Positions 1 to 64,000 of a stretch of DNA of 64,000 nucleotides are shown here, piece by piece. The number at the start of each line of letters is the position of its first letter. Position 1 is the stretch's first letter. The stretch is taken from NCBI RefSeq assembly GCF_900112985.1, contig NZ_FONS01000016.1, forward strand, positions 1 through 64,000. The letters run 5' to 3'. Below the pieces are notes generated by a model, which saw nothing but the letters and a program-made list of their open reading frames with translations, ran no database searches and was not told the origin of the DNA. Origin of the DNA: Pedobacter antarcticus. GTDB taxonomy: Bacteria > Bacteroidota > Bacteroidia > Sphingobacteriales > Sphingobacteriaceae. The position numbers and the translations under genes were made by a program.

Positions 1-275
1 TAAGCAACCTTGTTTGTGCTGGTATTTAGCCAGCGTCGACGTTTGATATGAAGAAATACCTTGTGGCCTCGAATGGGGAAATCCTGTACGGTGATGGTGG
101 AAAAAAAACCTTTAGATAGTAATTTCTCTCCATCAGGCACATTTGGAGTAGTATTAACTTCCTGCAAGTCCAAATGAAAAACGTCTTCTTCTTTCCGAAC
201 TCCCTTAAGTTCAAAAAAGTCAAGAATAAAATCTGGTAATAGTAAGCTTATTAAAGAATGGTAACCGTCCTGCAT
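1..275 (-). CDS. IS-associated protein, ISAon1-type transposase N-terminal region (partial)
   Basis: The reading frame starts at the ATG on 275-273 and stays open to the window edge, so the gene is cut off at its 3' end. The translation begins MQDGYHSLISLLLPDF, and further on contains SKGFFSTITVQDFPIRGHKV and then HIKRRRW. This run, especially ITVQDFPIRG followed by a basic IKRRRW patch, resembles the small protein encoded ahead of the DDE transposase in many Bacteroidota insertion sequences (annotated as ISAon1 family transposase N-terminal region). The DDE transposase would lie to the left of this window. No terminal inverted repeat could be confirmed because the other end is not visible. 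The IS family name is recalled, not searched. Confidence 0.75.
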   Translation of the reverse strand, partial: MQDGYHSLISLLLPDFILDFFELKGVRKEEDVFHLDLQEVNTTPNVPDGEKLLSKGFFSTITVQDFPIRGHKVFLHIKRRRWLNTSTNKVA

Positions 276-383
276 CAAGTAAGAAATCTAAAGCAACAAA
301 GCTAAAAATATAAGAACTGATCCACAAGTTTTTGACTTGATCCGTAAAAATCGATCTTTCATCACCACCATTTTTGGAAGCAT

Positions 384-391
384 TATATTTG
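384..391 (+). promoter_or_regulatory. Bacteroidota -7 box (TATATTTG) directly before the HD gene
   Basis: TATATTTG matches the Bacteroidota -7 consensus TANNTTTG and ends four bases before the ATG at 396. If it is used, the transcript would start at or next to the start codon. No good -33 TTTG lies at the usual spacing, so the assignment is tentative. Confidence 0.4.
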
Positions 392-395
392 TATT

Positions 396-1256
396 ATGAT
401 GACAAGCGATATTTTTTACGGTAATTTCGAACTTGAACCTATATTAGGTGATCTCATAAATTCAGCACCAGTTCAAAGATTAAAAAATGTTCATCAGGGA
501 GGTGCCACTTTTTTGGTCTCTCCAAATGCTGGTCACAGTAGGTATGAACATTCTATAGGAGTTATGCTTCTTGTGAGGACACTAGGGGGTAATCTGAAAG
601 AACAGGTCGCCGGCCTCTTACACGATGTTTCCCATACCGCTTTTTCCCATGTTATCGATTATGTGCTGAAACAGAAGGGAGAAGATTATCATGAACAAAT
701 TTTCGAAGAAGTAATTGCAAAATCCACTATACCGTCCATCCTCTCTAATTATGGATTCAGCACTTCTGTGCTCGAAGACCCCGGGCATACCTTGCTTGAT
801 ATGCCTCTTCCTGCTCTGTGTGCAGACAGGATAGATTATACTATCAGGGATTTATATCATTTTGGTCTTATCGACATTGTTGAAATACATAACTTTTTAA
901 ATGAGCTTGGTGTTCAGGACGGCAAGATCGGTGTGAAGAGCGAAAAAGCAGCTTCATGGATTACCGGTAAATATCTTCAGCTCAATAATGAATATTTCAG
1001 AAAGCCAGAACATATATTTGCCAATACCAGGGTTTCTAAATTGATCGCTCTAGGACTGGATAAAGGCGTTATCGTTTTGTCTGATCTCTGGAGAGATGAT
1101 CCTGCAGTTTTATCGATGATAAAGTCCGATCCGCATCTGAACGTAGAACTTGAAAAAATAAAAGGCCTTGATGGATTCAAAAGTTTTTCGGACTCTGGGT
1201 CCGGGATTGTATTCAAAGAAAGGACACTCGAACCGATGCTCATTAATGCTACCTAA
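396..1256 (+). CDS. HD superfamily phosphohydrolase
   Basis: A 286-residue metal-dependent phosphohydrolase of the HD superfamily, related to the dNTPase/SAMHD1-like branch (COG1078 type). The N-terminus has the family pattern (QRLKNVHQGG, then HSRYEHSIGV). The metal ligands can be placed at His52, the His76-Asp77 doublet in LLHDVSHTAFSH, and Asp144 in LCADRIDYTIRDL. It is shorter than the 400-residue members, with a reduced C-terminal part. The family hydrolyses nucleotides or other phosphate esters; the substrate here cannot be told. The start at 396 is favoured because the family N-terminus follows immediately. It stands alone, between an IS end and the siderophore gene. Confidence 0.85.
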   Translation: MMTSDIFYGNFELEPILGDLINSAPVQRLKNVHQGGATFLVSPNAGHSRYEHSIGVMLLVRTLGGNLKEQVAGLLHDVSHTAFSHVIDYVLKQKGEDYHEQIFEEVIAKSTIPSILSNYGFSTSVLEDPGHTLLDMPLPALCADRIDYTIRDLYHFGLIDIVEIHNFLNELGVQDGKIGVKSEKAASWITGKYLQLNNEYFRKPEHIFANTRVSKLIALGLDKGVIVLSDLWRDDPAVLSMIKSDPHLNVELEKIKGLDGFKSFSDSGSGIVFKERTLEPMLINAT

Positions 1257-1631
1257 AATCTTCAAGAAGAAAATTTGAATCCTGGAAAAGAGGATAAATA
1301 ACAGATCGTAGTATTTCAAATGATAATTTACGCTGGTAATAGTCATAATTTTCCTCCGTGCTGTTTCGTATTGATAATCAACTCAATTGTAGTTTTATTG
1401 TCATAGAATCAGTTAATTCATTTAGAACCTTTCTAAATAAGAATATTTTTACAAGATTTGCTCTCGTTAAAAGGTGATACAAAATTTATGCGTTTACATT
1501 ATGCAGAAGGGTTTACCCAGCCCTGGCATCCATAGGCCATAAGAAACAAGCCCTGTTTACCCATGCCGAAAGGGCATGGGTAACGCAGGCACTATTAGTC
1601 TGGATTTCCCGGGCTAAAAAAATAGAGAACG
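1257..1631. other. Gene-free stretch with a structured leader before the siderophore-interacting gene
   Basis: No convincing reading frame or promoter is seen here. The right part contains a strong hairpin at 1557-1583: an 11-bp stem TTACCCATGCC closed by GAAAG. It can be extended outward to 1550-1590 by GCC/GGC pairing across an internal loop. A second copy of GTTTACCCA lies 44 bases upstream at 1511. No poly-T follows the hairpin, so it is not an ordinary terminator; it would sit in the 5' leader of the next gene if transcription starts upstream. Confidence 0.5.
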
Positions 1632-2459
1632 ATGAGTGAACAACAAAGTAAACCAGCGGTTATTCAGGCTGAATTGATCTTAAAATATAAAAAATATATA
1701 AATCCGCATTACATCAGAGTGACGCTGACAGGCGATGACGTGCCTAAATTTGCAGAAGTAACTGTTGGCGTAAATAATAAAATATTTATACCTCCTGCAG
1801 GAGTTGAACAAGTATATTTTCCAGAGTTCGATTATGAGAAAGGCACATGGAACCATCCACCAGAAGCTTTAAGGCCGATTGTACGTACTTATACGCACCG
1901 GGGGATCGATCTTGAGCGTAAAGAAATGATCATCGATTTTGTTGCGCATGGTGATCAGGGGCCAGCATCTGCCTGGGCTATAAATGCCCGGCCTGGAGAC
2001 AAACTGGGGGTTGCCATGAAAGCAAAAACGAGTCATCTGTTTCCTGAGGCCGACTGGTATTTGCTGGTTGCAGATGCGACAGGCATACCTGTAATAGCTG
2101 CCATTCTTGAACAATTGCCGGCTACAGCTTCTGGAGTAGTTTTTATCGAAGTTCATGACAAAGCCGAAGAACAAGACTTGAGTACGAAAGCAGACATGCA
2201 GATTAACTGGCTGCATCATCCGAATCCAGGTGAAAATACAGTGCTTTACGATGCTGTACGTGAACTAATATTACCTGAACTTCCAACAACACGTTTCGGA
2301 TATGTTGCGGCAGAGTACAATGCCGTTAGAGATGTCCGCCAATATCTGAGAAAGGAAAGGGGCTGGACTTTAAATGAGTTATATGCCTATGCATATTGGA
2401 CTTATGGTATCACTGAAGACGGATCTGTTCAGTCACGTCAACAGGAGCAAAAGAGTTAA
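1632..2459 (+). CDS. Siderophore-interacting protein (FAD-dependent ferric-siderophore reductase)
   Basis: A 275-residue cytoplasmic flavoprotein of the siderophore-interacting (ViuB/SIP) family, which uses NAD(P)H or ferredoxin to reduce ferric iron held by imported siderophores. The FAD-binding motif is RTYTHR (residues 85-90, family RxYTxR), inside an N-terminal beta-barrel domain that ends around residue 130. The C-terminal nucleotide-binding domain has LLVADATGIPVIAAILEQLP and ends with the family's aromatic YAYWTYG segment. There is no signal peptide. The gene is monocistronic, with a structured leader upstream and a terminator downstream. No siderophore receptor or Fur box was identified nearby. 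Confidence 0.88.
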   Translation: MSEQQSKPAVIQAELILKYKKYINPHYIRVTLTGDDVPKFAEVTVGVNNKIFIPPAGVEQVYFPEFDYEKGTWNHPPEALRPIVRTYTHRGIDLERKEMIIDFVAHGDQGPASAWAINARPGDKLGVAMKAKTSHLFPEADWYLLVADATGIPVIAAILEQLPATASGVVFIEVHDKAEEQDLSTKADMQINWLHHPNPGENTVLYDAVRELILPELPTTRFGYVAAEYNAVRDVRQYLRKERGWTLNELYAYAYWTYGITEDGSVQSRQQEQKS

Positions 2460-2490
2460 CAGGGTTAAAGATAATTAATTATAACTTTTT

Positions 2491-2538
2491 AATCTGCAGT
2501 TGCGAGGGAATTCTACCTCTCGGCTGCAGATTTTTTTT
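2491..2538 (+). terminator. Intrinsic terminator after the siderophore-interacting gene
   Basis: AATCTGCAG at 2491-2499 pairs with CTGCAGATT at 2524-2532. Inner GAGG/CCTC pairing follows, and eight Ts trail the stem. Confidence 0.85.
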
Positions 2539-2584
2539 GTACCAAAATACTTACATATATCCTGTTCTTCAGCTCTTTCACAGG

Positions 2585-2616
2585 TTTGCATATGCTGGTT
2601 TAATGTTATATGTTTG
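2585..2616 (+). promoter_or_regulatory. Bacteroidota housekeeping promoter of the ECF sigma gene
   Basis: TTTG at 2585-2588, a 20-base spacer, then TATGTTTG at 2609-2616. This matches the phylum consensus TTTG-N(17-23)-TANNTTTG. It lies about 64 bases ahead of the sigma-factor start. Confidence 0.75.
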
Positions 2617-2679
2617 AAATGCAACCAGCTGTAGTTATTCTTTGCACCGGTAAGACACCTATTAAATCAACCAAATATT

Positions 2680-3240
2680 TTGAATTCTGAATACTTTAAC
2701 GAGTCGGAAGCTGAGCGTTCACTAGATCAGTTTAGTGCAGCAGATAAAGCTGACCTTAAAGTTTTCTTTTTTAAATATTATAAGTTACTCTGTGTACAGG
2801 CGTTTTATCTGTTGGATGATGAAATGGAAGCCGAAGATCTGGTACAGGATCTCATTATAAATTTCTGGCAAGAAAATAGATTCAGACAAATACAAACCAA
2901 TTTTAAGGCTTATTTACAACAGGCGGTGTATCGCAGGTGTCTTCACGTAATAGACAAACGTAAAGTACGGCTGTCCAGAATGGACGATTATGCGCACAAT
3001 TATTTAAATCGGGAATATTATCAGGACGGTATAGAGCGTAAAGAACTGGCAATGATTCTGGATTCTGCTTTGAATGAGTTACCACAACAGAGATTTGAAG
3101 TGTTTAAACTGGTTTGTATGGAAAATAAAAAATATCAGGATGCAGCAAATGAATTGGGAATTTCTATCAACTCCGTAAAAACGCATCTTAAATTAGCCAT
3201 TAAGGGGTTACGGAAAAGACTGTTTTTTCTCAAAAATTGA
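2680..3240 (+). CDS. ECF RNA polymerase sigma factor (FecI-like, Bacteroidota type)
   Basis: A 186-residue extracytoplasmic-function sigma factor. Region 2 covers about residues 25-90 (LVQDLIINFWQENRF is the core-binding helix). Region 4 covers about 125-182, with the helix-turn-helix NKKYQDAANELGISINSVKT. It is followed 23 bases later by a FecR anti-sigma gene and then a SusC with an STN signalling domain, the standard cell-surface signalling set, so it probably drives the susC-susD genes below. The start is a TTG: the first in-frame ATG lies inside region 2, and the upstream ATGs are out of frame. A good housekeeping promoter lies upstream. Confidence 0.92.
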   Translation: MNSEYFNESEAERSLDQFSAADKADLKVFFFKYYKLLCVQAFYLLDDEMEAEDLVQDLIINFWQENRFRQIQTNFKAYLQQAVYRRCLHVIDKRKVRLSRMDDYAHNYLNREYYQDGIERKELAMILDSALNELPQQRFEVFKLVCMENKKYQDAANELGISINSVKTHLKLAIKGLRKRLFFLKN

Positions 3241-3263
3241 AAATAATATGGTTATAAAAAGAT

Positions 3264-4418
3264 ATGTCGGAGGATAAAAGAGATCTTGAGCTTTTATTTA
3301 TAGAGAAATTTCTCGGAACTCTTTCCGTTGAGATGGATCAGTATGCAAATGACCTGATCGCATCTTCTGAAGAGGCTGCGGAGCTTTGGGAACAAGTACA
3401 GGTTAAATTAGGATCTTCGTCGTCCAGCCATCGCATAGCACAATTCGATCCGCAATCGCGCTGGGAAAAATTCGAATCAAGAATTGAAGAAAATAGACAT
3501 AGTAAACCAAAAAAGCGACGACTCCGGGTTTTTATTCCTTATCTGTCAGCGGCAGCGCTTGTACTCCTTATCCCATTTGTCTGGCTGTATTTTATCAAAA
3601 AAGAATCGGGTGACCAGGTTCCTGTACTAGCTGATACGGTGTTGCCTGCAAAACAAGGCGTACTCTTAAGTATGGAAGATGGTCAGGTGCTAAAATTGGA
3701 TAAGGGAACTATGGATATGAACCTGAATCAGGCCCGAATAAAAGTCGAAGACGGTAAACTTAGTTATGTGCCTTCGGATATGGCAATTGCGGAACGGATA
3801 ACCACACTCTCTGTTCCAGCGGGACAAGATTATAAAATTGAGCTCTCAGATGGAACTGAAATTTGGATGAATGCTTCTTCGTCTTTAAAATTCCCCCTCC
3901 GGTTTAACGGTAAGCAACGGGAAGTAACTCTGGTTGGAGAAGCATACTTTAAAGTTCAAAAAGACGCGAACAGGCCTTTTGTAGTTCATACAGAAGGGAA
4001 TCAGGTGATTGTGATGGGTACCTCTTTTAATATCAATGCATATAATAAGGAGGATTATGTTGCTTCATTGGTGGAAGGGAAGATTAAGGCTGTGAAAGGT
4101 AATCAGCAAATTATGCTTGTTCCTGGTAAACAAGTAATTATGGAAAACAACCAGATGAAAGAGCAGCCCTTCGATCAAAGCCATATTCTATCCTGGATGG
4201 ACGGACTTTATTATTTTAATGATAAGCCGTTGGTTGAACTTAGTGCTGTAATCGAGCGCTGGTTTAATGTAAAAGTGATAGTTAGCCAAGCTATTAAAGG
4301 CAAACGCTTTACCGGCGCCTTCGAGAAGAATAAGCCGCTAAATGAAGTGATGACTAACCTGAGATTATCAGGTGATGTGAAATCAAACCTCAAAGCAGGT
4401 GTCCTTTATCTGAACTAA
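3264..4418 (+). CDS. FecR-family anti-sigma factor
   Basis: A 384-residue inner-membrane anti-sigma factor. The cytoplasmic N-terminal part (1-85) would bind the sigma factor. One transmembrane segment spans about residues 90-111 (LSAAALVLLIPFVWLYFI). The periplasmic FecR domain follows (LSVPAGQDYKIELSDGTEIW, about 178-197, then GEAYFKVQKDANRPFVV), and then the C-terminal DUF4974 module (KPLVELSAVIERWFNVKV, then FEKNKPLNEVM). In this family the periplasmic part receives a signal from the STN domain of the partner receptor, here encoded 76 bases downstream. It is clearly in one unit with the sigma gene. Confidence 0.92.
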   Translation: MSEDKRDLELLFIEKFLGTLSVEMDQYANDLIASSEEAAELWEQVQVKLGSSSSSHRIAQFDPQSRWEKFESRIEENRHSKPKKRRLRVFIPYLSAAALVLLIPFVWLYFIKKESGDQVPVLADTVLPAKQGVLLSMEDGQVLKLDKGTMDMNLNQARIKVEDGKLSYVPSDMAIAERITTLSVPAGQDYKIELSDGTEIWMNASSSLKFPLRFNGKQREVTLVGEAYFKVQKDANRPFVVHTEGNQVIVMGTSFNINAYNKEDYVASLVEGKIKAVKGNQQIMLVPGKQVIMENNQMKEQPFDQSHILSWMDGLYYFNDKPLVELSAVIERWFNVKVIVSQAIKGKRFTGAFEKNKPLNEVMTNLRLSGDVKSNLKAGVLYLN

Positions 4419-4494
4419 TTTTTTTTATTTCGTTTCCTCTTCACCCGTTCTTTCCTATTTCCGGTCTTATAATAAACCAATATAGACCAGATTT

Positions 4495-7400
4495 ATGAAG
4501 AAACTCAAACTAAACACCGGGCCGCGGTACATGTTGCTGCTGCTGTTTTTACTCATCTTATCTTCTGCAACCCGCAGCCAGGGGAAAGATAAGATTACCC
4601 TTGTAAATGATCATATCCGGTTGACGGATGTATTTTCGATCATCAAAAAACAGTCTGGGTACACTGTTTTTTATAACAATGAAATTTTGAATGATAAAGA
4701 GACGGTCCGTGCAAATTTTAAAGGCGCAGACTTGGATCAGGTTATGAATCAGGTGCTTTCTGGAAAAGAACTCAGCTGGGTAAAACAAAACCAATTTATC
4801 ATTATTAAAAAAAAAGAGCCGGCAAAACAGGATAAAAATATAGCTATCCTGCCTTCAGGCATCATCAGTCAACAGCTTACTATTAGTGGTACAATCGTCG
4901 ATGAAACAAATCAGACTTTGCCAGGAGTAAGTGTTAAAGTTAAAAATACAGCGACTGGAGCAATGAGTAATTCAGATGGAAAATATACCATCACCGCCGC
5001 ACCTAATGCTGTTCTTGTTTTTTCTTTTATCGGATATATCAGTCAGGAGATTACGGTTGGCAGCCAGAAAACAGTTAATGTGAAGCTGGTTCCTGAAACA
5101 TCAGACCTGAACGAAGTGATTGTCGTTGGATATGGTACTACACGTAAGGAAAATTTAACCGGTGCCGTTGACCAGGTGAGCGGGGAGGTTTTCGAAAACC
5201 GTCCGATCACCAATATCGCTCAAGGACTTCAGGGCGTAATTCCAAATTTAAACCTTACACCCGGTGATGGAAAACCAACTTCGTCGCCTTCATTTAATGT
5301 CAGAGGTACAACCTCTATCGGGCAGGGTGGAAGTGCACTGGTTTTAATTGATGGGGTAGAAGGTGATCCCTCTTTACTGAATCCAAATGATATCGCTAGC
5401 GTTTCTGTATTAAAAGATGCAGCTTCTTCCGCAATTTACGGTGCGAGGGGTGCTTTCGGTGTCGTGTTAATTACTACTAAGAACCCAGTAAAAGACAAAA
5501 TAAGTATCACCTATTCGAATACTTTTTCAACTAAAAAACCGACTACTGTTCCGGATATGGTAACCGATGGTTTTCAGTGGGCCACCATGTTTAATGAAGC
5601 GTTCTCCGCGTGGGATAACTATTCCACGACGCCGCAAAATGTAAACAAGACTCTTCGTTTTTCACCTGAATACCTGAAGGAACTCGAACGCAGATCTAAC
5701 GATCCAAGCTTACCTAAAGTAGACATCAACCCGAATACGGGCGAGTATGTGTATTATGGAAGTACGGACTGGTATCATGAGCTCTATAAGGACCGTACCT
5801 CCTCCATGGAGCATAATCTTTCGTTATCTGGTAGCAGTGAAAAAGCTAGTTTTTACCTGACCGGAAGGATGCTGAATCAAAATGGGATCTTCCGTTATAA
5901 TTCCGATGATTATAAAATGTATAATATCCGGGCTAAGGGATCTATTCAACTAACACCGTGGTTGTCCCTGAATAATAATACAGATTTCTCTAACGTACAA
6001 TATCACAATCCACTGAATGTTGGAGAATCCGGCGGTATCTGGAGAAATATGGCTGATGAGGCCCATCCGCTCTCTCCACTATTAAATCCCGACGGATCGC
6101 TTTCACACTCTTCCGCATATACTGTCGGAGATTTCTACTACGGCAAAAATGGAATTAATACTAATAAGAGACAAATTAGAAGTACAACCGGACTTGCTGC
6201 TTCTTTCTTCGATAATAAATTCCGTGTAAAAAGTGATTTCACCCTGCAGTATAAGGATGATAATGAAGAGCGTATCCGTGTCCCTGTTCCATACAGCAGA
6301 ATTCCTGGTGTAAAGGAATATGTGGGGAACAATTATAACGACCTGCGCAATACACGCCGTGAGACGGAATATGTCGCTACCAATATTTATGGGGAGTACG
6401 AGAATACTTTCAAGGGTAAGCATTATTTCAAAGCGATGGCAGGCTACAACTACGAGTTGTCTACTTATAAACGTGTAATGGCACAGCGTAACGGGCTGAT
6501 TTTTGAAGATGCTAAAGACTTGAATCTGGCACTTGGACAGTCTGTTCTGGCCGAGGGTGGTTATGAACGCTGGAATGTGATGGGTGGTTTCTACCGGTTG
6601 AACTATTCATATGATAACCGTTATTTACTGGAGGTAAACGGCAGGTATGATGGTTCGTCCAAATTCCCTTCTAATGAGAGATTTGCATTTTTTCCTTCTG
6701 TATCTGCAGGATGGCGGTTGTCTGAAGAACATTTCTGGAAAGTATCACCTGATATTATATCAAATGTTAAACTCAGGGCTTCTTATGGGGCGCTGGGCAA
6801 TGGTAATATTGCATCTTATATGTTTCAGGAGCAACTGAAAATTAAACAATCTGACAGAATCCTTGAAGGAACCAGGCCTCAGCAGACAAGCAAGCCGGAA
6901 GTTATTCCTGCGGGGCTGACCTGGGAAACTTCCACAACAAATAATTATGGTTTAGATTTCTCTTTACTTAAAGGGCGTCTGAGTTTTACCGGAGATGCTT
7001 ACGTGCGGAAAACTACAGATATGTTTACCATTGGGATGACTCTCCCAGGGGTATTTGGAGCTACTCCGCCTAAGGGGAATTATGCCGATCTGCGTACGAC
7101 CGGTTGGGAAGTCTCCGTAGCCTGGAGAGATCAGTTTAATATTTCTGACAAGCCTTTCAGTTATAATATACAGGTTGCACTATCTGATTATAAAGCGAAG
7201 ATATTAAAGTATAATAATCCTGAGCGCCGATTGAATGACTATTACACCGGGCAGCGTATAGGTGAGATCTGGGGTTATGAAACGGACGGCTTCTTTAAGT
7301 CGGCCGAAGATATTGCTAGTTCTCCAAAACAGAATATCTTCCGTTCTTCTTCCAGTGGAGTATGGTTACCTGGAGATATCAAGTTTAAAGACCTGAACAA

Positions 7401-8019
7401 CGATGGTGTGATTGACGATGGCGACAATACCGTAGATTCTCATGGCGATAAAAAGATTATTGGAAATAGCGAGGCACGCTATCGCTTCGGAATTAATTTC
7501 GGTGCAGAATACAGTAATTTCTTTTTTAGTGCATTCTTCCAGGGTGTTGGTAAGCAGGATTGGTATCCGAGTGCGGAGTCAAATACTTTCTGGGGACAGT
7601 ATAACCGGCCATATGGTGACGTCCCTAAATATCAGTTGGGAAATATTTGGTCTGAGACTAACCCGGATGCTTATTTTCCAAGATACAGATCAAGATTAGC
7701 TTCCAATTCACAGGGAACTCTCGTCGCGAAACAGACCAGATACTTGCAAAACCTGGCTTATATCAGATTAAAGAGTATCCAATTTGGTTATAATCTACCT
7801 AAAAGCTGGCTTACACGTGTTAAAGCCGGTTCAGCAAGGATCTTCGTTTCCGGAGAGAATTTATGGACGTATTCGCCTTTCTATAAGCTAACTAAAGATA
7901 TTGATATTGAAAGTACGGGGAAATCTGACCGTGATCTGACTGGTGATGATAATTTCGGTGATGGTAATAATTATCCAATCCTGAAAAGCATGACTATTGG
8001 TCTATCAATTACTTTTTAA
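4495..8019 (+). CDS. SusC/RagA TonB-dependent receptor with STN signalling domain
   Basis: A 1174-residue outer-membrane TonB-dependent transporter. In order: signal peptide (about 1-28); STN domain (about 35-107, ITLVNDHIRLTDVFSIIKKQ onward); carboxypeptidase-D-like domain (about 128-200, SGTIVDETNQTLPGVSVKVK); plug opening with LNEVIVVGYGTTRKENLTGA and including DPSLLNPNDIASVSVLKDAA; and a beta-barrel ending in the aromatic-terminal strand SMTIGLSITF. Only this one of the three SusC proteins in the window has an STN domain, which fits control by the FecI/FecR pair just upstream. The substrate cannot be read from sequence. The SusD partner begins 28 bases after the stop. Confidence 0.95.
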   Translation: MKKLKLNTGPRYMLLLLFLLILSSATRSQGKDKITLVNDHIRLTDVFSIIKKQSGYTVFYNNEILNDKETVRANFKGADLDQVMNQVLSGKELSWVKQNQFIIIKKKEPAKQDKNIAILPSGIISQQLTISGTIVDETNQTLPGVSVKVKNTATGAMSNSDGKYTITAAPNAVLVFSFIGYISQEITVGSQKTVNVKLVPETSDLNEVIVVGYGTTRKENLTGAVDQVSGEVFENRPITNIAQGLQGVIPNLNLTPGDGKPTSSPSFNVRGTTSIGQGGSALVLIDGVEGDPSLLNPNDIASVSVLKDAASSAIYGARGAFGVVLITTKNPVKDKISITYSNTFSTKKPTTVPDMVTDGFQWATMFNEAFSAWDNYSTTPQNVNKTLRFSPEYLKELERRSNDPSLPKVDINPNTGEYVYYGSTDWYHELYKDRTSSMEHNLSLSGSSEKASFYLTGRMLNQNGIFRYNSDDYKMYNIRAKGSIQLTPWLSLNNNTDFSNVQYHNPLNVGESGGIWRNMADEAHPLSPLLNPDGSLSHSSAYTVGDFYYGKNGINTNKRQIRSTTGLAASFFDNKFRVKSDFTLQYKDDNEERIRVPVPYSRIPGVKEYVGNNYNDLRNTRRETEYVATNIYGEYENTFKGKHYFKAMAGYNYELSTYKRVMAQRNGLIFEDAKDLNLALGQSVLAEGGYERWNVMGGFYRLNYSYDNRYLLEVNGRYDGSSKFPSNERFAFFPSVSAGWRLSEEHFWKVSPDIISNVKLRASYGALGNGNIASYMFQEQLKIKQSDRILEGTRPQQTSKPEVIPAGLTWETSTTNNYGLDFSLLKGRLSFTGDAYVRKTTDMFTIGMTLPGVFGATPPKGNYADLRTTGWEVSVAWRDQFNISDKPFSYNIQVALSDYKAKILKYNNPERRLNDYYTGQRIGEIWGYETDGFFKSAEDIASSPKQNIFRSSSSGVWLPGDIKFKDLNNDGVIDDGDNTVDSHGDKKIIGNSEARYRFGINFGAEYSNFFFSAFFQGVGKQDWYPSAESNTFWGQYNRPYGDVPKYQLGNIWSETNPDAYFPRYRSRLASNSQGTLVAKQTRYLQNLAYIRLKSIQFGYNLPKSWLTRVKAGSARIFVSGENLWTYSPFYKLTKDIDIESTGKSDRDLTGDDNFGDGNNYPILKSMTIGLSITF

Positions 8020-8047
8020 TTCTTCAGGTAATTCAAATAAAAAAAAC

Positions 8048-9820
8048 ATGAAAAAAACATTCATACTATTATATATAGCACTGGTGGCCGTATCCTGTAA
8101 AAAGCTGGATCAGAAGCCGATGGATACGGCTACACCAGAGGCCGTATTTAACAATGAGAAAGGTTTGCAGTTATATTCTAATTCATTTTATAATATCTTG
8201 CCGGATGCCGGTGGAGTACAGCGTGGAGATGCAATGTCAGATTTTGCGGCCAGGCGGGAGCTTCCTGAATTTATAAGGCCTGGTGCATACAGCGCCAGAC
8301 AAAGTACCGGATGGGATTGGGGAGACCTGCGTAATATTAATTATTTCATTGAAAAATGTAACGACCCTGCAGTTCCGGAAGTAACGCGTAAAAACTATAT
8401 CGCGATTGCCCGTTTTTTCAGGGCCTGGTTTTATTTTGATAAGGTAAAACGTTTCGGAGATGTGCCCTGGATCAACAAAACTTTCCAGGTGAATGATCCC
8501 GACCTGTTTAAAGCACGTGATCCAAGAACACTGGTTATGGATTCCATTCGTCAGGATCTGGACTATGCAATCGTAAATCTGCTGAAATCAGATGATCCTA
8601 CCCGTACAAGGATTACTAAATATGTTGCCTATGCTTTCAAGTCCCGGGTATGTTTGTTTGAAGGTACTTTTCGTAAATATCATACAAACTATAACCTGAG
8701 CACGACTGCCGATACCTGGTTACAATATGCAGCCGACGCTGCAAAGGAAGTAATGAATGGTGCAAATCTAAACATCAGTGAGGCTGGTGGCAAAGATGTA
8801 GCTTATCGTTCTTTATTTACAAGTAAAGCACCTGTAGCAACAGAGGTAATGCTTACTAATGTGTACGATGATGCGCAATCTCGCTATAATGACGCAAACT
8901 GGTACTGGACAAGTGCTACCTACGGTGATCGGGTAAGTTTGATCCGTACTTTCGTGAATACGTACCTGAATGTCGATGGTACGCCATTTACCAGTAAACA
9001 AGGTTATCAGACGATGTCGTTCCTGGAAGAGATAAAGAACAGAGACCTGCGATTGAAACAGACAATCCGTACACCAGGTTATAGCAGGATCAATGGAGGA
9101 GTTCGTGATGAACAACCGCCTTTGTTTTCTTATACTTTTACGGGCTATCATCCGATCAAATGGACATTAGATGATATGTATTATGATAGTGGCGAAAGAA
9201 ATGATAATGTAATGCCAATTCTCAGATTTGCCGAAGTGTTGCTAAATTATGCGGAGGCGAAAGCTGAACTTGGCACACTCACTGATGCAGACTGGTCTAG
9301 TACTATTGGAAGACTGAGACAGCGGGCCGGTATTACAGGTGGGTTGAATAATATTCCGGTAATAGCAGATCCATATCTGAAAAGCACTTACTTCCCAAAG
9401 ATTACCAGCCCGGCAGTTTTGGAGATTCGCAGAGAAAGAGGTATTGAACTTGTTTTTGAAGGTTTCCGTTTTTACGACCTGGTGAGATGGAAAACCGGGG
9501 AACTGATGGACCAGCAATGGAATGGGATTTATGTAACAGCTTTAGATCAATTGATGGATCTGAATGGAGATGGGAAACCAGATGTGTACTTTTACACCAG
9601 CAGGCCGGCTACTCAGGTACCGGGAGTAAGTTATGTTAATGTTGGAGCGACATCCGGTACGGCAGCTAATCCATACAGGTTAAGTGAAGGTAACAAAGGA
9701 GAAGTAAACTGGCTTTACAATGTAACCAGAAAGTGGGATGACAAATTCTATCTGTATCCGATACCTGAAGCTGACAGGTTAATGAACCCTGCTTTAGGAC
9801 AGAACCCAGGCTGGAATTAA
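8048..9820 (+). CDS. SusD/RagB nutrient-binding outer-membrane lipoprotein
   Basis: A 590-residue surface lipoprotein that caps the preceding SusC barrel. The ATG at 8048 is chosen because it begins a lipoprotein signal (MKKTFILLYIALVAVSCKKL) with the lipidated Cys in AVSC. A longer frame opens at 7997 but would overlap susC and bury the signal. Family marks include ARFFRAWFYFDKVKRFGDVP in the N-terminal TPR part and the C-terminal RRERGIELVFEGFRFYDLVR and LYPIPEAD segments. Ligand specificity is not evident. Confidence 0.95.
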   Translation: MKKTFILLYIALVAVSCKKLDQKPMDTATPEAVFNNEKGLQLYSNSFYNILPDAGGVQRGDAMSDFAARRELPEFIRPGAYSARQSTGWDWGDLRNINYFIEKCNDPAVPEVTRKNYIAIARFFRAWFYFDKVKRFGDVPWINKTFQVNDPDLFKARDPRTLVMDSIRQDLDYAIVNLLKSDDPTRTRITKYVAYAFKSRVCLFEGTFRKYHTNYNLSTTADTWLQYAADAAKEVMNGANLNISEAGGKDVAYRSLFTSKAPVATEVMLTNVYDDAQSRYNDANWYWTSATYGDRVSLIRTFVNTYLNVDGTPFTSKQGYQTMSFLEEIKNRDLRLKQTIRTPGYSRINGGVRDEQPPLFSYTFTGYHPIKWTLDDMYYDSGERNDNVMPILRFAEVLLNYAEAKAELGTLTDADWSSTIGRLRQRAGITGGLNNIPVIADPYLKSTYFPKITSPAVLEIRRERGIELVFEGFRFYDLVRWKTGELMDQQWNGIYVTALDQLMDLNGDGKPDVYFYTSRPATQVPGVSYVNVGATSGTAANPYRLSEGNKGEVNWLYNVTRKWDDKFYLYPIPEADRLMNPALGQNPGWN

Positions 9821-9852
9821 ATTGGTCTGGCGTTAATTATTAATTTATAAAA

Positions 9853-10791
9853 ATGAAAAGAATGACAAATCTGAAAAAACTACTGGCAATTGCAATGCTG
9901 CTTATTCTGCATTCAGTTGTGGTTTCGGCACAAACTTTTAATGTGGCTACTTATAACCTTCGAAATGATAATAAGGGCGACGTAGCACAGGGAGATGGTT
10001 GGGTTGACCGCAGGCTGCCGGTTGTTGCTGCTTTAATTCGTTTCCATGGTTTTGATGTTTTTGGAACACAGGAAGGTTTCTATCATCAGCTGACCGGATT
10101 GAAAAGCGCTTTGCCTGGATACGATTTTACTGGTGTTGGCCGTGATGATGGAAAACAGGGTGGTGAGCATTCTGCGATCTTTTATAATTCGAAGAAGTTT
10201 GATTTACTGGAGCATGGCGATTTCTGGTTGTCTCAGGATCCGACCAAACCTAATAAAGGTTGGGATGCTGTACTGCCAAGGATTTGTAGTTGGGCAAAAT
10301 TGCAGGTAAAGGGAACTAAAAAATCCTTTTATTTCTTCAATATCCACTTTGATCACGTAGGTGTGGAGGCGAGAAAGGAAAGTGCAAAGCTGATTTTAAG
10401 CAAAGTTAAAGAAATGGCTAAGAATCATAGCGCAATTTTAACCGGAGACTTCAATGTAGACCAGCATAATGAAAGTTACCTGCTGTTAGATAATTCTGGT
10501 GTATTGAAAGACGCTTTTGAGAAAGCAGAATTCAAATATGCGGTGAATGGAACCTTTAATAATTTTAATCCAAACACCAAAACAGAGAGCAGAATTGACC
10601 ATATCTTTTTGACTGATGATTTCGCTGTAAGTAAATACGGAATACTAACTGATACTTATCGTTCGCCAATCAAAGATAAAGAAGAAGAATACCGCTCAGG
10701 TAATTTCCCTAAAGAGGTATCGCTTAAGGATTACAGAGCAAGAATGCCGTCGGATCACTTCCCGGTTATGGTTACTGTATCGTTTAAGTAA
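9853..10791 (+). CDS. Secreted endonuclease/exonuclease/phosphatase (EEP) family hydrolase
   Basis: A 312-residue metal-dependent hydrolase with a cleavable signal peptide (about 1-27, ending VSAQ). The EEP active-site motifs appear in order: ATYNLRNDN (about 32-40), TQEGF with Glu74, TGDFNVDQHNE (about 199-209), RIDHIFLTDDF and the catalytic PSDHFPVM near the C-terminus. The family covers DNases, phosphodiesterases and sugar- or inositol-phosphate phosphatases. Its place directly after susC-susD suggests that it releases phosphate or a sugar from the transported ligand in the periplasm. A second in-frame ATG three codons in (9862) is an alternative start. It ends at a bidirectional terminator. 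Confidence 0.88.
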   Translation: MKRMTNLKKLLAIAMLLILHSVVVSAQTFNVATYNLRNDNKGDVAQGDGWVDRRLPVVAALIRFHGFDVFGTQEGFYHQLTGLKSALPGYDFTGVGRDDGKQGGEHSAIFYNSKKFDLLEHGDFWLSQDPTKPNKGWDAVLPRICSWAKLQVKGTKKSFYFFNIHFDHVGVEARKESAKLILSKVKEMAKNHSAILTGDFNVDQHNESYLLLDNSGVLKDAFEKAEFKYAVNGTFNNFNPNTKTESRIDHIFLTDDFAVSKYGILTDTYRSPIKDKEEEYRSGNFPKEVSLKDYRARMPSDHFPVMVTVSFK

Positions 10792-10798
10792 TTTGCCT

Positions 10799-10851
10799 AA
10801 AAACAAGAAAAGGTCTGTCATTGATAAAATGATAGACCTTTTCTTGTTTTT
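10799..10851. terminator. Bidirectional intrinsic terminator
   Basis: A long stem (AAAAACAAGAAAAGGTCT and its complement, with one mismatch) around an ATTGATAAAAT apex, with A-run and T-run on both sides. It serves the plus-strand EEP gene and the minus-strand kinase gene, whose stop codon it overlaps. Confidence 0.85.
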
Positions 10852-12070
10852 ATTCTCCAGTTTGACTGATTGGAAAAGAGACAAAAAAGGAACTTCCTTT
10901 TCCTTTGCCCTCGCTTGTTGCCCATACATTGCCTTTATGACTTTCTGCAAGCATCTTTACAATAGACAAACCCAGGCCATAAGATTTTTCTCTCGCTGTG
11001 GGTGTGCTACTTAAGCGTGCAAATTTTATAAATAGCTTTTCCTGATCTGTTTCTGTCAGTCCCTGCCCCTGGTCACGGAATTCCAGAATGATTTGATTTT
11101 CTGACGAAACCTCTGCAGATATGTAAATTTTTGTTCCGGGATCCGAGTATTTTACAGCGTTGCCCAGCAGGTTGCTTAATATATCCATAATACGGATTTC
11201 ATCTGCGGCTATAGCAACCTCAGGTATCGCAGGGGTAATGATTAATGTCTGGTTCTTTGAAGCAAGAGTTAATTCAAATGACTGGCGTAATTGATCCAGC
11301 AGGCCGCCAATCCAGATCTGTTCGTGAACCAGGCTGGTACCGGAGTTTTCACTTCTCGCATTTGTGAGTAACTGATCCAGGTTTTTCTCTATTCCTTTTG
11401 CGGCTTTTTCAATTCTGGAAGACATATCCTTAATCTTCTCCGGATCCATAACCCTGGTGCCCAGTAGCTGCGCATATAATGAAATCGACGTCACCGGATT
11501 CTTCATGTCGTGGGCCAGCCGGTGTAATCTATCGTCGTATGCTCTGACTATTTTACGGTTAACCAGCCTGGTATCCAGTTTTTCCATGACTACTTTGGAA
11601 AGAAGCTTCAGCATTTCAATTTGCGTATCACTTACGGTTTGCCGGGGCTGCTCACTAGCCACACAGACTGCACCCAGAATAAATCCGTCTGCTGTTTTAA
11701 TCGGGGCAGCAGCATAGAAGCGAATGCCATCTTTTATATTGACATAAGGGGCTTTTAATAATTCAGGGAACTGGTGAGTATCGTGGAAAATTGCAACATC
11801 ATTCGTAGAAATACAGAGCGCACAGAGGTCATTCTCCCTGGCGATGCGTTCCCCTTCCAGACTCCCGACCTTAGCTTTATAAAATACCTGGTCCTTGTCT
11901 ACAAAAGTGACAAAGGCATCAGTCGTGTTAAAGATCTGGGCTGCCAGCTGGGCGATAGTATCAAAATCCGTTTCAGGAGGTGTATCCAGAATCTCATACT
12001 GATATAATATCTTTAGGCGTTGCGTATCATTGTCCGGGATCAGTTGCTCTGGTATTTGCTGTGTCTTCAT
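10850..12070 (-). CDS. GAF-domain sensor histidine kinase
   Basis: A 406-residue soluble sensor kinase. A GAF domain covers about residues 25-165 (LAAQIFNTTDAFVTFVDKDQ, then DLCALCIS). The dimerisation/phosphoacceptor domain has His187 in RLAHDMKNPVTS. The ATPase domain shows N box NLLGNAVKYSDPG, G1 FRDQGQGL and G2 SYGLGLSIVKML. No transmembrane segment is seen, so it senses in the cytoplasm. The Cys-x-x-Cys in DLCALC recurs in GAF kinases of this type; its role is unknown to me. It has no adjacent response regulator. The single-domain regulator at 17046-17444 is the nearest one, but a partnership is only a guess. Confidence 0.9.
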   Translation of the reverse strand: MKTQQIPEQLIPDNDTQRLKILYQYEILDTPPETDFDTIAQLAAQIFNTTDAFVTFVDKDQVFYKAKVGSLEGERIARENDLCALCISTNDVAIFHDTHQFPELLKAPYVNIKDGIRFYAAAPIKTADGFILGAVCVASEQPRQTVSDTQIEMLKLLSKVVMEKLDTRLVNRKIVRAYDDRLHRLAHDMKNPVTSISLYAQLLGTRVMDPEKIKDMSSRIEKAAKGIEKNLDQLLTNARSENSGTSLVHEQIWIGGLLDQLRQSFELTLASKNQTLIITPAIPEVAIAADEIRIMDILSNLLGNAVKYSDPGTKIYISAEVSSENQIILEFRDQGQGLTETDQEKLFIKFARLSSTPTAREKSYGLGLSIVKMLAESHKGNVWATSEGKGKGSSFFVSFPISQTGE

Positions 12071-12110
12071 AGATCTTGCTGTTATTTGCCTGCCTGTCCC
12101 GTATAAATAT

Positions 12111-13625
12111 TTACAGATTCAGGAGGGGTAAAATTTCTTCGACATACTTTCTGTCATTGGCCAGTCGGGGCACTTTATGCTGTCCACCTAGTTTGCCTTT
12201 TGACTTCAGCCAATTATAGAACGTTTCTTTCGGTGCATTATGTACTTTTGGACGGCATAAAGCCATATTGTTAAATCTCTTGGCGTCGTAATCAGAATTT
12301 ATTTCCCTCAAGGTCTGGTCTAATACATTGATGAATTTCTCAAAATCATCAGGTTGCTGGTCAAATTCTATAATCCATTCATGTCCGCCTGCATCTTTTC
12401 CACAAAAATAGATAGGGCAGGCAGTGTAATCTTTAAAGACAGCACCTGTTTCCCTGCAGGCTTTACTAATTGCCTGTTCGGCGTTATCAATGATTATTTC
12501 TTCTCCAAAGGCATTGATAAAATGTTTGGTTCTGCCCGTTATCTTAATTCGGAAAGGGGAGAGTGAAGTAAATTGAACAGTATCGCCAATCATGTATCGC
12601 CATAATCCGGCATTTGTGGAGATAACAATAGCATAGTTTTTAAAGAGCTCTACTTCATCAAGACCTAAAGTCGTTGGGTTTTCCTGCTCAAGTTTTTCCA
12701 GTGGAAGAAACTCATAAAAAATCCCATAATCCAGCATCAGCAACATCTCTTCCGACTGCACCTGATCCTGGATACCAAAGAAGCCTTCAGAAGCATTATA
12801 CGTTTCCAGGTAATACATCTCATCACTTGGAATTAATTCCCTGAACTGATCTCTGTACGGGCCGAAATTTACAGCGCCATGAAAGTAAAGTTCCAGGTTG
12901 GGCCAAACTTCCAGCAGGTTGTTTTTACCGGTAATTTCCAAAATCTTTTTTGCGAGGACTATTGTCCAGGTCGGGACACCCGATATATTGGTTACATTTT
13001 CTTTAATTGTCGCCTCTGCCATTTTTTCCATTTTTTGCTCATAGTCATCCATGAGTGCGATGGAAATATTTGGTGTTCGATAATATTCTGCCCACATAGG
13101 CAGATTCTTAATTAACACAGCAGAGAGGTCACCATAAAATGAGTCTTCGCTCAGCTGGTTAATCTGGTGGCTCCCACCCAAAACAAGCGCTTTGCCGGTG
13201 AGAATCTGATTAGTAGGTTTATTATTGCAAAATATAGAAATGAGATCTTTTCCGCCTTTGAAGTGGCATTCTTCCAGTGCTTCTGTGGAAACGGGAATGA
13301 ATTTGCTGCGGTCACTTGTTGTTCCGGAGGATTTAGCAAACCAGCGGATGTCCGAAGGCCACAGTAGATTCTGTTCTCCTTTTAACATTCTTTCGATATA
13401 CGGCTTAAGCGTATCATAACTCTGCAGTGGAACTCTTTCCTTAAACTGAGCCGGATTTTCTATCGAACGGTAATCATATTTTTTACCCCATTCGGTATTC
13501 TCTGCACTGGAGATGAGCTGGTGAAACCATTCGTCCTGCACGTCTACCGGATATTTCATGAAAAGTTCGATCTGATGGACCCGCTTTTTCATATACCAGG
13601 TAAAAATTGAATTTACAATCGCCAT
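12111..13625 (-). CDS. GH3 auxin-responsive-promoter family protein (acyl-adenylating enzyme homologue)
   Basis: A 504-residue protein of the GH3 family, named after plant enzymes that adenylate an acyl acid and join it to an amino acid. The adenylation-type nucleotide motif is seen at WFAKSSGTTSDRSKFIPVS (about residues 107-125), then YNASEGFFGIQ (about 280-290) and WRYMIGDTVQFTS (about 343-355). Bacterial members are common in Bacteroidota, but their substrates are largely unknown. It sits 17 bases upstream of lptB, 41 bases ahead of the kinase gene, and in the same direction, so cotranscription with lptB and recJ is likely. Confidence 0.88.
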   Translation of the reverse strand: MAIVNSIFTWYMKKRVHQIELFMKYPVDVQDEWFHQLISSAENTEWGKKYDYRSIENPAQFKERVPLQSYDTLKPYIERMLKGEQNLLWPSDIRWFAKSSGTTSDRSKFIPVSTEALEECHFKGGKDLISIFCNNKPTNQILTGKALVLGGSHQINQLSEDSFYGDLSAVLIKNLPMWAEYYRTPNISIALMDDYEQKMEKMAEATIKENVTNISGVPTWTIVLAKKILEITGKNNLLEVWPNLELYFHGAVNFGPYRDQFRELIPSDEMYYLETYNASEGFFGIQDQVQSEEMLLMLDYGIFYEFLPLEKLEQENPTTLGLDEVELFKNYAIVISTNAGLWRYMIGDTVQFTSLSPFRIKITGRTKHFINAFGEEIIIDNAEQAISKACRETGAVFKDYTACPIYFCGKDAGGHEWIIEFDQQPDDFEKFINVLDQTLREINSDYDAKRFNNMALCRPKVHNAPKETFYNWLKSKGKLGGQHKVPRLANDRKYVEEILPLLNL

Positions 13626-13641
13626 TTTGCTTGGTTAAGAA

Positions 13642-14376
13642 TTAAAGATTTTTACTGCGGAGTACGAAGTTCGAACCCAGATATACTTTTCTGACCATTT
13701 CATTCGCGGCAAGTACCTCAGGCGTTCCGGATTCCAATATTTTACCTTCAAACAACAGGTAGGCACGGTCTGTAATCGACAATGTTTCCTGTACATTATG
13801 GTCTGTAATGAGGATACCGATGTTTTTGTTTTTTAATTTTGCAACTATGGTCTGGATTTCTTCCACAGCAATCGGGTCGACCCCGGCAAACGGTTCATCC
13901 AGTAAAATGAAATTAGGACTTGCAGCCAGCGCTCTGGCAATTTCAGTTCGCCGGCGTTCTCCACCTGATAAAAGGTCTCCACGATTCCGGCGTACTTTGT
14001 GAAGACTGAACTCATCGATCAGCTCTTCTAGTTTTTCCTGGCGCTGTACACGGTCCATATCTGTCATTTCCAGGATAGCCATAATGTTGTCTTCAACTGA
14101 AAGCTTTCTGAAAACAGACGCCTCCTGAGCCAGATAACCAATGCCTTTTTGTGCCCTGCGGTACATGGCATCGTTTGTTATATCTTCATCGTCAAGAAAA
14201 ATTGTTCCCTCATTTGGTTTGATGAGTCCTACTATCATATAAAATGAAGTAGTTTTCCCCGCACCATTCGGGCCTAATAAACCCACAATCTCTCCCTGAC
14301 TTACATTGAACGAAACGTCGTTCACAACAGTTCGTTGCTTGTATTTTTTTATCAGATTCTCCGCTCTAAGATTCAT
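13642..14376 (-). CDS. lptB: LPS export ABC transporter ATP-binding protein LptB
   Basis: A 244-residue ABC ATPase that powers lipopolysaccharide extraction from the inner membrane as part of LptB2FG. Walker A is GPNGAGKTT (about 34-42), the signature is LLSGGERRR, Walker B is [13 protein letters not shown], and the H-loop is ITDHNV. The [12 protein letters not shown]-like C-terminus ([13 protein letters not shown]) is typical of LptB rather than amino-acid importers. It starts six bases after recJ. The partner permeases LptF and LptG are not in the window, which is usual in this phylum. Confidence 0.92.
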
Positions 14377-14381
14377 CTATA

Positions 14382-16094
14382 TTATGCTTGTAAAAGTCTT
14401 ATTCCTTTAATATTCAGTTGCAAACGTTTCTGATCTTTCCAGACGTTTTCTTCTATCGTATAACAAATTGAAAATGGTCTGCCCTGTTGTAAAAGGGATT
14501 CCCATTCTGCCAGGCCAAACCCAATGCTCTCAAAAATAGCTGAATTTTGTTGTTTAATACTCAATTTCAGATGTTTTGTTCCTACAACGTATGGTTTTCC
14601 GACCAGAAATACTTCTTCGCTATGGAAAACCGGTGCAGGATTGAGTGGCCCGAAAGGGGCCATTTGTGCAAGTACACGTTGAAATTTACCATCGATTCTA
14701 GACAATTCAATAGCTGCATCTATTTGAATTTCCGGCGAAAGCATATCCTGCGTAATGGTTGCAGTGACATAATTTTCAAATCGTTCTGCGAATTCATGAA
14801 TGTTTTCCGGTTTTATTGTCAATCCGGCGGCAAACTTATGTCCGCCGAACTGTTCCAGTAAGTCTGCACAACTTAGCAGTGCTTCGTACAGATCATAACC
14901 AGGAACCGATCTTGCCGAACCGGTAAGGAAACCATTTGAGAGCGTGAGAACAATGGTGGGTCTGTAATATTTTTCTGTAAGTCTTGAAGCAACAATACCG
15001 ATGACACCTTTATTCCAGCGCTCGTTATAAACTACTGTTGTCTTTTTGCTGATCAGGAATGCAGATTCGTCAATCATAGCCAATGCTTCTGCGGTCATTT
15101 GCTGATCAGAAATTTTACGGTCAGCATTCTGCTGATTAATAAAATCACTTTGTGTTCTTGCGATTTCCTCTTCATCACATAAAAGCATTTTCACAGCCTG
15201 GTTTGCATGGTCCATCCTGCCTGCTGCATTAATACGCGGGGCTAGTGTAAAGACGACATCAGTTAAGGTGAAATCTTTATTTTTACCACAACTGTCCATC
15301 AATGCTTTCAAGCCTATGCAAGGGTTGGTGTTGAGCCGGATAAGTCCGTGAAAGGCCAGTATCCGGTTTTCCCCTGTCACTGGTACGATATCGGCGGCAA
15401 TGGAAACCATAACAAGATCCAGATACCTGAGGTATAGGGCGGCATCCAGGTTATTTTTAATACACCATGCCTGTGCCAGCTTAAAGCCTATGCCGCAGCC
15501 TGCAAGTTCTTTGAAAGGATAGGAGCAGTCTTTTCTTTTTGGGTCCAGTACGGCCGCTGCATCCGGTAATTCGTCTCCCGGCAAGTGATGGTCACAGATA
15601 ATAAAATCTATATCCAGACTGCTTGCATATTGAACTTTATCGTTTGCTTTAATTCCACAATCCAATGCAATAATAAGGGTGATTCCATTTTTTTTTGCAT
15701 AATTTATTCCGGCCGTGGAAATGCCATATCCTTCCTTGTGGCGGTCGGGAATATAATACTCCATTTGGGAATAAAATTGCCTGAAAAAACTAAATGCTAA
15801 AGCGACTGAAGTCGTTCCGTCTACATCGTAATCACCGTATATCATTAGCTTCTCTCCGCTAAGAAATGCTTTTTCAATCCTGCTTATAGCAAGGTCCATA
15901 TCTTTCATTAAAAATGGATCGTGCAGGGAATTAAGGTCTGGCCGGAAGAAGTCTTTTGCCTGCTGAAAAGTTTGTATATCCCGCGCTACCAGAATTTCGG
16001 CAAGGGCGGGATCTATATTAAGTTCACGGGCAAGCGTTAAACTGATTGATAGCTCATCAGGTTTAGCCTGCACCCATTTTTTATCCATGTTCAA
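14382..16094 (-). CDS. recJ: Single-stranded-DNA-specific exonuclease RecJ
   Basis: A 570-residue 5'-3' exonuclease of the DHH superfamily, acting in recombination and mismatch repair. Motif I is IYGDYDVDGTTSVAL (about 83-97), motif III is ICDHHLPGDELPDA, and the aspartate of NAAGRMDHA follows. The DHHA1 domain has GGHKFAAGLTI, and a C-terminal OB-like domain runs from about residue 455. The length matches the family. It heads a probable recJ-lptB-GH3 unit and is divergent from the metallo-hydrolase at 16269. Confidence 0.95.
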   Translation of the reverse strand: MNMDKKWVQAKPDELSISLTLARELNIDPALAEILVARDIQTFQQAKDFFRPDLNSLHDPFLMKDMDLAISRIEKAFLSGEKLMIYGDYDVDGTTSVALAFSFFRQFYSQMEYYIPDRHKEGYGISTAGINYAKKNGITLIIALDCGIKANDKVQYASSLDIDFIICDHHLPGDELPDAAAVLDPKRKDCSYPFKELAGCGIGFKLAQAWCIKNNLDAALYLRYLDLVMVSIAADIVPVTGENRILAFHGLIRLNTNPCIGLKALMDSCGKNKDFTLTDVVFTLAPRINAAGRMDHANQAVKMLLCDEEEIARTQSDFINQQNADRKISDQQMTAEALAMIDESAFLISKKTTVVYNERWNKGVIGIVASRLTEKYYRPTIVLTLSNGFLTGSARSVPGYDLYEALLSCADLLEQFGGHKFAAGLTIKPENIHEFAERFENYVTATITQDMLSPEIQIDAAIELSRIDGKFQRVLAQMAPFGPLNPAPVFHSEEVFLVGKPYVVGTKHLKLSIKQQNSAIFESIGFGLAEWESLLQQGRPFSICYTIEENVWKDQKRLQLNIKGIRLLQA

Positions 16095-16207
16095 TTATAT
16101 TTATTCTGGCTCTGTCACGGCTATGCAAGATCTGCTGCCTGAAACAGGGTTTTGTCTAATTATCCGGCCGATCAGGTATTCTGTCCTTTTCATTTAAACA
16201 GGTTCCC

Positions 16208-16215
16208 TATCTTTG
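16208..16215 (+). promoter_or_regulatory. Possible -7 box (TATCTTTG) of the metallo-hydrolase gene
   Basis: TATCTTTG matches TANNTTTG and lies 53 bases before the GTG start. The -33 region offers only TTTT at 16187-16190. Confidence 0.4.
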
Positions 16216-16268
16216 TGATCAATTTGTAAATATATCATAAAATATTCTTTTGACTAATACATAAGCCC

Positions 16269-17036
16269 GTGCAAGTTTTTACATTATTTGAAGGTTCTTA
16301 TTCTGTTGCAGCAGATAAGAAGTTTATTCCTTTTGACCCGCAAACAGACCAGGCTAAAGACCGGCCCGGTTCTCTTTTTATCCATGTTCAGCCGTTTTTG
16401 ATTAAGCTGGGTTCCCATCTGTTACTGCTTGATACCGGCCTTGGTTATAGCAATGATGAGGGAAGAATGATCCTCCACGAAAATATAAAGAAAGTAGGTT
16501 TTGAACCCCAGGACGTTGATTATGTATTGATGTCCCATTTACATTTTGATCATTCAGGAGGAATGGTACACCGTACGCCTACTGGTATGGACCTTAGTTT
16601 TCCTAATGCTACTTATGTAATTAACCGGGGTGAATGGGAGTCTGCATTTTCCAAAACCTCCTCCTCCTATAGAACTGATATTTTTGATTTCGTACAGCGG
16701 AACGCTCAAATTCAATTTGTTGAAGACAGTGGCGATCTGACCTCTGAAATCAGTTATATACTTACCGGGGGGCATACACCCTTTCACCAGGCCTGGTTTT
16801 TCGATGATGGCCAGGATAAAGTGTTTTTCGGTGGTGATGTTTTACCTGAACCTGAAGAACTCGTTAAGAAGTTTATCGCTAAATATGACTATGACGGCCG
16901 CAGATCTATGGAGCTTCGGGAAGAATTTGGAAAGTCAGCGGCAGAAAATAACTGGCTTTGCCTGTTTTACCATGGCAAGAGCAAAACCACTGCCTTTGTA
17001 GAGCAGAATGAAGAGGGACACTTTAAGGTCGTTTAA
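16269..17036 (+). CDS. MBL-fold metallo-hydrolase
   Basis: A 255-residue metallo-beta-lactamase-fold hydrolase without a signal peptide. The zinc-binding motif is SHLHFDHSGG (His90, His92, Asp94, His95), preceded by LLDTGLGY. Later ligands appear in TGGHTPFHQ and FGGDVLPE. The architecture resembles cytoplasmic hydrolases that act on lactones or thioesters, but no substrate can be assigned. The start is GTG (CCCGTGCAAG). It converges with the response regulator gene, with nine bases between the two stops. Confidence 0.85.
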   Translation: MQVFTLFEGSYSVAADKKFIPFDPQTDQAKDRPGSLFIHVQPFLIKLGSHLLLLDTGLGYSNDEGRMILHENIKKVGFEPQDVDYVLMSHLHFDHSGGMVHRTPTGMDLSFPNATYVINRGEWESAFSKTSSSYRTDIFDFVQRNAQIQFVEDSGDLTSEISYILTGGHTPFHQAWFFDDGQDKVFFGGDVLPEPEELVKKFIAKYDYDGRRSMELREEFGKSAAENNWLCLFYHGKSKTTAFVEQNEEGHFKVV

Positions 17037-17045
17037 AAACGATTC

Positions 17046-17444
17046 TTACACTTTTCCTTCAAATAGTTCTATAAGACGTTCAATAGAAAGGGGTTTAGAA
17101 ATAAACCCTTTTACTGTTTTATAGGTTTTTGCTTTTTCAATATCATTTTCATAAACCGAAGAAGAAAGCATATACATATCGGAATCTTGTAAAATGCCGA
17201 GCTTCTCATAGACTTCCAGGAACTCCCAACCATTTAAAACTGGCATGTTGATATCAATGAGGATTAGATCTGGAAATGATATGTCATTTTGCTGCAGATC
17301 TTTTAGATAATCTATCGCCAGCTGACCATTTGTTTTTGCCACCATTTTCGCGTCATAGCCCGTCTTTTCTACAATTTTTTTAATAATGAAGATGTTGATA
17401 TCGTCATCGTCAATGACCAGTAAATTAATTGGTGTACTCATCAA
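17046..17444 (-). CDS. Single-domain response regulator (CheY-like receiver)
   Basis: A 132-residue receiver domain with no output domain. The acidic pocket is Asp12-Asp15 (VIDDDD), the phosphoacceptor is Asp64 in LILIDINMP, and the conserved lysine is in GFISKPL. Such stand-alone receivers act in phosphorelays or bind a target protein. A second Met (residue 2) is an equally possible start. The nearest kinase is the GAF kinase at 10850-12070, but nothing in the sequence ties the two together. Confidence 0.93.
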   Translation of the reverse strand: MMSTPINLLVIDDDDINIFIIKKIVEKTGYDAKMVAKTNGQLAIDYLKDLQQNDISFPDLILIDINMPVLNGWEFLEVYEKLGILQDSDMYMLSSSVYENDIEKAKTYKTVKGFISKPLSIERLIELFEGKV

Positions 17445-17527
17445 TTTGTAGATTTTAATAATTATGGTTTATAATAAAGATATATAATAGAATGTCAATT
17501 CAATATTCATTTACGATTTTAACAGGC

Positions 17528-17563
17528 AAAAAAAAGACCACTTATTTAAGTGGTCTTTTTTTT
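17528..17563 (-). terminator. Intrinsic terminator of gcvP
   Basis: AAGACCACTT and AAGTGGTCTT form a perfect stem around ATTT, with runs of A and T on both sides. It lies 16 bases after the gcvP stop. Confidence 0.85.
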
Positions 17564-17578
17564 GTTCGAAATATAGTA

Positions 17579-20464
17579 TTATATAGCTGCGTCTTCTTCC
17601 ATGTAACTTTCAATCGGAGGACATGCACAAACTAGTGATCTGTCTCCGAAGGAGTCATTTACACGGCCTACCGACGGCCAGAATTTATGTGCTGCTACAT
17701 AAGGAAGCGGGAACGCTGCAACCTGTCTGCTGTATCCATGTGACCATTCGTCACCTGTTACTACTGCAGCCGTATGCGGTGCGTTTTTCAGTGGGTTATC
17801 TATACGGTCCAGCTGTCCTTGCTCAATAGCACTGATTTCACTTCTGATCGCAATCAGTGCATCACAGAAACGGTCAAGCTCATGTTTCGGCTCACTTTCA
17901 GTTGGTTCAACCATTAAAGTTCCAGCTACCGGGAATGAAACCGTTGGTGCGTGGAAACCATAATCCATAAGTCTTTTTGCGATATCAACCACTTCAATAC
18001 CGTAATTTTTAAACTCGCGGCAATCCAGAATCATTTCGTGACCACAGCGGCCATTACTTCCAGAATACAGGACAGGATAGTGCTGTTCTAAACGTGCTTT
18101 AATATAATTTGCATTCAAAATAGCATAACGGGTAGCTTCTTTCAGGCCTTCTCCTCCCATCATTGCGATATAAGCATGTGAGATGATCAAAATAGATGCT
18201 GAACCCCATGGAGCAGATGACACAGCAGGGATTGATTTTCCTTTGTTAATATCAACTACAGCATGTCCCGGAAGATATTTAACCAGGTGTGCTGCCACGC
18301 CAATCGGACCCATACCAGGACCACCACCACCGTGCGGAATACAGAAAGTTTTGTGCAGGTTCAAGTGGCATACATCGGCGCCGATATTCGCAGGGCTGGT
18401 TAATCCAACCTGTGCATTCATATTCGCACCGTCCATATAAACCTGACCTCCATTTGCATGAATAACTTCGCAGATCTCTACGATACTTTCCTCAAATACA
18501 CCGTGTGTAGAAGGGTAAGTAACCATGAAGCAGGAAAGATTATCTTTATGTTGTTCTGCTTTAGCCTTTAGGTCTTCTACATCGATATTACCCTGAGCGT
18601 CACATTTAACAATTACGATCTTCATACCGGCCATAGCTGCAGATGCAGGATTTGTACCATGGGCAGAAGAAGGTATCAGAGCAATATTACGCTGGAAATC
18701 ACCACGGTCCTGATGATAAGCACGAATGACCATTAAACCTGCATATTCTCCCTGAGCGCCTGAATTAGGTTGCAAGCTCATTGCAGCAAATCCTGTGATT
18801 TCACTTAACCATCTGTCAAGTTCATTGAAAACACTGTAATAACCAGCTACCTGATCTGCGGGAGCGAATGGATGAATCTTAGAGAATTCTGCCCAGGTAA
18901 CCGGAATCATCTCCGTAGTGGCATTCAGTTTCATTGTACAGGAACCCAATGCAATCATCGAGTGGCATAATGAAAGATCTTTTGCTTCCAGAGACTTGAT
19001 GTAACGCAACATTTCATGTTCTGAATGATGCGAGTTAAATACCGGGTGAGTCAGGTATGCTGACTGACGCTGAAGTGCAGCAGGAATAACTGTTTCAATA
19101 TGTTCTTCGGAAGCTAATTCTACACTGTCTGCAGCGATGCCTTTTACTTTCGAAAATATTTTGTTCAGTAATTTAATGTCTTCCAGTGATGTTGTTTCAT
19201 CCAGGGAGATATAAGCTACTGTGCCTTTATAATATAAATTGATCTCGTTGTCGATACATTCTTTATGAATAGAGTCTTTCAGGTCACCCAGTTCAACCTG
19301 GATAGTATCAAAGTATACTTTATTCAATTGTGAATAACCGATTTGCGTTAAAGAATCTGATAATGCTACTGCCAGACCATGAGTTCTTTCTGCAATTAGC
19401 TTTAATCCTTTCGGGCCATGATATACCGCATAGAAACCAGCCATTATTGCCAGTAAAGCCTGAGCTGTACATATATTTGATGTCGCTTTATCTCTGCGGA
19501 TATGCTGTTCGCGGGTTTGTAAAGCCATACGCAATGCATAATTATTTGCACTGTCAATAGTTACACCGATAATCCTTCCCGGAATAGAGCGTTTATATTC
19601 TTCCTTTGTTGCGAAAAATGCGGCATGAGGCCCACCGAAACCGATAGATACACCAAATCTTTGTGTTGTACCAACTACGATATCCGCTCCCCATTCTCCC
19701 GGAGGAGTCAGTAAGGTTAAACTCAGTAAGTCTGCTATTACAGTTAATTTTACCTGAGCATCATGAGCCTGAGTGGCAAAAGCAGTATAATCAAATACTT
19801 CACCATTTCCTGCAGGATACTGTACTATTGCACCAAAGTAGTCTGCTGTTGGGGTAAACGTTCTATGGTCACCGGTAACCAGTTCGATTCCAAACGGGTT
19901 CGCACGGGTTTTAAGAATGTCCATTGTTTGCGGGAAGATGAGTTCAGACACAAAGAATTTTCTTGCATCCTGATTTTTACGCAGACTAAACTGCATAAAC
20001 ATAGCTTCCGCAGCTGCTGTTCCTTCATCCAAAAGCGACGCATTCGCAATTTCCATTCCTGTTAGGTCAATGACCATAGTCTGGAAATTCAATAATGCTT
20101 GCAGACGTCCTTGAGCTACCTCCGCCTGGTAGGGTGTGTACTGCGTATACCATCCTGGGTTTTCCATTACATTTCTCAGAATTACTCCCGGGGTAATGGT
20201 ATCATAATAACCTTGTCCGATATAAGATTTGAAAACCTTATTCAATGAAGCGGCTTGTTTGAGACTGGACAGATAATCTTTTTCAGATTTGGCTGCTGGC
20301 AGATTTAAAGGTTTTTTTAATCTGATTTTTGCCGGAACTGTTTGATCAATCAGTTCATCTACAGAACCCAGACCAAGGGTACTTAACATGGCGTCAGTAT
20401 CTGCCAGGTCAGGGGCAATATGACGGTCTTTGAAGTCTTCTTTGTAATGAATGTTTAAGCTCAT
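17579..20464 (-). CDS. gcvP: Glycine dehydrogenase (decarboxylating), glycine cleavage system P protein
   Basis: About 961 residues: the PLP-dependent P protein that decarboxylates glycine and passes the aminomethyl group to H protein. The PLP-lysine segment is [18 protein letters not shown]. The two halves of the fused (alpha-beta) form are both present, as usual for this phylum. The Met at 20464 ([15 protein letters not shown]) is chosen over the one four codons upstream (20476), because a -7 box at 20494-20487 would place the transcript start at about 20480. The T and H proteins are not in this window. A terminator follows. Confidence 0.95.
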
Positions 20465-20486
20465 GGGGTGTAGCAATAAATTTGCG

Positions 20487-20494
20487 CAAAGGTA
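20487..20494 (-). promoter_or_regulatory. -7 box (TACCTTTG) of gcvP
   Basis: Read on the minus strand, TACCTTTG fits TANNTTTG and lies 22 bases ahead of the preferred gcvP start. No clear -33 TTTG was found at the usual distance. Confidence 0.45.
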
Positions 20495-20536
20495 CTAATT
20501 TTCATAGCTTTTTACTAATGGATAAGCCGCTTTGGT

Positions 20537-21256
20537 TTATACAGATAATTGTCTGGTGTACAATTGAATTGTGTTTTCCAGTCCAAGGTATATGGCATCA
20601 CTAATCAGGGCATGACCGATGGAAACTTCCAGCAGGTTTGGTATGCTGGATGCGAAATACTTTAAATTTTCCAGATCCAGGTCGTGGCCGGCATTAATAC
20701 CCAAGCCTAATTTATTGGCTGTATGCGCTGCCTGAATATAAGGAGCGATTGCTTTAACTTTGTCGCCTTTATAACCAGCTGCATAAGCTTCCGTATATAA
20801 TTCAATACGGTCTGTCCCGGTTTGCTGTGCTGCTTCGATCATGTCCCTTACCGGGTCTACGAAAATGGAGACGCGTATGCCAGCTCCCTGAAAAAGGCTA
20901 ACCATCTCTTTAAGATAAGTCTGATGCGTTACAGTGTCCCAACCATGATTAGAGGTTATTTGTCCCTCCGAATCTGGTACCAGTGTAACTTGTGCAGGAG
21001 CATTAGCCAGAACCAGATCTATAAATTTCTGCTCTCTGCAATTACCCTCTATATTTAGTTCTGTTGATATAACTGATTTTAAGTCAAATACATCCTGGTA
21101 ACGGATATGTCTTTCATCTGGTCTTGGATGTACGGTGATTCCTTCTGCTCCAAATCTCTCACAATCCAGGGCAACCTTAATCAGGTCTGGATTATTTCCT
21201 CCTCTGCTATTACGTAAGGTGGCTATTTTATTGATGTTAACGGATAGTTTTGCCAT
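20537..21256 (-). CDS. pdxJ: Pyridoxine 5'-phosphate synthase
   Basis: A 239-residue TIM-barrel enzyme that condenses 1-deoxyxylulose 5-phosphate with 3-amino-2-oxopropyl phosphate to give pyridoxine 5'-phosphate. Family marks: [20 protein letters not shown] at the start, [19 protein letters not shown] and LGINAGHDL. The start is taken at the ATG on 21256-21254 ([10 protein letters not shown]). The open frame continues 76 codons upstream, but that part reads through an inverted repeat and has no family match. A TATCTTTG box ends three bases before this ATG. The neighbouring gcvP also uses PLP, though they are probably separate units. Confidence 0.95.
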
Positions 21257-21259
21257 AGA

Positions 21260-21267
21260 CAAAGATA
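21260..21267 (-). promoter_or_regulatory. -7 box (TATCTTTG) immediately before pdxJ
   Basis: On the minus strand TATCTTTG fits TANNTTTG and ends three bases before the pdxJ ATG, which would give a leaderless or nearly leaderless transcript. No -33 match was seen. Confidence 0.4.
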
Positions 21268-21384
21268 ATTCATAATTCAGGAATGGGTATAATATTATTG
21301 TAAACAGGTGAAATTTGTAATTATCGCTATACGATAGGCTATGTTTCGTCATTGTCTCGAATCTTGTTCTATTTACCTCCAGTG

Positions 21385-21470
21385 TTCCTTCGTACTTCCT
21401 ACAATTCCGATTGAAGGAAGTACGAAGGAAGTCCGAAGAAACAACGAACGAAGTGTGAAGGAAATGTTGA
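21385..21470. repeat. 16-bp perfect inverted repeat plus 11-bp phased GAAGGAAG repeats
   Basis: TTCCTTCGTACTTCCT (21385-21400) is exactly complementary to AGGAAGTACGAAGGAA (21415-21430) across a 14-base spacer. From 21413 the motif GAAGGAAGTNC recurs at an 11-base step for about five units (GAAGGAAGTAC, GAAGGAAGTCC, GAAGAAACAAC, GAACGAAGTGT, GAAGGAAATGT). It lies between pdxJ and ahcY, upstream of pdxJ, and has no run of T that would make it a terminator. Confidence 0.8.
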
Positions 21471-21555
21471 CGAAACCAGCACAAGACTCTATTAACCTTT
21501 GGTTAATTTAACGGGGGCAATATAGGCGGGTCGTGTAAAGGCAAAACTGTTATAT

Positions 21556-21592
21556 AAAAAAAAGGACGCAGCGAGAGCTGCGTCCTTTTATA
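21556..21592 (-). terminator. Intrinsic terminator of ahcY
   Basis: GGACGCAGC and GCTGCGTCC form a nine-base stem closed by a GAGA tetraloop, flanked by A-run and T-run. It is 24 bases past the ahcY stop. Confidence 0.88.
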
Positions 21593-21615
21593 GACTAAAT
21601 CTTTTTCTGAGCAGA

Positions 21616-22932
21616 TTAGTATCTGTATGCTTCAGCTTTAAACGGGCCGTCAACAGTGACACCGATATAATCGGCCTGGTGCTGATCAAGAACATCCAGC
21701 TCCACACCGATTTTAGCCAGGTGCAGACGGGCAACTTTTTCATCCAGGCTTTTTGGAAGAACATAAACTTTGTTCTCATATTTACCAGGGTTCATCCATA
21801 ACTCCAGTTGTGCCAGAGTTTGGTTAGTGAATGATGCTGACATTACAAAGCTTGGATGACCTGTTGCACAACCTAAGTTAACCAGGCGGCCTTCAGCCAG
21901 TAAAATTACATCTTTACCATCTATGGTATATTTATCTACCTGTGGTTTGATTTCTACTTTTGTATCACCATAGTTCGTGTTTAACCAGGCTACGTCAATT
22001 TCATTATCAAAGTGACCGATGTTACAAACGATAGTTTTGTCTTTCATGGTTTTGAAGTGTTCGGCACGAACGATATCACAGTTACCTGTTGTGGTTACAA
22101 CGATATCTGCTTCTTTTACCGCGTTAGCGAATTTCTTAACTTCATAACCTTCCATTGCCGCTTGTAAGGCACAGATAGGGTCAATTTCAGAAACGATAAC
22201 CCTTACACCTTGTGAGCTTAAAGATTCTGCAGAACCTTTACCTACGTCACCATAACCCGCAACAACAGCAACTTTACCAGCTAACATTACATCTGTGGCA
22301 CGACGGATCGCATCAACCAGTGACTCGCGGCAACCATATTTGTTGTCGAATTTAGATTTGGTTACCGAATCATTTACATTGATTGCAGGTAAATGAAGTG
22401 TACCATTTTTCATACGTTCATAAAGACGGTGAACACCAGTGGTAGTCTCTTCAGATAAACCTTTAATTGCAGCGATCAGTTCAGGGAAGCGATCGAATAC
22501 CATATTAGTTAAGTCACCACCGTCATCAAGAATCATATTCAATGGCTGACGCTCCGGACCGAAATGTAAAGTTTGTTCAATACACCAGTCAAATTCTTCT
22601 TCGTTCAGACCTTTCCAGGCATATACCTGGATACCTGCTGCTGCTATTGCTGCTGCGGCATGATCTTGTGTAGAAAAGATATTGCAGGATGACCAGGTTA
22701 CTTCGGCACCTAGTTCTACCAATGTTTCAATTAGCACTGCAGTCTGGATAGTCATGTGCAAACATCCGGCGATGCGTGCGCCTTTTAAAGGTTTGGATGG
22801 GCCAAATTCTTGACGTAAGGACATTAAGCCGGGCATTTCTGCTTCTGCTAGTCCAATTTCTTTACGGCCCCATTCTGCCAGTGAAATATCCTTTACTTTA
22901 TATGGGATATAAGTGGTCTCTACTGATGACAT
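21616..22932 (-). CDS. ahcY: Adenosylhomocysteinase
   Basis: A 438-residue NAD-dependent enzyme that hydrolyses S-adenosylhomocysteine to adenosine and homocysteine, clearing the product of methyl transfer. Family segments: [32 protein letters not shown], the NAD-binding [13 protein letters not shown], and the C-terminal [14 protein letters not shown] then [10 protein letters not shown] ending. The length fits the family. It is transcribed alone, with a terminator downstream. Confidence 0.97.
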
Positions 22933-23103
22933 ATTGTTTTGTTTTAAATTGTTGATTATTAGATGTTTTAAATTAAATAAGAGTTGTGGTGCTTACTATT
23001 TCCCATCTTTAACAAAAACGATCTCTTTTATTTTTCAAAATTACACAATAGTTCAGCCAATTTCAAAAGGACGGAAAGAGGTTACATTAGGTTGAGAAAC
23101 ATT

Positions 23104-23670
23104 ATGAAGTTAACCAAACCATCTATTGCAGCTATGGCTGTTATTTTATACTTTATCATAAGTTGCAACGAAACAGGTAATTTACAGGATACCAAACAGG
23201 AGAAATTAAAAAACAGCTATGCGAAAGACATAGTGAATACTTTTATTAAACAGTATATTAAATCAGATACAATCCGCATGTCTATGTCCTCAAACTTACC
23301 AATGTGGGGTCAATGTGCTAAGGAGACAAAAGATAAGTATAATCTTGACATTGATTTCGTAGACACATCTACATATCCGGACACTGTACTGTGGGATTCA
23401 AAAATAGTTCCACATGCGAAGCTTCTTACTATGAAAGAAGAAAAAGTTATATCGGGAGAGGATTCATACACTCACATTCAGGCAATTGATGATGAGAAAG
23501 ATGCTTTTTATCGTTTTGGGCGGCCTGTTTTCTCTAAAGACATGAAATACGCTGCCATAGCAATATCGTTTTATTGTGGCATGCAATGCGGTAATGGTGC
23601 TATTTTTATTTACGAGCATACGAATAACGGCTGGGTTTTAAAAGAAGAAAGGTGCAACTATATCTCGTAG
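23104..23670 (+). CDS. Lipoprotein of unknown function
   Basis: A 188-residue protein with a lipoprotein signal (MKLTKPSIAAMAVILYFIIS then Cys). The ATG at 23104 is used because the signal begins there; the open frame starts earlier, at 22984, without plausible coding character. No family is recognised. The mature part is hydrophilic with four further cysteines: one in MWGQCAKE, two in FYCGMQCGNG and one in EERCNYIS. The tail, with GAIFIYEHTNNGWVLKEE, could be an edge of a small beta-sheet domain. It stands alone between ahcY and a bacilliredoxin gene and has its own terminator. Confidence 0.7.
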   Translation: MKLTKPSIAAMAVILYFIISCNETGNLQDTKQEKLKNSYAKDIVNTFIKQYIKSDTIRMSMSSNLPMWGQCAKETKDKYNLDIDFVDTSTYPDTVLWDSKIVPHAKLLTMKEEKVISGEDSYTHIQAIDDEKDAFYRFGRPVFSKDMKYAAIAISFYCGMQCGNGAIFIYEHTNNGWVLKEERCNYIS

Positions 23671-23690
23671 TAAAATAGTTCAGGAGGCTC

Positions 23691-23730
23691 AAAAAAGCTA
23701 TTCTTCTGCAAAGGAGAATAGCTTTTTTTT
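23691..23730 (+). terminator. Intrinsic terminator after the unknown lipoprotein
   Basis: AAAAAAGCTATTCT pairs with the GAATAGCTTTTTT arm around TCTGCAAAGG, and Ts follow. Confidence 0.85.
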
Positions 23731-23791
23731 TACCTGGAGATAAAACCAAAGTAATTTAAAGGTAAAAAACCCCGGGGGCAGGAATGAATGT

Positions 23792-23822
23792 TTTGATGCT
23801 ATCAGGCAGGGGCTTACATTTG
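23792..23822 (+). promoter_or_regulatory. Bacteroidota housekeeping promoter of the bacilliredoxin gene
   Basis: TTTG at 23792-23795, a 19-base spacer and TACATTTG at 23815-23822 match the phylum consensus closely. The start codon is 35 bases downstream. Confidence 0.75.
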
Positions 23823-23856
23823 TATAAAAGAATACTCAAATTAAAGCTTAATATAT

Positions 23857-24267
23857 ATGTATCCAGAATATTTAGTAGAACCAATGCGTGCGGAATTAAC
23901 GACTGCTGGTTTTGAAGAAATGAAAACTGCCGAAGATGTGGACAACGCCATTTCTGGAGCAGGAACAGTGTTTGTAGTGGTAAACTCTGTATGTGGTTGT
24001 GCGGCAGCAAATGCACGTCCTGCAGCCAGACTTGCAGCAGCAAATGAAAAACACCCGGATAAAATGATCACTGTTTTCGCTGGTATGGAAAAAGATGCAG
24101 TTGATCGTGCAAGAAGTTATATGATGCCTTTCCCGCCTTCTTCGCCAGCAATGGCTTTGTTTAAAGATGGTAAATTGGTTCATATGATCGAGCGTCATCA
24201 GATCGAAGGCCGTAATGCACAATTGATCGCCGATAACTTAATCGGAGCTTTTGATGAGCATTGCTAA
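23857..24267 (+). CDS. BrxA/BrxB-family bacilliredoxin
   Basis: A 136-residue thioredoxin-fold protein of the YphP/BrxA/BrxB family. In Firmicutes these remove bacillithiol from S-bacillithiolated proteins. The active site is Cys46-Gly-Cys48 in NSVCGCAAANARPAA, the family's unusual CGC motif. The C-terminus ends in Cys136. The protein begins MYPEYLVEPMRAEL, as the family does, supporting the start. It implies that this organism makes bacillithiol or a related thiol, which other Bacteroidota are reported to do; no bacillithiol biosynthesis gene is in the window. It is monocistronic with a strong promoter and terminator. Confidence 0.92.
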   Translation: MYPEYLVEPMRAELTTAGFEEMKTAEDVDNAISGAGTVFVVVNSVCGCAAANARPAARLAAANEKHPDKMITVFAGMEKDAVDRARSYMMPFPPSSPAMALFKDGKLVHMIERHQIEGRNAQLIADNLIGAFDEHC

Positions 24268-24301
24268 TCAAAAGCAGGCATACTGATTAGTTAACTAGTA
24301 T

Positions 24302-24340
24302 AAAAAAGGCGGCTCATTTTGATGAGCCGCCTTTCCTTTT
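24302..24340 (+). terminator. Intrinsic terminator after the bacilliredoxin gene
   Basis: GGCGGCTCAT and ATGAGCCGCC form a perfect ten-base stem around TTTG. A preceding A-run and following T-rich stretch complete it. Confidence 0.88.
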
Positions 24341-24387
24341 ATAATGTGAATGCTTTTATACTGTGAATGTTTTTATACTGTGAATCA
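24337..24387. repeat. Three tandem 17-bp repeats at the 3' end of cdaA
   Basis: TTTTATAATGTGAATGC, TTTTATACTGTGAATGT and TTTTATACTGTGAATCA follow one another without gaps. The last unit includes the cdaA stop codon (24385-24387, TGA on the minus strand), so the copies probably arose by slippage at the end of the gene. Confidence 0.85.
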
Positions 24388-25185
24388 GAAATCTTTATTC
24401 AACAGCTTTTCCAACTCACCAAAAGATACGTTCATTCGTACGCGTCCCTGTTTAGCATAGGCGATTTCACCGGTCTCTTCAGAAACAATAACCGCTACAG
24501 CATCTGTACTTTCAGAGATCCCGATCCCGGCACGGTGCCTCAGACCGAATTGTGGTGGGAGCTTGTCGTTATCTGTTAGCGGGAGGATGCAGCTTGCATT
24601 CTTTATTTTGTTCTCAGAAATTACAACGGCACCATCATGAAGCGGGCTGTTCTTTTGAAAAATACTTTCCAGCAGCCGTTTAGATATCTTGGAGTCAATC
24701 ACCTCACAGCTATTTGCGAACAGCTGATCATCGTAGTATTTAACAAAAACAATAAGGGCACCTGTTCTTGTCTTTTTCATGCTCTTGCAGGCATCAATAA
24801 TGGGTTTAATCCGTACCAGATTGTCGCTTTCGGTATCTTTGCTTCCAAACAGATATCCCCACCAGGCTTTATTCTTCTGAAGAAATGTGTTTTTTCCGAT
24901 CATCAGCAGGAATCTTCTGATCTCCGGCTGAAAGATTACGATGAGCGCAATGATACCTACGCTCATAAATTTATTGATAATCGTAGATAACAGCCGCATG
25001 TTCAATGCATCGACAACAAACCACAGAATAAGTATTATAAACATACCCAGCAGCAAGTTTACCGCAAGGGTGTTCTTAATCAGATTATAGGTGTAATATA
25101 TCAGGAAAGCAACGAAAAGTACGTCGACAATATCCGTTACTGTGATCGTTAAAAAATCAAAGTCAAAGCCTTTCATAGCAGACAA
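24385..25185 (-). CDS. cdaA: Diadenylate cyclase CdaA
   Basis: A 266-residue membrane-bound c-di-AMP synthase. Three N-terminal transmembrane helices lie at about 15-35, 42-61 and 72-92 (ending IVIFQPEIRRFL). The DAC catalytic domain follows, with SPLHDGAVVIS (DGA motif) and LRHRAGIGISES (RHR motif). It makes c-di-AMP from two ATP, a signal tied to osmotic and cell-wall control. It follows folP by 20 bases on the same strand, an arrangement common in Bacteroidota. The usual CdaR partner is not adjacent. Confidence 0.95.
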   Translation of the reverse strand: MSAMKGFDFDFLTITVTDIVDVLFVAFLIYYTYNLIKNTLAVNLLLGMFIILILWFVVDALNMRLLSTIINKFMSVGIIALIVIFQPEIRRFLLMIGKNTFLQKNKAWWGYLFGSKDTESDNLVRIKPIIDACKSMKKTRTGALIVFVKYYDDQLFANSCEVIDSKISKRLLESIFQKNSPLHDGAVVISENKIKNASCILPLTDNDKLPPQFGLRHRAGIGISESTDAVAVIVSEETGEIAYAKQGRVRMNVSFGELEKLLNKDF

Positions 25186-25205
25186 GTTAGGTATTTTGGA
25201 TTAAA

Positions 25206-26075
25206 TTATGAGGCCTGCATTTTGCCGACCAGCTGGATACATTCCATTGCAGCACGTACATCATGTACCCTTAAAATTGAGGTCCCTTTTAATAATGCGA
25301 TAGTATTTATTACCGTTGTGCCGTTAAGCGCTTCTTCTGCCTGTGTCCCCAGTAATTTATAAATCATAGATTTACGGGAAATGCCGGTTAATACCGGAAG
25401 TCCAAAAATATCCAGGTTGTGCATATAATTCAATAACTGATAATTATGATCCAGGGTTTTTGCGAATCCGAAACCAGGGTCAAGAATGATGTCCTGTACA
25501 CCCAGTGCCTGCAATTCACTTATTTTCTGTGCAAAGTATCCGATTACGTCAAGTCCTACGTGCGCATATTCAGGTGCATTTTGCATATCCTGAGGGGTGC
25601 CCTTCATATGCATTAAAATATAGGGTACACCAAGTCCGGCAACTGTACTGAACATTTCTTTATCTAATGTCCCACCCGAAATGTCGTTAATCAGATGAGC
25701 ACCTGCATGGATACTTTCAGCCGCAACCTTACTCCGGAATGTATCAATTGATAATCTTGCATGGGGAAACTCCCTGACGATCGCCTCAATGACAGGAATA
25801 ATCCGCTTTAATTCTTCATCTGTACTGACATCAGCTGCTCCTGGTCTGGAAGAATATGCGCCCAGATCAATGAACCGGGCTCCTTCCAGCAGGCAGATTT
25901 CTACTCTTTTTAGCGCCGCATCCACGTTGCCGATTCTGCTTTCACCAAAAAATGAATCCGGCGTGAGGTTAAGGATTCCCATAACGCATGGAGTGCTCAG
26001 ATCAAAGAGCTCACCTTTGATGTTTAGTGTTATTTTTCGGTTTAAAAACGTATCTTTAGCCATCATTTTGAACAA
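25206..26075 (-). CDS. folP: Dihydropteroate synthase
   Basis: A TIM-barrel enzyme of folate synthesis joining p-aminobenzoate to the pterin diphosphate, and the target of sulfonamides. Motifs: MGILNLTPDSFFGESR, RFIDLGAYSSRPGA, LSIDTF, LINDISGG, ILDPGFGFAKTLDHN and TGISRKSMI. The listed start gives 289 residues. A TATTTTTG box at 26080-26073 overlaps that first ATG, so the Mets at 26066 or 26063 (MAKDTFLNRK) may be the real start. It heads a folP-cdaA unit and diverges from the DUF1599 gene. Confidence 0.95.
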   Translation of the reverse strand: MFKMMAKDTFLNRKITLNIKGELFDLSTPCVMGILNLTPDSFFGESRIGNVDAALKRVEICLLEGARFIDLGAYSSRPGAADVSTDEELKRIIPVIEAIVREFPHARLSIDTFRSKVAAESIHAGAHLINDISGGTLDKEMFSTVAGLGVPYILMHMKGTPQDMQNAPEYAHVGLDVIGYFAQKISELQALGVQDIILDPGFGFAKTLDHNYQLLNYMHNLDIFGLPVLTGISRKSMIYKLLGTQAEEALNGTTVINTIALLKGTSILRVHDVRAAMECIQLVGKMQAS

Positions 26076-26080
26076 AAATA
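26073..26080 (-). promoter_or_regulatory. -7 box (TATTTTTG) at the folP start
   Basis: On the minus strand TATTTTTG fits TANNTTTG. It overlaps the first possible ATG and ends six bases before the next one, which argues for the shorter folP start. Confidence 0.4.
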
Positions 26081-26119
26081 CAGTATTTAAATAGCTTTAA
26101 ACTAAATATTTTAATTGTT

Positions 26120-26662
26120 TTGGCCATCAACACCTCACAAGAATTCGACGCCGTAATCGCGGTATGCAGATCGCTTTTTTTACAGAAAACAAAAGACTAC
26201 GGAACCGCCTGGCGGATACTGCGTGTGTCCTCACTTACTGATCAGTTATTTATCAAAGCTCAGCGCATTCGTACGCTCGAAGAGAAAAAGGTATCCAAAG
26301 TAGGCGAAGGAATTATTCCTGAATATATCGGCATTGTCAATTACTGTGTAATTGCTATGATACAATCAGATATGACCGCGGCCGATTCTTATGAACTGGA
26401 CCCCGCAGATGTTGCTGCAAGATATGATCAGAAAATACAGCAGACGAAAGACCTGATGTTCGCGAAAAACCATGATTATGGAGAAGCCTGGCGCGATATG
26501 CGCATCAGCTCACTGACAGATTTAATCCTGATGAAGATACTTCGTGTAAAGCAGATTGAAGATAATCTGGGCGAAACATTGGTGTCCGAAGGTGTAAATG
26601 CAAATTACCAGGACATGCTGAACTATGCTGTTTTTGCGTTAATTAAAATGGATGTAAAATAG
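26120..26662 (+). CDS. DUF1599-domain protein with two tandem copies of the domain
   Basis: A 180-residue cytoplasmic protein made of two copies of the DUF1599 domain (the Nmad1 group, nucleotide-modification-associated). Copy 1 (about 8-85) has TKDYGTAWRILRVSSLTDQL, and copy 2 (about 98-178) has NHDYGEAWRDMRISSLTDLI. Each is followed by a matching K-x-x-R-x-x-x-x-E-E/D helix. The biochemical role is not established. The start is TTG (TTGGCCATC), since no in-frame ATG precedes the first repeat. The BT_3928-like gene follows 28 bases later, an order I recall from other Bacteroidota, so the two are probably cotranscribed. Confidence 0.88.
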   Translation: MAINTSQEFDAVIAVCRSLFLQKTKDYGTAWRILRVSSLTDQLFIKAQRIRTLEEKKVSKVGEGIIPEYIGIVNYCVIAMIQSDMTAADSYELDPADVAARYDQKIQQTKDLMFAKNHDYGEAWRDMRISSLTDLILMKILRVKQIEDNLGETLVSEGVNANYQDMLNYAVFALIKMDVK

Positions 26663-26690
26663 AACCGGCTCTTCCGGTAAATAACTTATT

Positions 26691-27842
26691 ATGCAGAAAG
26701 CCGCACTTAACTATTCCAGAATATTCGTAGGGGTATTATTTATTTTTTCGGGACTCATCAAAGCTAATGACCCTCTTGGTTTTGGCTATAAGCTGCAGGA
26801 GTATTTTGATGTATTTCATATGCCCTGGTTATCTCCCTTTGCAACCGGTATTGCCATTTTTCTATGCATTCTGGAAATCGTTTTAGGTGCTTTATTATTA
26901 TTTGGATTCTGGAGCAGGAAAGTCACGGCAGGTTTGCTTGGAATTATTATATTTTTTACCTTCTTAACGTTCGTCTCTGCAGCCTTTAAAGTCGTAACGT
27001 CCTGTGGTTGTTTCGGTGATGCCATACCATTGACACCATGGCAATCCTTTTCTAAGGATCTTGTCTTACTGGTATTGATTATTTATCTATTTATAAACAG
27101 GGACAAGATCCATGCAGTAACGGATAATCAAGGGAAACAAAGGCTCGGAGTAATAGGCGTAACGGCCTTGTCACTAATCTTTAGTATTTATACTTACACG
27201 TATTTGCCCGTTCTGGATTTTCTGCCTTATAAAGTAGGTCAAAGCCTCCCTGAAGCTATGAGGATTCCTGACGGTGCTCAACCCGATGAGTATGTAATTA
27301 CCTATAAACTACATCATAAAGTTACCGGAGAAGATAAGGAGATGAGTGATAAAGACTATCTCAAAACCGAAATCTGGAAAGATAACAACTGGGAGATTGT
27401 TGGCGAACCAACACAGAAACTTATAAAAAAGGGTTATGAAGCCAAAATCAAAGATTTAATGATCAGTGATGCTTCTTCCACGGATTACACTAAAGAACTG
27501 CTGGAAAACCCATATTATAATCTGGTTATAGTAGCTTATTATTTGAAAGATTCTAACGAGCAAGCGATCCAGGAGATGAATGCCATAGCCGCACAGGCCG
27601 TAAAAGAATTTAACATCAGGACAGTTTTACTGACATCAAGCTCTGCTCAGGATGCAGACCAGTTCAGTAAGGAAAACAAGCTGACGGCAGAGGTGTTTTA
27701 TGCCGACGCAGTGCCATTAAAAAGTATGGTCAGATCGAATCCGGGCTTAATGTTAATGAAGAATGGTGTTGTGATTAATAAATGGAGCCACGCCGGGCTG
27801 CCATCCTACGAGGCGCTTAAAACTAAATATTTCGAACAATAG
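26691..27842 (+). CDS. BT_3928-like DoxX/MauE-family membrane protein with thioredoxin-like tail
   Basis: A 383-residue inner-membrane protein. Four or five transmembrane helices of the DoxX/MauE type occupy about residues 1-175, with the conserved SGLIKANDPLGFGYKLQEYF near the start and TSCGCFGDAIPLTPWQSFSK (two cysteines in CGCFGD) between helices. The C-terminal half (about 180-383) looks like a soluble thioredoxin-like domain but lacks a Cys-x-x-Cys pair. MauE/DoxD relatives work in thiol redox chemistry in the envelope; here the role is unproven. It lies between the DUF1599 gene and aroK, all on the plus strand with short gaps. Confidence 0.85.
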   Translation: MQKAALNYSRIFVGVLFIFSGLIKANDPLGFGYKLQEYFDVFHMPWLSPFATGIAIFLCILEIVLGALLLFGFWSRKVTAGLLGIIIFFTFLTFVSAAFKVVTSCGCFGDAIPLTPWQSFSKDLVLLVLIIYLFINRDKIHAVTDNQGKQRLGVIGVTALSLIFSIYTYTYLPVLDFLPYKVGQSLPEAMRIPDGAQPDEYVITYKLHHKVTGEDKEMSDKDYLKTEIWKDNNWEIVGEPTQKLIKKGYEAKIKDLMISDASSTDYTKELLENPYYNLVIVAYYLKDSNEQAIQEMNAIAAQAVKEFNIRTVLLTSSSAQDADQFSKENKLTAEVFYADAVPLKSMVRSNPGLMLMKNGVVINKWSHAGLPSYEALKTKYFEQ

Positions 27843-27853
27843 TCTTTTCCGCT

Positions 27854-28360
27854 ATGAGAATTTTTCTGATTGGTTTTATGGGCTGCGGTAAAAGCACCCT
27901 CGGCAGAAAACTGGCAACCAAACTAGGTTATGAATTAATAGACCTGGATCATCATCTGGAGAAAATTGCCGGCAGCAGCATCACTGCTTATTTTGCTGAA
28001 CACGGAGAGGATTCTTTCCGCAGGCTAGAAAGTGAGACACTTAAAACCATGCATTATCCGGACAATTGTGTGATATCTACGGGTGGAGGTACACCCTGCT
28101 TCTACGATAATATGTCCTGGATGAATGAAAATGGAACAACTGTCTATATTCAGATGAATGCATTTTCATTAGCTAAAAGACTGGAAAACGGAATAACGAA
28201 AAGACCACTGCTCAGCGGCCTTTCTGAAGAAGAACTAATTCGCTTTATTGCGGGCAAACTGGAAGAGAGAAATCCTTACTACCAGCAGGCAGCGCATGTA
28301 CTGAACGGAATTAGCCTCACAGCAGATTTAGTAATTGCAGCGCTCGAACCTGAGTGCTAA
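27854..28360 (+). CDS. aroK: Shikimate kinase
   Basis: A 168-residue P-loop kinase phosphorylating shikimate in aromatic amino-acid synthesis. Walker A is FMGCGKSTLG (about 8-17), the shikimate-binding aspartate is in LIDLDHHLEK, and the GGG loop is STGGGTPC. The lid contains KRPLL. The length is normal. It is the last gene of the DUF1599-DoxX-aroK run, and its stop overlaps the 3' end of the convergent thioesterase gene by four bases. Confidence 0.95.
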   Translation: MRIFLIGFMGCGKSTLGRKLATKLGYELIDLDHHLEKIAGSSITAYFAEHGEDSFRRLESETLKTMHYPDNCVISTGGGTPCFYDNMSWMNENGTTVYIQMNAFSLAKRLENGITKRPLLSGLSEEELIRFIAGKLEERNPYYQQAAHVLNGISLTADLVIAALEPEC

Positions 28361-28755
28361 TTATCTTCAGCTGCAAATTGTGCTTCGATAAACCTGATCT
28401 GTGTTTTTCCGTGTGCAACGGGAGTTCCATACTCATCGACGTTTACAAAGACCATTTTATCAATCGTAAGAATACTTTTTCTGGTGATCTTATTACGTAC
28501 TTCACAGCGCATCGTTAAAGATGTGTTTCCGAAGGCCGTGGCGGTAATCCCCATTTCGATAATGTCACCCTGTTTAGCCGAGCTTACAAAGTTAATCTCA
28601 GAAATGTATTTGGTTACCACCCTCGGGTTACCTAATTGTACAATGGCATAGATTGCCGCTTCTTCATCTATCCAGCGTAATAAGCTCCCGCCGAACAAGC
28701 TGCCGTTTGGATTCAGGTCTTCTGGTTTGATCCATTTTCTGGTGTGGAAATTCAT
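28357..28755 (-). CDS. Hotdog-fold acyl-CoA thioesterase
   Basis: A 132-residue single-hotdog protein of the YciA/BFIT-like acyl-CoA thioesterase group. Family segments are NPNGSLFGGSLLRWIDEEAA (about 15-34), carrying the catalytic acid (Asp30), and VSSAKQGDIIEMGITATAFG. It hydrolyses acyl-CoA; chain-length preference cannot be told. The gene converges with aroK with overlapping stops and stands 64 bases from truA on the same strand. Confidence 0.88.
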   Translation of the reverse strand: MNFHTRKWIKPEDLNPNGSLFGGSLLRWIDEEAAIYAIVQLGNPRVVTKYISEINFVSSAKQGDIIEMGITATAFGNTSLTMRCEVRNKITRKSILTIDKMVFVNVDEYGTPVAHGKTQIRFIEAQFAAEDN

Positions 28756-28819
28756 AATATTAATTTAAGACAAAAATAAGTCTTTAAATAATTTGAAATC
28801 TCAGATGTACGTCAATATA

Positions 28820-29665
28820 TCAGATCGCTTTCCAGGTAATGTCCTGCTGTTTTTGCAATACCGCAGAAAAATCTACACGAGGTGCCAGATCCAGATAAGG
28901 ATAGGTTACTTTAGACAGGTAAAGTCCCTGTGGATGCGCAGGTAGGATCAGTTCTGGGGTTTGTCTGGTTATCAGGTGGCTTTCAAACTCTTCCACCGAC
29001 AACTGACCTTTTCCTATTTTCAGCAATTGTCCCATTATAATTCTGATCATTTTCCCTAAAAATCTGTTGGAAGAAATTCTGAATCTCATTTTTTCAGCCT
29101 TTTCATCAATAAGCAGGCTTGCAGAACGGACATAACACAAGGTATGCTCATACTTATCGGGACTGGTGCAAAACGCCCTGTAATCTTTATATTTGGGTAA
29201 CAGATCCACTGCGGCTTTCATCTGATCCAGCCGAAGATCCTGCAGCAGGTAATAGGAGCTGAGTCCATTTAAGAAAGGGTCCTTGTATGTGTGCAGAAAA
29301 TAATCATAGGAGCGCTGTACAGCATCAAACCTAGCGTGCGGAGTACCCTCCATCGGTATGATGTCATATACTGCGATATTCATAGGAAGGATCTTATTCA
29401 GCCTGAATATGAGGTCGAAATCCCATTGATCTTCCAAGTCGAAATGGAAGAAAAATTGACTGGCATGAACTTGCGCGTCAGTTCTGCCACACCCATTGAT
29501 AAATACCGGTTTTTTAAAGATTTGCGTCAGTGCATTTTCAATCACACCCTGAACGTTCTGAACCTTTGCTTGTTTTTGCCAGCCATTATAGGTGAGCCCA
29601 TTATAGCTGATATGTGCGAAATATCTCAATTCTTTATTTTTTACCTGCTCTTTTATTGAGTTCAT
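28820..29665 (-). CDS. truA: tRNA pseudouridine(38-40) synthase TruA
   Basis: A pseudouridine synthase acting on positions 38-40 of the tRNA anticodon arm. The catalytic Asp63 is in NGCGRTDAQVHA, and the C-terminal RISSNRFLGKMIRIIMGQLL is typical. The ATG start (281 residues) overlaps the end of the hexosaminidase gene by 32 bases. A TTG at 29629 (giving RYFAHISYNG right after the start, as in most TruA) lies just past the upstream stop and is a credible alternative. It is cotranscribed with the hexosaminidase gene. Confidence 0.93.
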   Translation of the reverse strand: MNSIKEQVKNKELRYFAHISYNGLTYNGWQKQAKVQNVQGVIENALTQIFKKPVFINGCGRTDAQVHASQFFFHFDLEDQWDFDLIFRLNKILPMNIAVYDIIPMEGTPHARFDAVQRSYDYFLHTYKDPFLNGLSSYYLLQDLRLDQMKAAVDLLPKYKDYRAFCTSPDKYEHTLCYVRSASLLIDEKAEKMRFRISSNRFLGKMIRIIMGQLLKIGKGQLSVEEFESHLITRQTPELILPAHPQGLYLSKVTYPYLDLAPRVDFSAVLQKQQDITWKAI

Positions 29666-31598
29666 CTGTAGAGATTGTTATCATCCGGCCTACAGGCTGT
29701 TTTCCTTTATAAGAGATGACGCGAAGTTGTACAGCATCTTTCGGAACCACAAGTTTTTCCGTATAACGCGGATAAAAATGATCCGGGTATGAATTATCAA
29801 AAGAGTAAAAAAGATCTAATCCGTCAATTTCAGTTTGTAGTTCAACCATTAATTGTCCGTCAGGAGTTCTGTTAGATTTGAATATCGGCTCAAAAACACT
29901 TGTTGCATATTTAGTTTCACCGATATCCATCCTTTTAAAATGCTGCTCCGTTTTGGCTATAAAATTAGACCAGTTCTTTTTAGCTTTTGGAGACCAAACT
30001 GATTCCGCAACTGCCAGTCCGCGCGGCCAGGTCATATATTCAGCATGACGCATGTTATATACCTGTTCTGTCCATAAATTGCCTTGACCACCAAGAATAT
30101 ATTTCGGATCTGCACCTGCTGGTACCGGGTCAAACTGGTAGGTTTTACTAAGCAGAACTGAGGAATACACCTTAGGCTCCACAATAGGATCTCCCTGCAT
30201 CAGATCGAGGTATACAAAATCCTGAGGCGACATAACCACTTCATGCTTATTTCTCGATGCCCCAATTCCGTAACTGGCATTTCTCCAGCTCATAATTGCA
30301 GCGCTAGGTGGAATATTTCCATTCAGGACTTCATCCCAGCCCATAAATTTTTTACCCGTCGACTCCACGATCTGCTGTACTCTCTTTTCAAAGTATCCCT
30401 GTACCTGATGCATATCTTTAAGTCCTTCCTTCTGCATTAAAGCTTTAACTGCATCACTTTTTTGCCAAAAGTTTATCGGCGCTTCATCGCCACCCATATG
30501 GATATAAGGAAAAGGGAAAAGTGCGGCTACCTGGGTTATTACAGTGTCCAGAAAACTATAGACCTTTTCATTCGCAGGGCAAAGGGTATTATCGACCAAA
30601 GCGATGGGAGGAGCGCCCCGGGACCAATCCATAATCCTTTCACCAGATCTTACACGGTAATTTTCCGCGCCAGGAGTACAGGAGAGTTCTGGGTACGAAG
30701 CAATAATAGCGAGACTATGCCCCGGAACGTCAATCTCGGGCATAATTTCTACGAAACGTTCTTTAGCATAACTGATAAGTTCCCTGATATCGTCTTGTGT
30801 ATAAAAACCGCCGTTTGTTCGGGGCTCGTCAGGTCCGGCAGGTGAGAAGGACCCGAAATTACCAGTTTTCTTTACATTCCATGCACCAACTTCTGTGAGT
30901 TTAGGCAGGCCTTTAATTTCAATCCTCCAACCCTCGTCATCGGTAAGGTGCAGGTGCAGGATGTTAAATTTATAGCGTACCATTCCATCGATATACTGCT
31001 TAACTTCAGCTTTTGTGAAAAAATGGCGGGCCACATCAAACATGAGCCCTCTCCACGCCACACGTGGATAATCGGTAATTTCAACAGCAGGAACTGTCCA
31101 TTTTTTATCAGCTACCTCTTCTTTGCTTTCTATCTCTTTCGGAAAAAGCTGCAGCAGCGTCTGAACTCCGTAAAACAGGCCTGCATTTTTATTTGCCTTA
31201 ATGACAATGTGCTGGGGTGTAACAGAAAGCTGATAGCCTTCATCTCCCAATTGACGGTTCTCGTGTGTATTTAATATAAGTTTGATAGACCCCGGCGTAT
31301 TTCCAGATGATTCTGAAATATATTTCCCCGTTGGAACGGTGAGCCTGGTCTTTAAATAATCTACGATATTTTTGCTGTCGGCCGGAGCCTGAATTATAAT
31401 TTGTTCGGGCAAAGTGAAATGGCCGTCAGCTTGTACCAGTGACACAGGTTCAGGAATTATAGCAAATTCTGGTGCTTTGGCTATAAACTTGCTGCTGCTG
31501 TCAACGGAATTGAAATTAGCATTTCCAAGTCCCATTTGCTGGCTATATGTAGTAGAATAAGTAAGTATACAGCAAATAAAAATTACGAATTTATGCAT
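29634..31598 (-). CDS. GH20 beta-N-acetylhexosaminidase
   Basis: A 654-residue secreted hexosaminidase with a signal peptide (about 1-19, ending TYSQ). An N-terminal GH20b-type domain (about 40-165, EFAIIPEPVSLVQADGHFTL onward) precedes the catalytic TIM barrel (about 170-510), which has the catalytic Asp-Glu pair in HMGGDEAPINFW. A C-terminal chitobiase-like domain (about 560-645, LDLFYSFDNSYPDHFYP) follows. It removes terminal GlcNAc or GalNAc from chito-oligosaccharides, glycans or peptidoglycan fragments in the periplasm. It is adjacent to a peptidoglycan peptidase gene (55 bases upstream, same strand), which hints at wall turnover. Confidence 0.95.
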   Translation of the reverse strand: MHKFVIFICCILTYSTTYSQQMGLGNANFNSVDSSSKFIAKAPEFAIIPEPVSLVQADGHFTLPEQIIIQAPADSKNIVDYLKTRLTVPTGKYISESSGNTPGSIKLILNTHENRQLGDEGYQLSVTPQHIVIKANKNAGLFYGVQTLLQLFPKEIESKEEVADKKWTVPAVEITDYPRVAWRGLMFDVARHFFTKAEVKQYIDGMVRYKFNILHLHLTDDEGWRIEIKGLPKLTEVGAWNVKKTGNFGSFSPAGPDEPRTNGGFYTQDDIRELISYAKERFVEIMPEIDVPGHSLAIIASYPELSCTPGAENYRVRSGERIMDWSRGAPPIALVDNTLCPANEKVYSFLDTVITQVAALFPFPYIHMGGDEAPINFWQKSDAVKALMQKEGLKDMHQVQGYFEKRVQQIVESTGKKFMGWDEVLNGNIPPSAAIMSWRNASYGIGASRNKHEVVMSPQDFVYLDLMQGDPIVEPKVYSSVLLSKTYQFDPVPAGADPKYILGGQGNLWTEQVYNMRHAEYMTWPRGLAVAESVWSPKAKKNWSNFIAKTEQHFKRMDIGETKYATSVFEPIFKSNRTPDGQLMVELQTEIDGLDLFYSFDNSYPDHFYPRYTEKLVVPKDAVQLRVISYKGKQPVGRMITISTDELNKRAGKK

Positions 31599-31652
31599 AT
31601 CTAAGAAGGAAATTTGAACTTGTATTGAAGGTAAACGGCAGCAATTTATTAA

Positions 31653-33065
31653 TTATTTGAGCGAGTTTAGTACGTTGAACAGTTTATTGTTAATACTACT
31701 GCCGCTGTAGTTGTTAATATTAATGACTATTACATAGCGTTTTCCTTTTCCGGCATCATAATATCCGGCAAACGCCGAGACATCTTTAATAGTCCCGCTT
31801 TTCAGCTTCATACCATTATTTACAGGAAGTGATTCATAAAAATCCGGAAACCAGCTTTCCTTTTGAGTTTGGTAGAGGACCTGGGCCATAGCTGATGCTG
31901 TAACCCTGTTAGCCGGCGACAGGCCACTGCCATCCAGTATATTTAATGCATTACGATCAATACCTTTTGTACTCCAGTAACGGATCACTTCTGCCGCACC
32001 ATTTTCTGTTGTAGCCTCTTTACCTGCCTTCCATGCCAGTGTTTTTAGTAGGTTTTCGGCATAGAGATTAATGCTCTTTTTGTTTAACCAGTAAACTATC
32101 TCAGGCAGAGCAGGGGAATTAATAACCGCGAGTGTTTTGCCACCTACCGGAATCCTAAGGGTGTTTAATGCCATTAGCCGGTCAGTTGTAACTGAATTGG
32201 AAGATATGCCAATAAGCTTTAGCGTATCAGCAAGTCTGAAAGCTGCCTCGTACGCAGGGTCGGGTATAGCGGCCGAAACTCCGCTTTTTTTAATATCTGT
32301 GGCCCAGGTGCCCCGGAGATAGGCCGTTTGCGAATAGGGAGGTAGAAAAACATAAACATTGTCGCCGCTGCCAGCTTTCCCCGCTTTAAGTTCATTTACA
32401 ATCTTGAGATAAGGCATTTCGGGACTCGTCCGGCTCAACAATACATTGCTTCCCGGTTTAAGCTTAATATCAAACTGATTTTCCCGCCAGCTCAGCGCAG
32501 AACTTCCTGCACCATAATAATTCCCCATGTCCTGCCATGTCCATCCGTCAGGCGTGCCCTGGGTGCCCCAAATACTGGCGTCACCTATAATCTGACCGTC
32601 AATTTTAGTTATTCCGGCGTTTTTAATCGCTTGTACCCAAGTTTCCAGTACAACTGTATTCTTCGATGACTGATAGCGGTCAGATCCCAGGGATGGATCA
32701 CCGCCGCCACTGATTATTAAATTGCCAACTAGAATACCCTTTTCGTCAATTGATCCGGTATATTTGAGGATAGTCTGATAGCGGAAATCTTTGCCCAACA
32801 ACGCAAATGCAGTAGCTGAGGTTATGGTCTTGAGTGTTGATGCCGTTGCTACCCCAATATTTTCGTTTCTACCATAGAGTTGCTTTCCTGTATTCCCATC
32901 TAATACGCAGATGGAACTTATCGCATACTTCGCCTGTGGATCAGAGCTTAATCGCTCGAATGCCTGCGCTAACCCAGTAGGTTCTGTCTGTGCAGATGCA
33001 GCTTCCGGGAAAGTAATCAGGTATTGTAAAAACAAGAAAAAAAGAAGTGATGTATTTTTAAACAT
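31653..33065 (-). CDS. dacB: D-alanyl-D-alanine carboxypeptidase/endopeptidase, PBP4 type (S13)
   Basis: A 470-residue periplasmic serine peptidase trimming peptidoglycan. It has a signal peptide (about 1-26, ending ASAQ). The penicillin-binding motifs are S76-T-L-K79 (ATASTLKTITS), S-I-N in NKKSINLYAENLL and K-S-G-T in MKLKSGTIKDVS. The GSGLSPANRV segment is typical of the S13 family. It lies 54 bases upstream of the hexosaminidase gene, and the asd terminator separates it from asd. Confidence 0.93.
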   Translation of the reverse strand: MFKNTSLLFFLFLQYLITFPEAASAQTEPTGLAQAFERLSSDPQAKYAISSICVLDGNTGKQLYGRNENIGVATASTLKTITSATAFALLGKDFRYQTILKYTGSIDEKGILVGNLIISGGGDPSLGSDRYQSSKNTVVLETWVQAIKNAGITKIDGQIIGDASIWGTQGTPDGWTWQDMGNYYGAGSSALSWRENQFDIKLKPGSNVLLSRTSPEMPYLKIVNELKAGKAGSGDNVYVFLPPYSQTAYLRGTWATDIKKSGVSAAIPDPAYEAAFRLADTLKLIGISSNSVTTDRLMALNTLRIPVGGKTLAVINSPALPEIVYWLNKKSINLYAENLLKTLAWKAGKEATTENGAAEVIRYWSTKGIDRNALNILDGSGLSPANRVTASAMAQVLYQTQKESWFPDFYESLPVNNGMKLKSGTIKDVSAFAGYYDAGKGKRYVIVININNYSGSSINNKLFNVLNSLK

Positions 33066-33112
33066 GGTATGTATTTATTAGATAAACCTGGGGGATCGGT
33101 ATCTGGTTATAC

Positions 33113-33163
33113 AAAAAAATGTGGTGCCTTCGGGAACGAGTTCCTGATGACACCACATTTTTT
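33113..33163 (-). terminator. Intrinsic terminator of asd
   Basis: AAATGTGGTG and CACCACATTT pair around a 25-base apex that itself contains a short GGAAC/GTTCC hairpin. A-run and T-run flank the stem. It begins 13 bases after the asd stop. Confidence 0.82.
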
Positions 33164-33175
33164 GATTCTCTTTAT

Positions 33176-34168
33176 TTAAATTAATCCTTTAGACAGGAGA
33201 TATTCTGCAATTTGTACAGCATTGGTAGCCGCACCTTTACGTAGGTTATCGGCAACAATCCATAGATTTAATGTATTGTCCTGTGACTCATCTCTTCTGA
33301 TACGTCCAACAAATACTTCATCTTTTTCATGTGCGTCTTTTGGCATTGGATATTTAAGATTCGCTATATCATCAACCACAATAATCCCTGCGGTGTTTTC
33401 CAGTGCAGTTCTTACTTCGGCAATATCAAAATCTTTTTCGAATTCAATATTTACTGATTCCGCATGTCCGCCCATAACCGGGATACGAACTGTGGTTGCA
33501 GTAACACGAATCTGATCATCACCCATGATTTTATTGGTTTCCTTGATCATTTTCATCTCCTCTTTAGTGTATCCGTTTTCTTCGAAAACATCAATCTGAG
33601 GAATAACATTCAAGTCAATCTGGTAAGGATATGCCATCGGTCCGTCTGTAATACCTTTACGCTCGTTCATCATCTGCTCAACGGCTTTAACGCCCGTTCC
33701 AGTTACTGATTGGTATGTTGAAACAACTACACGTTTAATTTTATAAAGATCATGCAGTGGCTTTAATGCAACAACCATTTGAATAGTCGAACAATTCGGG
33801 TTCGCAATAATCTTGTCATCTGCAGTTAATTCATCAGCATTAACTTCTGGAACAACTAATTTTTTTGAAGGGTCCATTCTCCATGCCGAAGAGTTATCAA
33901 TAACAGTAGTTCCAACTTCAGCAAATAAAGGAGCATAGGTTAAAGAAGTACTTCCACCTGCTGAGAATAACGCCACGTCAGGTTTCATTGCAATTGCGGT
34001 TTCCAGGTTAACGACCTTGAATACCTTACCCTTAAAAGTGATTTCTTTACCAACACTCTTCTCTGATGCAACCGGAATTAATTCGGTTAGCGGGAAATTA
34101 CGCTCTTCAAGCACTTTTAACATAACGGTGCCTACTAAACCAGTAGCACCTACAACTGCAATTTTCAT
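33176..34168 (-). CDS. asd: Aspartate-semialdehyde dehydrogenase
   Basis: A 330-residue NADPH enzyme making aspartate semialdehyde, the branch point to lysine/diaminopimelate, threonine and methionine. The nucleotide loop is VGATGLVGTVML (about 5-16), and the catalytic Cys126 is in NPNCSTIQMV. The C-terminal RIRRDESQDNTLNLWIVADN is also typical. The start is fixed by MKIAVVGATG. A 58-bp tandem duplication spans this start codon, so a second copy of the start region with its own ATG lies 58 bases upstream, followed there by a ten-codon frame. That could lower or tune translation. Confidence 0.96.
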   Translation of the reverse strand: MKIAVVGATGLVGTVMLKVLEERNFPLTELIPVASEKSVGKEITFKGKVFKVVNLETAIAMKPDVALFSAGGSTSLTYAPLFAEVGTTVIDNSSAWRMDPSKKLVVPEVNADELTADDKIIANPNCSTIQMVVALKPLHDLYKIKRVVVSTYQSVTGTGVKAVEQMMNERKGITDGPMAYPYQIDLNVIPQIDVFEENGYTKEEMKMIKETNKIMGDDQIRVTATTVRIPVMGGHAESVNIEFEKDFDIAEVRTALENTAGIIVVDDIANLKYPMPKDAHEKDEVFVGRIRRDESQDNTLNLWIVADNLRKGAATNAVQIAEYLLSKGLI

Positions 34169-34278
34169 GATCTGTATATTTGTTTTTTAATGGTTATGAA
34201 GCTGTTGGCGCTGCCGACGGTTTCATGATCTATATATTTGTTTTTTAATGGTTATGAAGTTGTTGGCGGGGCCAACAG
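34163..34278. repeat. 58-bp tandem duplication across the asd start
   Basis: Copy 1 (34163-34220) and copy 2 (34221-34278) begin with TTTCATGATCT and share TATTTGTTTTTTAATGGTTA. They differ at a handful of sites. Each contains a small stem: TGTTGGC/GCCAACA closed by GGG in copy 2, and a G-T paired version in copy 1. Copy 2 includes a decoy start codon on the minus strand at 34226-34224, opening the short frame MKPSAAPTAS. Confidence 0.88.
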
Positions 34279-34435
34279 TCTTTTTATTTGATTTTTTTAA
34301 AATGCGATACTCCCAAATATGGTGAAAAAATGCACATATTCAGCAGTTTGTAAATAATATTTCAGGAACTTTAACAGAAGTTGCTGTATTTAATTTTGGG
34401 AACAGCAGCGGGAAAGGAGGGGTTGGGGAGAAAAT

Positions 34436-34467
34436 AACCTGCAGGCTAAAATAATAGCCTGCAGGTT
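34436..34467 (-). terminator. Intrinsic terminator at the end of the glycoside-oxidation cluster
   Basis: AACCTGCAGGCT and AGCCTGCAGGTT form a perfect 12-base stem around AAAATAAT. It is 13 bases past the stop of the last gene, and T-rich sequence follows on the minus strand. Confidence 0.8.
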
Positions 34468-34479
34468 AGAGAAAAAGAA

Positions 34480-35349
34480 CTATAAAATTTCTTTTTTGAT
34501 ATAATCAGCACTTTGCTTAATACTTGCATACGGATCCATAGAAAAGTTTTCCTGTTCTACGATCAGATGTTTTAATCCAGCTAAGTTAGCGTGGCTGTAT
34601 AACTTTTTAAAGTCAATAGTACCACTTCCAACTTCTGTGTTGATCGTATGGTCGGCCTTATCCATATCCTTAACATGCCACATTGGGAAACGACCTTTGT
34701 GATCAGTGAATAATTTAACAGGATCATTACCGGATCTTACTACCCAGTAGATATCCATTTCGAATTTAACAGCTTCAGGATCTGTTTCTTTTAGTAAGAT
34801 CTCATATCCTGTTGTGTTACCTACAGGTGCAAATTCAAAATCGTGGTTGTGGTAAGCAATTTTAATTCCATTGGATTTAGCAATTGCTGCAGCTTCGTTT
34901 AATTTCTGAGCTGTTTTCTTCCATTGATCTTCTCCACCTCTAAGCGCATCACCTAAATAAGGAACAACAATATATTCACTGCCGATTGCACTGGCAGCTT
35001 CAATATCAGCTTTCAGATCTTCCTGATTTCCAGTCGCTATAAAGTTATCAAGGCCATAATGCCCGCTCGGAGCAGAAAGCCCATTTTCATCCAGTAAAGC
35101 CTTGAATTCCTTTGGTGTTAATCCCCAAAATTTGTCCTTCACTGAATAACCATATGTTTCAACCTCTTTATAGCCAGCTTGTGCAACTTTACCAATAACT
35201 CCACGTACATCTGCAGGCAGTTGTTCGCGTAGAGAATATAATTGTAAGCCAACCACTTTGGCCGGTGCAGCGCATGCATACGAAGGTAGGATCAATGCTC
35301 CCGCTGCAACAAGTCCTGCTTGTTTGAGAAAAGTTCTTCTTGAATTCAT
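34480..35349 (-). CDS. Tat-exported sugar phosphate isomerase/epimerase family protein
   Basis: A 289-residue xylose-isomerase-like TIM-barrel protein with a twin-arginine signal (NSRRTFLKQAGLVAAGALIL, about 2-21, ending ACA). Barrel motifs include VVGLQLYSLREQLP, KIAYHNHDFEF (metal-site His and Asp) and MWHVKDMD. The family includes epimerases acting on 3-keto sugars. It is the last gene of the minus-strand cluster, ten bases after the next barrel gene. Export by Tat implies folding, with metal, before transport to the periplasm. A substrate cannot be fixed from sequence alone. Confidence 0.88.
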   Translation of the reverse strand: MNSRRTFLKQAGLVAAGALILPSYACAAPAKVVGLQLYSLREQLPADVRGVIGKVAQAGYKEVETYGYSVKDKFWGLTPKEFKALLDENGLSAPSGHYGLDNFIATGNQEDLKADIEAASAIGSEYIVVPYLGDALRGGEDQWKKTAQKLNEAAAIAKSNGIKIAYHNHDFEFAPVGNTTGYEILLKETDPEAVKFEMDIYWVVRSGNDPVKLFTDHKGRFPMWHVKDMDKADHTINTEVGSGTIDFKKLYSHANLAGLKHLIVEQENFSMDPYASIKQSADYIKKEIL

Positions 35350-35358
35350 AATTATCTA

Positions 35359-36243
35359 TTATTGGTCACAAATAGCGACTGCGTTCTTTAATGAGCGTAA
35401 TCTGTCTTTTTGTTTCGGTATAAATTCCTGTGCAAGGTACCCCTTGAAACCGGTATCTAGTATAGCTTTGATAATTGCCGGGTAATACAATTCCTGCGTA
35501 TCGTCAATTTCATTTCTGCCTGGAACACCGGCAGTATGATAATGTGCTATATACTGATGGTGTTTTTTTATGTTGCTGATTACATTTCCCTCATCAATCT
35601 GCATATGATATATGTCATAAAGCAGTTTAAAGTTTTCAGAACCTAGTCTTTTAGCGAGTTCAGCACCCCAGGCAGTCGTATCACATTGGTAGTCCTTATG
35701 GTCGACTTTACTGTTTAACAGCTCCATTACCAGTACTACTTTGTGTTTTTCAGCCAGTGGCATAATTTGCTTAAGACCATCTACACAGTTTTTTAACCCG
35801 GTTTCATCATCTTTTCCCCTGCGGTTCCCGCTAAAACAGATCAGATTTGTGTAACCTGCTTCAGCGACTAAAGGGATCATTTTAGTATAATTTGCGATCA
35901 ATTGTTCGTGAAAAGCAGGATCGTTCCATCCGTCTACCAGGTTAATTTCTGCACCATTACACATGGGTGAATATAGGCCATGTTTTTTCAAAGTAGGCCA
36001 TCCCTCAGGCCCTATCAGATCAACACCTTTTAATCCCATAGCTTTTACTGAAGCACAGAATTCGTCTAAAGGAATATCACTAAAACACCAGTGACAAACT
36101 GAATGGTTGATGTTTCCTTTCAATGAAGAAAAATCAGATTTATAATCTGATGCAAATGAAGGTAAAGCAGAGGAGACACCTAAAGCGGCAGTTCCTGCAA
36201 TTACAGATTTGATCATATTTCTACGGCTTTGCGTATTTTCCAT
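35359..36243 (-). CDS. Tat-exported hydroxypyruvate-isomerase-like TIM-barrel protein
   Basis: A 294-residue TIM-barrel protein of the hydroxypyruvate isomerase-like group, with a twin-arginine type signal (QSRRNMIKSVIAGTAALGV, cleaved near SFA). Features are NHSVCHWCFSDIPLDEFCAS, VLVMELLNSKVDHKDYQCDT and LLYDIYHMQIDEG with metal-site residues. It starts one base after the transporter gene ends and is cotranscribed with it. Together with the next gene it gives the cluster two exported isomerases; the reaction is likely sugar or keto-sugar isomerisation, by inference from the neighbours. Confidence 0.87.
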   Translation of the reverse strand: MENTQSRRNMIKSVIAGTAALGVSSALPSFASDYKSDFSSLKGNINHSVCHWCFSDIPLDEFCASVKAMGLKGVDLIGPEGWPTLKKHGLYSPMCNGAEINLVDGWNDPAFHEQLIANYTKMIPLVAEAGYTNLICFSGNRRGKDDETGLKNCVDGLKQIMPLAEKHKVVLVMELLNSKVDHKDYQCDTTAWGAELAKRLGSENFKLLYDIYHMQIDEGNVISNIKKHHQYIAHYHTAGVPGRNEIDDTQELYYPAIIKAILDTGFKGYLAQEFIPKQKDRLRSLKNAVAICDQ

Positions 36244-36244
36244 G

Positions 36245-37489
36245 TTAAGCAGCGTCTAATACAGATTCAGGTTTAGATTTATCGTTAAAGAAAACGGAAA
36301 ATAACAAGAATACCACTAAAGCGATACCTGCAGGAATTATCCATACCATTTTCCAGTCGATAGAACCGTCAGCCAGTTTGTAACTGTCCGTAATCATGCC
36401 AGCTACTTCGAATCCAATCAGCATACCTACACCATAGGTCGCCAGTGTAATCAAACCCTGTGCAGCACTTTTGTATTTATCTCCGGCTCTTGAATTCGTG
36501 TAGATCTGTCCTGAGACAAAGAAAAAGTCATAACAAACACCGTGAAGAGCAATACCAATAAGCAGCATAAAGCTTAACTCTCCCGCATTACCGTAAGCAA
36601 ATAATGCATACCGTACTGCCCAGGCTATCATACCAACCAGGATAGTAACTTTAAAGCCGAAACGTTTGAAGAATACCGGAATTAATAGCAAGAATAATGC
36701 TTCAGAAACCTGGCCAATTGCCATTTTTCCGGTGGGCTCGTTCACTCCAATACTAGAAAGGAAAGGGTGTGCATTCTGATAATAAAAAGCAAGAGGAATA
36801 CAGATTAGGATCGCAGAGATAAAGAATACGGCGAAGTTTCTGTCTTTAAGTAAGCTTAAAGCATCCAGACCTAAAATATCAGAAAGCTTAATTTTCTCAC
36901 CTTTAGCTACTTTTGGTGGTGTAGCAGGTAGCGCAAAGCTCATCAGACCCAACACCAGAGATGCTATACCAGCCATTAGGAATGTGTTTTTCAATAAGCC
37001 AGATTCCAGGCCTGTTTTCGAATCCCATAAGAACAGATAACTGATACATAATCCAGCAACGATCCAGCCGATAGTTCCCCAGAAACGGATAGTGGAGAAT
37101 TCTTTCTCCGCATCTTTCATCTGGTTAAAGGAAACTGAGTTGACCAATGCGAGAGTTGGCATGAAGAGGATCATATAGCCTAATACATACGGGTAAAATA
37201 CACTTACTTCTGTCGCATTATACATCTGGTACATTAAAACAGCACCAACTATATGCAGCACTCCAAGAATTTTCTCCGCATTAAAGAATCTGTCGGCAAT
37301 TAACCCAATGATGAAAGGGGCAATAATAGCACCCCAGGATTGAGTAGAGAAAACTGCTGCAGTTTCAGAACCGCTTGCAGATAAGTTTTTATCCAAGAAA
37401 GTACCCAAAGTAACAAACCATGAGCCCCAGATAAAAAACTCCAGGAACATCATTGCGGATAACTTGACACGGGTAGTGGTGTTCATCAT
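36245..37489 (-). CDS. Nucleoside-permease-like MFS transporter
   Basis: A 414-residue inner-membrane protein with about 12 transmembrane helices, of the nucleoside:H+ symporter (NupG/XapB) branch of the major facilitator superfamily. It begins MMFLEFFIWGSWFVTLGTFL, and a basic loop with FSTIRFWGTIGWIVAGL follows helix 4. NupG-type genes in sugar clusters of Bacteroidota are probably sugar or glycoside importers rather than nucleoside carriers. Here it sits between a DUF1080 lipoprotein and two isomerases, so import of a keto sugar or monosaccharide is the likely task (inference). Confidence 0.88.
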   Translation of the reverse strand: MMNTTTRVKLSAMMFLEFFIWGSWFVTLGTFLDKNLSASGSETAAVFSTQSWGAIIAPFIIGLIADRFFNAEKILGVLHIVGAVLMYQMYNATEVSVFYPYVLGYMILFMPTLALVNSVSFNQMKDAEKEFSTIRFWGTIGWIVAGLCISYLFLWDSKTGLESGLLKNTFLMAGIASLVLGLMSFALPATPPKVAKGEKIKLSDILGLDALSLLKDRNFAVFFISAILICIPLAFYYQNAHPFLSSIGVNEPTGKMAIGQVSEALFLLLIPVFFKRFGFKVTILVGMIAWAVRYALFAYGNAGELSFMLLIGIALHGVCYDFFFVSGQIYTNSRAGDKYKSAAQGLITLATYGVGMLIGFEVAGMITDSYKLADGSIDWKMVWIIPAGIALVVFLLFSVFFNDKSKPESVLDAA

Positions 37490-37514
37490 AAAGTGTTGTA
37501 TGAATTTAAATAAT

Positions 37515-38216
37515 TTATAATTCTTTGATCATAATATTACGGAACCAGACTTCATCGCCGTGATCCTGTAAAGAAATTTTACCTTTTTTAAATGTACCAA
37601 AACCTTCCCACTTCGCAAACTTACTTCCTTGAATTAAAGTTTTCCACGATTCGTCGAACTGAGTAGTTGAAACTGTTTTTACGCCGTTCAGTCTAAATTC
37701 AAGCGTTCCTTTATCGATGATAATTTCTGCAGTATTCCATTCACCCACTGGTTTTGCATTCTCAGAGCTGCTTACAATCAGGTCATAAAGGTCGCCAGCA
37801 CGGTGTTTGACATTTTTGGCATCAGGATGTCCGTCATTGTCGATTACCTGCATTTCGGGACCTGTGCTATATGTTTGATTATATTTTCCAGGTTGTTCAT
37901 GAATTTGGAACAGAATACCACTATTTGATTTTGGTGCTACTTTCCAGTCGATTTTCAGGTGGAAGTTTTCATATTCCTTATCAGTAACCAGATCACCATC
38001 GTCTTTTTGTTTAGCAGAAGGCACAAGGTGAATTGTACCATTATCAACCTGCCATCCTTTACCTACGAAAGTCTTTCCGTAAGTATGCCAGCCGGTCGTT
38101 GTTTTACCATCAAACAGGGGAGTAAATCCCTGTTTGATGTCGTTTGATTGATTTTTTGTTGTGCCACAGCCCATAACCGCTAAGATCATCAGCCCGGATA
38201 AGTATGAATATTTCAT
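37515..38216 (-). CDS. DUF1080 / 3-keto-disaccharide hydrolase-type lipoprotein
   Basis: A 233-residue lipoprotein (lipobox AVMGC, Cys17) with one DUF1080 domain, a concanavalin-like beta-sandwich. Features: GFTPLFDGKTTTGWHTYG, NFHLKIDWKVAPKSNSGILF and the C-terminal EVWFRNIMIKEL. Members of this domain cleave glycosides whose sugar has first been oxidised to a 3-ketone; related genes act in gut Bacteroides on glucosinolates together with Gfo/Idh oxidoreductases. Its place beside a GMC dehydrogenase, two Gfo/Idh oxidoreductases and isomerases fits that scheme well. It lies 12 bases after the upstream oxidoreductase gene. Confidence 0.9.
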   Translation of the reverse strand: MKYSYLSGLMILAVMGCGTTKNQSNDIKQGFTPLFDGKTTTGWHTYGKTFVGKGWQVDNGTIHLVPSAKQKDDGDLVTDKEYENFHLKIDWKVAPKSNSGILFQIHEQPGKYNQTYSTGPEMQVIDNDGHPDAKNVKHRAGDLYDLIVSSSENAKPVGEWNTAEIIIDKGTLEFRLNGVKTVSTTQFDESWKTLIQGSKFAKWEGFGTFKKGKISLQDHGDEVWFRNIMIKEL

Positions 38217-38228
38217 TATATTTTAAGA

Positions 38229-39686
38229 TTAAACTCCTAATGACCAGCCTTTACGGTAGTCACGTTTTACAAATTGGTTAACAGCGTCAAAGTTGGTAAC
38301 CTTCATTTGCTCATTATCCCATAATAATTTAATGTCACGACCTGGATAACTAGTTTTGCCCTGTGCATTTTTTACCTGCAGATCATTTGCACGAATTGCA
38401 AGATTTGCCATCAGTAAAGCTTCAGTAAGCGGACCTGCAATTTCGAAAGGAGAACTTAGTTCTTTCTTTCCATAACCAGCAATACAAGCTTCAACCCACT
38501 GCGCATAATGTCCATTTGCACCATCTTTTACTCTTGCGAATTTCTCCGGAACGCGGATATCTTTGTTGCGGCTTAATGGTAATAAACGTGGATCTGCACT
38601 ATAAGTACTAGCCATCATCTTACCTTTTGTACCGATAAATAAAGTACCGTTTCCACCGTCGCCAAATACTTCATTTGCTTCCAGTTCTTCCGGTCTTGTA
38701 GGCTGAATACCACCGTCCATCCAGTGAACAGTAACATCACCTTTAGTTTTTTCAGTTTTAGGGAAAGTAAGCGTTACATGGCTTGACGGCGGGCAGCTGT
38801 CAGGGAAATAACCGCGTTTAAATTCATCAACATATACAGAGCCAACACTAGCCTGTACATCTTTTGCATATTTAAGACCTAGTGTACTGAATGGAGCTTC
38901 CAACAAATGACATCCCATATCGCCTAATGCACCGGTTCCGTAATCCCACCAACCTCTCCAGTTGAAAGGAACCAGTTTATCAACAAAATCTTTGTACGGT
39001 GCTGTATTTAGCCAAAGATCCCAATCCAGGGTAGATGGAATTTCTGCTTTATTTGCTGACCATGGAATACCCTGAGGCCAAACCGGTCTGTCAGTCCATG
39101 CATAAACTGTATGTACATCGCCGATAAGGCCAGCATCATACCATTCTTTCATTTGGCGTGGCCCATCGTTAGATGCACCTTGATTACCCATTTGAGTGAC
39201 TACCTTAAACCTTTTAGCAAGCTCGGTGAGCTTCCTTGCTTCGTAGATATCGTGAGTAAGAGGTTTTTGTACATAAACATGTTTGTTTAACTGCATAGCT
39301 GCAGATGCAATTACCGCGTGACTGTGATCTGGTGTTGAAACACTAACAGCATCGAAGTTTTTATGTTCTTTGTCAAACATCTCACGATAGTCCTTGTAGA
39401 ACTTAGCTTTCGGGAAGTTCTTTACAGAAGCAGCAGCACGTTTGGTATCTACATCGCATAAAAATCCAATATCAGCTTTTCCACTTTTGGCAAAAGCAGC
39501 AATATCAGATTGTCCTTTACCACCAGCACCTACACCTGCGACTATTAGTCTGTCACTTGGTGCTAAAAAGCCTTTTCCGCCCAGTACATGACGTGGAACA
39601 ATCATAAATCCTGCACTGGCTACCGCCGCAGTTTTAAGAAAGGAACGTCTTCCTGAATCAGGTTTATTCTCAGTGTTTGTTTTCAT
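38229..39686 (-). CDS. Tat-exported Gfo/Idh/MocA family oxidoreductase
   Basis: A 485-residue NAD(P)-dependent oxidoreductase with a twin-arginine signal (GRRSFLKTAAVASAGFMIV, about 12-30). The Rossmann loop is VAGVGAGGKGQSDIA, the family lysine sits in VQKPLTHDIYEARKL and the catalytic histidine region is GALGDMGCHLLEAP. Export with a bound nicotinamide cofactor is known for glucose-fructose oxidoreductase of this family. A role in oxidising or reducing the C3 position of a glycoside is inferred from the cluster. It comes 37 bases after the cytochrome gene. Confidence 0.9.
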   Translation of the reverse strand: MKTNTENKPDSGRRSFLKTAAVASAGFMIVPRHVLGGKGFLAPSDRLIVAGVGAGGKGQSDIAAFAKSGKADIGFLCDVDTKRAAASVKNFPKAKFYKDYREMFDKEHKNFDAVSVSTPDHSHAVIASAAMQLNKHVYVQKPLTHDIYEARKLTELAKRFKVVTQMGNQGASNDGPRQMKEWYDAGLIGDVHTVYAWTDRPVWPQGIPWSANKAEIPSTLDWDLWLNTAPYKDFVDKLVPFNWRGWWDYGTGALGDMGCHLLEAPFSTLGLKYAKDVQASVGSVYVDEFKRGYFPDSCPPSSHVTLTFPKTEKTKGDVTVHWMDGGIQPTRPEELEANEVFGDGGNGTLFIGTKGKMMASTYSADPRLLPLSRNKDIRVPEKFARVKDGANGHYAQWVEACIAGYGKKELSSPFEIAGPLTEALLMANLAIRANDLQVKNAQGKTSYPGRDIKLLWDNEQMKVTNFDAVNQFVKRDYRKGWSLGV

Positions 39687-39723
39687 ATCTTTTTATATTT
39701 GGTTAGGGTAGGGATTGTTTAAC

Positions 39724-40122
39724 TTATTTCTTCAATGACAAGATCCAGGTTACCATTTGTTTAGCATCATCTTTACTAACATTCGGGTGAGGAGTCATAG
39801 GAAGATCGCCCCATTTTCCCTTACTTCCATTGATTACAGATTCAGAAAGAATATCAATATTTTCATCATTTGACGCATACTTATCGGCAATATCTACATA
39901 AGCAGGGCCGATTACTTTTTGCGTTTTGTTATGGCAGCCGATGCAATCATTTTTTGCAATCAGTTTTTCTCCTGGCAAAACCGGGCCTGTTGTTTGCGCA
40001 CTGACTGTAGCAGAAGGTTCTGCAGAAGTGCTTTGAGTAGTTTCTTTTGCGGAATCAGAGTTGCCGCCGCATGACGCTAAAGCCAGGCCGATAAAGCCAA
40101 CAACTAATAATGTCTTTTTCAT
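39724..40122 (-). CDS. c-type cytochrome lipoprotein
   Basis: A 132-residue monohaem cytochrome c. The ATG at 40122 is used because it starts the lipoprotein signal (MKKTLLVVGFIGLALAS then Cys18); the frame opens 18 codons earlier without signal character. The haem site is CIGCH, and the likely axial Met is in DLPMTPHPN. The linker after the lipid Cys is rich in Ser and Thr. It is the natural electron acceptor for the GMC dehydrogenase of this cluster, passing electrons to the respiratory chain (inference). It is the first gene after the terminator at 40199-40227. Confidence 0.9.
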   Translation of the reverse strand: MKKTLLVVGFIGLALASCGGNSDSAKETTQSTSAEPSATVSAQTTGPVLPGEKLIAKNDCIGCHNKTQKVIGPAYVDIADKYASNDENIDILSESVINGSKGKWGDLPMTPHPNVSKDDAKQMVTWILSLKK

Positions 40123-40198
40123 AATAGATTTTTTTATATTAAAGGTGTTAAGCTGTATACCAACATACAGTTTCAATTGTGTGTTTTAAAAAATAGAT

Positions 40199-40227
40199 AA
40201 GTCTGCAAGGCAAAAACCTTGCAGACT
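40199..40227 (-). terminator. Intrinsic terminator inside the glycoside-oxidation cluster
   Basis: AGTCTGCAAGG and CCTTGCAGACT make a perfect 11-base stem around CAAAAA. It splits the cluster into an upstream four-gene unit and a downstream six-gene unit. Confidence 0.82.
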
Positions 40228-40235
40228 ATGAATAA

Positions 40236-41297
40236 TTATTTAGAATCCAGACCTAATATCTGTCGGTTTACTGTTTCGTTTGCCCCGGTAGCGGCAAAAT
40301 CGTCAAAAGCTCTGTCAGTAACAGGGATAATGTGTTTGGAGATGAATTCTGAGCCTTCTCTGGCGCCAGTTTCCGAATCCTTGATGCAGCATTCCCATTC
40401 CATTACTGCCCAGCCCTTGAAATCATATTGAGACAGTTTACTGAAAATTGTTTTAAAATCTACCTGTCCGTCTCCCGGAGATCTATATCTTCCGGCACGG
40501 TCAGCCCATCCCTGATATCCTCCGAATGTACCTTGTCTACCTGTTGGATTAAATTCTGCATCCTTTACGTGAAATGCTTTTATTCTTTCATGGTAGAAAT
40601 CGATATACTGGATATAATCAAGTTGTTGTAACACAAAATGCGATGGATCATATAATAAGCAGGCGCGGGGATGATTATTTACTTTTTCAAGGAACATCTC
40701 ATAAGTGATGCCGTCAAATAAATCTTCACCAGGGTGAATTTCATAGCAGACATCCACACCACACTGATCAAATTCGTTTAGAATAGGCAACCATCTTTTG
40801 GCCAGCTCTTTGAATCCTTCTTCAACCAGACCTTCAGGTCTTTGCGGCCATGGATGAAACATATGCCATAATAAAGATCCGCTAAATGTTGCGTGTGCAT
40901 TCAATCCAAGATTTTGAGAAGCCTGAGCCGCATATTTCAATTGCTGAACTGCCCATTCCGTTCTGGCCTTAGGGTTGTTTTTCACACTATCCGGCGCAAA
41001 CGCATCGAATACCTGATCGTAAGCAGGGTTTACTGCAACAAGCTGTCCTTGTAAATGGGTAGAAAGCTCTGTGATTTCCAGTCCAAAAGAATTTACTTTT
41101 CCTTTTAATTCATCTGCATAGGTCTTACTTTCAGCAGCCAGCTTAAGATCAATAAAACGGTTATCGAGGGTTGGCATTTGAATTCCTTTGAATCCTTTAT
41201 CCTTTGCCCACTGACAAATCCCCTCAAGAGAATTGAAGGGAGCTTCATTACCAATAAACTGCGCCAGAAAAACTGCAGGTCCTTTAATTGTTGTCAT
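40236..41297 (-). CDS. Cytoplasmic sugar phosphate isomerase/epimerase family protein
   Basis: A 353-residue TIM-barrel protein without a signal peptide. The ATG at 41297 (MTTIKGPAVFLAQFIGNEAP) is preferred, since the 17 codons before it overlap the upstream oxidoreductase gene and do not fit the family. Barrel motifs: GVDVCYEIHPGEDLFDG, CLLYDPSHFVLQQLDYI and KAFHVKDAEFNPTGRQG (metal-site Glu, Asp, His). It closely follows the Gfo/Idh gene (four bases), so the two probably act in sequence in the cytoplasm on an imported 3-keto sugar or glycoside (inference). Confidence 0.9.
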   Translation of the reverse strand: MTTIKGPAVFLAQFIGNEAPFNSLEGICQWAKDKGFKGIQMPTLDNRFIDLKLAAESKTYADELKGKVNSFGLEITELSTHLQGQLVAVNPAYDQVFDAFAPDSVKNNPKARTEWAVQQLKYAAQASQNLGLNAHATFSGSLLWHMFHPWPQRPEGLVEEGFKELAKRWLPILNEFDQCGVDVCYEIHPGEDLFDGITYEMFLEKVNNHPRACLLYDPSHFVLQQLDYIQYIDFYHERIKAFHVKDAEFNPTGRQGTFGGYQGWADRAGRYRSPGDGQVDFKTIFSKLSQYDFKGWAVMEWECCIKDSETGAREGSEFISKHIIPVTDRAFDDFAATGANETVNRQILGLDSK

Positions 41298-41301
41298 TTC
41301 T

Positions 41302-42462
41302 TTATATTTTAAAATCAGACCATTTCTGATCCGACCCTGCCGAAGCAACTACATTTTCAATGAATGCCATTCCACGAACTCCTTCATCCACGCCCGGAAA
41401 ATCAAGCATTTCAGGAGTCGGATTTTCACCTTTAATCTGCGCTTTGATTGTCAATGCAAAATTCCGGTAAAGATTAGCGAATGCCTCCAGGTATCCTTCA
41501 GGATGTCCAGATGGAGTTCTTGTATTAAATTGGGCAGCCGCCGATAAATAACCATTTCCTGTACGGTAAAGCTGCGTAGGCGCATCAAGCCACTTAACCT
41601 TTAAGGTATTTGGCTCTTCCTGATGCCATTCCAAACTCCCTTTTTCTCCGTATACTTTTATTTTAAGTGCGTTTTCTTCGCCTGCAGCAATCTGTGAAGC
41701 GATGAGTACACCATTCGCACCATTGTCGAATTTCAACAGAATGTTTCCGTCGTCATCCAGTGCACGGCCATCTACCACAATGTTAAGATCTGCACATATT
41801 TTCGTGATTTCCAGACCTGAAATATATTCCGCCAGCTGAGCTGCATGTGTACCAATATCACCCATACATCCGCTAATTCCGCTTTTTGAAGGGTCCGTAC
41901 GCCACGCAGACTGCTTATTACCATCTTTCTCGGAAGGAAGACTAAGCCAGCCCTGAGGATATTCCACCATGATTTTTCGAATCTGACCAAATTCACCATC
42001 CTTTACCATTTGACGGGCCTGCTTAACCATTGGATAACCAGAGTAAGTATAGGTAAGACACAGAGTTAATCCAGTCTCTTTAACTTTTGTCTGAAGTTTT
42101 TTTGCTTCCTCAAGGGTTAGGGTTATTGGTTTATCAATCACCACATGAAACCCGTGCTCTAATGCAAGCATAGCAGGTGCGAAATGTGCAAAATTAGGCG
42201 TAACTATCGTTACAAAATGCATTCTTTCAGATTCCGGCAAAAGAGATTCTTTTTCAATCATCTCCTGATAAGAACCGTAATTTTTATGATCAGGCAGGAA
42301 TAATTCCCTGCCTGATTCTTTTGCTGTTTCCGGATTAGAACTCAGTGCTCCGCAGCTCAATTCGATTAATCCGTCAATATTAGCGGCAATGCGGTGGACG
42401 GCACCAATAAAGGCATTTTTTCCCCCACCAATCATTCCCATTCTTAACTTTCCTACCGCCAT
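41302..42462 (-). CDS. Cytoplasmic Gfo/Idh/MocA family oxidoreductase
   Basis: A 386-residue NAD(P)-dependent oxidoreductase without a signal. The Rossmann start is GMIGGGKNAFIGAVHRIAAN, the lysine motif is VIDKPITLTLEEAKKL and the histidine region is CMGDIGTHAAQLAEYI. It shares one base with the end of the GMC gene, which suggests translational coupling. In this family, inositol and glycoside 3-dehydrogenases are frequent. Here it could interconvert the 3-keto and 3-hydroxy forms of a sugar inside the cell. Confidence 0.9.
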   Translation of the reverse strand: MAVGKLRMGMIGGGKNAFIGAVHRIAANIDGLIELSCGALSSNPETAKESGRELFLPDHKNYGSYQEMIEKESLLPESERMHFVTIVTPNFAHFAPAMLALEHGFHVVIDKPITLTLEEAKKLQTKVKETGLTLCLTYTYSGYPMVKQARQMVKDGEFGQIRKIMVEYPQGWLSLPSEKDGNKQSAWRTDPSKSGISGCMGDIGTHAAQLAEYISGLEITKICADLNIVVDGRALDDDGNILLKFDNGANGVLIASQIAAGEENALKIKVYGEKGSLEWHQEEPNTLKVKWLDAPTQLYRTGNGYLSAAAQFNTRTPSGHPEGYLEAFANLYRNFALTIKAQIKGENPTPEMLDFPGVDEGVRGMAFIENVVASAGSDQKWSDFKI

Positions 42463-44162
42463 TAAATATTTCCTTTTTTAAGTTCTGAAACTGCATAGTC
42501 TGCAGCTCTTGCTGTTAATGCCATAAATGTAAGTGACGGGTTCTGGCAAGCAATAGAAGGCATGCAAGAACCATCGGTTACAAATACGTTATTCACCTCA
42601 TGCATCTGATTCCATTTATTCAATACAGATGTTTTAGGGTCATTACCCATTCTTGCAGTACCACATTCATGGATAGCCATTCCTGGAGTAGAACCTGCAT
42701 CGTAAGTTTTAACATTTTTAAGACCAGCGGCTTCTAACATTTCAGCTGCGTCATTCATCATGTCTTTACGCATCTTCTGTTCATTTCCTTTAAACTCACA
42801 GTCAATTGCGAGTACAGGAAGACCCCATTTATCTTTTTTAGTTTTATCTATATAAACTCTGTTCTCATGGTATGGAAGAGATTCTCCAAAACCACCCAAT
42901 CCCATTGTCCACACACCTGGTACAGTCATTTGATCTTTAAAGTCGCCACCAAAAGCTAATTCAGCAACATCTTTATGCCATCCGGTACGGCTTGCACCGC
43001 CCTGATAACCAAAACCTCTCAGGTAGTCACGTTTGTCGTTACCCATATTTTGGTAACGTGGAATATAAATACCATTCGCTCTTTTGCCATAAGTGTATTT
43101 ATCGTCAAAACCTTCAGCCTCACCATTGGCTCCATTACGGAAATGGTGATCCATTAAGTTATGACCAAGTTCTCCACTTGCATTACCCAATCCGTTAGGA
43201 TGTTCCGCAGAAGTAGAGTTCAACAGAATTTGCGTAGTACCTAAAGTAGAACCGTTAACAAAAACAATTTTCGCATAGAATTCAATATTTTCTTTGGTTT
43301 CCGAATCAACTACCATTACGCCTTTTGCTTTTTTGGATTCCTTATCATAAATGATATGATCAACCAGAGAGAAAGGGCGAAGTGTTAAATTACCTGTCGC
43401 TACTGCTGCAGGCAGGGTAGAAGATTGTGTGCTGAAATAGGCACCGAAAGGGCATCCTCTGGAACAAAGATTACGGTATTGACAGCTACCACGACCACCA
43501 TGAGGAACCGTAAGGTTAGCTGTACGTCCGATCGTCATAATTCTGGACTTAGCCCATTTGTCCTCGATACGTTTTTTAACGGATTTCTCCACACAGTTCA
43601 TTTCCATTGGAGGTAGGAACTGTCCGTCTGGCAGTGCTGGCCAGTTTTCATTTTGACCACTGATACCGGCAAAACGTTCTACATAGTCATACCATTGACT
43701 GATATCTTTAGAGCGGATAGGCCAGTCGGTACCATGACCGTCTTTTAAATTGTCTTCGAAATTCAGATCGCTGAAACGGTAACTTTGTCTTCCCCACATC
43801 AATGATTTACCACCTACATGAAAACCGCGGTACCAGTCAAATCGTTTAACCTCTGTATAAGGACAATCTAAATCGTCTACCCAGAAACTTTCATTAAACT
43901 CGGTATAAGGATAATCACGGGTTTGAACAGGGTGTCTTTTTTTCTGTTCTTCAGTTAGACGGCCACGGTGCTCAAATTCCCATGGCTTTTTCATCGCTGT
44001 AGTATAATCTTTTATATGTTCGACATTTCTGCCGCGTTCTAGCAACAATACTTTAAGACCTTTTTCGGTTAATTCTTTTGCTGCCCAGCCTCCACTAATT
44101 CCGGAACCGACAACAATAGCATCATATGTATTTTGTGCTTCTGCTTTTGTATTTAAATTCAT
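42462..44162 (-). CDS. GMC-family FAD dehydrogenase (glucoside 3-dehydrogenase-like large subunit)
   Basis: A 566-residue GMC oxidoreductase. The FAD-binding loop is IVVGSGISGGWAAKEL (about 16-31) and LLLERG follows. The active-site pair is His in MAIHECGTARMG and Asn in CQNPSLTFMALTARA. Cys227, Cys233 and Cys237 make a C-x5-C-x3-C pattern (CQYRNLCSRGC), as in bacterial FAD-glucose dehydrogenases, where it binds a 3Fe-4S cluster. It has no signal peptide, so it would ride out of the cell bound to the Tat-targeted small subunit encoded 19 bases upstream. With the cytochrome lipoprotein it forms a glucoside or sugar dehydrogenase complex, likely oxidising C3 hydroxyls. Confidence 0.9.
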   Translation of the reverse strand: MNLNTKAEAQNTYDAIVVGSGISGGWAAKELTEKGLKVLLLERGRNVEHIKDYTTAMKKPWEFEHRGRLTEEQKKRHPVQTRDYPYTEFNESFWVDDLDCPYTEVKRFDWYRGFHVGGKSLMWGRQSYRFSDLNFEDNLKDGHGTDWPIRSKDISQWYDYVERFAGISGQNENWPALPDGQFLPPMEMNCVEKSVKKRIEDKWAKSRIMTIGRTANLTVPHGGRGSCQYRNLCSRGCPFGAYFSTQSSTLPAAVATGNLTLRPFSLVDHIIYDKESKKAKGVMVVDSETKENIEFYAKIVFVNGSTLGTTQILLNSTSAEHPNGLGNASGELGHNLMDHHFRNGANGEAEGFDDKYTYGKRANGIYIPRYQNMGNDKRDYLRGFGYQGGASRTGWHKDVAELAFGGDFKDQMTVPGVWTMGLGGFGESLPYHENRVYIDKTKKDKWGLPVLAIDCEFKGNEQKMRKDMMNDAAEMLEAAGLKNVKTYDAGSTPGMAIHECGTARMGNDPKTSVLNKWNQMHEVNNVFVTDGSCMPSIACQNPSLTFMALTARAADYAVSELKKGNI

Positions 44163-44181
44163 TTCTAAGTTTCTAATAGGT

Positions 44182-44790
44182 TTAAACGTAAACTCTCTGA
44201 CCAGGTTTCAAGTCCACACAACCGTCATAACGGCCAGGAATTTCCACATACTCGTAAGCCTTAGTAGCGCCAATTTCAGAAGTGAAATAGCCTAAAAGCG
44301 TCAGGTCTCTGGCCATAGCAAAGAAATTAGGATTTTTCTTCGGCTCTTTGTTAGCAGCTTTGTCTTTCTCTGCCTGCTCATTGTCTTTTTTAAGAGTTTC
44401 AATAGTTTCGTCCCTCAGTTTGCCAACAAGTTGTTTACGTTCTTCAGCTGAAATTTTCGCGAATGAATTATTGAACTCTTTTTTTGATCTGGCTTCCAGA
44501 TCGTCCAATCCCTTTACAAAAACATCTTGAGCGTCTTTAGGGTAACACTCAGCCATCATCATGGAAATAAATGGCCCGACACCAGCAGCCTTTGCTCCAG
44601 GCGTCTTAGTCGTAGGAATAATAGTATCAGCCAGCTCGGTAATTACCAGATCCTGTTCTGAAGAAAAAAGACTTGCTCCTTTTTTATCAGAAGGTGGATT
44701 ACAGCTGTCAAGAAATACTCCGATTGTAGTTGCAGATAATGCCCCTCCCATTAAAAAGGCAATGTTTTTTACTGCGTGTCTTCTATTCAT
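44182..44790 (-). CDS. Gluconate 2-dehydrogenase subunit 3 family protein (small subunit)
   Basis: A 202-residue small subunit of GMC dehydrogenases. The N-terminus is a twin-arginine type signal (MNRRHAVKNIAFLMGGALSA), and FLDSC could be a lipid site. The domain has LVITELADTIIPTTKTPGAK (about 48-67) and ends with GRYDGCVDLKPGQRVYV. Such subunits carry the Tat signal for the whole complex and help load FAD. It is the first gene of the cluster, with 277 bases of divergent upstream sequence before the threonine dehydrogenase gene. Confidence 0.9.
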   Translation of the reverse strand: MNRRHAVKNIAFLMGGALSATTIGVFLDSCNPPSDKKGASLFSSEQDLVITELADTIIPTTKTPGAKAAGVGPFISMMMAECYPKDAQDVFVKGLDDLEARSKKEFNNSFAKISAEERKQLVGKLRDETIETLKKDNEQAEKDKAANKEPKKNPNFFAMARDLTLLGYFTSEIGATKAYEYVEIPGRYDGCVDLKPGQRVYV

Positions 44791-45042
44791 ACTTATAATT
44801 GGTTATTTTATGGTGTTTTTTGTACACTATCAACTTTTAAAAATAGAAAAAAAATATCCTTAGGACATAGAAATATACGATTTATTTCTGATATCATATT
44901 TTTGTTACATCCTATAATTATTCTAAATAAGCAGATAGTTCCAACGGATCAATATAGTGATATTTAGCACACCCATCTCTCATTTTTTTTAAGTATAGAC
45001 TAAGATGCACAAACATTTATGAATAGGTTTCGATCAATTTTT

Positions 45043-45050
45043 TACCTTTG
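45043..45050 (+). promoter_or_regulatory. -7 box (TACCTTTG) of the threonine dehydrogenase gene
   Basis: TACCTTTG fits TANNTTTG and ends 17 bases before the ATG. The -33 region has only TTTA at 45016-45019. Confidence 0.45.
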
Positions 45051-45067
45051 CCAAAATCAATTGATCA

Positions 45068-46015
45068 ATGACTGAAAAAATACTGGTACTAGGCTCTAAT
45101 GGGCAGATCGGAACTGAACTGGTTACTGCACTAAGGAATACTTATGGCGAATCAAATGTAGTTGCCTGTGATATCCGTCGTCCTGATTACGACATCAAAA
45201 ACTCCGGACCATTCGAATTTGTGAACGTACTGGAAAAAGACACGCTAAACACTATATTCAATAAATATAAGCCTACGCAGGTCTATTTGCTTGCAGCATT
45301 GCTGTCGGCAACAGGAGAGCAAAATCCAAAACTGGCCTGGGATCTGAATATGAATGGCCTGCTCAATATCCTTGATCTGGCGATTGTGTACAAAACGGCT
45401 AAAGTTTACTGGCCAAGTTCAATCGCTGTTTTTGGGCCTAATTCACCCAAAGATAATACAGATCAGTTCTGTGTTATGGATCCGAATACAGTATATGGAA
45501 TCAGTAAGCTTGCCGGTGAACGCTGGTGTGAATATTATCACCAGAAATTTGGTCTGGATGTGAGAAGTATCAGATATCCTGGCCTGATCAGCTGGAAAGC
45601 AGCGCCTGGTGGAGGGACAACAGATTACGCTATCCATATTTTTCATGACGCCCTTAAAAAGGGTAATTATGACTGTTTTCTTTCCGCGGAAACCGAATTG
45701 CCCATGCTCTACATGGATGACGCGATCAGAGGTACAATTCAATTGATGGACGCACCCGCGGATCAGATCTCTATCCGTTCAAGCTACAATTTTGCAGGCC
45801 TGAGTTTTACACCTGAGGTACTTGCATCGGAAATAAGAAAACACATTCCGGATTTTAAGTTGTCTTATACAGCCAATGATCCAAGACAACAGATTGCCGA
45901 TAGTTGGCCGCGTTCCATTAATGATGAGATTGCCAAAAATGACTGGGGCTGGAAACCGGAATTCAATCTGTCAAAAATGACTGCCGATATGTTAACAAAT
46001 TTGAAAAATAAATAA
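45068..46015 (+). CDS. NAD-dependent epimerase/dehydratase, L-threonine 3-dehydrogenase (SDR type)
   Basis: A 315-residue short-chain dehydrogenase of the extended type. The NAD loop is LVLGSNGQIGTEL (about 6-18), the catalytic tyrosine and lysine are in TVYGISKLAGERW, and the substrate region reads SIRYPGLISWKAAPGGGTTD. This set is typical of SDR-type L-threonine 3-dehydrogenases, which convert threonine to 2-amino-3-oxobutyrate on the way to glycine. A nucleotide-sugar epimerase is the alternative, but the GLISWKAAPGGGTTDYA stretch argues against it. yebC follows 17 bases later. Confidence 0.87.
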   Translation: MTEKILVLGSNGQIGTELVTALRNTYGESNVVACDIRRPDYDIKNSGPFEFVNVLEKDTLNTIFNKYKPTQVYLLAALLSATGEQNPKLAWDLNMNGLLNILDLAIVYKTAKVYWPSSIAVFGPNSPKDNTDQFCVMDPNTVYGISKLAGERWCEYYHQKFGLDVRSIRYPGLISWKAAPGGGTTDYAIHIFHDALKKGNYDCFLSAETELPMLYMDDAIRGTIQLMDAPADQISIRSSYNFAGLSFTPEVLASEIRKHIPDFKLSYTANDPRQQIADSWPRSINDEIAKNDWGWKPEFNLSKMTADMLTNLKNK

Positions 46016-46032
46016 CTCCAATATTATAGACA

Positions 46033-46758
46033 ATGGGAAGAGCATTTGAGTTCAGAAAAGAGAGAAAATTTAAGCGTTGGGCGAAAATGGCGGTACAATT
46101 CACCCGAATTGGGAAAGAGATTGTAATGGCTGTTAAAGACAACGGACCAAACCCCGAAACCAACTCCCGTTTACGTACAGCTATTCAAAATTCCAAGGCA
46201 GTAAACATGCCTAAAGACAGGGTGGATGCTGCAATTAAAAGGGCTTCTAATAAAGATGAGAATGGCTACGAAGAGCACGTTTACGAAGGATATGCACAAC
46301 ATGGCGTTGCCATATTAATCGAAACAGCAACAGATAATACAAACCGGACAGTAGCTAATGTACGCAGTTACTTCAGTAAAACCGGCGGCTCATTAGGTAA
46401 AACTGGATCACTTGATTTTATTTTCAACAGGAAATCTATCTTCAGATTCCTACCTGGAGAAAAAGACCTCGAAGAATTGGAGTTTGAATTGATCGATGCG
46501 GGTCTGGAAGAATTGTATCTGGAGGCAGATGAAGAAGGTCAGGACATCGCTGTTGTTCAAACTGCCTTTGAGGATTTTGGTAAAATGCAGAAAGCGCTGG
46601 AAGACCTTGGACTGGAATTGAAAAGTGCCAAGTTGGAAAGAATCGCATTATCAACAAGCCCTATTTCTGAAGAGCAAGCGGTTGATGTTTTCAAATTGAT
46701 TGACAAGCTGGAAGAGGATGATGATGTGCAGGCGGTTTACCATAACATGAGTGAGTAA
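46033..46758 (+). CDS. YebC/PmpR family DNA-binding regulatory protein
   Basis: A 241-residue protein of the YebC/PmpR/TACO1 family. The start MGRAFEFRKERKFKRWAKMA is typical, followed by DNGPNPETNSRLRTAIQNSK and TGGSLGKTGSLDFIFNRKS. Members have been reported as transcription regulators and as factors that help ribosomes through difficult sequences. It is probably cotranscribed with the threonine dehydrogenase gene. A hairpin element begins 25 bases after the stop and would end its transcript. Confidence 0.93.
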   Translation: MGRAFEFRKERKFKRWAKMAVQFTRIGKEIVMAVKDNGPNPETNSRLRTAIQNSKAVNMPKDRVDAAIKRASNKDENGYEEHVYEGYAQHGVAILIETATDNTNRTVANVRSYFSKTGGSLGKTGSLDFIFNRKSIFRFLPGEKDLEELEFELIDAGLEELYLEADEEGQDIAVVQTAFEDFGKMQKALEDLGLELKSAKLERIALSTSPISEEQAVDVFKLIDKLEEDDDVQAVYHNMSE

Positions 46759-46783
46759 ATAGAAGTCAATGCCGGTGATCGGT

Positions 46784-46863
46784 AAATAAAAAAAGCAGAT
46801 ATGTTTTAATCGGGCTACAGCAAAGCTGTGAGGCCCTTTAAAACATATCTGCTTTTTTTATTT
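46784..46863. repeat. 80-bp hairpin element, copy A
   Basis: A perfect 26-bp arm (46784-46809 with 46838-46863) encloses a 28-base core that itself folds (CGGGCTACAGC and GCTGTGAGGCCC). A and T runs at both ends make it a bidirectional terminator between yebC and the convergent serine hydrolase gene. Copies B (48634-48713) and C (49087-49166) carry the core in the opposite orientation. Confidence 0.88.
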
Positions 46864-46930
46864 GAGTAATTCTCCAGGTAAGGCGATCAATGCGATTGTT
46901 TAAATTTCCTTTGGACGAAGTTAGAAAGGT

Positions 46931-47012
46931 TTTTTTTTGGATTGTTTTTAGGTGAACTGATTTTTTGATTAAAAACGACCTTTTTTTGGATTGCTTTGAG
47001 GTGAGCAGGGAG
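46931..47012. repeat. Imperfect direct repeat, 49 bases apart
   Basis: TTTTTTTGGATTG followed by TTTTTAGGTGAACTG recurs 49 bases later as TTTTTTTGGATTG followed by CTTTGAGGTGAGCAG. The repeat lies in the gene-free strip between hairpin A and the serine hydrolase stop. No coding frame is seen in it. Confidence 0.7.
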
Positions 47013-47050
47013 GAGATATGTTGGGAAGCGCCGTTTTAGGGATGGTTTTA

Positions 47051-48403
47051 TTACATTTTTTGTCCGCTTCTGGTTTTACCGTTAACGGATATTTTTATTA
47101 TGTAGGAATTAGTATGCTGTGCTTTTTCAAAGGTTATTTCGAAGTTTTCCTGTTCTTTCAGAAAGAAATGAGTGGCATCTGTGGCAGACATTTCTGCCCT
47201 CGGACCCTGTTTTGGATAGGCAACTAATGCACCTGCTTCAAGTTTAATCTCCAATTCTAAATTGGATTCTTTGATTTGATATGTTCCCAGATACTTTTTA
47301 AGCTGGTCTTCGTGTAATTTTACGGCATTTTTTGCATGAGGCAGCGTGTAGGGCTGCTTATAAAGGATTGCTACGATCATTTTAGTGATATTGTCCAGGC
47401 CAGGCGTTTCGGTATTGTCGAGGAGTATGATGCAAATATTATCATCAATGATTCTTGCCAGATTACTTCTGAAACCCCAGAAACCGCCACTGTGTGAAAC
47501 TATCCGTTTATTATAAAGGGAATCAACAGTCCAACCATAGCCGTAATTATGAAATTTATTCGGGCTATACATTTTCTCCGCCATGGCTTTGCTGATTAAT
47601 CGGTTAGCATTAAGCGCTTCATGCCATTTAAAAAGATCCCCGACGGTAGAATAAATTGAACCCGCTGCGTATAGAACGGTAGAATCGGCAATTGGAGCTA
47701 CTTTAGTATAATCTTTTCCAGAATCGGAATAATAACCGGTTGCTTTTACAGAGTCATTTAAATTTGCATAGTCGAAACCACTATTTGCCATATCTAAGGG
47801 TTTGAAAATGTAGGCGCGTATGGCCTGATCATATCTCATCTTAGTGATTTTCTCAATAATATAACCTAACAACATATATCCTGAATTCGAATATTTCCAA
47901 TCTGTGCCCGGCTGAAAGTCAAGCTTTTTATCCTTAAAAAGCGAAAGCATTGTTTTCTGATCCGCAGGTTTGCTCGCTGCATTGTACATAAAGTCCGCAT
48001 TTTGCACATAGTCATAGACTCCAGAGGTGTGTGTAAGCAGGTTTTCAATGCTAATGCTGTCAGCGTGTGGGAAGTCGGGGAAGTACTTACTTAATCTGTC
48101 ATCCAGCGAAAGCAGTTTAAGTTCCGAAAGTTTCAGAATCATCACAGAAGTGAAGGTTTTTGTAATGGATGCTGTCAAATAGACTGTTTTTTCGTCATTA
48201 AATGTTTGCTTCTGGATGTCCTTTACTCCATATCCCTTTTTCAGCAATATCTTACCTTGTTTTGAGACTAGAACAGAACCGTTAAATTCCTTAATACTTG
48301 CGTAGGCAGTTATCAATTCATCTATTTTTTGAGTATCGGTTTGCGCCATTGCCATATCTGAAAACGTTATTAACAGATATATTATCCCAATTATATTTTT
48401 CAT
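47051..48403 (-). CDS. Serine hydrolase, beta-lactamase/class C-like family
   Basis: A 450-residue periplasmic serine hydrolase with a signal peptide (about 1-20, ending AMA). The class C/PBP motifs are Ser79-I-T-Lys82 (TASITKTFTS), Tyr-Ser-Asn in WKYSNSGYMLLGYI and HSGG in VSHSGGFWGF. A C-terminal domain of about 100 residues follows (LGTYQIKESNLELEIKLEAG), as in D-aminopeptidase or esterase relatives. It may be a peptidase or esterase rather than a drug-hydrolysing enzyme; the family label does not by itself mean resistance. It is flanked by hairpin copies A and B. Confidence 0.88.
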   Translation of the reverse strand: MKNIIGIIYLLITFSDMAMAQTDTQKIDELITAYASIKEFNGSVLVSKQGKILLKKGYGVKDIQKQTFNDEKTVYLTASITKTFTSVMILKLSELKLLSLDDRLSKYFPDFPHADSISIENLLTHTSGVYDYVQNADFMYNAASKPADQKTMLSLFKDKKLDFQPGTDWKYSNSGYMLLGYIIEKITKMRYDQAIRAYIFKPLDMANSGFDYANLNDSVKATGYYSDSGKDYTKVAPIADSTVLYAAGSIYSTVGDLFKWHEALNANRLISKAMAEKMYSPNKFHNYGYGWTVDSLYNKRIVSHSGGFWGFRSNLARIIDDNICIILLDNTETPGLDNITKMIVAILYKQPYTLPHAKNAVKLHEDQLKKYLGTYQIKESNLELEIKLEAGALVAYPKQGPRAEMSATDATHFFLKEQENFEITFEKAQHTNSYIIKISVNGKTRSGQKM

Positions 48404-48633
48404 AAAATTTCATCTATCCTGATGGTTATCATTTTCTTGAACAAGAATAAACTATCCAGAGGAATCCACCAGAGAAATGTGACCAAACTATTTAAAAAAG
48501 GGACGGAAACCCTGAACAGAAAGCTCTTCGCCATCTAGATTATCCCCTTGGAAGATTCAAAAATTAAAAACAATACTGTTTTAACTATCCCCATTGTAAT
48601 ATGGACCGAGCTGGAATAGGAATTATAACCTGT
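48404..48633. other. Gene-free stretch before hairpin copy B
   Basis: No open frame of note, promoter or repeat was recognised in this piece. It lies between the serine hydrolase start and hairpin B, and may hold decayed coding sequence, as its right neighbour does. Confidence 0.4.
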
Positions 48634-48713
48634 TAAATAAAAAAGTCTTTATGTTTTAAAGGGCCTCACAGCTCTGCTGTAGCCCAATTAAAACATAAAG
48701 ACTTTTTTATTTA
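48634..48713. repeat. 80-bp hairpin element, copy B
   Basis: A perfect 26-bp arm (48634-48659 with 48688-48713) around a 28-base core GGGCCTCACAGC-TCT-GCTGTAGCCC. It has the same size and architecture as copy A, with the core inverted and the outer part of the arm changed on both sides so that pairing stays perfect. Confidence 0.88.
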
Positions 48714-48714
48714 A

Positions 48715-48897
48715 ATGACTAACCTTTTTCAGCCTAGCCACACAAAACATCATGGATTCCCTCGGAGCATTCAATTCGTTAGACCCGCCCAACCAGAAGA
48801 AGTTGCTGAATTAGTAGGGTTTCTAGTCTCACGGCGTGCAGGCTACCTGGCCATAACCGAATTTATCGTAAACCGAGGCACAATTCCAACCACATAA
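48715..48897 (+). pseudogene. Remnant of a short-chain dehydrogenase (C-terminal end)
   Basis: The translated end RPAQPEEVAELVGFLVSRRA, then GYLAITEFIVNRGTIPTT, is the C-terminal signature of classical SDR enzymes (usual form: GR-PEEVA-LV-FL-S--A-Y-TG-E--VDGG-IP). The glycines of the TG and DGG motifs are changed, and the first 17 codons have no SDR character. The Rossmann domain and catalytic Tyr-Lys are absent upstream, where hairpin B lies instead. I read it as a 3' fragment of a lost gene, not a working 60-residue protein. Confidence 0.7.
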
Positions 48898-48970
48898 AAA
48901 ATAAACATTTATCTAATAGCAAACCGAGGCACAATCCCAATTACATAAAAATAAATACTTATCTAATAGC
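48870..48970. repeat. 51-bp tandem duplication of the SDR remnant's tail
   Basis: AAACCGAGGCACAAT starts at 48870 and again at 48921, and both copies end in TTATCTAATAGC. The duplicated unit includes the stop codon region of the dehydrogenase remnant. Confidence 0.85.
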
Positions 48971-49086
48971 AAATTATATATGCCTGTCCTGGAACCCTAA
49001 CAAAATCCACCACTATTTAACCGATACATAGATTCGTCTCCAAATCCGGACAAACCCTGTCAAAGAACCAACCCGTTGATAAACCC

Positions 49087-49166
49087 AAAATAAAAAAGTC
49101 TTTATGTTTTAAAGGGCCTCACAGCTCTGCTGTAGCCCGATTAAAACATAAAGACTTTTTTATTTT
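49087..49166. repeat. 80-bp hairpin element, copy C
   Basis: A perfect 26-bp arm (49087-49112 with 49141-49166), core identical to copy B but for one base. It lies ten bases from the stop of the esterase gene and can terminate it. The outermost pair is A-T where copy B has T-A. Confidence 0.88.
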
Positions 49167-49176
49167 GTAGAAAAAT

Positions 49177-49968
49177 CTATCTGGTTTTCTGATGACTGAA
49201 CAACCATGCTAACAGCTCCGGTTCAGCAAACGCACTATCCCAACTATTATGATTGGCTTCCGGATAAACCGTAAATTTAACTTCTTTACCTATAATTTTA
49301 AGCTGGTTGGCGATAGATTTTGAAAATGCAGGATTGACAACATCATCTTTACTACCATGGAAAATCCATAGCGGAACATTCTTATATTTTTCGACATTAG
49401 CCACATTGTCGCCCCCACAAATACTGAATGCTGCGGCAAACGTTTTCGGTTTACGTCTCAGGATTTCATAGGTACCCATTCCACCCATAGAAAGACCACC
49501 GACATAAACCTGATTTAGGTTCACGTATGGTTTTTTTAGTGTTTGATTTACTAATCCAAGCAGGGCGTGCATAGATTTTGTCGGTTTTCCGCCCTTTTGG
49601 AAGTCAAATCTTTCGTTAGACCCCGTTGGGGCAATGATAACATTAGACCAATAGCTGCTTTGGGCACATTGCGGAAAGATAATTATTGCTGGAAAGTTCT
49701 TTCTAACCTCTGATTTTAAAAATAGATTGCCACCGTGTGTTAGCTGGCTGCTATTATCACTTCCTCTTTCACCCGATCCATGAAGGAAAAATAAAACAGG
49801 ATATTTTTTGGCGGGGTCAAAGTTCTCCGGCATGAGAATTCTGTAGGCCAGTGTATCCTTACCTTCTGTATAGATTTCCTTTTCATATTTACTAAATTCC
49901 TGAGCCTGACAGCTTATGCTAAAAAGCAGGGATATGATAAAGCAGGCGAAGCTATGGAAGTATTTCAT
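49177..49968 (-). CDS. Secreted alpha/beta-hydrolase (esterase, prolyl-oligopeptidase-like)
   Basis: A 263-residue alpha/beta-hydrolase with a signal peptide (about 1-22, through SISCQAQ; Cys20 could be a lipid site). The oxyanion region is FFLHGSGERG, the nucleophile is Ser160 in GGLSMGGMG, the acid is Asp208 or Asp209 in GSKDDVV and the histidine is His240 in EANHNSW. Such proteins in polysaccharide loci often act as carbohydrate esterases; the substrate is unknown. It is the last gene of the locus, separated from susD by a terminator-like hairpin, and hairpin C follows. Confidence 0.87.
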   Translation of the reverse strand: MKYFHSFACFIISLLFSISCQAQEFSKYEKEIYTEGKDTLAYRILMPENFDPAKKYPVLFFLHGSGERGSDNSSQLTHGGNLFLKSEVRKNFPAIIIFPQCAQSSYWSNVIIAPTGSNERFDFQKGGKPTKSMHALLGLVNQTLKKPYVNLNQVYVGGLSMGGMGTYEILRRKPKTFAAAFSICGGDNVANVEKYKNVPLWIFHGSKDDVVNPAFSKSIANQLKIIGKEVKFTVYPEANHNSWDSAFAEPELLAWLFSHQKTR

Positions 49969-49982
49969 CGGAGCTAAATTTA

Positions 49983-50013
49983 AAAGACCCGCCTGTTTAC
50001 CAGACGGGTCTTT
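49983..50013 (-). terminator. Hairpin terminator between susD and the esterase gene
   Basis: AAAGACCCG and CGGGTCTTT with inner CTG/CAG pairs around TTTAC. The T-run on the minus strand is interrupted, so termination may be partial. Confidence 0.65.
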
Positions 50014-50050
50014 GCAAAAATAAGAATTAATTAGAATTTAATATCGGGTT

Positions 50051-51766
50051 TTAATAACCTGTACTTTGTTTAAGCACTCCACCACTACGGTCAATTTGTT
50101 GCTGAGGGATTGGGAAGTGCGTATCACGTGCTTCAATGGTTAAACCTTTCAAATAGTTAAAGTAGCCACCTTCGAAGCCAAAATAGCTTTCCAGTGTTTC
50201 TTTAGCAATACCCCAACGTACCAGATCATAGAAACGGTGTCCTTCCATGGCTAACTCCAGTCTGCGCTCGAAACGAACTGCATTTCTTGCATAGGTTGGG
50301 TTAGGGAATGAAGTATACTGTCCAACTTTGTAGTTCGCTGCAGGTGCACCACCAATAGTTTTTCCCGGAAGAAGTGCAGCGCGGGCGCGTACCGCATTAA
50401 CCAATGTCATAGCTCTGCCCAGATCACCCGTTTCAACTGCACATTCTGCAGCCATCAGGTAAACGTCGGCTAAACGAATCAGGTTTACATTCAAACCTGT
50501 AATGTTCGTATTACCAGGACCTGTACCACTTGCAATTTGTGCCGCTTCAATCGTGTTTTTGTAATTTACGAAAGGTCCGCCATTTGACGCATCACGAATC
50601 CATGAGTCACCAGCCATAATACCCCAGTCACGGAAAGGAACCCCTCTTCTGCCCATAGTATAATCAATCCTTGGATCAAGCGCCAGTGTTTGGTCTACCT
50701 TGTAAGCTGCTTTTTGAGCTGCCGTTAAACCAAAGTCAGATTTGTAAGGGTTGGTTCTATAAGAACCGTCCAGTAAAGGAAGTCCGTTAGCATCAACTTT
50801 ATAGGCACTAGCCAGATCAACAGAAGGTTGAAAAAATCCACAGCAGGCGATTGGTAAACCATTTCCATAAGGGAAGTTCAGCATATCACCTACATTACCA
50901 TTTTCACCACCAGTACCATCTGTACCAACAGAGTGTTGAACCGTAACGATTGATTCCGGTCCGTTTTCTTTAGTGATATCAAAGTTATCAGTGAAAGCGA
51001 GCGTATTTAATGCCGGTTTGGCAAGAATTACAGCATTCAGTTGCGCATAAGCCTCAGGAAATTTCTTTTGATAAAGTAATACCTTACCTAAGTATGCCTG
51101 TGCTGAGTACTTGTCCATGCGGCCAATTTCACCTTTTGGTTTAGCTGTTCCAAGGTTTGCAACTGCAAATTCAAGATCGGCCTGAATTTCAGGATAAATA
51201 TCCTTGTCATTCGGAACAGTAGGTGTTGTTGTAGTCTCAGAGATATAAGGTACATCTTTGAATGCACGTACCAGGAAGAAATAATAGTGAGCGCGCAATA
51301 AACGTGCTTCAGCCTGAATTTCTTTTTCTCTCTCTGCACCAAACTTAGTACCACCGTTACCGGCTTGCAGCGAAGTCAGAATCTTCAGCGTGTTATTTGC
51401 CCGTTGGATGCCTTCAAAACATCTGTTCCACATATTCTCCAGATTATCATTAACGCTGGTAGGCGAGTGTTGCTCAAGCGCATTCATTTCTGGCTGATCC
51501 CCGTTACTGGATCCTTTATGGGCGTTATCAGAAGTAACTTCTCCGAGTATCCATTGACTTGGACCGGCTCCGTAGTTTCCCCAGGTACCATCTATGTTTC
51601 CATTGAGTAGACCATAAGTACCGATCAGTAAACCTTCAACACCGTCCTGGCTGGTTAGCTGTTCTTCGGTTAATTCTCCCTGCGGTTTTTTATCCAGAAA
51701 GTCCTTCGAACAGGAAAGTATACTGAATAATAATATGGTGACTGCTATATATTTTAAGTTTTTCAT
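50051..51766 (-). CDS. SusD/RagB lipoprotein (partner of the frameshifted SusC)
   Basis: A 571-residue surface lipoprotein with signal and lipobox (ILLFSILSC, Cys19). TPR-region marks are LLRAHYYFFLVRAFKDVPYI, and the C-terminal RRLELAMEGHRFYDLVRWG and THFPIPQQQIDRSGG are typical. It is intact although the susC gene 122 bases upstream carries a frameshift. If that SusC is dead, this protein would lack its barrel unless it works with the second SusC. Confidence 0.95.
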   Translation of the reverse strand: MKNLKYIAVTILLFSILSCSKDFLDKKPQGELTEEQLTSQDGVEGLLIGTYGLLNGNIDGTWGNYGAGPSQWILGEVTSDNAHKGSSNGDQPEMNALEQHSPTSVNDNLENMWNRCFEGIQRANNTLKILTSLQAGNGGTKFGAEREKEIQAEARLLRAHYYFFLVRAFKDVPYISETTTTPTVPNDKDIYPEIQADLEFAVANLGTAKPKGEIGRMDKYSAQAYLGKVLLYQKKFPEAYAQLNAVILAKPALNTLAFTDNFDITKENGPESIVTVQHSVGTDGTGGENGNVGDMLNFPYGNGLPIACCGFFQPSVDLASAYKVDANGLPLLDGSYRTNPYKSDFGLTAAQKAAYKVDQTLALDPRIDYTMGRRGVPFRDWGIMAGDSWIRDASNGGPFVNYKNTIEAAQIASGTGPGNTNITGLNVNLIRLADVYLMAAECAVETGDLGRAMTLVNAVRARAALLPGKTIGGAPAANYKVGQYTSFPNPTYARNAVRFERRLELAMEGHRFYDLVRWGIAKETLESYFGFEGGYFNYLKGLTIEARDTHFPIPQQQIDRSGGVLKQSTGY

Positions 51767-51888
51767 CAGAATATATTATTTGATATTAATTTAATAAAGT
51801 GTTTATGAGCTATTTTTTTCAATCTGCCTATATCCATTTTATCTGATTTGATTGTTTAGTTATGGTTAGCTTTTAGTAAGATTCAGGC

Positions 51889-54078
51889 CTAGAAACCCAG
51901 GTTTACTCCAATTAAGAACTGACGCGGAATCGGATAAACTCCACGGTCTACACCAGGAGCTGAGAAAGTGTCAAATGATTGACCAACTTCCGGATCAAGT
52001 CCTGTGTATTTGGTAATTGTAAATAAGTTGGTCGCGCTTACATATATTCTGAGCTTGTTAATTCCTGTTTTTGTTTTGGATGCATTTTCCATAGGAATGG
52101 AATAACCAATCTGCAGATTTTTCATTCTGAAGAAGCTGCCATTCTGCACATAATAACTTGATGAAGCATATTCCAGGGTAGATCCACCTACATATGAAGA
52201 TGGAATCTGGCTATCAGGATTAGAAGGGCTCCATGCATTTAATAAACGGGTACTTCTTGCTCCGTCAAAACTTGGGAAATCTGTAAAATAACGATTAACA
52301 TCATATAGGTCATTTCCTTGAGAACCATTGAAGAAGGCGGCGAAATCCCAGTTTTTATAGCTGGCATTGAATCCTAATGAATACAGAAAATCAGGATTAG
52401 GATCTCCGATAATAGTTCTGTCTTCAGGTGTAAGTGCACCATCTCCATTGACATCTGCATATTTGAATCCACCAACACGAGCTCCTTCATATGACGGACT
52501 ATTTTTCACATCATCAGCGTTCTGATAGATTCCAGCCACTTTGTAACCATAGAATGAACCAAAAGATTCTCCAACTTTCAGAAGACTGGTTGTAAGACTT
52601 CTATAGAAACCGTAAGGCTGCTCACTAACGTCATCAGAAAGTTTAACGATTTTGTTGACGTTTCTGGAAATATTAGCCATGATATCAAACTTAAATGGCT
52701 TGTCGTTGTTGCGGCCGTAATGATAAGCCAAGGCAAGTTCAACACCTTTATTCGACATATCGCCAATATTTACGTAGGGCGAAGTACCGCCACCTACCGC
52801 CGTCGCCGGAAGAGGAACCCGGTACAGCATATCTGATGTTTTCTTGTTATACCAGTCAAATGATCCGTCAAATACACCGTCAGCTAAGGTGAAGTCAACT
52901 CCAAGATTTAGTGATTTCAAAGATTCCCATTTTACACCGGTATTAGCATAGGAGTTTTGCCATACACCTGCAACGATTCCATTGCCACCACCCATACCAT
53001 AGCCTGACTGGATAATGGAATTGCGGTATCTGTTCAGATATTGATTCGCGTCAATACGTTGGTTACCGGTTTCACCGTAACCTGCGCGGAATTTTAAATC
53101 TGTTAACCAGCTGACGTCTTTAAGGAAATCTTCTTCAGAGATTCTCCAGGCCACACTTGCAGCAGGAAATACCCCATATTTATTCTCCGGACCGAAGTTG
53201 GATGATCCATCCCTTCTAACTGTAATGCTAGCCAGGTAACGATCGTTATAGGCGTAATCTGCACGGCCAAAGAGCGAGAATAATGAACCTAAAGCACCAA
53301 AACTTCCGTTAGAGATAGCGGATGCACCATTATTCAGATAATAATAATTTGGATCTCCAAGCAGGAAGAAGTCGTTTCTTGCGGCGGTAGTCTCTCTGCT
53401 TGATGATTTGATGGCTTCAGTACCAAGCAAAATACCTAAACGGTGTTTCTCATTGAATACTTTGTTGTAATTTAATGTATTTGTCCAGGTCCATTCGGTT
53501 CTGTAGCCGTTGACTTCGGTTAGGCTATTGGAGGTATTACCTTCCGAGAACTCCAGATTGGGGTAACGCATTTCTATACGACTGTAATTCTCATAACGTA
53601 AACCAAAGCTGGTTCTGGCAACAAGACCGTCTATGATATCTGCTTCTGCGAATACATTACCGAAGAAGAAATTACTTTTGCTCAGATTTCCTTTTTGTCT
53701 GTCCAATACAGCAATTGGGTTTTCTGCATTACCTAAACGGCTACCACGGCTACCTGCATAATTACCCTGTATATCATAAACAGGAACAATCGTTGGCATA
53801 CGATATGCCCAGCCGATGGGACTACCTTCACCTTGGTCTTCACCCGCAGTTGCCGTGTTTACGCCCATACCGTAAGCTTCACTATAGGAATATTGTGCAT
53901 TCTCCCCAAAACGGACTTTTTTGATGTTGGTGTTAGAACGGAGATTGTAACGTGTAAAACCAGTATTTTTGATGGTACCTTTCTGATTCAGGTAACCTCC
54001 GGTGAATGCATATGTTGCGTTTTCACTACCACCAGTACTACTTAACTGATAGCTTTGAACGGGGGCTGGTTCTGTCAT
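51889..54078 (-). CDS. SusC/RagA receptor, C-terminal part after a frameshift
   Basis: 729 codons of a TonB-dependent barrel beginning MTEPAPVQSYQLSSTGGSEN, the family segment that normally follows the plug, and ending in ...IGVNLGF. It has no signal peptide and cannot be exported on its own. It belongs to the same gene as the frame at 54075-55106. Confidence 0.9.
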   Translation of the reverse strand: MTEPAPVQSYQLSSTGGSENATYAFTGGYLNQKGTIKNTGFTRYNLRSNTNIKKVRFGENAQYSYSEAYGMGVNTATAGEDQGEGSPIGWAYRMPTIVPVYDIQGNYAGSRGSRLGNAENPIAVLDRQKGNLSKSNFFFGNVFAEADIIDGLVARTSFGLRYENYSRIEMRYPNLEFSEGNTSNSLTEVNGYRTEWTWTNTLNYNKVFNEKHRLGILLGTEAIKSSSRETTAARNDFFLLGDPNYYYLNNGASAISNGSFGALGSLFSLFGRADYAYNDRYLASITVRRDGSSNFGPENKYGVFPAASVAWRISEEDFLKDVSWLTDLKFRAGYGETGNQRIDANQYLNRYRNSIIQSGYGMGGGNGIVAGVWQNSYANTGVKWESLKSLNLGVDFTLADGVFDGSFDWYNKKTSDMLYRVPLPATAVGGGTSPYVNIGDMSNKGVELALAYHYGRNNDKPFKFDIMANISRNVNKIVKLSDDVSEQPYGFYRSLTTSLLKVGESFGSFYGYKVAGIYQNADDVKNSPSYEGARVGGFKYADVNGDGALTPEDRTIIGDPNPDFLYSLGFNASYKNWDFAAFFNGSQGNDLYDVNRYFTDFPSFDGARSTRLLNAWSPSNPDSQIPSSYVGGSTLEYASSSYYVQNGSFFRMKNLQIGYSIPMENASKTKTGINKLRIYVSATNLFTITKYTGLDPEVGQSFDTFSAPGVDRGVYPIPRQFLIGVNLGF

Positions 54079-55106
54079 CTCTTCAAACCAATTGGTTCCT
54101 TGTTTATTAGCTTTGGTAATCTGATAAAAAGTTTGGTATCTCTGGTGTAATTATATTTCGACGGATCTGCATCTGCAGCAGTTACATCCTGACCATTTGC
54201 ACCACCTGCTACCAGGTATTCTGGAAGTGTCGGCGTAGAACCGCTTCCATAATTTGCACCGGCGTCAATGGGAAGTCCTGCATTGGTATATCCATCGAAG
54301 ATATATTGCGCATATTGTTGTGGGTTCATCATTTTAGGGAATGTACTTTTTCTAGGTGCCGAAATACCTACATAAGCATCTAAATTGATTTTAGGAGGCC
54401 CTGCAATTCCTTTTTTTGTCGTAATAATTACAACACCGTTATTTGCTCTTGCTCCATAAATTGACGCTGAAGACGCATCTTTCAGTACCTGAAGACTCTC
54501 AATGTCATTTTGGTTTAACCAGTTAAGATTACCTTCATAAGGTACTCCGTCCACTACATAAAGCGGCTCATTGTTATTAATTGTACTGTTACCACGAATA
54601 CGGATTTGTGGCGTAGAACCTGGCGCACCATCGTTGACGATCTGTACACCCGGGGCCTTACCTTGTAAGGCTTCTACTGCGCTGGCAGCCGGTTGTGCTT
54701 TCAGTTGTGCTACGTCAACAACCGCTACTGAACCAGTAAGATCTTTCTTCCGTTGTGCGGTGTAACCCGTTACAACGACTTCAGTAAGATCATTAGAATT
54801 AGATTGAAGTGTTACGTCAATTGATTTTTGCTGGCCGACGGTAACTTCGCGTGTTCCGTATCCAATAAATGAAATAACCAGCACATCAGAAGGACCGGCC
54901 TGAATAGCAAAAGCACCATTGGCATCGGTCATTGTTCCGGAAGCTGAATTTTTGATTTTCACCGAGGCACCAATGACTGGCATCTTGTCGTCACTTGCGA
55001 CGACTTTTCCGGTAATTCTGGTTTGCGCATGCACCGAAAATGCGATACACAAACTCATGAGCAAAAGAACGGAGGCTCTTTTGAAAAGGGGTAAAATTTG
55101 TTGCAT
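54075..55106 (-). CDS. SusC/RagA receptor, N-terminal part before a frameshift
   Basis: 343 codons: signal peptide (about 1-27, ending VHAQ), carboxypeptidase-D-like domain (TRITGKVVASDDKMPVIGAS onward), plug with LTEVVVTGYTAQRKKDLTGS and DGVPYEGNLNWLNQNDIESL. The last 14 or so residues (IRLPKLINKEPIGLKR) are out of frame. As made, it would be a plug without a barrel. Confidence 0.9.
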   Translation of the reverse strand: MQQILPLFKRASVLLLMSLCIAFSVHAQTRITGKVVASDDKMPVIGASVKIKNSASGTMTDANGAFAIQAGPSDVLVISFIGYGTREVTVGQQKSIDVTLQSNSNDLTEVVVTGYTAQRKKDLTGSVAVVDVAQLKAQPAASAVEALQGKAPGVQIVNDGAPGSTPQIRIRGNSTINNNEPLYVVDGVPYEGNLNWLNQNDIESLQVLKDASSASIYGARANNGVVIITTKKGIAGPPKINLDAYVGISAPRKSTFPKMMNPQQYAQYIFDGYTNAGLPIDAGANYGSGSTPTLPEYLVAGGANGQDVTAADADPSKYNYTRDTKLFIRLPKLINKEPIGLKR

Positions 55107-55317
55107 AAGATTTAATTTGGTTAGGGTTAAGATTTTTAAAGATGTTACATAGTGTTACTCGATAATTGGTTTAGGGGGTCAATTCTTTTTTCGAAAATAT
55201 TCCGGAATAAGAACCGGATCGGAAGAGCTAGTATATACAACTATATAACACGTTTTTTTTGGCTTGAGCTTGCCGGGAGAAACGGGCGTTAATTATATTT
55301 GGTTAAATCTAATTTAT

Positions 55318-55333
55318 GTAATGAATTCATTAC
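55318..55333. promoter_or_regulatory. 16-bp perfect palindrome, possible operator
   Basis: GTAATGAATTCATTAC is fully self-complementary and lies in the AT-rich leader between the GH3 terminator and susC. A dimeric regulator could bind it, but AT-rich palindromes of this size also arise by chance. Confidence 0.3.
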
Positions 55334-55426
55334 TTGCAATAGCTAAATCTATTTTTTTTAATTACGGGCTAAATAATTTCCAATATTGTACTTTCAACAC
55401 TAAGCAACCCAAAATTTTGAAACAAA

Positions 55427-55456
55427 AAAGCCCCCTGAATTAATCCAGGGGGCTTT
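55427..55456 (-). terminator. Intrinsic terminator of the GH3 gene
   Basis: AAAGCCCCCTG and CAGGGGGCTTT form a perfect stem around AATTAATC, with Ts following on the minus strand. It separates the upstream SusC-SusD-GH144-GH3 unit from the second SusC-SusD unit. Confidence 0.88.
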
Positions 55457-55470
55457 ACGCGAAATATAAA

Positions 55471-57765
55471 TTAGTTTGACAATTTAAATGTTGCCTGACT
55501 GACATCACGGCTATTTGAGCCAATAAACACATTGAAGTCTCCTGGCTCAGCAACGTGCTTAAGCTCAGAATTATAGAATCGGAGCATTTCTTCGTCGATT
55601 TTGAAAATTACCTTTTTAGATTCACCTTTTTTGAGGAATATTTTCTGGAAACCTTTAAGTTCTTTAACCGGTCGGGTAACTGAGCCGTAAATATCTTGAA
55701 TGTAAAGCTGGACAACTTCATGTCCGTCATATTTACCTGTATTTTTGACTTCCACTGCAGCTTCCAGATTTCTACCTTTCTGCAAATCGGTACGATTCAG
55801 TTTAACAGGTGAAATACTGAAAGTTGTATAGCTTAAACCGTATCCGAAAGGGTAAAGCGGATCGTTTGAGCTGTCTATATAGCGGGATACAAATTTTTCA
55901 TTCGATACGCCGTTGTATGGACGACCAGTACTTTTATGGTTATAATAGAGCGGAATCTGTCCCATATTTCTTGGGAAGGTTGCTGTTAATTTTCCGGCAG
56001 GATTATAATTACCCATTAATACGTCTGCAATTGCATTCCCAGCTTCAGTTCCGGCAAACCACGTTTCCAGGATGGCTGGTATATTTTCATCTTCCCAGGT
56101 AAGTGTTAAAGGACGGCTGTTCATTAATACAAGAACGATAGGTTTACCGGTTTCCTTTAATGCTTTCAATAATTTCTGCTGATTCGGTAAAAGGTCCAAA
56201 TTCGTGCGGCTTGTAGCTTCTCCACCCATAATTGCGCTTTCTCCTAATACTACTACAGCAATTTCTGCTTCTTTTGCAGCCTTCACTGCATCTAAAATCA
56301 ATTCATCCGGGGATTTTGAATCTGCATGGATTTCTGCACCATTTGCATTGATCTGTTTTAAAATATGAGGATCATCAACCAGGTTAGCACCTTTAGCATA
56401 AACGATTTTAAGGTCTGGCGCCATATTTTTTAGGCCAGTCATTACACTGACGGCTTTTTTCCAGTCGCCGGCAGCACTCCAGTTACCGATCATATCACGT
56501 TGGTTATCTGCCAACGGACCGATCAAAGCAATTTTAGCGTTTTTGCGCAGTGGGAGAAGTTGATTCTCATTTTTTAATAAGACCATTGAAGCAGCGGCAA
56601 TTTTTCTTGCATCATTTCTGTTTGCTGCAGATAGAATTTCAGTTTCCGCTCTTTTCTCGTCCACATATTTAAACGGATCGGCAAAAAGACCCATTCTGTA
56701 TTTCATTTCAAGGATTCGGCGGCAGGCCAGGTCAATTACGTCAATACCAATCTTCTTTTCATCCAAAGATTTTTTTAGAGTTTTTAGAAATCCCTCACTG
56801 ACCATATCCATATCTGTTCCTGCTGACACAGATCTTGCGCTTACAGTTTGCAGGTCACCTAATCCATGTGCCACCAGCTCACTCACACCGGTATAGTCAC
56901 TAACAACAAAACCTTTAAAACCCCATTGGTTTCTGAGCAGGTCTGTCAATAGCCAGTGGTTAGCAGTTGCCGGAACACCGTTAATGTCATTAAAGGATAC
57001 CATCACCGTTTCTGCACCAGCATCAATAGCTGCTTTATATGGAGGAAGATATTCATTGTACATTCTAATCGGACTCATGTCAGTAGTATTATAGTCTCTT
57101 CCCGCCTCCGCTGCACCATATAACGCAAAGTGTTTCACACAGGCAAGGATAGCATCTCTATTGGCCAGACTGTTAGTTTGATATCCCTTAACCATAGCCG
57201 CACCGATCAGTCCGCCCAGGTAAGGATCTTCACCAGAACCTTCTGACATTCTGCCCCATCTTGGATCCCGGCTAATGTCGACCATCGGCGAGAAAGTCCA
57301 GTTTAGTCCGTCTGCACTTGCTTCACGTGCAGCGATCCGGGCACTTTTTTCGATCAGGTCCATATCCCATGACGTGCTTAGCGCTAAAGGGATAGGGAAA
57401 ATAGTTTTATGTCCGTGAACAACGTCATATCCGAATAACAATGGAATTTTTAACCTGGAATTGGTTACAGCACGTTGCTGCAGTTTTCTAACCGCCTGGG
57501 GAGTGAAAGTATTGAATACACCCCCAACGAGTCCCTGGTCAATTTTTTCATCGACACCTTCACTTAGTATTGGTCCGGTCACATCAAATCCGACAGCAGG
57601 TAAATTTAACTGTCCGATCTTTTCCTCGATAGTCATTCTAGACATGAGTTCATTGACAAAAGCGTCCATTTTAGGGTCTTTCGAAACAGCGGCTTTCTGC
57701 TGTCCGATCGCACTCCCGCCTGTTAGCAAAGCTGTCAGCAATAAAAGGGAATTAATTCGTTTCAT
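55471..57765 (-). CDS. GH3 beta-glucosidase (BglX-like), periplasmic
   Basis: A 764-residue glycoside hydrolase family 3 enzyme with a signal peptide (about 1-22, ending SAIGQ). The barrel has VFNTFTPQAVRKLQQRAVTN and LFGYDVVHGHKTIFPIPLAL. The nucleophile aspartate is in GFKGFVVSDYTGV. The second alpha/beta domain includes AVVVLGESAIMGGEATSRTN, and a fibronectin-III-like domain ends the protein (about 660-760). It removes glucose from the non-reducing end of gluco-oligosaccharides. Next to GH144 it is probably a beta-1,2-oligoglucan glucosidase, like BT_3567 of Bacteroides thetaiotaomicron (recalled, not compared). Confidence 0.94.
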   Translation of the reverse strand: MKRINSLLLLTALLTGGSAIGQQKAAVSKDPKMDAFVNELMSRMTIEEKIGQLNLPAVGFDVTGPILSEGVDEKIDQGLVGGVFNTFTPQAVRKLQQRAVTNSRLKIPLLFGYDVVHGHKTIFPIPLALSTSWDMDLIEKSARIAAREASADGLNWTFSPMVDISRDPRWGRMSEGSGEDPYLGGLIGAAMVKGYQTNSLANRDAILACVKHFALYGAAEAGRDYNTTDMSPIRMYNEYLPPYKAAIDAGAETVMVSFNDINGVPATANHWLLTDLLRNQWGFKGFVVSDYTGVSELVAHGLGDLQTVSARSVSAGTDMDMVSEGFLKTLKKSLDEKKIGIDVIDLACRRILEMKYRMGLFADPFKYVDEKRAETEILSAANRNDARKIAAASMVLLKNENQLLPLRKNAKIALIGPLADNQRDMIGNWSAAGDWKKAVSVMTGLKNMAPDLKIVYAKGANLVDDPHILKQINANGAEIHADSKSPDELILDAVKAAKEAEIAVVVLGESAIMGGEATSRTNLDLLPNQQKLLKALKETGKPIVLVLMNSRPLTLTWEDENIPAILETWFAGTEAGNAIADVLMGNYNPAGKLTATFPRNMGQIPLYYNHKSTGRPYNGVSNEKFVSRYIDSSNDPLYPFGYGLSYTTFSISPVKLNRTDLQKGRNLEAAVEVKNTGKYDGHEVVQLYIQDIYGSVTRPVKELKGFQKIFLKKGESKKVIFKIDEEMLRFYNSELKHVAEPGDFNVFIGSNSRDVSQATFKLSN

Positions 57766-57789
57766 TTGTGTATGTATTATATTGATATA

Positions 57790-59151
57790 TTATTTGGCTA
57801 TGGCCGGGCTTTCGATACTCAGTCTTTGCAATCCGGTTTTCACATCCGGGCTGCTCATAAATAATTTCCAGAGCAGGCCGCTGCGGTAGTTTTCAATCAT
57901 GCATATAATCGGTCCCTGATCAATAGCCAGATGCGATTTTGCATACCAGTCATGTTCTTCGCTGAAGCCATCTGCGAAACCATACTCGGTCCAGATCTTC
58001 GGACCCAGATCAAAATAGAAATGCTTCAGTGCCTGCATACTATATTCCGGTGTATATGGAAAAGCTGATAAGGCTGCGGTTGGCGTAATCACACCCAGAT
58101 CCTCTGTTGGAGAATGGGCAGCATAACCCTGCCAGCTATCGCCTGCAGTTAAACCCCAGCTATTTTCATTATATCCTTTATATTTTTTTGGATTTTCAAT
58201 GCAATAAGCCCTGTTAATCAGGGTGTGATTTTTATTCTGTTCAAAATAATCTCCGTACTGGTCTTTTAAACCACGTGGGTCAAGACCGGTAAAAGAGTAT
58301 TGCGAAAAGAAAAGCGGACCACCGTAATCAAAACCAAAAGGAAGTGTAATGCCCTGGAATTTTTTACCATTGAAAAAGGTATTGTTATTTGCCCATCCAT
58401 CGTCGTATACACGTTTAGTGATCGGAAATTTCGGAGAAGATGCAGCAAGTACATAAGTGATAAAACACTCATTCCAGCCTTTAATCTGATGGTTCATGCT
58501 CCATCCGTTGTTCGGACTCCAGTGCCAGTACAATACATTCTGCTGTTGCGTAAACCAGCTCCATTCAATACCCTCCCACATCCACAGGATTTTGTTCCTG
58601 ATATCTCTCTCCACTGCATTGTCTCCATCATAATATTGTTTAGCGGTCAGTAAGCCCTGGAAAAGGAGTGAAGTCTCTACGATATCAGCTCCATCATCTT
58701 TAGGACTGAAACGGATTACTTTTCCGGTTTCACCATTTAACCAATGCGGGAAAGCACCATGAAACATATCTGCTTTATATAAGAAATCGACAATTTTCTT
58801 AGTTCTTGCTGCAGCCTGCTCACGGGTTATGAACTTTCGCTCCGAAGCAACAATGATAGACATCACGCCGAATCCTGTACCACCAGTGGTTACCACTTCG
58901 TTACCGTATTCAAAAGCGACATTGCTCCGCTCACGTGCCATTCCACTTACCGGATGGCCAAAGTCCCAGAAATACCGGAAGGTTTGTTTTTGAACCAGAT
59001 CCAATAACTGATCGTCAGTCAGGTCTTTTTGAATTTTCATCTGCGGTTTGATGGCATCTGCAGAATTTTTTTGTGCACAGGCTGTCAGGGTAAGGCAGGA
59101 TAAACTAAAAAATAACAGCCCGGATAATAAGTAAGTATTGAATTTGATCAT
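57790..59151 (-). CDS. GH144-like glucanase (glucoamylase-family domain) lipoprotein
   Basis: A 453-residue protein with an alpha/alpha-barrel glycoamylase domain, the group containing endo-beta-1,2-glucanase of family GH144. The ATG at 59151 is chosen because it opens a lipoprotein-type signal (MIKFNTYLLSGLLFFS, with Cys in LTAC). Family segments: LLDLVQKQTFRYFWDFGHPV, EYGNEVVTTGGTGFGVMSII, WHWSPNNGWSMNHQIKGWNE and GLTAGDSWQGYAAHSPTEDL, ending with DGFSEEHDWYAKSHLAIDQG. It probably cleaves beta-1,2-glucan into sophoro-oligosaccharides, which the downstream GH3 (24 bases away) would finish. Specificity is inferred from the pairing. Confidence 0.88.
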   Translation of the reverse strand: MIKFNTYLLSGLLFFSLSCLTLTACAQKNSADAIKPQMKIQKDLTDDQLLDLVQKQTFRYFWDFGHPVSGMARERSNVAFEYGNEVVTTGGTGFGVMSIIVASERKFITREQAAARTKKIVDFLYKADMFHGAFPHWLNGETGKVIRFSPKDDGADIVETSLLFQGLLTAKQYYDGDNAVERDIRNKILWMWEGIEWSWFTQQQNVLYWHWSPNNGWSMNHQIKGWNECFITYVLAASSPKFPITKRVYDDGWANNNTFFNGKKFQGITLPFGFDYGGPLFFSQYSFTGLDPRGLKDQYGDYFEQNKNHTLINRAYCIENPKKYKGYNENSWGLTAGDSWQGYAAHSPTEDLGVITPTAALSAFPYTPEYSMQALKHFYFDLGPKIWTEYGFADGFSEEHDWYAKSHLAIDQGPIICMIENYRSGLLWKLFMSSPDVKTGLQRLSIESPAIAK

Positions 59152-59209
59152 TTTATGATATGAATAAGGCTGGTAGTTTCTCACTACCAGCCTTTAAGAT
59201 TAAAAAATA

Positions 59210-60700
59210 TTAATATCCAGGATTTTGAGTAAGCAAACCGCCGCTTCTTTCAATCTCCTGATCAGGCACAGGCCAGATTTCGTTCTTGCCGGCTTTCCAA
59301 CCTTTAGGACCGAATACTTCAGTACCTCTTCCCTGACGGATTACATCAAAGTAACGGTCACTTTCTAGTGCAAGTTCCACTTGTCTTTCTTTGTAAATTG
59401 CAGTTTTTAATGCTGTTTTATCTGTTGCAGTTACATCAGGTAAAATACCAGTTTGAGTGCCTCTGGCTCTTGCGCGTACTTTATTAAGAGAACTTAAAGC
59501 CAGGGAAGTATTACCCATTTCATTTGCGGCCTCTGCATTGATCAGCAGAATATCTGCAAAACGAAGGACTTTGACATTTTGCTGCGCTCCTTCATTAAAA
59601 CCAGATACCCACATCGAAAATGGAACATATGATTTCTGGTTGTATCTTGGGTTTGGTGTAGTTGTTGGAATCTTGTCACCCTGTGGAGTAGTTTCACCTC
59701 TGTAGAGAATAGTTGCATCTCTTCTCGGATCTCCGGTTTCAAAAGCTGTATTCAAAGCATCAGATGGTACGTTGAAGCCCCATCCACCACCACCACCCAC
59801 GACGCCTGGTACGCCTTGTACCTGGCTGTATTGTGAGTTAGAAGCATCTTTATTACCCGGAAGTAATTCACACTGTACTTCAAATAAAGATTCTGAGTTA
59901 TTTTTGTTTTGCGTACGGAAACCTTTTTCGAAATCAGGGAACAGGCTATAGCCCATAGTCATCACCTGGTTAGTTAGGGATAACGCATCTGCCCATTTCT
60001 GCTGATACATCGCAACTTTGGCATGCAGGCCTATGGCAGCACCTTTGGTTGCACGCCCGATATCGTTTGTGCCGTAAGCTTGTGGTAATACCGAGGCTGC
60101 TTCGTCCAGATCTTTTTCAATCTGTGCATAAACTTCTTCTTTAGTCGCTCTTGGAATATTATACTCAGTTTGGTCTTTTGGAACAGTCAGTCTAAGTGGC
60201 ACACCACCGAAAGCTCTGACTAATCTAAAGTAAGAGTATGCCCGGATAAATTTAGCTTCTGCCAGATAACGGGCTTTCAGGCTTTCATCCATTGTAATTG
60301 CCGGAATATTATCCAGTACCTGGTTAGTCAGGTTAATATTTTGATATTGTCCTGTCCAGAAACCTAAGAAAGAGCCCTCTGTAGAAGTTACGGTGAAAGT
60401 ATCATAAAGATTAAAGAACGTTGCATCGGTTGCCGTACTGCCTTTATCTGCTTCGTCGGAAGGTATACTTTCGATTGCCAGGGCAGGGAACGCTGTGTTA
60501 TTCCACGTTCTTAAATTGGCATACATTCCATTGACAGCTTTAGTAGCATCTTCCTGGGATTTCCAGAATTGTTCCGATTCCTGCTGACCCTGAGGGTCAA
60601 TGTCAAGAAAACTTTTCTTGCAGGAAGTAGTGAGTAGAACTGTTGATAATAAACCAACAGCGCACCACCTTTGAATACTTGTGTTAAAATATGTTTTCAT
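59210..60700 (-). CDS. SusD/RagB lipoprotein of the glucan locus
   Basis: About 496 residues. The ATG at 60700 (MKTYFNTSIQRWCAVGLLST) is used since it opens the lipoprotein signal (lipobox LLTTSC); the frame extends eight codons further to a TTG. N-terminal mark EQFWKSQEDATKAVNGMYAN, TPR mark AKFIRAYSYFRLVRAFGGVP, and C-terminal IYKERQVELALESDRYFDVI and IWPVPDQEIERSGG are typical. It pairs with the SusC at 60739-63750 and precedes the GH144 gene, so it probably binds the same glucan. Confidence 0.95.
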   Translation of the reverse strand: MKTYFNTSIQRWCAVGLLSTVLLTTSCKKSFLDIDPQGQQESEQFWKSQEDATKAVNGMYANLRTWNNTAFPALAIESIPSDEADKGSTATDATFFNLYDTFTVTSTEGSFLGFWTGQYQNINLTNQVLDNIPAITMDESLKARYLAEAKFIRAYSYFRLVRAFGGVPLRLTVPKDQTEYNIPRATKEEVYAQIEKDLDEAASVLPQAYGTNDIGRATKGAAIGLHAKVAMYQQKWADALSLTNQVMTMGYSLFPDFEKGFRTQNKNNSESLFEVQCELLPGNKDASNSQYSQVQGVPGVVGGGGGWGFNVPSDALNTAFETGDPRRDATILYRGETTPQGDKIPTTTPNPRYNQKSYVPFSMWVSGFNEGAQQNVKVLRFADILLINAEAANEMGNTSLALSSLNKVRARARGTQTGILPDVTATDKTALKTAIYKERQVELALESDRYFDVIRQGRGTEVFGPKGWKAGKNEIWPVPDQEIERSGGLLTQNPGY

Positions 60701-60738
60701 CTGTATAAGATTTGTCTTGATCAAAAATTGCTGTGGAA

Positions 60739-63700
60739 TTAAAAAGTAAGGTTTACACCTAGATTGTAAGTCGCAAAAAGTGGATATACGTTGATATCTA
60801 CACCTGCATTGGTTGGCGTACCTCCAACTTCCGGGCTGAAACCTTTGTAACCAAAGAAGTTCACTGCATTTTGTGCATTTGCGAATACACGAAGTTTTTT
60901 AATTTTCCATTTAGACGTCATCATCTCCGGTAATGTATAACCTAACTGAATATTTCTCAATCTTACATAAGCACCGCTTTCTACCCAGAATGAGTTCGCC
61001 AGATAGTTTCTGCCACCGCTCATATTTGCAGAAGGGTAGGAGTTAGAAGTACCCGGACCATGCCATCTGTTATCGAAGAAATCTTTAGTGTAGTTTTCGT
61101 TACCGAATCTTGCTGCCAGGTTTCCGTTATAAACATCTACACCTGCAACACCCTGAATATCCAAAGTCAGATCGAAATTTTTATAAGCAAAATTGGTATT
61201 CACACCGTATGAATATTTAGGATTTGGATTTCCAAGATACTGGCGGTCGTTACCGTCAATTGTGCCGTCTCCATTGTTGTCGGCATAAATAAAGTCTCCC
61301 GGTTTTGCGTCAGGTTGTGCAGAAGCTGTAACTTCCTGGGCAGTTTGGAAAATACCGGTAACCTGGTATCCGTAGAACATACCGATTGCTTGTCCGGCAA
61401 CAGTTCTTGTAGGTAAAACACCACTGGTTAAACCTGCGCCACCTTTATCAATTGGATTGGCTCCTGAAGTTACATTCAATACTTTATTATTGTTTATACC
61501 CACATTCGCACTGATCGAATATGTTAGTCCATTCGAAGTCTTATCTGACCAGGATGCTACAAACTCGTAACCGCGGTTACGGAAATCTGCCTGATTCCCA
61601 ATCAGTGTACTGTTTTCCGTACCCAATGATCCCAGGATTGGAATATCAAAGATTGCCTGCTGTGTTGTTCTGTTATAATAGTCAACCTCCACATTTAATC
61701 TGTTGCTTAAAAAGCCCATTTCTAAACCGATATCAGTTCCGGCACTTCTTTCCCAGAAAATTACTGGTGGAACCAAAGTTCTGATACCCGCACCTGTATT
61801 TGGCTGTCCGTTAAAGAAAGCGATTAAACCTGCACTTTGATCTACTGTTTGTGTACTTGGGTTAATCGGAACACCTGCGTTACCTACTTTACCCCAGCTA
61901 CCTCTCAATTTTAAGTTTGAGAACACTTCCTGATCTTTCATGAATTCTTCATTACTCACTACCCAGCCTGCGCCGATTGAAGGGAAATAACCCCAAAGAT
62001 CACTTCCTCCAAAAAACTGGGAAGCAGCATCAGCTCTTAATGAAGCATTTAACAGGTATTTGTTTTTGAAACCGTAATTCACACGACCAAAATAAGAAGT
62101 TGCTGTATTAACAGATCCTTTATCCGTAATCTGACGGGAACTTGCATCGGCAAGGCTCAGGTACAAATCACCATCTTTATTATAGGGTACGTTGTTTCCT
62201 GAAGCATTAATAGTGTAAGATCTGTAACGTTGTGCAGTCTGGCCGGCCAGAACAGTTAAGCTATGATCTCCGAATTTATTATCGTAAGTCAGCGTGTTTT
62301 CCAGAATCCAGTTTCTATTTTCAATCCTGTCAATCGCTAGAATACTGGTGTTTGACACCTGCGCCACCGTAGCATTGTAGACAGGGGTATAGGATCTAAC
62401 TTCTTCCTGGCTAAAATCTCCACCCGCACTGGTTTTGAAAGTAAAATGTTTAGCAAATTTTAATTCAGCATAAACATTACCAGTGGCTTTATAAAATTTA
62501 TTAGTCTGGTTAAAGAAATCCATAGTTGCCTGTGGATTTGTTGCGCTACCGTTTCCTAATTTATAAATAGCCGGATCACCGTAAGATCCATCCGGATTAA
62601 ACACAGGAATAATTGGTGCTGCGGAATATAACCCACGGAAGATAGTCGTTGGTGCATCACTTGAAGTACTGGAAACACCCGTCACATTATATCCAATTTT
62701 CAACCCTTTGAAAATCTGAAAATCATTGGATAAACGAGCAGTATATCTTTTATAGTTGTTTTTCTCTACAATTCCGTCCTGATTCAGATAACCCAGTGAA
62801 AAGTTATAGCTGGATTTTTCAGAAGCACCATTAATAGAGATCTGGTGGTTGGTTACCATTGCAGTACGCAGAACCTGATCGTACCAGTTTGTACCTTTAC
62901 CAAAGTTAGGATTTTTCAGAAGCAATGAGTCAGCAGCTATCATTGTAGCCTCATTAACTGCTGTGGCATATTCCTGACCATTGGTCATTTTTACGCCGTT
63001 GGTTACGCGCTGTATGCCGATTGACCCGTTGTAGTTAATAGTAGGATCGCCGTTTTTACCACGGACAGTTGTAACCAGTACTACACCATTCGCAGCCCGT
63101 ATACCATAAATTGATTGGCTGGATGCGTCTTTTAATACACTGATGCTGGCAATATCTGCCGGATTTAAAAAGTTAATATCATCATACCATACACCGTCAA
63201 CTACATATAATACATTCGTATTACCGTAGATCGTACCCGTACCACGTATTGTGATTTTAGGAGACTTACCCGGAGCACCTACGTTAGTTACAGATACACC
63301 TGCAACTTTTCCCTGTAACGCACTCACCGGGTTGGTTGACGCTTGTTTGGAAATGTCTTCACCTTTAATGGTAGCAACAGATCCGGTAACATCAACTTTT
63401 CTTTGTGTACCATAACCTACTACGACAACCTGCTCTAGTTGTTGTGAGGATGAAGCCAGAGAAACATTGATTGCTGTACGGTTATTTACAGGGATCTCCT
63501 GTGTGGTGTAGCCTATATAGGTGAAGACCAATGTGGCATTACCTGGTGCGCTAATGGAATAATTTCCATTAACATCTGTTTGTATTCCTGTAGTGGAACC
63601 TTTAATCATTACGCTTACAGCCGGCAGGGTTGTTTGATCCTGGCCATCTGAAACTTTACCCTTAACCGTGATGTTCTGGGCAAAGGCAGCGTTAATAAAG

Positions 63701-63750
63701 AGTAAACTGAGAAAAGTGAAAACAGAAATTTTTGTAAAAATTCTTTTCAT
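60739..63750 (-). CDS. SusC/RagA TonB-dependent receptor of the glucan locus
   Basis: A 1003-residue outer-membrane transporter. Signal peptide (about 1-24, ending AFAQ), carboxypeptidase-D-like domain (ITVKGKVSDGQDQTTLPAVS onward), plug opening LEQVVVVGYGTQRKVDVTGS and DDINFLNPADIASISVLKDA, and barrel ending LGVNLTF. There is no STN domain, so regulation by a hybrid two-component sensor or another regulator beyond the window is more likely than by an ECF sigma. It is intact, unlike the second SusC of the locus. Confidence 0.95.
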   Translation of the reverse strand: MKRIFTKISVFTFLSLLFINAAFAQNITVKGKVSDGQDQTTLPAVSVMIKGSTTGIQTDVNGNYSISAPGNATLVFTYIGYTTQEIPVNNRTAINVSLASSSQQLEQVVVVGYGTQRKVDVTGSVATIKGEDISKQASTNPVSALQGKVAGVSVTNVGAPGKSPKITIRGTGTIYGNTNVLYVVDGVWYDDINFLNPADIASISVLKDASSQSIYGIRAANGVVLVTTVRGKNGDPTINYNGSIGIQRVTNGVKMTNGQEYATAVNEATMIAADSLLLKNPNFGKGTNWYDQVLRTAMVTNHQISINGASEKSSYNFSLGYLNQDGIVEKNNYKRYTARLSNDFQIFKGLKIGYNVTGVSSTSSDAPTTIFRGLYSAAPIIPVFNPDGSYGDPAIYKLGNGSATNPQATMDFFNQTNKFYKATGNVYAELKFAKHFTFKTSAGGDFSQEEVRSYTPVYNATVAQVSNTSILAIDRIENRNWILENTLTYDNKFGDHSLTVLAGQTAQRYRSYTINASGNNVPYNKDGDLYLSLADASSRQITDKGSVNTATSYFGRVNYGFKNKYLLNASLRADAASQFFGGSDLWGYFPSIGAGWVVSNEEFMKDQEVFSNLKLRGSWGKVGNAGVPINPSTQTVDQSAGLIAFFNGQPNTGAGIRTLVPPVIFWERSAGTDIGLEMGFLSNRLNVEVDYYNRTTQQAIFDIPILGSLGTENSTLIGNQADFRNRGYEFVASWSDKTSNGLTYSISANVGINNNKVLNVTSGANPIDKGGAGLTSGVLPTRTVAGQAIGMFYGYQVTGIFQTAQEVTASAQPDAKPGDFIYADNNGDGTIDGNDRQYLGNPNPKYSYGVNTNFAYKNFDLTLDIQGVAGVDVYNGNLAARFGNENYTKDFFDNRWHGPGTSNSYPSANMSGGRNYLANSFWVESGAYVRLRNIQLGYTLPEMMTSKWKIKKLRVFANAQNAVNFFGYKGFSPEVGGTPTNAGVDINVYPLFATYNLGVNLTF

Positions 63751-64000
63751 ACTCGTGATATAATTGGTGTTTTTAATTGTGGATTAAATCTCTGTTAGTT
63801 TTTAAGCATAAACAAAGAATTGGGTTCTACATTATTACATCAGGCAGGCTTTGTGTATTAAATACAATAAGGCTTTTATGGACGTAAAACGGTCATTAAA
63901 TAAGTTTAAGGCCCTATATATAGTGAACATATAAAATGCATCTGTGAAGAAGTAGAGAGGTGTGTGAAAGTCGTTTGTGTAGTAATGATGTAGTACTAAA

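Follow-up and report, generated by a model that had tools for sequence, protein, structure and literature searches.

SusC/RagA receptors (TIGR04056) are TonB-linked proteins of the outer membrane, and the gene that was analysed in this study, SusC1, was found in a window of Pedobacter antarcticus DNA (the whole stretch analysed, 64,000 nucleotides). Its two fragments match successive parts of the family model, and it shares with the family the plug, the signature and the SusD partner; it differs in lying in two frames, whereas the 40 other copies in the genome are whole. The best solved relatives are the SusC homologues of PDB entries 5t3r and 6zlt, which we take to be the Bacteroides levan transporter, with E values of 6e-108 and 4e-108, respectively, for the barrel part and, against 5t3r, of 4e-62 for the N part. 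Unlike SusC1, both are intact, and the similarity gives nothing firm on the SusC1 substrate.

Phase variation of SusC/SusD genes has been described in Bacteroides fragilis, which thus shares the family with SusC1, but the mechanism given in the relevant passages of that report is DNA inversion or recombination (PMC4747536). An inverted-repeat search upstream of SusC1 revealed no recombination features of this type. In the homopolymer contingency loci of Neisseria meningitidis, a surface protein gene is likewise shifted in frame by a single base; in the sections of that study on the tracts, however, these are long and strain-variable, compared with three or four bases at SusC1 (PMC5084427). According to the same sections, the tract search started at a length of 6, and variability predominated among tracts of 8 or more (PMC5084427). 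A review of phase variation, in the part concerned with its definition, requires high rates and reversibility (PMC11868660), and the frameshift passage in PMC8845570 concerns assembly checks. A limited literature search gave no instance of homopolymer-driven switching in a SusC gene.

Organisation of the split receptor gene

Based on the list of open reading frames and the domain profiles, SusC1 (55106-51889, minus strand) is one SusC/RagA receptor in two frames, which is followed by its SusD partner:

54075..55106, minus strand: SusC1 5' fragment, 343 aa, with a CarboxypepD_reg-like domain, the TonB plug and the SusC signature
54075..54078, minus strand: ATGA overlap, in which the stop of fragment 1 overlaps the first ATG of fragment 2
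51889..54078, minus strand: SusC1 3' fragment, 729 aa from its first ATG, with most of the beta-barrel
50051..51766, minus strand: SusD1, 571 aa, intact

The original prediction of a minus-strand SusC gene split into ORFs at 54075-55106 and 51889-54078, one base apart in frame and with an undamaged SusD partner, was borne out in all of these points. The 5' fragment, which covers positions 2-249 of TIGR04056, matches Plug PF07715 and TIGR04057 and ends in a tail of about 18 out-of-frame residues before its stop. The 3' fragment covers positions 286-981 and scores 537-545 bits against a cut-off of 368. With a score above this cut-off, a plug domain and a SusD gene downstream, SusC1 has the features of the receptor family; plug and barrel, however, lie in two frames here, while 63 of 64 relatives have them in a single open frame. 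The mutation was called from the assembled sequence, and an error in the consensus would give an identical picture.

Position of the missing base

The closest intact relative compared, Pedobacter cryoconitis Xaverov 94 (G068; 91% DNA identity), was used as the reference; G068 was assigned to this strain because its locus L113 is contained without a mismatch in L032 of Xaverov 94. Two neighbouring runs are relevant:

54126..54130, plus strand: run of five A (A5), of equal length in G068
54132..54134, plus strand: run of three T (AAA on the coding strand), one base longer in G068 and the place of the length difference

The A5 run, which had been named as the site of the defect, is present as described, but it is not one base short: its length is the same in G068, and the alignment places the difference in the run at 54132-54134, which adjoins it across one G/C base and has three bases here and four in G068. 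A base loss within the A5 run was rejected, because matching G068 would then require two additional substitutions. The comparison with close relatives that had been recommended thus gave the expected one-base difference from G068, although not in the A5 run. The earlier choice of that run was a natural one, because some of the distant orthologues, which have different codons at the break site in the alignment, carry a six-T run there. The difference at 54132-54134 is the only frame-changing one between SusC1 and its G068 counterpart; the sole other length difference, of 12 bases near 53922, is in frame, and there is no further frame-breaking damage.

This correction of the position also makes switching by slippage unlikely. 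Slipped-strand mispairing in a homopolymer, by which the gene would be turned on and off, had been proposed as one option, and a one-base difference in a run within a surface receptor gene is what it would produce; SusC/SusD phase variation is, moreover, known in Bacteroides, though via DNA inversion in the passages concerned (PMC4747536). A run of three versus four bases is, however, shorter than slippage switching demands, and the orthologues share no homopolymer at this position: among 62 of them, the 27 bases preceding the conserved motif have a maximum run length of 3-6, and the codons vary. Upstream of the gene there are only weak inverted-repeat pairs. Contingency loci have a long tract, which SusC1 lacks, and its relatives have an unbroken frame with varying codons. 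We regard phase variation as exceedingly improbable.

Breaks in relatives and elsewhere in the genome

The search covered 145 genomes of the genus, including the genome under study, and the SusC1 gene was found in 65. A break at this site was found in none of the 64 relatives that carry the gene; 63 have it as a full-length single frame, and the remaining copy (G152) ends with its contig but is continuous across the site. Two of the 64 fell outside the strict limits, and their assignment was made by inspecting the individual rows. The search returned 138 loci, of which 90 were within the score limits and in one frame (including duplicates between collections, e.g. L113 inside L032), three were copies of the window and 45, which fell below the limits, were not counted. 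SusC1 thus carries a disabling mutation that is absent in its orthologues (0/64), as is expected of a pseudogene.

Among the 41 SusC genes of the genome that score above the TIGR04056 cut-off, SusC1 is the sole split one and 40 are unbroken; no split was seen in the 57 rows of SusC genes from G068. A comparison of 400 kb of contig 24 and of the window contig with G068 took in 238 orthologous genes (282 kb), and the frameshift in SusC1 was the only one among them. The in-frame stop candidates of this genome in the same comparison are all close to gene starts. Among the RND transporter genes, none of the 20 full-length ones is split by a frameshift, and one has two in-frame stops. In RND gene L212 of this genome (G000:C20:28000-32500), two close in-frame stops are flanked by a segment of 436 codons and one of 646, and it is likely another pseudogene. 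Because 40 of the 41 SusC genes are unbroken and only one of the 238 compared genes is frameshifted, indels are not frequent in this assembly.

These counts bear on the main rival explanation, in which the consensus dropped one base and the SusC1 of the cell is intact. One-base deletions are a frequent consensus error. Such an error would agree with the unbroken frame in all 64 relatives, with the conservation of SusD1 and the upstream region, and with a remainder of SusC1 that is open and has dN/dS values far below 1 (0.156 and 0.095). However, the run has merely 3-4 bases, while the window alone holds 270 five-base and 142 longer runs; no second frameshift occurs in the 238 compared genes, the 40 other SusC genes or the 20 RND transporter genes; and the error would have had to fall in a gene that happens to be under loosened constraint. 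We consider a sequencing or assembly error possible, but the less likely account. The split of SusC1 is probably a recent, ordinary loss of function through one lost base, and of the three options that had been put forward (loss of function, switching and base-calling error), true loss of function is the best supported. It is the loosened constraint on SusC1, together with the scarcity of other indels, that tilts the balance towards a real mutation. If real, it adds one more gene loss to a genome that carries some forty genes of the SusC family.

Selection on SusC1 and SusD1

Relative to G068, dN/dS was 0.156 in the barrel part of SusC1 and 0.095 in the N part. Of 35 gene pieces in the syntenic stretch, with a median of 0.027, the barrel part has the highest value, which also exceeds those of all 34 intact orthologue pairs (median 0.030, range 0.016-0.086); these were barrel-part orthologues at a similar synonymous distance drawn from 63 of the 64 orthologues. 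The barrel value is still far below 1. Residue differences in SusC1 also fell more often on sites with a conservation of 90% or more across the genus (22/66) than in the controls (40/365; Fisher 1.4e-5), which were 15 pairs picked by the analyst from the 34, some of them sharing sequences.

The conserved-site changes were assigned to both branches, with 11 here and 7 in G068, and of the polarised changes 34 fell on this branch and 22 on that of G068 (two-sided binomial 0.14). The latter ratio does not establish a loss of constraint confined to this branch. As the excess changes are spread over both branches, much of the excess cannot stem from the break. The sequence comparison suggests that the constraint on SusC1 was loosened, or its function changed, before or apart from the frameshift and in both lineages. 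By a rough calculation, in which the neutral expectation for the branch is about 390 amino-acid changes and the excess about 23, SusC1 would have been without function for about 6% of the branch, and for at most about 13%.

The SusC1 differences are mildly clustered, with 23 gaps of 3 or less compared with 15.8 expected (p 0.014). A single recombined tract was rejected as the source of the divergence, since the clustering is only mild. In residues 80-95 of the C fragment (51889-54114), a cluster of changes lies at near-invariant positions, several of them on the window's own branch.

In contrast to SusC1, the constraint on SusD1 is ordinary: its dN/dS is 0.045, compared with 0.023-0.067 in seven other pairs (19 sequences compared). 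Such normal constraint would not fit a pair that had long been unused. A long shot, in our view, is that SusD1 works with a different SusC of the cell while SusC1 is being lost; if true, this would be a departure from the one-to-one pairing that is usual for SusC and SusD. The unequal constraint on the two genes is the only part of the locus that is perhaps of interest to a specialist. In one Sphingobacterium multivorum record, the usual SusD1 place (L057:8239-9954) holds three short ORFs, which are either a broken SusD or the result of sequencing errors.

Predicted consequences of the split, and recoding as a rival reading

Under the loss of function that we favour, one base would have been lost from a run of four A on the coding strand, the length seen in G068. 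The frame would then close about 18 codons on, beyond the plug domain and with just the first part of the barrel encoded, which would make a complete beta-barrel impossible. Fragment 2, if begun at the overlapping ATG, would have no signal peptide and should remain in the cytoplasm. A restart at ATGA might hold ribosomes on the message and so spare SusD1 from polarity. As there would be no complete barrel, the SusC1/SusD1 transporter should be inactive in the isolate; we infer that the cell carries the mutation and that transport has been lost.

The arrangement of the two frames could also be read as recoding, in which a -1 ribosome slip between 54153 and 54077, or a restart at ATGA, would still give a working product, whether fused or in two pieces. 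The shift required is indeed -1, the stop and the start overlap in ATGA, and the frames overlap by about 76 bases. This overlap (54153-54077) is, however, all that they share, and it contains no X XXY YYZ heptamer; the two heptamers in fragment 1 (54654 and 54417) precede 54153, where the second frame has a stop, and the A7 run at 54411-54417 was rejected as a slippery site, as the second frame is shut by the same stop. The RNA past the site folds no better than shuffled sequences (z -0.74), so that the overlap has neither the slippery heptamer nor the downstream structure of a programmed -1 frameshift. Moreover, the ATG of fragment 2 is already an internal Met codon in G068, the fragment, judging from its position, would be without the signal peptide region that export requires, and the relatives use a single frame. 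We consider recoding or a two-piece receptor highly improbable, and an ordinary loss of function remains the preferred reading.

Gene neighbourhood

Upstream of SusC1, the window contains a second SusC/SusD pair and two genes for putative carbohydrate-active proteins:

55107..55470, minus strand: SusC1 upstream region, 94% identical to G068
55318-55333: perfect palindrome of 16 bp, in an upstream block unchanged in G068
55427..55456, minus strand: intrinsic-terminator-like hairpin of 13 pairs with a T tail, between GH3 and SusC1, identical in G068
55471..57765, minus strand: GH3 beta-glucosidase (BglX-like), in the neighbouring unit
57790..59184, minus strand: PF10091 'glucoamylase' protein, whose close solved relatives include an endo-beta-1,2-glucanase (5gzh)
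59210..60724, minus strand: SusD2, intact
60739..63750, minus strand: SusC2, intact, 1003 aa

The retention of a second SusC/SusD pair in the locus had been noted as part of the case for loss of function. An intact pair is present, but a role as backup is weakly supported, because the hairpin separates the units, SusC2 is divergent (only about 32% identity to the SusC1 orthologues) and the orthologues of SusC1/SusD1 elsewhere are placed differently. Besides L032, none of 28 listed loci with SusC1/SusD1 orthologues has GH3 or PF10091 neighbours in the flanking sequence covered, and ten neighbour proteins from four orthologue loci are unrelated to the window proteins. Membership of SusC1/SusD1 in a beta-1,2-glucan utilisation locus (GH144-like and GH3) was rejected in view of the intervening hairpin and of orthologues without such neighbours.

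The palindrome at 55318-55333 was rejected as a regulon site, as the whole genome holds one exact copy. The promoter motif TTTG-N-TAnnTTTG gave no match upstream of SusC1, and its four matches in the window are at chance level. The beta-lactamase-fold and esterase genes (47051-48403, 49177-49968) are also fast-evolving, with a dN/dS of 0.12. In the spacer between them lie two 78-nt copies (48635-48712 and 49088-49165) that are 99% identical, each forming a long hairpin with arms of 34 nt; similar copies occur in G068, and they may represent a small repeat of a mobile or terminator-like kind.
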